Source of the DNA: a virus
DNA: 20,624 nt
Virus record (IMG/VR): IMGVR_UViG_3300030060_003960
Coordinates: 1-20,624 of that record
Strand: one strand, 5' to 3'
Numbering within the stretch: position 1 is the stretch's first letter; each line of letters begins with the position of its first letter. A program made the translations under genes and the position numbers. The notes below the pieces were generated by a model. It was not told the origin of the DNA. It did no database searches and worked only from the letters and a program-made list of their open reading frames with translations. This document shows, piece after piece, positions 1 through 20,624 of this stretch.

Positions 1-353
1 TATATATATAATTGTGTCTGCCTGTGGGGGGTTGCCACTAATATAATAATATTCTAATCAATGACTCTCTAATATTCTAATTTTCTTATGGATTCCTAAT
101 AGGCTTGTTACCGCCCTATAATCTATTAGTAGTAGGTAGGTATATTATTTATATTTAGCGGTGAGTGTGCTATGGCTAACTACTTCCCATAACCTATCAA
201 TACAAAGAACTTTGAACCCCTAATAAGTATAAACTCTCGTAAAGGCTTAATAATGCTTACTAATAAGCTATAGTAGTTGTTGTATATGTATATGGTAGAT
301 ATATAACTTAGAATCTCAAGGCGGATTTTTTTATTATACTTGCACAATATAAC
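1..353. other. Non-coding left region
   Basis: No open frame of useful length was found: the few ATGs are followed by stops within about ten codons. The stretch is very AT-rich and holds short repeats. AATATTCTAAT occurs twice (about 50-60 and 71-81), and there is a small hairpin, GCTTA(255-259)/TAAGC(264-268). I see no tRNA, CRISPR or clear promoter before 354. It could be a genome-end, origin or intergenic region, but nothing in the sequence decides this. Confidence 0.5.
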
Positions 354-382
354 TTGACAATTAGAAATATTTTATTTAGGTT
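354..382 (+). promoter_or_regulatory. Sigma70-like promoter of the first small unit
   Basis: A perfect -35 TTGACA (354-359) is followed after 17 bases by a poor -10, TAGGTT (377-382). Positions 354-378 are identical to 687-711 in front of the next small gene. Just downstream, TATTGG(388-393)/CCAATA(401-406) can form a hairpin near the 5' end of the transcript. The weak -10 suggests that an activator or a different spacing may matter. Confidence 0.55.
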
Positions 383-457
383 CTAAGTATTGGAGTTATA
401 CCAATACAAAAAAATAACAAGTTCAATGAGAACATAAAACAAAACAAAGAGGATAAT

Positions 458-622
458 ATGAAAACATTTGAAATTGGAATAGATATGACTATAGGTAAAT
501 ATATTACAGTTGAAGCAAATAATGAAAAAGAAGCTATTGAGTTAGCTAAAAAACAAGCTGAAAATGATAGTAATATAGGCAGTTCTAAAAATTGGCATTA
601 TATAGGCATAGAAGAAGCTTAG
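458..622 (+). CDS. Small protein, DpnD/PcfM-like fold candidate (54 aa)
   Basis: A 54-residue protein starting MKTFEIGIDMT. ATG at 458 is preceded by AGAGGATAAT, a usable ribosome-binding site. The layout is a beta strand, a second strand ending VEANNEKEAI, then an alpha helix. This resembles the small DpnD/PcfM-type domain, in which a strand is followed by an A-x-(N/D)-E-x-E-A-I helix start. That family call is inferred from pattern only. It sits alone between its own promoter (354-382) and terminator (643-675), opposite to the leftward operon beside it. The NEK(E/D)AI motif recurs in the protein at 8318-8527. Function is unknown. Confidence 0.6.
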   Translation: MKTFEIGIDMTIGKYITVEANNEKEAIELAKKQAENDSNIGSSKNWHYIGIEEA

Positions 623-642
623 AGCATTATATATTAAAACTC

Positions 643-675
643 AAAGCCCTTAGAATTTTCTAGGGGCTTTTTTTT
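643..675 (+). terminator. Rho-independent terminator
   Basis: AAAGCCCTTAGA (643-654), loop ATTT, TCTAGGGGCTTT (659-670), with one T:G wobble, then a run of T to about 675. It closes the 458-622 gene. Sequence and loop nearly match the terminators at 1056-1085 and 1229-1257. Confidence 0.9.
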
Positions 676-686
676 ATCTACAATCA

Positions 687-715
687 TTGACAATTAGAAA
701 TATTTTATTTACAGT
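687..715 (+). promoter_or_regulatory. Sigma70-like promoter of the second small unit
   Basis: TTGACA (687-692), a 17-base spacer, and -10 TACAGT (710-715), which matches four of six consensus positions. The first 25 bases are identical to the promoter at 354. It begins only about 12 bases after the preceding terminator, so the 767 gene appears to be transcribed separately. Confidence 0.6.
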
Positions 716-766
716 AAATTCATTGGAATAAAAAAACGTACATGAGGTACATACAACGAGGAAATT

Positions 767-1027
767 ATGAAAACACTAGAAGATAAACTAAAAGAAGATT
801 TGAAAGACGCTTGTATTGCTGTAGACAATCTAACTGAAGAATTAAAAAATTTAACCATATATAATGCCAATTTCGAGGACACTCAACACGATTTAAAAGA
901 ATCAGAGACTATAAAGGATTATTTAGAAATTGTTCTAGGTATTACTTACATTTGGTTCAAAGAGAACGATAAATGGTTCTTAAAAGAATGTTCAACAGCG
1001 AGAAGTCACTATGTAGAATGGCGTTAA
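767..1027 (+). CDS. Hypothetical protein (86 aa)
   Basis: I do not recognise this 86-residue protein. The first 50 residues are strongly charged and predicted helical (MKTLEDKLKEDLKDA..., LTEELKNL), probably a short coiled coil. The second half is more compact and aromatic (YIWFKENDKWFLKE) and ends SHYVEWR. The start is supported by GAGGAAATT just upstream. It forms a stand-alone transcription unit with its own promoter (687-715) and terminator (1056-1085). A free-standing accessory gene on the edge of a phage genome often affects host takeover or superinfection, but nothing here shows which. Confidence 0.75.
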   Translation: MKTLEDKLKEDLKDACIAVDNLTEELKNLTIYNANFEDTQHDLKESETIKDYLEIVLGITYIWFKENDKWFLKECSTARSHYVEWR

Positions 1028-1055
1028 AAAAAACAGATAAATTATTATATATATT

Positions 1056-1085
1056 AAAGCCTAGATTATTTCTAGGCTTTTTTTT
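1056..1085 (+). terminator. Rho-independent terminator
   Basis: A perfect 10-base stem, AAAGCCTAGA (1056-1065) and TCTAGGCTTT (1071-1080), with loop TTATT and a T run to 1085. It ends the 767-1027 transcript. Confidence 0.95.
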
Positions 1086-1228
1086 ATCTGTAATTTAGCG
1101 CCATTAGAGAATTAACAGTGTTTTTAGCCAATTTGATGGGATCGTGGCATTTTTTCAGCTCATAATCGAGCTGTTACGAGCTTTTTATTAGTGGTCGCTT
1201 ATGATTGTACCTTGATATTTTAGGCATT
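1086..1228. other. Intergenic region between convergent units
   Basis: No gene is seen. The stretch is slightly richer in GC than its surroundings. It holds a hairpin, CAGCTC (1156-1161)/GAGCTG (1168-1173), followed by a second GAGCT and a T-rich tract (GAGCTTTTTATT), which may be another weak terminator read rightward. Confidence 0.4.
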
Positions 1229-1257
1229 AAAAAAGCCACTAGAATTTTCTAATGGCT
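1229..1257 (-). terminator. Rho-independent terminator of the ardA operon
   Basis: Read leftward, AGCCATTAGA and TCTAGTGGCT (1257-1248 and 1243-1234) form a stem with one mismatch and loop AAAT, followed by a T run (A run at 1229-1234 on the plus strand). It lies about 30 bases after the stop of the 1290-1565 gene and closes the leftward operon. Confidence 0.85.
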
Positions 1258-1289
1258 CTTATGGTTATATGGTTATTTATTAATTTTTG

Positions 1290-1565
1290 TTAATCTTTAT
1301 AAATAAATCTTTTTCTTCCTACTAGATGATGATGAACACATTCCCCATATTTATCGAATAAATATTTGTTACTTGCGCAATGTTGTTGAATATCGCTATC
1401 TTCCCAATGTATAGTATAGTCATTTTCTACAACAGAATCTCCATACTCATCTATCTCGCCTGTTTCATATTCAAAAGGAATTTCATCAAGCCATTTTTTA
1501 ACTTTGTTTTTTGCTTTATCATTTAACTCTGAATAATCATAAGCATTTATTATAATTTTTTTCAT
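1290..1565 (-). CDS. Hypothetical phage protein, last gene of the ardA operon (91 aa)
   Basis: A 91-residue protein beginning MKKIIINAYDYSELNDKAKN. The early pattern of aromatic, ELxDKAKxKVxxW is one I associate with small phage proteins of unknown function. The middle is acidic (EYETGEIDEYGDSVVEND) and the C terminus has a His cluster (CVHHHLVGRKRF). The start is preceded by AGGAGTAAATAAGACA, a site that also codes for the end of the gene upstream. It lies downstream of ardA and two small genes and just before the operon terminator. A DNA-mimic or defence-evasion role would fit the neighbourhood, but this is inference only. Confidence 0.75.
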   Translation of the reverse strand: MKKIIINAYDYSELNDKAKNKVKKWLDEIPFEYETGEIDEYGDSVVENDYTIHWEDSDIQQHCASNKYLFDKYGECVHHHLVGRKRFIYKD

Positions 1566-1592
1566 TGTCTTATTTACTCCTATTTATATAAT
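1563..1592. repeat. Duplicated gene-junction element, copy 1
   Basis: 30 bases that match 1729-1758 with two differences. Read leftward, each copy codes for the last residues (YINRSK-stop) of one small gene and supplies the AGGAG ribosome-binding site and ATG of the next. Confidence 0.85.
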
Positions 1593-1731
1593 CCAATAGG
1601 TCCTTACATAATTTAGATTTTTTTGTTTGGTCCTCTTTGTAAAATTCATATTCATTCATACTTAAAAGCTCATTTAATAACTCTATATCTTCATTATTTA
1701 AAGTTATTGATTTGAAATATTTTATACTCAT
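1570..1731 (-). CDS. Small hypothetical protein (53 aa)
   Basis: A 53-residue open frame, MSIKYFKSITL to DYINRSK. It is charged and predicted mostly helical, with no family recognised. Support comes from context: an AGGAG site 11-12 bases before its ATG, a 4-base gap to the gene upstream, and a 4-base gap to the gene downstream. Its last residues are encoded by the duplicated junction element, so it shares the C-terminal YINRSK with its neighbour. It is probably co-transcribed with ardA. Confidence 0.65.
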   Translation of the reverse strand: MSIKYFKSITLNNEDIELLNELLSMNEYEFYKEDQTKKSKLCKDLLDYINRSK

Positions 1732-1758
1732 TATCTTATTTGCTCCTATTTATATAAT
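1729..1758. repeat. Duplicated gene-junction element, copy 2
   Basis: Second copy of the 30-base junction at 1563-1592, with two substitutions. It joins the end of the 1736-1882 gene to the start of the 1570-1731 gene. Confidence 0.85.
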
Positions 1759-1882
1759 TTAATGTTTTATTAATTGTCTTATGCCATTCAATATCTTTTA
1801 TATATCTAGTGCCATTAATGGTTATTGATTCATTTCTGGCTTTTTGATTTTCAAGATATTCAATTATTTTATCTATATTCAT
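1736..1882 (-). CDS. Small hypothetical protein directly after ardA (48 aa)
   Basis: A 48-residue open frame, MNIDKIIEYLENQKARNES to LNYINRSK, starting two bases after the ardA stop. It has an amphipathic N-terminal helix, then a strand-like SITINGTRYIKDI. No family is recognised. The tight spacing suggests translational coupling to ardA. Its C terminus (YINRSK) is identical to that of the next gene because both are encoded by the duplicated junction. Confidence 0.65.
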   Translation of the reverse strand: MNIDKIIEYLENQKARNESITINGTRYIKDIEWHKTINKTLNYINRSK

Positions 1883-1884
1883 GC

Positions 1885-2448
1885 TTAAAAATCCTCAAAT
1901 ATAATTACATCATGGTCATCTGTTTCATATACTGAATAATCGTGCTGTAAATCTCTCGAAAAACTTTCATAATCAAAATAATTAGATATGGTCGAATTTG
2001 AGTCATATTCAGATAATACAACTTCATCAGCATAATTATCTGCATAATCTTGAAACTTAGCATAATCAGTATGATATGTTCTATCATCTAATGATGATAT
2101 ATCTTCACTCGGATACATTTCTTTAAATCCTTTAACAACTTCATAACCATGTCTTTCTATTGCATAAGCATAATTAGATATTTCTTCAATGCTTGGATAT
2201 TCACCTAAATCAATAAAATCATCATAATCATGTATAGCCCATTCTTCAGCAAATGGCATTTTTGAACATTTAAGCATTTTATCAATTTCTTTTTTTATGT
2301 AATCTTCTATATTAGTATCCCATATTAATTGATCGTCTAACAAAGTAATCCATTCACCATGTAAAACACCACTATTATAAGAAGATAAACAAGCAATATA
2401 TATTCTTCTATATGTTTTATTTTCTTCTGTTTTTTCCTGTATATTCAT
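1885..2448 (-). CDS. ardA: ArdA antirestriction protein
   Basis: ArdA is an acidic, elongated dimer that mimics bent B-form DNA and blocks type I restriction-modification enzymes. The 187-residue product shows the family signature: IYIACLSSYNSGVLHGEW at about 17-33, AEEWAIHDYDDF at 67-78, and GEYPSIEEISNYAYAI at about 82-97. The C-terminal half is rich in Asp, Glu and Tyr (ADNYADEVVLSEY and later), as expected for a DNA mimic. It is slightly longer than the usual 165-170 residues because of a short N-terminal lead. ATG follows a weak GAGGTTATAGTT site. A promoter at 2481-2510 gives a leader of about 26 bases, so it is the first gene of its operon and probably expressed early. The identification is firm; activity is inferred. 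Confidence 0.95.
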   Translation of the reverse strand: MNIQEKTEENKTYRRIYIACLSSYNSGVLHGEWITLLDDQLIWDTNIEDYIKKEIDKMLKCSKMPFAEEWAIHDYDDFIDLGEYPSIEEISNYAYAIERHGYEVVKGFKEMYPSEDISSLDDRTYHTDYAKFQDYADNYADEVVLSEYDSNSTISNYFDYESFSRDLQHDYSVYETDDHDVIIFEDF

Positions 2449-2480
2449 AACTATAACCTCATATATTTATTAGTTACCTT

Positions 2481-2510
2481 ATTAGACCATGATTTTAATT
2501 AATATGTAAA
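2481..2510 (-). promoter_or_regulatory. Promoter of the ardA operon
   Basis: Read leftward: -35 TTTACA (2510-2505), an 18-base spacer, -10 TCTAAT (2486-2481) preceded by an extended -10 TGG. The predicted start is about 26 bases before the ardA ATG. Confidence 0.6.
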
Positions 2511-2596
2511 GAAATATTTTCATATAATATGTTCTTTTACTTTATCCTAAAATATGCTTAATATTATAAATTACAGCTAAGATTTAATTGAATTTA

Positions 2597-2663
2597 GTTT
2601 GAATTGGCTAGTTTGATTGAATTGACTGACTGATTGAATGAATGAATCACTTCCTTGTGATTC
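2597..2663. repeat. Short-period repeats and hairpin after the 2675 gene
   Basis: 2449-2674 carries no gene. Besides the ardA promoter it holds a run of related 4-8 base units (TTGATTGAATTGACTGACTG, then ATTGAATGAATGAATCA), followed by a perfect hairpin GAATCAC(2644-2650)/GTGATTC(2657-2663) with loop TTCCTT. The hairpin lies just after the stop of the leftward gene and may end its transcript, but there is no T run. Confidence 0.5.
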
Positions 2664-2674
2664 TGTGAGGAAAA

Positions 2675-2884
2675 TTATTGGTTAGCTTCCATGAATCGAG
2701 TTTTGTCATTTTGTGAAAATATTTTACTTGGCAGATTGTATTCGGCTCGGATTAGATTAATTTTTTCACAGTAACAAGCCCATTCATTTAACAAATTTAC
2801 TTTAGGCTCTTTAGTAAATATCTTATCAAAGCCTTTATTGAATTTGGCTTGGTTTTGTATGCGACTTTTAGATCCTTTGCTCAC
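2675..2884 (-). CDS. Hypothetical protein (69 aa)
   Basis: A 69-residue protein beginning MSKGSKSRIQNQAKFNKGFD. The N-terminal 30 residues are basic and look disordered. The remainder is probably helical (LLNEWACYCEKINLIRAEY) and contains two Cys spaced one residue apart. ATG at 2884 has a good AGGAGAAAG site. It is the last gene of the leftward group that starts at the 3716-3744 promoter. The family is not recognised. Confidence 0.7.
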   Translation of the reverse strand: MSKGSKSRIQNQAKFNKGFDKIFTKEPKVNLLNEWACYCEKINLIRAEYNLPSKIFSQNDKTRFMEANQ

Positions 2885-2905
2885 ATCTTTCTCCTATGTA
2901 TCTAG

Positions 2906-3166
2906 CTATTTTATATCCCCTGTTAATTTATATTCTCCCTCATTCATTGTTTCGTAAATTTCCCACTTGCCATTTGTCTTATGCAAAATAGTTTTAAAGC
3001 AACTATCACCACCAACTACTAAGGCAATATCTCCACACCAACTAGGACAATCAGACATATAATTTTCAATGATTGAACAGTTTTGTTTACATAATCTCCC
3101 TTGAAACCAATCATTTCCATAATATTCAGCTAATGATTTTTCAATTTCTGTGTATTCTTTACTCAT
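2906..3166 (-). CDS. Hypothetical cysteine-rich protein (86 aa)
   Basis: An 86-residue protein, MSKEYTEIEKSLAEYYGNDW onward, with four Cys in the centre (CKQNC, CPSWC) and a fifth in DSCF, so metal binding is possible. A strand-like C terminus follows (KWEIYETMNEGEYKL). I do not recognise the family. The start has an AGGAGATATAAA site. Its final residues (YKLTGDIK-stop) are encoded by a near-copy of the leader and ribosome-binding site found in front of the 3185-3547 gene, so the tail may have been acquired by recombination. Confidence 0.7.
   Translation of the reverse strand: MSKEYTEIEKSLAEYYGNDWFQGRLCKQNCSIIENYMSDCPSWCGDIALVVGGDSCFKTILHKTNGKWEIYETMNEGEYKLTGDIK
2909..2932. repeat. Duplicated ribosome-binding-site element, coding copy
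   Basis: 24 bases identical to 3547-3570 except for one base. Here the element lies inside a reading frame and codes for the last residues of the 2906-3166 protein. Confidence 0.8.
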
Positions 3167-3184
3167 TTTATATCTCCTCTTGAT

Positions 3185-3547
3185 CTATATTGTTTTTCTT
3201 CTCGCATGTTTTGTTCTAACTGCTTGTGCTTGTGGATATAATGTTTTGTTAATGTAATAATACCCTAGCTCAAGTTCTTCTTCTGTAAAGCCACATTCAT
3301 GTATAGAGTCATCAGTATAATCTTGCCACCTAGCGTCTGAACATTCATTTGCTTTTTCCCATGCGTCATATTTATCTTTGTATAAATAATAATTATCATA
3401 CTTTTCCCACATTAAAGGATTATCCTCATCATCTGTTCTTATCTCACTTTCAAATGGAATACCATCTAAATATTGTTCATGTGTGTCATTACAAATACAC
3501 TTACAATTCAAATATATTTGCTCAATAATTTCATTCATAGTTTTCAT
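3185..3547 (-). CDS. Hypothetical acidic protein (120 aa)
   Basis: A 120-residue, strongly acidic protein with an aromatic-rich centre (IRTDDEDNPLMWEKYDNYYL) and a basic C-terminal tail (AVRTKHARRKTI). CKCIC near residues 15-20 and two later Cys are present. No family is recognised. It is the first gene after a structured leader of about 160 bases (3548-3709) and has an AGGAGATATAAA ribosome-binding site. A YLDGIPFESE segment resembles WLDEIPFEYE in the 1290-1565 protein. The charge and the ardA neighbourhood would suit a DNA-mimic inhibitor, but that is speculation. Confidence 0.75.
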   Translation of the reverse strand: MKTMNEIIEQIYLNCKCICNDTHEQYLDGIPFESEIRTDDEDNPLMWEKYDNYYLYKDKYDAWEKANECSDARWQDYTDDSIHECGFTEEELELGYYYINKTLYPQAQAVRTKHARRKTI

Positions 3548-3570
3548 TTTATATCTCCTGTTAATTTATA
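3547..3570. repeat. Duplicated ribosome-binding-site element, regulatory copy
   Basis: The copy of the 2909-2932 element that works as a translation start region: read leftward it carries AGGAG and leads into the ATG of the 3185-3547 gene. Confidence 0.8.
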
Positions 3571-3709
3571 AAGGCGAGGATTTGGTACGCCCTTGATTTT
3601 AGTCCTCATTAAGCATTCGTGTCGCGACAACAACCACAATACACCTTATTAATTCATTAAGGATAGATAGGCGTGGGATTTGCCCTACTTTGCCACTATC
3701 TATCCCATG
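3548..3709 (-). promoter_or_regulatory. Structured 5' leader (possible RNA regulator)
   Basis: A stretch of about 160 bases between the promoter at 3716-3744 and the ATG at 3547, with no open frame and richer in GC than its surroundings. The first transcribed bases form a 10-base perfect stem (GGATAGATAG 3661-3670 with CTATCTATCC 3696-3705) enclosing 25 bases with further G/C pairing options. CCTTA(3644-3648)/TAAGG(3658-3662) shares bases with that stem and could compete with it. TGTCGCGACA (3620-3629) is a perfect palindrome. GAGGA(3576-3580)/TCCTC(3603-3607) and AAGGCG/CGCCCTT lie next to the ribosome-binding site. No known riboswitch or tRNA is recognised. Confidence 0.5.
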
Positions 3710-3715
3710 TCTAAT

Positions 3716-3744
3716 AATCTACTAACAAAATATTCCTATGTCAA
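3716..3744 (-). promoter_or_regulatory. Promoter for the 3547-2675 gene group
   Basis: Read leftward: perfect TTGACA (3744-3739), a 17-base spacer, -10 TAGATT (3721-3716). It lies immediately after the stop of the 3750-3998 gene and drives the structured leader. Confidence 0.65.
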
Positions 3745-3749
3745 CTCTT

Positions 3750-3998
3750 TTAAGGTAAAACTGTCAATTTAAACTCTTTTTTAAGCAATTTCTCCACTTC
3801 TAGCTTCTTTTTTGCAGATAATAGATTGTAGCTAATAATCCCTTTACGTGATCTTAATTTCGCCCTCAAAATCTGCAAATCTCTTGTCTTTTTGTATCTT
3901 AACTGCTCATCTTCAATCACTTTGCTGTTTGTTTTTCTTCTTTCACGATTATAATTGCATATTTTTTCACGATTTCTTTCGTAATAACTTTCTTTCAT
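3750..3998 (-). CDS. Small basic protein, HNH-associated N-terminus-like (82 aa)
   Basis: An 82-residue, very basic protein. The opening ESYYERNREKICNYNRERRK resembles the YYERNREKI...YNREW segment that precedes the zinc-binding core of many phage HNH or endonuclease-VII-like enzymes. Here no catalytic HNH or CxxC core follows; instead there are basic helices (KTRDLQILRAKLRSRKG, AKKKLEVEKLLKKEF). It may be a truncated relative or a stand-alone DNA-binding module. It is the last gene of the recombination operon, 36 bases after the SSB-like gene. Family membership is uncertain. Confidence 0.6.
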   Translation of the reverse strand: MKESYYERNREKICNYNRERRKTNSKVIEDEQLRYKKTRDLQILRAKLRSRKGIISYNLLSAKKKLEVEKLLKKEFKLTVLP

Positions 3999-4034
3999 AT
4001 TTTAATTCTCCATGTAATTGTAGTGTTTCCTTTT

Positions 4035-4421
4035 CTAGAAAGGTATTTCATCTTCATACGATTGTGATTCTTTTTTAGATTCCCATTCGTCTTTCTTGTT
4101 TTGTTGCTGATAATCTTTTATGTATTCACTGGCTTTCTCGTAATCATTTGATCCACTACGATTAGATTCTACAGGTTTATCTTCTCTTTTTCTGTAAGTG
4201 TCTACTTCTCCATAAAATTTATTAGTTCTGCTTCTTTTAACCGAAATATTAATCCAGTCATCATCACTGTTTTGGCTTTCAAGATACTCGATTAACTCTT
4301 TTTTTCTAATACTAACCTTAAAAAATATAAATTGTTTCTCGCTAGTTTCTATGTTTTTTGTAAGGTCAGTTTCAGTAAAATATAAACCTTTACAAAATTC
4401 TTTTGTGTTATTGTATGCCAT
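4035..4421 (-). CDS. Single-stranded-DNA-binding-like protein with SSB-type C-terminal tip (128 aa)
   Basis: A 128-residue protein with a folded-looking N-terminal part (about 1-75: GLYFTETDLTKN, IFFKVSIRKKELIEYL, WINISVKRSRTNKFYGEV) and a long hydrophilic linker (about 76-118, rich in Lys, Glu, Ser, Gln). It ends in SYEDEIPF. The acidic tail ending in Ile/Leu-Pro-Phe is the hallmark of bacterial and phage SSB proteins, where the tip recruits replication and repair enzymes. The N-terminal part is strand-rich, but I cannot assign a canonical OB fold by eye. It is encoded with the Sak3 annealing protein and YqaJ exonuclease, the expected neighbours. GGGGAAGAAAA precedes the ATG, and the gene overlaps the 51-residue gene upstream by 14 bases. 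Confidence 0.7.
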   Translation of the reverse strand: MAYNNTKEFCKGLYFTETDLTKNIETSEKQFIFFKVSIRKKELIEYLESQNSDDDWINISVKRSRTNKFYGEVDTYRKREDKPVESNRSGSNDYEKASEYIKDYQQQNKKDEWESKKESQSYEDEIPF

Positions 4422-4563
4422 TTTTCTTCCCCTGTTTTAAGTTATTAATTTCTTGTCTTAAACTGTTGCTACATATTTTTCTAATAATTTCTTTTTTATC
4501 AGAGTCGCTTAGATTTAAGTCGTTCTTAATTTTTTCTAATGATTTTAGTATTGGATCATTCAT
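4408..4563 (-). CDS. Small helical protein between exonuclease and SSB-like genes (51 aa)
   Basis: A 51-residue open frame, MNDPILKSLEKIKNDLNLSD to KQGKKNGIQ, predicted helical and basic at its end. Its ATG overlaps the exonuclease TGA (ATGA) and it overlaps the next start by 14 bases, so translation is probably coupled through all three genes. Upstream GGAGAAAAAGA lies within the exonuclease gene. The family is not recognised; a small accessory factor of the recombination set is possible. Confidence 0.65.
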   Translation of the reverse strand: MNDPILKSLEKIKNDLNLSDSDKKEIIRKICSNSLRQEINNLKQGKKNGIQ

Positions 4564-5231
4564 TCTTTTTCTCCATAAATAAGTTTAATTTTGTGTTCGC
4601 CCTCAAACTTTTTGGGTTTATCTTCAAGTTTGCTATCGTTAATTAAAGCCATTGTATATTCTTCAAGTAATCCCAATAAGTAGTGTTCAAACTCGTAGTT
4701 TCTCTCAATCTCCCATATTCTAGTGCCATTGAAAGACCAACTGACTAGATGAGTCTTGTCTATCTTTATGCCTAAAGAATTGAGTATGTATTGTTGGAGA
4801 GATATCTGAGCTAGATAAACCTTCGCTTTATTCCACTCATGTGGTTTCTTGCCAAGTGAACCACATTTGATTTCTAGCAACAAATTATTGTCTTTATCTG
4901 AATATCTAGCGTCAGGTGTGCAAGATAAATCGACAACAGTATCTCCTTTGAGATTAAAAGCATTTTGCAGAACATAGTTATGCTGATCTTCTAGTATCTC
5001 TGTAGGCATTTTCTTGTTAATCAATATCCATTTAGCTATGCCACTTCGTTCATGTTCAACACCAAAGTCCACATATTTCTGCATAAAATCTCCAATAGGT
5101 TTTTGTTCTCCTTTGCGATCCCATTCAAGCATTTCGTTCCGAGATGTATAAGTTCCGAAACAATAATTTAAAGCTGATGAGCTACGAAGATTATAACGAT
5201 TGACCAAGCTCGACTTCATTTGTGCTTTCAT
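4560..5231 (-). CDS. YqaJ-like exonuclease, PD-(D/E)xK fold
   Basis: A phage recombination exonuclease, expected to resect double-stranded ends so that the annealing protein can load. With residues numbered from an upstream ATG at 5243, Glu64 (GVEHERSG), Asp111 (TPDA), Glu124-x-Lys126 (LLLEIKCG) and a Q-rich helix (LAQISLQQYI, 145-154) follow the YqaJ/lambda-exonuclease order. At about 224 residues it has the expected length. I place the start at ATG 5231 (MKAQMKSS), which is preceded by GGGGGT; the ATG at 5243 has no good site. The gene overlaps the end of the annealing-protein gene by about 40 bases, showing tight coupling. It contacts the small 4408-4563 gene by ATGA. The family call is strong; polarity and partners are inferred. 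Confidence 0.85.
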   Translation of the reverse strand: MKAQMKSSLVNRYNLRSSSALNYCFGTYTSRNEMLEWDRKGEQKPIGDFMQKYVDFGVEHERSGIAKWILINKKMPTEILEDQHNYVLQNAFNLKGDTVVDLSCTPDARYSDKDNNLLLEIKCGSLGKKPHEWNKAKVYLAQISLQQYILNSLGIKIDKTHLVSWSFNGTRIWEIERNYEFEHYLLGLLEEYTMALINDSKLEDKPKKFEGEHKIKLIYGEKE

Positions 5232-5730
5232 TGATACCCCCATTTTTAAGTGCAGACTCTACTGCTTTTTGCTTATCTTTAGCTTTGGCTATCTTTTTAA
5301 CTTCAGGATCATTAATCTCGCCTTTCAGGTTTAGTTCTTCAGGTTTTGTCTGCCCATTGTGGTACAACTGTAAAGATAGACCGAATAATGACATGGTTTT
5401 GACCATACATCTTTGCATATTGTCTTGAATATCATCTGCTCTAGGATTTTCTATTGCATTGTATTTGTTATCATAGACAGGCAACCAACCCTCTTTGTAC
5501 AGTTCTCCGATCTCTATACGACATCTCAATATCATTGTTCCATTGTCATAAGTAAATGGCTCTAACCATTTTACTTGCACTTCTGGATAATAATGATTGA
5601 AGATATGCCAAGCATAAGACCATTTAAGATAGGTATAATTTCCTTTCTGTTCTGTTTTGCCTGTAACATCTACCTTAGATAAGGTTTCAAATACCGATTT
5701 ATAGCTTAATTGGGTTTCTTGGTTATTCAT
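5191..5730 (-). CDS. Single-strand annealing protein, Sak3 family (DUF1071)
   Basis: A RecT/Erf-type annealing protein that pairs complementary single strands during phage recombination. The 179 residues match the Sak3 (DUF1071) pattern: LSKVDVTGKTEQKGNYTYLK at 17-36, then WSYAWHIFNHYYPE, a beta-rich centre (TMILRCRIEI, GWLPVYDNKYNAI), then DIQDNMQRCMVKTMSLFGLS with the conserved Q-R-C-x-V-K helix. The C-terminal 50 residues are Lys- and Glu-rich and variable (AKAKDKQKAVESALKNGG). It starts within the last bases of the 5723-5923 gene (8-base overlap) and is followed by its exonuclease. The pairing of these two enzymes supports both identifications. Confidence 0.9.
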   Translation of the reverse strand: MNNQETQLSYKSVFETLSKVDVTGKTEQKGNYTYLKWSYAWHIFNHYYPEVQVKWLEPFTYDNGTMILRCRIEIGELYKEGWLPVYDNKYNAIENPRADDIQDNMQRCMVKTMSLFGLSLQLYHNGQTKPEELNLKGEINDPEVKKIAKAKDKQKAVESALKNGGINESTNEVELGQSL

Positions 5731-5923
5731 TGATAGCCACCTTTAGTTTAGTTTGAGGTATTTCTACTGTATGATATTTAACTTTATTGCCCTCTTTAAG
5801 ATCAACAGCTTTTTGCAAAGCACTTGCTAAGTTTTCTACTGTTGCTTTATCTTCAATAGAATTGTGATTGTTTTCCACATAAAAGTAACCATAGTCAGTT
5901 TCTTTAACTATTATGTATTTCAT
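5723..5923 (-). CDS. Hypothetical protein, first gene of the recombination operon (66 aa)
   Basis: A 66-residue protein, MKYIIVKETDYGYFYVENNH onward, with beta-strand-like ends (YIIVKETDYGYFYVE; YHTVEIPQTKLKVAI) and a central helix (VENLASALQKAVDLKEG). Not recognised. AGGAGTTTTAT precedes the ATG. A promoter at 5956-5984 lies just upstream, so this is the promoter-proximal gene of the recombination cassette. It overlaps the annealing-protein gene by 8 bases. Confidence 0.75.
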   Translation of the reverse strand: MKYIIVKETDYGYFYVENNHNSIEDKATVENLASALQKAVDLKEGNKVKYHTVEIPQTKLKVAINE

Positions 5924-5955
5924 ATAAAACTCCTTTGTTTTGTTTATATGATACG

Positions 5956-5984
5956 AATATAACAGAAATATTATATTGATACAA
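5956..5984 (-). promoter_or_regulatory. Promoter of the recombination operon
   Basis: Read leftward: -35 TTGTAT (5984-5979), a 17-base spacer ending in the extended element TGT, and -10 TATATT (5961-5956). The predicted leader is about 26 bases, the same as for ardA. Confidence 0.6.
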
Positions 5985-6078
5985 TAGTAATATTTTTATA
6001 TTTGTCCATAATAGTATATAATTATAAGGTAAAAACAAAAACAAGGACTAAAGAAAACTATTATAAAATATAATAGTA
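5983..6078. promoter_or_regulatory. Divergent control region with repeated AATAGTA and a palindrome
   Basis: Between the leftward recombination operon and the rightward 6123 gene. AATAGTA occurs at 5983-5989, 6010-6016 and 6072-6078. The last copy is the right arm of a perfect 9-base inverted repeat, ACTATTATA (6057-6065)/TATAATAGT (6069-6077). Several TATAAT strings (6017-6022, 6069-6074, 6088-6093) could be rightward -10 boxes, but none has a good -35. The repeats could be operator sites; the extreme A+T content makes chance matches likely. Confidence 0.4.
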
Positions 6079-6122
6079 AAAGAAAAGTATAATTAATATC
6101 ACAAAACAGGAGATGAAACAAC

Positions 6123-6482
6123 ATGAAAATAAAATTAAATGAAGAATCGCTTGAAAAACTCATTGCAGACATGAGAGCAGAAAGTAAAAAACTTAATCAG
6201 ACTATACGAGATTTAGATTTATTAGAAGAAAGAAAGAAAGAACTCACTGCTGAAGCGTTCCTTAAAGCAGGACAACAGGGTAAATTGACAGAATCTACAA
6301 AAAAAGCTATGGCAACTACCTGTTCACAAGTTTTGGCTTTAAACGAGCTAATAGCGACTCTCAAAGGACAAGAACAAGAGTCTAAATGGAATCTTAAAAT
6401 TTTTACAATCAATGCTGATTTATGGAGATCATTAAATTCTTCTAAAACTTTAGAAAGAAAATTATACGAACACCTAAGTTAG
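6123..6482 (+). CDS. Hypothetical coiled-coil protein (119 aa)
   Basis: A 119-residue protein, MKIKLNEESLEKLIADMRAE onward. It is almost wholly helical, with a coiled-coil pattern at about 8-45 (LEKLIADMRAESKKLNQTIR), a short Gly-containing turn, and a second helix (MATTCSQVLALNELIATLKG), ending LWRSLNSSKTLERKLYEHL. AGGAG lies 10 bases before the ATG. It is the first rightward gene after the divergent region and is separated from the next gene by a strong promoter. The family is not recognised; it could be a regulator because of its position. Confidence 0.75.
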   Translation: MKIKLNEESLEKLIADMRAESKKLNQTIRDLDLLEERKKELTAEAFLKAGQQGKLTESTKKAMATTCSQVLALNELIATLKGQEQESKWNLKIFTINADLWRSLNSSKTLERKLYEHLS

Positions 6483-6541
6483 AATGTTAAAATATTCTAA
6501 TATAATGAAAAGTCAATAAAATCTAGGGGTTAGAAAATAAT

Positions 6542-6570
6542 TTGACAATAATAAAATATTTTAGTATAAT
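6542..6570 (+). promoter_or_regulatory. Consensus sigma70 promoter of the rightward operon
   Basis: Perfect TTGACA (6542-6547), a 17-base spacer, perfect TATAAT (6565-6570): the best promoter in the window. A related stretch, TAAAATATTCTAATATAATG at 6488-6507, ends in a second TATAAT (6501-6506) with no good -35. CCAAC(6579-6583)/GTTGG(6590-6594) forms a small hairpin at the start of the transcript. Confidence 0.85.
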
Positions 6571-6607
6571 GAATTATCCCAACAATTAAGTTGGAGTGAG
6601 GAAAATT

Positions 6608-6751
6608 ATGAAACTAACCGATCAAAGAAAAAAACAATTAGAGCAATATGACAATAGCCATATCTTTTATTTTAGAAACATTTATACAGAACAAGAGAAA
6701 AATTATATATGTAAAATAAAGCCACAGTTCAAAATTGTATTTAAAAAATAA
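6608..6751 (+). CDS. Small hypothetical protein (47 aa)
   Basis: A 47-residue open frame, MKLTDQRKKQLEQYDNSHIF to KIVFKK. It is basic and aromatic, with a short N-terminal helix and strand-like remainder (FYFRNIYTEQEKNYICKI). It is the first gene after the strongest promoter in the window, with GAGTGAGGAAAATT before its ATG, which argues that it is real. Its family is not recognised. Confidence 0.65.
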   Translation: MKLTDQRKKQLEQYDNSHIFYFRNIYTEQEKNYICKIKPQFKIVFKK

Positions 6752-6762
6752 AACAGGAGAAC

Positions 6763-7125
6763 ATGATGAATATATTAAAAATTAAAGACTTAGTACATAA
6801 GATACTCAAAGATGAGCCATATGCAAGAGATGAAGATAACGTGCTTGTTGCTTTGGTTTGGGAAAAGCAGTTAGATCAAATAGGTTACAAGGGAAGTAGG
6901 GATTTTATTACTATCTTGGGAATAGATAAACTTTCAAAGTTTGAGAGTATTTCGAGGTGTTCTCGAAAAATAAAAGAAAATAATCCTGTCTTAAGGGGAA
7001 GCAACTATATTGAAAGACAACAAGAACAATCGTCTGTGGTAGATCAGCTCAGAAAGTTTAAAAATAAAAAAGAAAATGAACAAGAAATTAAACGAATTAG
7101 AAATTTAATGGAAGATTATAATTAA
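6763..7125 (+). CDS. Conserved phage protein of unknown function, helical (120 aa)
   Basis: A 120-residue protein. KIKDLVHKILKDEPYARDED, then NVLVALVWEKQL, then LSKFESISRCSRKIKENNPV is a pattern I know from small phage proteins: repeated helices with R-D-x-D and an S-I-x-R-x-x-R-K-I-x-x-x-N-P motif. The latter looks like a DNA-binding helix-turn-helix. A coiled-coil C terminus follows (RKFKNKKENEQEIKRIRNL). AGGAGAAC precedes ATGATG; the second ATG at 6766 has better spacing. It lies just upstream of the Ref-like nuclease. Function is unknown, and a replication or regulatory role is only a guess. Confidence 0.75.
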   Translation: MMNILKIKDLVHKILKDEPYARDEDNVLVALVWEKQLDQIGYKGSRDFITILGIDKLSKFESISRCSRKIKENNPVLRGSNYIERQQEQSSVVDQLRKFKNKKENEQEIKRIRNLMEDYN

Positions 7126-7130
7126 ACAAA

Positions 7131-7417
7131 ATGGCAAAGAAACCGAATAAAGAAACAAGAGCAAGGTATAAAAAAGCTATTAAATTTGGGTGTGTGGTAT
7201 GCAAAAAGCATTACGGAGTGTATACAGAGCCATGTATTCATCACTTAACAGGGGGAGGAATGGGGTTAAAGTCGAAAGACTTTATCCCTCTTTGATATGC
7301 CATACACATCATCAAGGAGAACAAGGAATACATCATTTAGGTAATAAAAAATGGGAAAAGAAGTTTGGAACACAGGAAGAATTATACAAATGGTATATAG
7401 AAAATGATAGAGATTGA
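7131..7417 (+). pseudogene. Ref-like HNH nuclease interrupted by a frameshift
   Basis: Two overlapping frames together give one RecA-dependent nuclease of the P1 Ref type. Frame one (7131-7295) reads MAKKPNKETRARYKKAI, zinc pair CVVC (21-24), CIHHLTGGGMGLKSKDFIPL, then a TGA. The -1 frame continues at once with CHTHHQGEQGIHHLG, WEKKFGTQEELYKWY and ends at 7417. In the family, IPLC-x-x-HH is continuous, so the halves belong together. Removing five bases (TGATA, 7293-7297) would restore IPL-CHTHH exactly; a -1 ribosomal shift would give an extra LI. It may be a broken gene, a sequencing error or a programmed frameshift. Ref enzymes cut DNA at RecA-made displacement loops. No strong slippery heptamer stands out, which favours mutation or error. 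Homology is confident; function is uncertain. Confidence 0.8.
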
Positions 7418-7613
7418 GAAAAATATACCCATATCTTATCAAAGCAAGTATGATAAATACATACAAGCTATGATTAATATGGGAAAAGGAGAATCATTCG
7501 TTGTAAATGATTATAAAATAGTAGACGCAGTAAGAGGCTTTGGCTGGAGAAAAGGACATAAAGTAAAATTTAGAACGATTGCTAAAGATAAATATAGGAT
7601 TTGGAAACTATGA
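7404..7613 (+). CDS. Small conserved phage protein (69 aa)
   Basis: A 69-residue protein. The pattern YDKYIQAMINMGKGESFVVN, then a helix (VDAVRGFGWRKGHK), then KFRTIAKDKYRIWKL matches a common small phage family with a G-E-S-F turn and a final strand R-I-W (a DUF7303-like pattern, from memory). It overlaps the end of the nuclease frame by 14 bases. Downstream contact is ATGA with the next gene if that gene starts at 7610. Its role is unknown; similar proteins lie among early and replication genes. Confidence 0.7.
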   Translation: MIEIEKNIPISYQSKYDKYIQAMINMGKGESFVVNDYKIVDAVRGFGWRKGHKVKFRTIAKDKYRIWKL

Positions 7614-7801
7614 GTTTAGATAAAATAGAAACTTCATTAATTAAAAAATATGTAAAAGAGTTATCAAATGACGATTTATTTGTCTTGTTTCTGCATTATC
7701 AAAGAGTAATTGATGATAAAGATTTGAATACCTTAAACGATAGTGTTTGGTTTTTCGTGCTTAAAGATGAAAAGCACAGGAGAGAATCAGATCAAAGCTG
7801 A
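7610..7801 (+). CDS. Hypothetical protein (63 aa)
   Basis: MSLDKIETSLIKKYVKELSN onward, 63 residues. It is helical and amphipathic (DDLFVLFLHYQRVIDDKDL) and ends in a charged tail. I chose ATG 7610, which overlaps the previous stop as ATGA; an in-frame ATG three codons upstream (7601) would give 66 residues. The gene runs into the next one in a different frame. No family is recognised. Confidence 0.65.
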   Translation: MSLDKIETSLIKKYVKELSNDDLFVLFLHYQRVIDDKDLNTLNDSVWFFVLKDEKHRRESDQS

Positions 7802-8321
7802 AATGTTATCCAAAATGTTACCTAAATCACTAGATATGTCTAGTGTAGGTAGTGGTAAATCCCATGACGCTATTACCCCACAAGATATATCGGTCATATT
7901 GTCGTATTCAAACCTTAATCAGAATCAAACTGACTTTCTTTTAATGAAATATCTTAATGACCATTCAGCTATGAATAGGTTATTTAGCCATTTTTATACA
8001 AAAGCAGAGGAAATATTTAAAGATATTGAATTTAAACACCCCCAAAAAACTTTAGAAAAAATAGTAAACTGTGCCATTTTAGAATGTGTAATGGTAAGTT
8101 GCCCTGTTTGTAACGGAGTGGGCTATACTACTTTTAATAAAGTTATTGAGAAATGCAGACATTGTAATGAGGGGGTGTTTATCTATGATGACTTTACTAG
8201 ATGTCAGATAATGACTATAAAGAAAGTTACTTATGGGAAAATAAGGCGAGGGTACAAACAGATTATGGAAATGTTTTACAATCTTGAACAAGAATCTTTA
8301 TCTAAAATAGGTGATACATGA
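7767..8321 (+). CDS. Q-like zinc-finger antiterminator candidate
   Basis: Phage Q-type proteins bind DNA near the late promoter and carry RNA polymerase through terminators. Counting from a GTG at 7743, the protein has a helical N-terminal half. A zinc ribbon follows, CPVCNGVG (120-127) and CRHCNEG (138-144), which is the CxxCxGxG arrangement of lambdoid Q relatives. A helix-turn-helix-like tail comes next (IMTIKKVTYGKIRRGYKQIM, 156-175). The start is uncertain: GTG 7743, ATG 7767 and ATG 7803 are possible, and an AGGAG at 7778-7782 is too far from the last for a standard site. It lies near the end of the rightward operon, while the late genes are on the other strand, so it would have to act in trans. 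A DnaJ-type zinc protein is the main alternative. Confidence 0.65.
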   Translation: MKSTGENQIKAEMLSKMLPKSLDMSSVGSGKSHDAITPQDISVILSYSNLNQNQTDFLLMKYLNDHSAMNRLFSHFYTKAEEIFKDIEFKHPQKTLEKIVNCAILECVMVSCPVCNGVGYTTFNKVIEKCRHCNEGVFIYDDFTRCQIMTIKKVTYGKIRRGYKQIMEMFYNLEQESLSKIGDT

Positions 8322-8527
8322 AAAAGAATTATTATTGTTATAGGGCCACAGTTGTATTTAGTGGGTGTACCCAAGCAATAAATGAAAAAGACGCAATAAG
8401 AAAAGTGATTGCTAATTCTGAAAGATTACCAGAAACAGTTTCTTTTAAAGAATCTGAGGTTAAGGTTAGAAAGTTACAGAAAAAACCTAATCATGGTTTG
8501 TATGGAGATTCTAAATATGATTGGTGA
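8318..8527 (+). CDS. Small hypothetical protein (69 aa)
   Basis: A 69-residue protein coupled to the Q-like gene by ATGA. MKKNYYCYRATVVFSGCTQA is a strand pair, NEKDAIRKVIANSERLPETV a helix, and then a basic strand (SEVKVRKLQKKP) and a Gly/Tyr tail. The strand-then-NEK(E/D)AI design recalls the 458-622 protein, suggesting the same small alpha-beta fold. Function is unknown. Confidence 0.65.
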   Translation: MKKNYYCYRATVVFSGCTQAINEKDAIRKVIANSERLPETVSFKESEVKVRKLQKKPNHGLYGDSKYDW

Positions 8528-8756
8528 TGAGTTATTAAAAATAGATGGGTTTGATGAAGCCATAATAGGTGTCGAAGAATCTATCGAGCCGAAGTTAGTT
8601 TATGATATTGATAAGATCGCTGAGATATTAATGACTAGAGATGAGATGAGTGAGGAGGACGCTTATGATTACATCTCTTACAATATCACTTCTGCTTATG
8701 TGGGTGAGAAAACCCCAATTATTGTAAAAACAGGCAAATTAAAAGATTTTATCTAA
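8517..8756 (+). CDS. Conserved phage protein of unknown function (79 aa)
   Basis: MIGDELLKIDGFDEAIIGVE onward. The sequence pattern (GFDEAIIG, LVYDIDKIAEILMTRDEM, SEEDAYDYISYNITSAYVGE, TPIIV) is one I know from a very widespread phage family of unknown function, often near replication genes. I place the start at ATG 8517, which has GGAG 9-10 bases upstream and overlaps the previous gene by 11 bases. A longer in-frame extension to 8409 lies entirely over the previous gene and is unlikely. Last gene of the rightward operon. Confidence 0.8.
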   Translation: MIGDELLKIDGFDEAIIGVEESIEPKLVYDIDKIAEILMTRDEMSEEDAYDYISYNITSAYVGEKTPIIVKTGKLKDFI

Positions 8757-8760
8757 AATC

Positions 8761-8786
8761 GGCTTCCATATATACCCCTAGAAGCC
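8761..8786. terminator. Weak hairpin between convergent operons
   Basis: GGCTTC (8761-8766) and GAAGCC (8781-8786) with a 14-base loop lie between the rightward operon (ends 8756) and the leftward late operon (ends 8822). Short T-rich stretches follow on each side, so it may act in both directions, but the stem is short and the loop long. Confidence 0.4.
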
Positions 8787-8821
8787 ACGTTTATTAGTCT
8801 TGGCATACTTACCTACTACCC

Positions 8822-9322
8822 TTAATGCTTAACAATATCCTCGCTATCTTTTTGTTCGTTAGGATTGATTTGGTTATTTTCCTCATCTTTATCTGCTAGA
8901 TTTTGCAATTTAGGCTGTAGATTCGGAATTGTCTTAACTAAATCTTTTAATTCTGCAATTAATTCATCATCTGATTTCTGATGAGTGTTATCTACATTTA
9001 AGTTTATAGTTTGTGATGAGAAGTTTCCAAGTTCCAAGATCAGTTTAGCTGTATTTAATCTAACAGCGTCTTGCTCACTTTTTAACAGATCCTGTAATAC
9101 CGATATGGCTAGACCAGATGTTGAGGTAATTCTTTCCTCATTCTTTTCTCTAATTTCTTTTGAGTATTTCTTTTTAAGATAACTACCCATACTTCTTATT
9201 CCTTTCATGTCTTTAGAATAACCAGCTTTAATGCAAGATTGAGTTGCATTGCCTTGAGTATCTCCTTGACAGAAAGCTTCTATAAAAGCCTGTTCTTTTT
9301 CTTTATCTATTTTTTTTGGCAT
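8822..9322 (-). CDS. Terminase small subunit
   Basis: The small subunit recognises phage DNA and recruits the large terminase to begin packaging. The 166-residue product has a basic start (MPKKIDKEKEQAFIEAF), then QGNATQSCIKAGYSKD, the helix-turn-helix-like signature in which N-A-T-x-S/A-x-x-x-A-G-Y is typical. The helices GSYLKKKYSKEIREKNEERI and SVLQDLLKSEQDAVRLNTAK and an acidic C-terminal tail follow. It is the last gene of the leftward late operon, as in T7-like gene order, where the small subunit follows the tail genes. The large subunit is not nearby in this window. The call is by pattern and position, and fairly sure. Confidence 0.8.
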   Translation of the reverse strand: MPKKIDKEKEQAFIEAFCQGDTQGNATQSCIKAGYSKDMKGIRSMGSYLKKKYSKEIREKNEERITSTSGLAISVLQDLLKSEQDAVRLNTAKLILELGNFSSQTINLNVDNTHQKSDDELIAELKDLVKTIPNLQPKLQNLADKDEENNQINPNEQKDSEDIVKH

Positions 9323-9335
9323 AATATTCTCTTTG

Positions 9336-9656
9336 TTAGATTGAATTGGCTTTGTTTCTTTTTTCTAGCCACTTACCGACTATATCTCTTATATCTTTAT
9401 TAGGCGAATAAGAAATCATTAAATCTTGTCTTTCGACTATCCATGATTTATCTAAAACTAATGATCCGTCAATATCTGTATTTTCTTTATCTCCTGTAAT
9501 ATGAGATACAACTGTGATTGTTTTATCATTTTCCTCTACAATAAAACCGACTGAACAACACTCGGCTAAATCTGTTTCTAATTCATTAATATCTGTCCAC
9601 CCATGAGTAGGACTTACAGCGTCTTTCCAGTATAATAAAACAAGTTTTGCTTTCAT
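9336..9656 (-). CDS. Hypothetical protein (106 aa)
   Basis: A 106-residue protein, beginning KAKLVLLYWKDAVSPTHGWT. The W-K-D-A...GWT opening followed by a strand with C-x-x-x-G-x-I-V (ECCSVGFIVEEND) and a beta-rich centre (KTITVVSHITGD, SLVLDKSWIVERQDL) resembles a common small phage family of unknown function. It is coupled to the upstream membrane-protein gene by ATGA and lies just before the terminase small subunit. Confidence 0.7.
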   Translation of the reverse strand: MKAKLVLLYWKDAVSPTHGWTDINELETDLAECCSVGFIVEENDKTITVVSHITGDKENTDIDGSLVLDKSWIVERQDLMISYSPNKDIRDIVGKWLEKRNKANSI

Positions 9657-9856
9657 TTGTATTTAAAAATATATTTACTCCATAAATAACTTCTTGCAAT
9701 GCTTACCACCATAAATATCAAAGACAGATGAAACATTTCCCATATATTTATATGTATATCATACAAAGGAAATATTAATATTTGAATGATTACAGCAAGA
9801 ATAAGGCCACTTCCTATATCTAATGTTCTATGTATTAGATGTTTTGTATTGGTCAT
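9653..9856 (-). CDS. Small membrane protein, DUF7220-like (67 aa)
   Basis: MTNTKHLIHRTLDIGSGLIL onward. Two hydrophobic stretches (GSGLILAVIIQILIFPL and MFHLSLIFMVVSIARSYL) flank a short loop, and the chain ends in aromatic and basic residues (WSKYIFKYK). The pattern of a first helix ending in I-x-P-L and the second in S-x-x-R-S-Y matches small phage membrane proteins I associate with DUF7220. I chose ATG 9856 because it overlaps the preceding TGA as ATGA; a longer frame from 9907 overlaps the phosphoesterase gene. The role in the cell is unknown. Confidence 0.7.
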   Translation of the reverse strand: MTNTKHLIHRTLDIGSGLILAVIIQILIFPLYDIHINIWEMFHLSLIFMVVSIARSYLWSKYIFKYK

Positions 9857-10932
9857 TTTTTCTTTCTTAAAAACTTTAAGTATTCTGCACCTTCTTGGAC
9901 TTCCCAAAATATCTTAGTAAAATCAGGGTGTGTATCAGGCAAGTAAGTATTAAATACTGCTACTGCACAAGGCGACATCATTTTATTGGGTAAATTTAAC
10001 ATCTTGGCATAGTTGTCATATTTTTTATACGAGCCAACTTGAACGCAGTGCATTGTTATATCTGAGTTTGCATCTTTAATAGGCATATAACCACTAACAT
10101 GAGTATGTCCTGCCATTAGTAAATGATCTCTTGCATTAAATATTGCATGTCTAACAATACCATGTGCTGTGTTATAGATTGAATGTCCTCTAAAATTATG
10201 AGAACAATTTACTCTTATATTATGTTTAGGTAGTTTGAGTTTAACTCTTATGTTATGGGGTGCATATGTAGTTTTTAAAGGTCTTGTAATCCATTTTAAA
10301 GGATCACCCTCTCCACTCCACATATCATGGTTTCCAGCTACTATAAATAACCAGTTAGTATAATTAACTAACCATTCGGTTAATTGCCATGCTTGTTCTG
10401 CTGATGTACTTTGTTCTGCCCAAAGACCTGCAAGTTTAGTTCTTCTTGCCCAGTTGTTTTGTAAATCACCTACATTACAAGCATACATTCCATCAGTTTT
10501 ATTTGTTATATCTAAATGTTTAATAACACTAGGCATATCGCAACCATCATCATCTATATGTGGGTCGCCCATAATATATAATCCAATGGGTTTGTCGTCT
10601 TTAATTCTTATATTTAAAAATTCTTCGTTTCTTTCTTTTTTTTCTTTACGATTAAAAGTGTCAACTCTTTGTTTAATTAAATCTTCTGTTGATATTTCTT
10701 CATCATAAAATTTATTTTCTACCTCAAAGTTTTTAATTTTGTTTGGCGAGTTTGTTTTTTTATTACAATCTCTACATTGATATCTTTGTGGTTCTCCTAC
10801 AGTATTTTTATCTTTACCCCTTTTAATTAAATGTGTTGAGCCACAAGTTGGACAGGCTAACATATTCCCATCATTATCTAATTGCAAAATATTTACATTA
10901 GAAAAGTTACCACCCTTATTTATTATTGCCAT
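9853..10932 (-). CDS. Metallophosphoesterase with N-terminal zinc ribbon
   Basis: A 359-residue protein in two parts. Residues 26-55 hold a zinc ribbon, CPTCGSTHLIKRGK and YQCRDCNKK, of the type found in IS1-like transposases and DNA-binding proteins. After a charged linker comes a calcineurin-like phosphoesterase: MGDPHIDD (Asp122, His124), VGDLQNN (Asp155), VAGNHDMW (Asn200-His201), NCSHNF (His244) and AGHTHVSG (His275, His277). All five metal and catalytic motifs are present, so activity is likely. A nucleic-acid substrate is suggested by the ribbon, but is not shown. The gene overlaps DUF3310 by 17 bases and the next gene by 4. It is unusual for such an enzyme to sit among lysis and packaging genes. 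Confidence 0.9.
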   Translation of the reverse strand: MAIINKGGNFSNVNILQLDNDGNMLACPTCGSTHLIKRGKDKNTVGEPQRYQCRDCNKKTNSPNKIKNFEVENKFYDEEISTEDLIKQRVDTFNRKEKKERNEEFLNIRIKDDKPIGLYIMGDPHIDDDGCDMPSVIKHLDITNKTDGMYACNVGDLQNNWARRTKLAGLWAEQSTSAEQAWQLTEWLVNYTNWLFIVAGNHDMWSGEGDPLKWITRPLKTTYAPHNIRVKLKLPKHNIRVNCSHNFRGHSIYNTAHGIVRHAIFNARDHLLMAGHTHVSGYMPIKDANSDITMHCVQVGSYKKYDNYAKMLNLPNKMMSPCAVAVFNTYLPDTHPDFTKIFWEVQEGAEYLKFLRKKK

Positions 10933-11146
10933 TCTTTTCTGCTTCCTTGATTAAGTATTCTAAATACCATTTTGCTTTTTTTAAATCAGACAAAGGAGTA
11001 CCTTTATGTGGAAAACGAGTAACATATTTTATTATATTTCCACAAACATAATCCATAGACCAGCTACGAATGTACTCAGTTGTTTCAATTCCCTTAGTAT
11101 AGTGTTCAGGTCTATTAATAAGGTCTATTTTCTTGTCGTTGCTCAT
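10916..11146 (-). CDS. DUF3310 family protein (76 aa)
   Basis: The short DUF3310 family is common in phages and sometimes described as nucleotide-kinase-like, without proof. RPEHYTKGIETTEYIRSW, DYVCGNIIKYVTRFPHKGTP and SDLKKAKWYLEYLI cover the usual R-P-x-H-Y, G-N-x-x-K-Y and D-L-K-K-A-x-W-Y-L pattern. The 76-residue length is typical. It overlaps the gene upstream by 32 bases and the phosphoesterase gene by 17. Confidence 0.9.
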   Translation of the reverse strand: MSNDKKIDLINRPEHYTKGIETTEYIRSWSMDYVCGNIIKYVTRFPHKGTPLSDLKKAKWYLEYLIKEAEKNGNNK

Positions 11147-11333
11147 CTATCTTTTGTTCAACCTGATTCCAAGGAATCGGCAAATAATCATCTTCCCAAG
11201 TTATAGCACCATAAAGATAGTCTTGTCTAGTTTCAATCCTATCTTTAATGCGAAATTTGGCATGTTTATCAATAGTATAGATGGCATGTATAATTTCCAT
11301 TTCACGAAGTGTGTATGGAACATTGCTACACAT
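11115..11333 (-). CDS. Hypothetical protein (72 aa)
   Basis: MCSNVPYTLREMEIIHAIYT onward, 72 residues. The chain alternates short helices and charged strands (DKHAKFRIKDRIETRQDY, ITWEDDYLPIPWNQVEQK). No family is recognised. CATAGGAGAAATAGTT gives a strong start 11 bases after the holin candidate. The 32-base overlap with DUF3310 makes one of the two ends unusual but both frames look genuine. Confidence 0.65.
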   Translation of the reverse strand: MCSNVPYTLREMEIIHAIYTIDKHAKFRIKDRIETRQDYLYGAITWEDDYLPIPWNQVEQKIDEQRQENRPY

Positions 11334-11344
11334 AACTATTTCTC

Positions 11345-11524
11345 CTATGTTAATAACTTAATAGAAATAAAAATTATTAACACTATAGTCAAAAGCTCGA
11401 ATATACTAACTTCAGGCTTTAGGTATTTGGTTTTTATTTTATAAAAAAACCAATTAAAAAATTCAGGCTTTACAATAATTACAACCCCTATTAGCAAAGC
11501 TAATAGAAGTGCTTCTTGTATCAT
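11345..11524 (-). CDS. Two-helix membrane protein, holin candidate (59 aa)
   Basis: A 59-residue open frame with two hydrophobic helices, ALLLALLIGVVIIV (5-18) and FELLTIVLIIFISIKLL (42-58), joined by a basic, aromatic loop (KPEFFNWFFYKIKTKYLKPE). This is the size and layout of class II holins, which make the inner-membrane lesions that start lysis. It overlaps the stop of the TM/coiled-coil gene upstream by ATGA. Placement next to a spanin-like protein supports a lysis role. Family assignment by sequence is not possible, because holins vary greatly. Confidence 0.6.
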   Translation of the reverse strand: MIQEALLLALLIGVVIIVKPEFFNWFFYKIKTKYLKPEVSIFELLTIVLIIFISIKLLT

Positions 11525-11748
11525 TGTGATAGGGGATTATCTGATCTTGCTTTCATTTCATTAACTTTAGCGTTTAATACTGCTATTTCTGCTTTGTTAA
11601 TCGCAATGTCTGCTGTCAATGGTTTAATATCTACTGTTTGTCTAGCTTCTAATACCTCTACTCTTTGAATTAATTGTCCTTGATAGACAAACAATCCACC
11701 TAGAGTTATAACTAAACCAACAGCTCCTGTTATTACTTTAATATCCAC
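11521..11748 (-). CDS. TM plus coiled-coil protein, i-spanin-like candidate (75 aa)
   Basis: A 75-residue protein starting at a GTG with a strong ribosome-binding site (AAGGAGGATTC). One N-terminal transmembrane helix (VITGAVGLVITLGGLFVYQG, about 5-24) is followed by a coiled coil (QLIQRVEVLEARQTV, INKAEIAVLNAKVNEMKA). That N-in, C-out shape matches inner-membrane spanins and also some holin accessory proteins. It overlaps the end of the 583-residue gene and contacts the holin candidate by ATGA. A 40-residue lipoprotein gene, a possible outer partner, lies at 13486-13608. The function is inferred from architecture. Confidence 0.6.
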   Translation of the reverse strand: MDIKVITGAVGLVITLGGLFVYQGQLIQRVEVLEARQTVDIKPLTADIAINKAEIAVLNAKVNEMKARSDNPLSQ

Positions 11749-13489
11749 GAATCCTCCTTAGATGTTCTTCTGCTCGTATCGTGTTATCTATAGATTCCTG
11801 AAGAATCTTTTGACTTGTTGCCATAGGGTCGTTATATATAATTTGATTTTCAGCATATATATCTCGCAAATCAATATATTCTCTTTGGTCATCATAATTA
11901 CCTCCATCAATAAATAATTGATTATTAAATATATTATTGTTGGTTTTTCCGTAATTGTCTATAGAAAGTGGGCTTTCCATAGCCCTTGCTACAATAAGCG
12001 AAGTAGCAATTAGTCTTTGATCTACCCTTTTAAGTGTTTCATTAACTTTCTTTTCTATAGATTCTATTGAAATAGTTTGAGTATCTGCTCTAGTGTTTCC
12101 TTGACTCCTGCCTTCTTCCACCGATTCATTTCTGCTTTCGATATTTTCTTCGTTTGTAGCAACTGTTTCAGTTCCTCCATTTCCTCGTTCACTATCTGTT
12201 GTTTCTCCTTCTCCGAGAGTTTCATCTACTTCTTCAGAAGCGACTGTAGTTTCTTCTTCAGGTTCAACAGTAGTATTTTCAGTTTGTTCAACAGGTTCAG
12301 GTGTATTTTCTGTGACTGTGCTTTCTCCTGTAGGCTCTGTAGAAACTCTTTCTTCGTTTTCTCTTGGTGCTTCTGCATTTCCTCCTCCTGCTTCAGCTTG
12401 TACGATTGTGCTAGTTTCTTCTCCTCCTCCAACTTCTTGTTGTATAGGCTCTGACTCAATTTCTCTGCTAGAGTTAGGGGTTTCGACGAGGGTCTGCCGT
12501 TCTTCTGCGAAGAACTCTTGTATAACTTCGCCTGTTGCTGTGTTGTTAAAACTTTCTGTTGTTTCAATTCTTTCTTCAAAGCCTTGGACTTCTGCTGAGA
12601 ACGCTTCGATGGCCTTTGGTTCTTCATATACAACCTCCATAGGTATTTCTTCAAAACTCTCAATAGGTGGGAGTTCTGTTAATTCTATTGTTTCTACAGG
12701 CTCAAAAAATACATTAATAATACCTGTATTTATTTCTTCTTTTTTAATTTCTTCAATAAATATTTCTTCAAATATTTGTACTACCATTTCAGGTTCTTCA
12801 AATACCTCAAAAACTATTTCTTCTAAGGGTATAAATTCTACTTTTTCTACTCTACTAGATAATACTTCTTCTACTTCTTGAAATGTAGTTGTTATATGTG
12901 ATGTTTGTATAGCTGATAAAACCTCATCATCATAGGTCATAGTAACAGATATATTATCGAAATTAGGGCCACCAAGATTAGCAGGACTATTGCTGTCAGA
13001 ACCACTAATAAAAATGTTTCCCCTATTAGACCCTGTCCCAGTAAACGAAACGCTATCCGTAAAATCTTGTCCATTAATTCCTGTAACATCTGTTCTCTCC
13101 TGTGTAGTTGTAGCTAGTACATTGCTATCAGAATCTCTAATTTGTAATCGAATTGAAAAGCTATCGGCTGGGCCTGACCCTCCCCAGCAACCTGATACAC
13201 CACACTCTCCATTCTGTACTTCAACAGATGAGTTAAGGGTAATACCATTATTAAGCATAGGTTGTGTAATTGTATTAGAGAATAAATCAAAGGATTGTTC
13301 TATGCTACCACTATCTCCAAACTCAAGATCATGTCCACCTGGGCAACAATCTCCTATTCTTTGTGCATCTCCCTGTAATGTCCAACCTGTAGTTCCATTA
13401 TTAAAATCACCATTAGTAATTAAATTACCAGTTGTTTGACTATCTGCTAAAACCATTAATGGAAAAAATAAAGGAATTAAGTATTTCAT
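11738..13489 (-). CDS. Secreted protein with carbohydrate-binding-like domain and Glu/Thr-rich middle (583 aa)
   Basis: A 583-residue protein with a signal peptide (MKYLIPLFFPLMVLA, cleavage near DSQ). Residues about 20-190 look like a galactose-binding or CBM-type beta sandwich: NLITNGDFNNGTTGWTLQG, DLEFGDSGSIEQSFDL and FDNISVTMTYDDE, the classic G-D-F...G-W...F-D-x-I/V order. Cys pairs CCPGG and CGVSGCWGG suggest folding outside the cytoplasm. Residues about 200-470 are extremely rich in Glu, Thr, Val and Ser. The last 100 are helical and Asn-rich. Similar proteins occur in marine phages, as I recall, without known function. It overlaps the lipoprotein gene by ATGA and the i-spanin candidate by 11 bases. 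Adhesion, host-envelope or virion surface roles are all possible. Confidence 0.75.
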   Translation of the reverse strand: MKYLIPLFFPLMVLADSQTTGNLITNGDFNNGTTGWTLQGDAQRIGDCCPGGHDLEFGDSGSIEQSFDLFSNTITQPMLNNGITLNSSVEVQNGECGVSGCWGGSGPADSFSIRLQIRDSDSNVLATTTQERTDVTGINGQDFTDSVSFTGTGSNRGNIFISGSDSNSPANLGGPNFDNISVTMTYDDEVLSAIQTSHITTTFQEVEEVLSSRVEKVEFIPLEEIVFEVFEEPEMVVQIFEEIFIEEIKKEEINTGIINVFFEPVETIELTELPPIESFEEIPMEVVYEEPKAIEAFSAEVQGFEERIETTESFNNTATGEVIQEFFAEERQTLVETPNSSREIESEPIQQEVGGGEETSTIVQAEAGGGNAEAPRENEERVSTEPTGESTVTENTPEPVEQTENTTVEPEEETTVASEEVDETLGEGETTDSERGNGGTETVATNEENIESRNESVEEGRSQGNTRADTQTISIESIEKKVNETLKRVDQRLIATSLIVARAMESPLSIDNYGKTNNNIFNNQLFIDGGNYDDQREYIDLRDIYAENQIIYNDPMATSQKILQESIDNTIRAEEHLRRIRGY

Positions 13490-13608
13490 TGTTTTTCAGG
13501 TAAATATATTTCTTGTTCATTACTGCCATATACTGACATTGGGCCTAGTGTAATTGAATGTGTAGTACAGCCAGTTAAGATTAAAGATAATAATATAACT
13601 CTAATCAT
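13486..13608 (-). CDS. Small lipoprotein, o-spanin-like candidate (40 aa)
   Basis: A 40-residue open frame with a lipoprotein signal: MIRVILLSLILTGC, where LTGC is a lipobox with Cys14 as the lipidated residue. A short Thr/Ser/Pro tail follows (TTHSITLGPMSVYGSNEQEI). The gene overlaps the preceding stop region by 8 bases and the next ATG by ATGA, so it lies in a gapless run of envelope genes. Rz1-like outer-membrane spanins have this form, and a TM plus coiled-coil protein is encoded nearby. MSVYG also occurs in the 202-residue protein immediately upstream. The spanin role is an inference; the lipobox is seen directly. Confidence 0.65.
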   Translation of the reverse strand: MIRVILLSLILTGCTTHSITLGPMSVYGSNEQEIYLPEKQ

Positions 13609-14209
13609 TCCAGGTCATGCTAGGTTTGGTTCTAGCACCTCCTGTTAATTCTTGTTTTCGTTTCTCCATCCATTTAGCTTTAGCTTTTTCGCCAATTAAT
13701 CCGTCTATAGGACATGGTGTACCTGCGTTCATCATTGCTTCCCATACATTTTTGTCTTGACACATTAAAGATATTGCTGCAACTTTCATGCCAAGTTTAG
13801 CTAAAACAGATACAGATTTACGTCTTTCGCAGTTAGGGTCTGTGTAATAGCTTCCAAAAGAGCCTGAGAAGCCAATTATGGTCATTCCTGCTGCTAAAGG
13901 TATAACACAGCTATCTTGGCCATAAACACTCATACCAGGGGCTGATGAGCTGTTAACAGCAGTTTTCTGATTTGTGCTATTATTAGTTTCATTATTAGTA
14001 GTTGTGTTAGAAGATGAACCTGATTGATAGGTTGTACTCGATTCATAGCCACCAGTAATTGCTGTATTAGATCCTGCGTTATTAGATTGGGTATTAGTAG
14101 TTGAACCTGAAGATGTAACATCACCTATTGCATCAGCTATACCATAAGCCAATATAATTACTATCATTACATATATACATTGTTTTGCTAAGATTTTCTG
14201 CATTTCCAT
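13601..14209 (-). CDS. Secreted or membrane-anchored phage protein with four-Cys domain (202 aa)
   Basis: A 202-residue protein. The N terminus has a signal-anchor (QCIYVMIVIILAYGIADA). Residues 31-90 are a low-complexity Ser/Thr/Asn/Gly linker. The conserved part starts at about 88 (SSAPGMSVYGQDSC) and contains Cys101, Cys127 (DPNCERR), Cys150 (LMCQDKNVWEAM) and Cys166 (GTPCPIDG), probably two disulfides. I recall close relatives among marine phages, all of unknown function. The signal, Cys pairs and neighbours point to the periplasm or cell envelope. It overlaps the DUF6321 gene by 22 bases and the lipoprotein gene by 8. Confidence 0.75.
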   Translation of the reverse strand: MEMQKILAKQCIYVMIVIILAYGIADAIGDVTSSGSTTNTQSNNAGSNTAITGGYESSTTYQSGSSSNTTTNNETNNSTNQKTAVNSSSAPGMSVYGQDSCVIPLAAGMTIIGFSGSFGSYYTDPNCERRKSVSVLAKLGMKVAAISLMCQDKNVWEAMMNAGTPCPIDGLIGEKAKAKWMEKRKQELTGGARTKPSMTWND

Positions 14210-14439
14210 TTCCTAAGTGCTAGTGCCTTCCTTGTTGGTCTGCCCTTAGAATCTTTCATAGGGCCTTTAACACCACCCATTCTTGCACAAAAACTCTTTC
14301 TTCTTGCTGCTGCTTTAGACCCTTTAGGTGCTTTACCTGTTACAGGTCTTTTAAGATTAGCTCCTGTAGTTCTTTTAAAAAACTTTCTACCAGCTTCGTT
14401 TAATCCACCAGTTTTACTCTGATACTTTTTAGCTACCAT
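14188..14439 (-). CDS. DUF6321 family basic protein (83 aa)
   Basis: An 83-residue, very basic protein of a family found mainly in marine phages. SKTGGLNEAGRKFFKRTTGA, KAAARRKSFCARMGGVKGP and KDSKGRPTRKALALRKWKC are close to its conserved blocks. Two Cys (FCARM, WKCRK) could bind metal or make a disulfide. The charge suggests nucleic-acid binding, perhaps a packaged or DNA-condensing virion protein, but this is not proven. AGGAAGTAAA precedes the start. Confidence 0.9.
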   Translation of the reverse strand: MVAKKYQSKTGGLNEAGRKFFKRTTGANLKRPVTGKAPKGSKAAARRKSFCARMGGVKGPMKDSKGRPTRKALALRKWKCRKS

Positions 14440-14440
14440 T

Positions 14441-14872
14441 TTACTTCCTAGTTAAAGAACCACCAAAATATAAACCAATAATTGAGAATATTGTGTGTGA
14501 TTGTAGGTTTGTTATAAAAATTGTATTGCCCTGTTCAAAATATGAGGTTTCATAAGTAGAACCAAATATCCACCAACCACTATCTGCTTCAGTTACGATT
14601 TGATATGCTACATTAACATCAGTAAAGATTGGAGCAACGATTGGTACTACAATAATGCTAAATACACACATTAAAGCTATCCATCTTCTAGTATGTTTAG
14701 TGTGTGGGTCTGATACTGCTCTAGCCTTGTCAGTTTGTTTGGCTGCAAAGTCTGCACGTTGCATTAACATCTTTTGTCTTTCTTGTTCAGCTTGTCCTTT
14801 CTGTGCCATAATAGACATTACACCACCTAGTACAGTAGAGCCAAGCATTGATATAAGTTCCATTGGTATCAT
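14441..14872 (-). CDS. Phage membrane protein, three helices (143 aa)
   Basis: A 143-residue protein. Helix 1 (ELISMLGSTVLGGVMSIMA, 5-23), a charged helical segment (GQAEQERQKMLMQRADFAAK), helix 2 (WIALMCVFSIIVVPIVAPIF, 64-83) and helix 3 near the end (SHTIFSIIGLYFGGSLTRK). Between helices 2 and 3 is an aromatic region (GWWIFGSTYETSYF). Similar proteins in marine phages are annotated as hypothetical or holin-like. A holin or an injection-associated membrane protein would fit. It overlaps the large ejection-protein gene by ATGA. Confidence 0.7.
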   Translation of the reverse strand: MIPMELISMLGSTVLGGVMSIMAQKGQAEQERQKMLMQRADFAAKQTDKARAVSDPHTKHTRRWIALMCVFSIIVVPIVAPIFTDVNVAYQIVTEADSGWWIFGSTYETSYFEQGNTIFITNLQSHTIFSIIGLYFGGSLTRK

Positions 14873-17772
14873 AATAATCCTGGGTTCCTCGCTTCTTTTC
14901 TTAATCTTCTGTTATATTTTTCTGCTCCTCCACCGAACCAATTATAAATTATAGGTCCTGCTCCAGGAACTACTCTTAAAATAGAAGCAAAATCTTCTGG
15001 GCTTGTTTTTCTGTATCCACCTTTTTGAAATATAGGACCTAATCCTTCTATTACTCCAGTTGCTGCTGCATCAAGAACAGGCATGGCAGGAGCAATAGTT
15101 TGCATAAAAAATTCAGTTAATTTTCCTTGTTCAATATATTTGCTAGTATTGTATTCATTTATACCATAAACACCCAAAAGAGAATATACTGCTTGTTTTG
15201 GTAACATTTCTGGTCTTATATCTCTGCCAGTAATCATATCTTTTACTAGCTTAGTTCCTAAGTTAAAAGTTGTAAGGTATGCTGCTAATGCAGTTGCGTT
15301 TTTTGTAGCTTGTAGTTTGTTACCTTTTTTCCATTCTTGAACTACCTTTCTTCTTGCAACATCTATTTGCTTAAGAGTAAATGATTTTAACATATAAAAA
15401 AGTCTACCATTTGGGTTGTCAAGATATCCTTGTGGCATTTCAGATAAAGTTATAGGTTGCACATCTGATAATTCATTAAAGGCATGAAACTTTGTGTTGT
15501 CTGTAACTTTACCTGCTTTAAGATCAGCTACAATATCATCGAGTAGTTTTGGTTGAAAACCATATAACTCTTTATGTTGTTTTCTAAATGCTGCTTCTCC
15601 TTTTGGAGTTTTGACTTGGTTTATTGCTTTTTTAAAAGATGCGTTCATAAGAGTTTCTTTACCTAATCTATCTACTGTTCTAAAACCAGTAATATCGAAA
15701 AGAAAATTAAGTGCTTTTACAGTGCCTCTTACATTACCTTCTGCAAACTCTTTCGACATATTTTCTATTCCAACATCAATAAGTTTTATGTCTTTTGTTC
15801 CAAACAATGAAGCAAAAGTATTTCTAAATCCATGTAAAGCACCAGAGTTACCTAAATCACCAAACTGTGTTATAGCTGAATATGGGTTTGCAATAGTGCC
15901 CATGTACCCTAAATCTCTTAGAGTGCCAACACCTTTTCTCATTTGTTTGTCACCACTTATAAATCTACTCTGTAACAAGTCTACTAACTGGTCTTCATTT
16001 AATGGATTTAGTCTACCTGCTGCTTTTTCTGATTCGATAATTGCCCCTATAGAATCTTTTATATTAAAAACACCATCTTTTGTTTTTACAGAATTTCTTC
16101 CAAAAAATTTATATTTTTCTATTTTATCTACAGCACCCCTAATATAAAGAGACAAAGCATCAGCAGGATCTTCGTAAAACTCTGATACTTGTTTTTCTGT
16201 TAAATCATCAACTTTTCTTTGTTTTGCGAATCTCGGAACTCTATCTGTTGTTAATCCAAAACCTCTTACATATTGGTTAGCTACCAATGATCTTTCTGCT
16301 AATGATAAATCTTTTGCCGAATCTAATCCTAACCTTTTTGCATATTGATTTTCCATTTCAGTTAATCTAGTTAAATCTTTAATTCCTAAAGAATCTCTAA
16401 ACTTTTCTATATCTTTGACTTGTCTAGGAAAATAATCATCTAGTTTTTGAAAAAATATCCCTGCTTTTTGTGATTCTCCATAAAGTTCTTCTAATGTATT
16501 TTTTACAACATTAAAATTTTCTTTCATTGGTTCACTCATATATGATGTAGCTTCATTAAATTTTCCATTATATAAACTTCTTGTTAGTTTTACTTTATCT
16601 ACAGGATTCATTTTCCTTAAATCATCAACAAATGGTTTAACTTTTTTTAAAGTATTTGCAGTATTAGTGTGTAATTTGTATTCAAAATGTCTTAGTTTGC
16701 CACCTACTGCTTCTGATATATTTCTTATTCTAGTTGATAAAGTTCCTAGTAAATTGTCTATTGCCCCAGATTTTACTCGTGATGTTGCACTATCATTAAC
16801 TACAGAATCATTTGCAATTTTAGATGCTTGTGATTGAGTTGGTGGAATTTTAAGTTGTTTTCCTGTTCTTTGTATTGCTTTTGTTAATTTTTTATTATCT
16901 ATTTTTTGAACTAAATTATTCATAGCTTCGTTTGGACTAAATCCATTTTTTATATCTTGGGCTATAATTTGTTCTGCTTCCTCTATTGTTTTTAAATCAG
17001 ATTTAGCTTTTACTTTTTTTACACCTACTCCTATTCCTTTAGCAAGACCATATCCTAGTGCTCCTCCACCTGCTCCAAACGCACCATATTCTAATGCTTT
17101 TTGTCCATCTATTTCTCCTGTAGTAGCTAAGTCTTCAAGCACACTATACCCACTACCTAAAGCTGCTGATACTCCCATAACTCTTGGTAGTGTTGTACCT
17201 GGAGCAATAGCTGTAGTAGGATCAGCTATTATACCTACTACTTCTCCTGCTGCCCCTGCAACACTTTCAGGGTTTACCTCAAAATACTCTCCATATTCTT
17301 CTACGAGCCCTCTTTCTCTTGCTCTTTCTATCATTTCCCTGCGTTCATCTGTACTAGCTTCCATAAAGCCTTTACCATAAAGAGTTTCTGGTGAAAAATA
17401 TTGAAAACCATTTTCAAAATCAAAACTAAATCTGCCTAATGGCGTTTTTGCTTCTAAAATATCTGAACCTAAAGCAACTCCACCTTGTGCTTTATCATAA
17501 CGATATACAAATTGTTGATATGCACTATCTTTTCCTGTTTTTACAAGTTTTTTATCTACAATCCTATCACCTGGCTTCGCCTTTAGCATTTGTAATTTAG
17601 GCGATAAGTTTATTTTTTCTTCTGTAATTTCTTCACCCAAATCCATTCTGTCGCCCTCCTCAGAAAAATTCCTGATAAGTTTGCCATCTTTAATTTCATC
17701 TCCAGGTAGTGCTGCTAACTCCCTTAATCTAGGGGAGCTTTGTATTATTTCTAATGTAAGCTGCTCCGACAT
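14869..17772 (-). CDS. Large internal virion / DNA-ejection protein (967 aa)
   Basis: At 967 residues this is the largest product of the window. Two related segments start it (SPRLRELAALPGDEIKDGKL, 13-32; SPKLQMLKAKPGDRIVDKKL, 57-76). Residues about 230-255 are Gly-rich and hydrophobic (YGAFGAGGGALGYGLAKGIG), then long charged helical regions follow to the end, with one hydrophobic patch near the C terminus (ATALAAYLTTFNLGTKLV). Its size, helical content, place after tail genes and small neighbours fit internal core or ejection proteins of podoviruses (compare T7 gp15/gp16), which form a channel through the envelope. No lytic transglycosylase motif is visible. Assignment is by architecture and position. 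Confidence 0.7.
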   Translation of the reverse strand: MSEQLTLEIIQSSPRLRELAALPGDEIKDGKLIRNFSEEGDRMDLGEEITEEKINLSPKLQMLKAKPGDRIVDKKLVKTGKDSAYQQFVYRYDKAQGGVALGSDILEAKTPLGRFSFDFENGFQYFSPETLYGKGFMEASTDERREMIERARERGLVEEYGEYFEVNPESVAGAAGEVVGIIADPTTAIAPGTTLPRVMGVSAALGSGYSVLEDLATTGEIDGQKALEYGAFGAGGGALGYGLAKGIGVGVKKVKAKSDLKTIEEAEQIIAQDIKNGFSPNEAMNNLVQKIDNKKLTKAIQRTGKQLKIPPTQSQASKIANDSVVNDSATSRVKSGAIDNLLGTLSTRIRNISEAVGGKLRHFEYKLHTNTANTLKKVKPFVDDLRKMNPVDKVKLTRSLYNGKFNEATSYMSEPMKENFNVVKNTLEELYGESQKAGIFFQKLDDYFPRQVKDIEKFRDSLGIKDLTRLTEMENQYAKRLGLDSAKDLSLAERSLVANQYVRGFGLTTDRVPRFAKQRKVDDLTEKQVSEFYEDPADALSLYIRGAVDKIEKYKFFGRNSVKTKDGVFNIKDSIGAIIESEKAAGRLNPLNEDQLVDLLQSRFISGDKQMRKGVGTLRDLGYMGTIANPYSAITQFGDLGNSGALHGFRNTFASLFGTKDIKLIDVGIENMSKEFAEGNVRGTVKALNFLFDITGFRTVDRLGKETLMNASFKKAINQVKTPKGEAAFRKQHKELYGFQPKLLDDIVADLKAGKVTDNTKFHAFNELSDVQPITLSEMPQGYLDNPNGRLFYMLKSFTLKQIDVARRKVVQEWKKGNKLQATKNATALAAYLTTFNLGTKLVKDMITGRDIRPEMLPKQAVYSLLGVYGINEYNTSKYIEQGKLTEFFMQTIAPAMPVLDAAATGVIEGLGPIFQKGGYRKTSPEDFASILRVVPGAGPIIYNWFGGGAEKYNRRLRKEARNPGLL

Positions 17773-18290
17773 TATTCTATAGTTCCATATTTATCTATTT
17801 TTTTTGCTGCTTCTTTAATTGCATCAGTTGCTGATAAATTAGGATTTGCACTTTGTATACTCATAGCTTCTGCTGCTAAAGAAGTAATACCAGGATTTGA
17901 AAAATATCCTGTGCCACCCAATAAATCTACTGCTCCTTTTACTTCAGGGCTAATGTCATAAAGACCTTTAACTGCTGATTCAAATCCAAGTGCTTTTTCT
18001 TCGGTCATTGTTACTTGACTTGGGGTTTTGCCTTGTGCAAGTTTTTGTTGTTTAAGTAAAGTTTCAAGAGCAGATTGCTGTTGGTCAAAAACATCTTTAC
18101 CAAACTGTGAACCTGCTTCTAATGCACGACCTGCTTGTGATGCTATATTTTCTCCTGGTTGTTTAGGTTTTAAAAATTCTAAACTTCCCCTTAAGATAGC
18201 TGCATCTATAAGCTGTTTGTTAGTAACATTTTGATTTACTAATTGAGGAAAAACTAAATTTCCTAATAACCCTTCAAATCCTTTAGCCAT
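17772..18290 (-). CDS. Virion-associated protein, probable ejection component (172 aa)
   Basis: A 172-residue protein. The N terminus is Gly/Leu-rich (FEGLLGNLVFPQLVNQNV), the middle is a Gln/Ala-rich helix (AGRALEAGSQFGKDVFDQQQ), and the C-terminal half is Ala/Ser-rich helices (GITSLAAEAMSIQSANPNLS). Ala/Gln/Gly-rich helical proteins next to the large ejection gene are typical of the small ejection subunits. It shares one base (TAATG) with both neighbours. No precise family is recognised. Confidence 0.65.
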   Translation of the reverse strand: MAKGFEGLLGNLVFPQLVNQNVTNKQLIDAAILRGSLEFLKPKQPGENIASQAGRALEAGSQFGKDVFDQQQSALETLLKQQKLAQGKTPSQVTMTEEKALGFESAVKGLYDISPEVKGAVDLLGGTGYFSNPGITSLAAEAMSIQSANPNLSATDAIKEAAKKIDKYGTIE

Positions 18291-18643
18291 TATAAAAGTC
18301 CTCCATAAAAGTTATTCATACTAGACATTGGTATTCTAAGTCCAGGAACAGCTTGTTGTTGTATTATAGGCATCATCTGTGGTTGTTGTGGACCGAGTAA
18401 ACCTTGCATCGCTGATAAAGCTAACAATGGATTTACAGCTCCTGCTCCTCCTGCTGCTCCTGCTGCTGCGTCAGAAGCTGTCATCGCCCTTAGTCTTTCA
18501 CGACCTGCTTCCATAGGATCAAACATACTCCCATATAGACTTCTTTTTTGTGCCATTGTCATGTTATCTACATTAACACCTGTGTTTGGCCCAAATAAAT
18601 TCATTGGGTTTAAATTAAATAAACTTTTAAAATATTCATTCAT
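18290..18643 (-). CDS. Small virion-associated protein (117 aa)
   Basis: A 117-residue protein, rich in Met, Ala, Gly, Gln and Pro. An Ala/Gly stretch (MTASDAAAGAAGGAGAVNPL) is followed by a Gln/Met/Pro tail (GPQQPQMMPIIQQQAVPGLR). It lies between two probable ejection proteins and is joined to both by TAATG and ATGA contacts. The composition suits a membrane-active or scaffolding-like virion component. The family is not recognised. Confidence 0.65.
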   Translation of the reverse strand: MNEYFKSLFNLNPMNLFGPNTGVNVDNMTMAQKRSLYGSMFDPMEAGRERLRAMTASDAAAGAAGGAGAVNPLLALSAMQGLLGPQQPQMMPIIQQQAVPGLRIPMSSMNNFYGGLL

Positions 18644-19518
18644 GATAATATTCCTCCTAATAATGCACCACCTAAGACGTAAGGGTTCATAAATCCTGTT
18701 ACGGATTCTGGTCTAAGTAGTGCTCCAATACCTGCTCCACCTAGTGCACCTGCTGCAAATCCTGGTCCTTGTGTTCCTGGTCCTTGTGTTGTTATCGTAC
18801 CTGGTAAAATACTACCTGCTACAATGTTGCCATACTGACCTAGTGCTTGACTTGGTGCTTGTTGTTCAAATGCAAACCTTTGCATAGCTTCTGTTATAGG
18901 TTGTTGTGCTCTTACATCTTCTGCTCTACCAACTGCTGCAAGTGTTTGTGCAGGTTGCGTAAAAGTGCTCATAATGCTTGGTGCAAGTCCTAATGTTGCA
19001 GCTTGTGTTCTCAACACATCTCCATACACATCACCATACAATCTTGATGCAACATCTGACTGTTTTGAAAGAACATCTTTTATAACCTCTGCTTCGAGTA
19101 TTGCTTGTCTATCTCCACCTAACTGTCCTGCTTCATTAGCACCCCTTCTTGCTTCTGCTAATAATCTTGCTCCAGATTCTTCTATAGGTCTTAAACTTGC
19201 TGCTAAAGACTGTTGAAGCAACGGATCTTGAAACCTTTGTGCAGGGCTCATTAATGCTTGTTGAAATCCAGGAATAATAGATCCTAGTCCTAAAGAACCT
19301 TGTGCTAAAGCTGCCTGTCTTGTTGCGTCTTCTGCTGCTAGTGTTGTTGCACTAGGAGATGCAAAAGTCCTGCCAGGAAAAAACTGTTGTGGTCCTGCCC
19401 TGAACTGTGATTGTGCTTGACTGTATAAGTCGCTCAAAAAAGGTGCTTGTATTCTTGATGGTTCACTTCGTTGTACTTGTGTACCGCTACTTCCTCCACC
19501 TCCTCCACCTAAACTCAT
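18640..19518 (-). CDS. Virion protein, Ala/Gln-rich, ejection-type (292 aa)
   Basis: A 292-residue protein, beginning MSLGGGGGGSSGTQVQRSEP. QAPFLSDLYSQAQSQFRAGP followed by a phage-tail-type QQFFPGRTFA block is a pattern I recall from structural proteins of marine podoviruses. The remainder is helical and rich in Ala, Gln and Leu, with an Ala/Gly hydrophobic end (GFAAGALGGAGIGALL; GGALLGGILS) that may insert in membranes. It overlaps the next gene by 4 bases. A role in DNA ejection through the cell envelope is likely but is inferred from location and composition. Confidence 0.7.
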   Translation of the reverse strand: MSLGGGGGGSSGTQVQRSEPSRIQAPFLSDLYSQAQSQFRAGPQQFFPGRTFASPSATTLAAEDATRQAALAQGSLGLGSIIPGFQQALMSPAQRFQDPLLQQSLAASLRPIEESGARLLAEARRGANEAGQLGGDRQAILEAEVIKDVLSKQSDVASRLYGDVYGDVLRTQAATLGLAPSIMSTFTQPAQTLAAVGRAEDVRAQQPITEAMQRFAFEQQAPSQALGQYGNIVAGSILPGTITTQGPGTQGPGFAAGALGGAGIGALLRPESVTGFMNPYVLGGALLGGILS

Positions 19519-19530
19519 ATCGTATCTCCT

Positions 19531-19959
19531 TTAGTGTATAGTTGTAAGTTCTTTGCCAAGAACTGTGTATGTTTGTTCATAACCATAATGCTCCAATTTT
19601 TTAATAAATCCTTTCCTGCAAAATGTTTCCATAGCATGACATTGGTTTTCTTCTGCCCATGCTTCTATAACTGATATAGAATGTAACCAGTTATCTATTT
19701 CTTGCCCACCTAGCGTTATTATTCTGCAAACTTTTTTCTTTGGGTAATTTATAATTTCTGTTGTAACAACTGCTTTTATATTAGATTTGCTATCAAATAC
19801 TATCCATAGTTGCATTTTTGATTCTTTACAAAAATTATAAATATCTTTAGATGTCATTTCACTTTGACCTTTTTTAGCACCTAATTCTATATAAGGCTCA
19901 CACGCTTCCCATATTTCATCAATTTCTTGCGATGGTATACCTGTTAGAAATGTTGTCAT
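19531..19959 (-). CDS. GNAT-fold virion-cluster protein (142 aa)
   Basis: A 142-residue protein. An N-terminal helix (EIDEIWEACEPYIELGAKKG), MTSKDIYNFCKESKMQLWIV, ...AVVTTEIINYPKKKVCRI, GGQEIDNWLHSISVIEAWAE and a final ETFCRKGFIKKLEHYGYEQT follow the acetyltransferase-like pattern found among tail genes of many phages. T7 internal virion protein A (gp13) is, as I recall, a fold relative. The pyrophosphate-binding loop (R/Q-x-x-G-x-G/A) of active GNAT enzymes is not evident, so a structural role is more likely. It overlaps the small virion gene upstream by ATGA. Confidence 0.8.
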   Translation of the reverse strand: MTTFLTGIPSQEIDEIWEACEPYIELGAKKGQSEMTSKDIYNFCKESKMQLWIVFDSKSNIKAVVTTEIINYPKKKVCRIITLGGQEIDNWLHSISVIEAWAEENQCHAMETFCRKGFIKKLEHYGYEQTYTVLGKELTTIH

Positions 19960-20213
19960 AGCTTTGTGTAGTTCCCTGCTGCGTTTACAAAATAAATGCC
20001 TTCGCCACTACCTGGATTAAAGTTAGTGCCATCAGCATAGACAATATCGCCTTGTTTTTTTCTTCCTGGTGTTGCATTTTTTACCTCAATAAATGTTGTT
20101 GGGTTTTCTTCTAATGCACCTTGCAACTTAGTAAGTTCCTCGAAGATATATCTAGGTAAATCCTCAGGATTACTAGGTACAGGATTCGGTGAATATTTAG
20201 GTGCATCTGCCAT
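19956..20213 (-). CDS. Small conserved virion-associated protein (85 aa)
   Basis: An 85-residue protein. NPEDLPRYIFEELTKLQGAL is a helix, and GDIVYADGTNFNPGSGEGIY is a distinctive Gly/Asn/Asp-rich loop ending in a strand (FVNAAGNYTKL). The D-L-P-R-Y-I...ADGTNWNPGSGEG pattern recurs in tail-associated proteins of marine podoviruses and siphoviruses. It starts in a TAATG contact with the tail gene and overlaps the GNAT-like gene by 4 bases. Exact function is unknown. Confidence 0.8.
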   Translation of the reverse strand: MADAPKYSPNPVPSNPEDLPRYIFEELTKLQGALEENPTTFIEVKNATPGRKKQGDIVYADGTNFNPGSGEGIYFVNAAGNYTKL

Positions 20214-20624
20214 TATCTTTCTCCTAAGACTTCATACTCTAAATCATATCCATTTAGCTCAAACTCACTATCGCTAGTATGCTGAAACCTTACTGCTATA
20301 AATTTGCCAGTTACTCTACAGTCTACCTTGTTTTGTGAGTTAGGATCAAAACTTTGTGCAGCATTAAAGGTGTATGTACCATTCGGTGATAGCGAACTAC
20401 CAACTGATATGTTTACTGTTCCTGTGCCTTTTACTCTAGGTGTTAGTTTCCTAACCTGTTTGACAGTATTATTGTTGCTGTCGAGAGTAAGTCCTTTTCT
20501 TTCTATTGTTGTAATAAAATTTTGATTGTCAAACTGTTGCCCGAAATCTCCACGATACAGTTTGGTATCATTAGTTCCTGCAAATAATATACTTCTTTCT
20601 GTAGGATTAAAGAGTCTATCTCCA
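20213..20624 (-). CDS. Tail protein, C-terminal 136 residues (partial)
   Basis: An open frame entering from the right edge and ending at TAA 20215-20213. The 136 residues are beta-rich: RSILFAGTNDTKLYRGDFGQ, then KLTPRVKGTGTVNISVGSSL, then DCRVTGKFIAVRFQHTSDSE and the end ELNGYDLEYEVLGER. The ending G-R-F-x-A-V-R-F...W/E-L-N-G-Y-D-L-E...G-x-R is common at the C terminus of phage tail or stopper proteins next to this small-gene neighbourhood, as I recall. The N-terminal part is outside the window, so no exact name is possible. Confidence 0.7.
   Translation of the reverse strand, partial: GDRLFNPTERSILFAGTNDTKLYRGDFGQQFDNQNFITTIERKGLTLDSNNNTVKQVRKLTPRVKGTGTVNISVGSSLSPNGTYTFNAAQSFDPNSQNKVDCRVTGKFIAVRFQHTSDSEFELNGYDLEYEVLGER

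Follow-up and report, generated by a model that had tools for sequence, protein, structure and literature searches.

The window analysed here (the whole stretch of 20,624 bases of an IMG/VR virus record, 32% GC) contains a Ref-like HNH nuclease gene at 7131–7417 that is divided between two reading frames. The N-terminal half holds two zinc cysteines (FGCVVC) and the first HNH histidines (IHH), and ends at a TGA (7293–7295) that sits directly 3′ of the Leu codon of the IPL/C motif; the −1 frame reads ICHTHHQGEQGIHHLGNKKWEKKFGTQEELYKWYIENDRD (ICHTHHQG... onward) as far as TGA 7415–7417. The initial annotation had described a Ref-like nuclease with a TGA at the position of the family's IPLC and a −1 frame in which CHTHH resumes at once, and both descriptions agree with the features listed below, in which types a to e are stop-bearing variants of the gene (see below).

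7131–7295, + strand: N-terminal half, 54 aa, from ATG 7131 to ...DFIPL and then TGA; frame 0 reads MAKKPNKETRARYKKAIKFGCVVCKKHYGVYTEPCIHHLTGGGMGLKSKDFIPL
7251–7258, + strand: G-rich Shine-Dalgarno (SD)-like run GGGGGAGG, codons GGG GGA GG
7251–7295, + strand: conserved pre-stop stretch, GGGMGLKSKDFIPL followed by the stop
7262–7289, + strand: predicted hairpin GGGGUUAAAGUC-GAAA-GACUUUAUCCCU, its 3′ end beside the CTT take-off codon
7290–7292, + strand: CTT (Leu), proposed take-off codon; CTG in type d
7292–7294, + strand: TTG overlapping the stop (TTGA), the start that reinitiation would need; replaced by GTG in type d and by TTA in type c, and not in frame in type e
7293–7297, + strand: extra bases TGATA (the TGA stop 7293–7295 plus TA), missing from intact alleles by comparison with the family
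7295–7297, + strand: ATA, putative landing codon adjoining the TGC resume codon; CTA in type e
7298–7417, + strand: C-terminal half in the −1 frame, CHTHHQGEQGIHHLGNKKWEKKFGTQEELYKWYIENDRD followed by the closing TGA (7415–7417), with the third zinc Cys and the catalytic His of the HNH motif
7404–7613, + strand: next gene, 69 aa, with an ATG that overlaps the 3′ end of the C-terminal half

Because of this last overlap, ribosomes finishing the C-terminal half would end at the start of the next gene. Recombination genes lie near the nuclease gene, encoding a Sak-like annealing protein (5191–5730) and a RecE-like exonuclease (4560–5243).

The joined protein matches RecA_dep_nuc (PF16786) and DUF968 (E 6e-5) and PHROG 1588 (E 4e-17), whereas the first half alone gives a weak profile match and the second ORF alone gives none. 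The PF16786 match scores 23.6 bits against a curated cut-off of 26.9, and by its sequence the nuclease is Ref-like and is not filed as Ref. An AF2 model of an intact relative (L009, pLDDT 88) aligns with PDB 3plw over 92 residues (Z 11.4, rmsd 2.7), a structure also found by profile search (E 9e-6), and the modelled protein has the HNH beta-beta-alpha core with zinc as in 3plw. Ten residues are invariant in 27 relatives (G21, C22, C25, H38, H39, G44, L55, C56, H59 and H60); the CxxC ... HH ... CxxHH residues are all present in the window, divided between the two frames. The split falls between strand 52–56 and helix 57–60 of the L009 model, within the zinc and active site, and on this model neither half alone can be the enzyme.

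Ref of phage P1 (PF16786, PDB 3plw) and Gp16 of phage PhiNM1 share the HNH fold and the zinc and catalytic residues with the window nuclease, and each is a phage gene near recombination genes, as in the window. Unlike Ref and Gp16, the gene is interrupted in the window-type phages; the nuclease also lacks the 76-residue charged N-terminal arm of Ref, which is a RecA-dependent nuclease. Gp16 mutants of the zinc residues C148, C181 and H184 lose growth inhibition, with contributions from H185 and H189, and overexpressed Gp16 inhibits its host (PMC12817073). By motif, the counterparts of these residues here would be a Cys in the first half and, in the second half, C56, H59 and H60. An indel or added residue between L and C is never seen in the intact relatives and the split lies inside the zinc and active site, so extra residues at L/C are likely to be harmful and exact restoration of the motif is favoured.

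Relatives were collected by a scan of IMG/VR (73 viral contigs) and the set was then enlarged by DNA-pattern scans. Nearly all have an unbroken gene that reads [IL][PG]LC in one frame; in 8 of the first 73, however, the match length is not a multiple of three, and every break is at one point. In the enlarged set a stop is present at the identical point in 18 contigs (the window and 17 others, from many metagenomes), representing at least nine distinct haplotypes, and about 80 distinct relatives have an intact gene. The source phages of the stop-bearing gene are uncultured and mostly marine. Five types are present: type a (CTT-TGATA-TGC) in the window, L049 and L057; type b (CTT-TGATA-TG[CT]) in L058–L061; type c (CTT-TAATA-TGC) in L063 and L064; type d (CTG-TGATA-TGT) in L091 and L098; and type e (CTT-TGACTA-TGC) in L199–L205, with three haplotypes. 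Thus a five-base insert (TGATA or TAATA) that changes the frame is found in 11 contigs including the window, and a six-base insert (TGACTA) that does not is found in seven, the downstream half of type e staying in the original frame behind an in-frame TGA. All types follow one pattern, a CTN codon, a stop, and NTA before TGY, and the occurrence of this pattern in inserts of both 5 nt (a–d) and 6 nt (e) means that the stop and the resumption point are kept rather than the frame.

The window is a metagenomic contig and a sequencing or assembly error could in principle produce such a split, as the initial annotation allowed. Nothing else favours this explanation, and the same insert in independent assemblies from many metagenomes, the 17 other contigs among them, with silent differences around it, makes it extremely improbable; by these comparisons the conserved stop is real and not an artefact. 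Stop-bearing copies were sought in bacterial genomes and none was found, and cultured phages have a continuous match and an annotated gene, with no interruption among the matches listed. The sole other break seen is in L068 (3001–3251), where a 13-nt deletion takes out the PLCHT part of an otherwise intact allele.

On a tree of the core (108 columns), one common origin for the stop-bearing cores is not rejected (p-AU 0.56), but a tree of the first half rejects one clade for the stop-bearing rows (p 0.011), which places them in different backgrounds. Two nearly identical phages (L010:242–1140 and L061:1–900) differ mainly in about 100–150 bp around the stop site, L010 having an intact allele and L061 a stop allele, with the replacement centred on the site. 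These sequences indicate that core alleles are exchanged between gene backgrounds, such that the stop-bearing lineages number only three to four and are in part mosaics, and the intact allele in a near-identical phage shows that the recoded form is not essential. An intact copy in L009 (806–1093) seems to combine an upstream tract like that of L007 with a downstream tract of type b.

Selection was assessed from codon counts between the stop-bearing types, with binomial p values. Synonymous divergence between types is saturated, and the downstream half, which is free of stops in the stop-bearing types, changes mainly at synonymous sites. For the whole downstream half the a–d pair gives S 17.3/17.5 against N 12.7/93.5 (p 3e-7), with p 8e-6 for b–d and p 0.003 for the type e pair L199–L204. 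Selection is also apparent within type b (L059–L061, p 0.01) and for a–c (p 0.03), comparisons in which the copies certainly diverged after the stop arose. In the first 16 downstream codons alone, a–d gives S 9.0/8.7 and N 1.0/39.3 (p 2e-6), a–b p 2e-4 and b–d p 5e-5. The silent differences between a and d that lie closest to the insert are CTT/CTG, one base away on its upstream side, and TGC/TGT, immediately after it, so that a recent short-tract transfer of the insert is a poor explanation for its presence in both.

Upstream of the stop, the last 14 residues (GGGMG[LM]KS[KE]DFIPL) differ at 0–2 of 14 positions between types, although the first 35 residues differ by 31–60%; intact pairs of comparable background divergence differ by a mean of 43% across the same 14 residues. 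The nucleotides of this stretch are also conserved, most strongly between a and e, and synonymous divergence is low for a–e and b–e3. Purifying selection downstream together with the near-invariant 14 residues upstream of the stop argue that both halves are very probably translated and used, in which case they are either joined or made as two chains.

It is also conceivable that the allele is non-functional, an old insert having broken the gene and the broken core having spread by phage recombination, either by resisting cutting or because loss of the nuclease is tolerated. The swapping of cores between backgrounds, the intact twin of L061 (L010), the rejection of a single stop-bearing clade by the first-half tree, and the L068 deletion in the same stretch all fit such a history. 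It is nonetheless unlikely, as the downstream half is stop-free and under purifying selection within and between types, and intact copies conserve the pre-stop stretch less well. Moreover, synonymous divergence beside the insert is as high as in the rest of the downstream half, which excludes a very recent spread of one broken copy for a–d, a–e and b–d. The same observations dispose of the fresh breakage considered in the initial annotation, given that the stop is conserved in relatives and selection has acted downstream across saturated synonymous divergence; the orthologue comparison proposed there finds the shift conserved and refutes simple decay.

The pre-stop stretch contains a predicted hairpin (7262–7289) whose energy is notable against protein-preserving codon shuffles in types a (p 0.001), b (p 0.017) and e (p 0.001–0.015); in type d it is weak alone (p 0.14), and the whole 45 nt gives p 0.03. 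No compensatory change was found among its pairs, 8 of 12 of which are invariant, and the hairpin is therefore suggestive only. Downstream of the stop, no stimulatory structure common to all types was found: CUUUGAU could pair with AUCAAGG in the window and in type b, type d lacks this pairing, z-scores are not notable, and a downstream stem-loop is therefore rejected. Intact alleles of another clade (L020, gene at 3001–3270, L080 and L083) have no stop, yet the stretch before PLC is predicted to fold there into very strong hairpins as well (−18 to −21 kcal/mol; p of 0.003 or less against codon shuffles).

The position of GGGGGAGG is G-rich in every stop-bearing type and encodes Gly-Ala-Gly in most intact relatives. 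In types a and b its SD energy, −11 to −13 kcal/mol, ranks with about the strongest found before any window gene, but SD strength alone is ordinary given the Gly-Gly-Gly residues. The arrangement would suit a two-chain nuclease, in which translation stops at IPL, the second half is restarted at TTG or GTG (or ATA), and the halves assemble into one enzyme. In the window the SD-like run ends at 7258, the hairpin occupies 7262–7289 and TTG begins at 7292, so that hairpin formation would bring the SD to about 5 nt from the start. T4 genes 38 and 25 have a similar layout of a strong SD, a hairpin and a start, in which the hairpin shortens the spacing from 22 to 5 nt and from 27 to 11 nt, respectively (PMC3014915). 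Unlike these genes, the start is not kept here: types a, b and d have a start in the downstream frame, TTA stands in its place in type c, and in type e the first in-frame start is the ATG within CHMHH, with loss of the zinc Cys. ATG is used at this position in no type though it is one base change away, and two separate peptides would be needed to build the zinc site. Production of the nuclease as two chains is thus distinctly unlikely.

Joining of the halves into one chain by some form of recoding is the likelier outcome, and of the three options listed in the initial annotation (breakage, error, or a ribosome that shifts or skips) the last is the best supported, a skip being favoured over a fixed frameshift by the six-base insert of type e. 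We infer that the nuclease may be made by a short programmed ribosomal bypass, or 'stop hop', an assignment that we regard as somewhat short of an even call but that is the simplest single mechanism covering all five types. The stop in the A site would stall the ribosome with peptidyl-tRNA(Leu) on CUU or CUG; the tRNA would release and the mRNA move by 5 nt in types a–d, landing on AUA, or, in type e (CUU-UGA-CUA), by 6 nt to land on CUA; and reading would resume at UGC (UGY), behind the NUA codon. The product would be IPLC[H/P][T/M]HH, as in the intact relatives, with the expected junction peptide FIPLCHTHHQGEQGIHH. Take-off would presumably be driven by the hairpin re-forming behind the ribosome and by the conserved nascent peptide. 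Most ribosomes would end at the 54-aa product and little full-length nuclease would be made, a low dosage that is plausible because Ref-like nucleases may harm the host cell.

The putative landing codon CUA of type e pairs fully with tRNA-Leu, and AUA of types a–d pairs at two of three positions. A phage tRNA able to decode the stop was looked for and rejected: one tRNA-Asn is the sole tRNA across the window and ten loci that have stop-bearing alleles. The imperfect landing codon in the window's own type, the small number of lineages, and the recombination among them are the weak points of a bypass. Imperfect landing codons are known from yeast mitochondria (PMC5009743).

Other forms of recoding would yield one chain with extra residues, in types a–d through either a −1 slip (at CCT, which follows a C) or a +2 slip from CUU to UUG, and in type e through simple UGA readthrough. 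The selection data are fitted equally well by these; the G-to-A change of type c is silent in frame 0 (stop to stop) and in the −1 frame (Leu to Leu), an upstream −1-frame stop in type d would confine any −1 slip to the last few pre-stop codons, and +2 re-pairing on UUG or UUA is good in types a–c. Two mechanisms would be required, however, one for each insert length (5 nt and 6 nt), and the presence of both lengths at one point argues against a fixed −1 slip. There is no in-frame X XXY YYZ heptamer in GAC TTT ATC CCT CTT TGA, and one to three residues would be added between L and C where the intact relatives have none. The claim in the initial annotation that removing TGATA recreates IPL-CHTHH accordingly holds for a five-base skip but not for a −1 slip, which adds SLI, LI or I. 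We consider recoding of these kinds rather unlikely.

Several further candidates were rejected. Type e resembles the prfB (RF2) +1 frameshift site CUU UGA C in having CUUUGAC and an upstream G-rich SD-like run, but the SD is 3 nt away in prfB and about 34 nt away here, and the +1 frame is short, stopping after about 15–35 unconserved residues. An alternative code with TGA as sense could not restore the frame across 5 nt. Origin of the insert by template switching on CATCATCAAGG suits type a but not type d.

A bypass at this site would have much in common with that of T4 gene 60, in which the 5′ stem-loop acts as a motor, a stop lies beside the take-off codon, and there is a nascent-peptide signal (PMC5009743). 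A stop lies directly 3′ of the take-off codon in all 18 contigs here, a 5′ stem-loop is predicted, a nascent-peptide stretch is conserved, and, as for gene 60, the interruption is missing from most relatives of the gene. The two differ in that the gap is 50 nt in gene 60 and 5–6 nt here, that type e alone has a landing codon for the same amino acid as the take-off codon, and that a take-off stem-loop and a downstream SD are not evident in the window family, which is known from sequence data. Stop hops have been described in synthetic constructs, and a 2016 review knew of no natural in-frame example (PMC5009743). Their layout, with matched codons flanking a stop and 9 nt read as one amino acid, is exactly that of type e (CUU-UGA-CUA); in contrast, the window family is natural and conserved, and in the window's own type the stretch is 5 nt and the landing codon a poor match. 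We propose, still more tentatively, a natural and conserved stop hop, performed by the ribosomes of uncultured and mostly marine bacteria, which would pass over 5 or 6 nt including a stop.

Natural programmed bypassing so far rests almost entirely on T4 gene 60 and yeast mitochondria. If the proposal is correct, these sites would be among the very few natural bypass sites in bacterial systems beside T4 gene 60, and type e would supply a natural example of an in-frame stop hop between matched codons, a kind not known in the 2016 review. With the natural variants (5 or 6 nt, UGA or UAA, CUU or CUG take-off), and with intact alleles to serve as controls, one could test directly what landing-codon pairing, the nascent peptide and the 5′ hairpin each contribute. 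There is also a warning for annotation: gene finders treat genes of this sort as broken or split, and would misread 18 of about 100 contigs of this family.

No DNA match to the window's phage was found among cultured phages, and two of its proteins had no protein match: the 967-aa protein (14869–17772) and the RecE-like exonuclease (− strand) gave no tblastn match in 50,697 phage records. By this search, the phage group of the window has no cultured member in those records. Elsewhere in the window, a repetitive Glu/Thr-rich 583-aa gene (11738–13489, − strand) leaves long open frames on both strands, with ORFs inside it at 12312–12881 (+ strand) and 12226–12663 (− strand).
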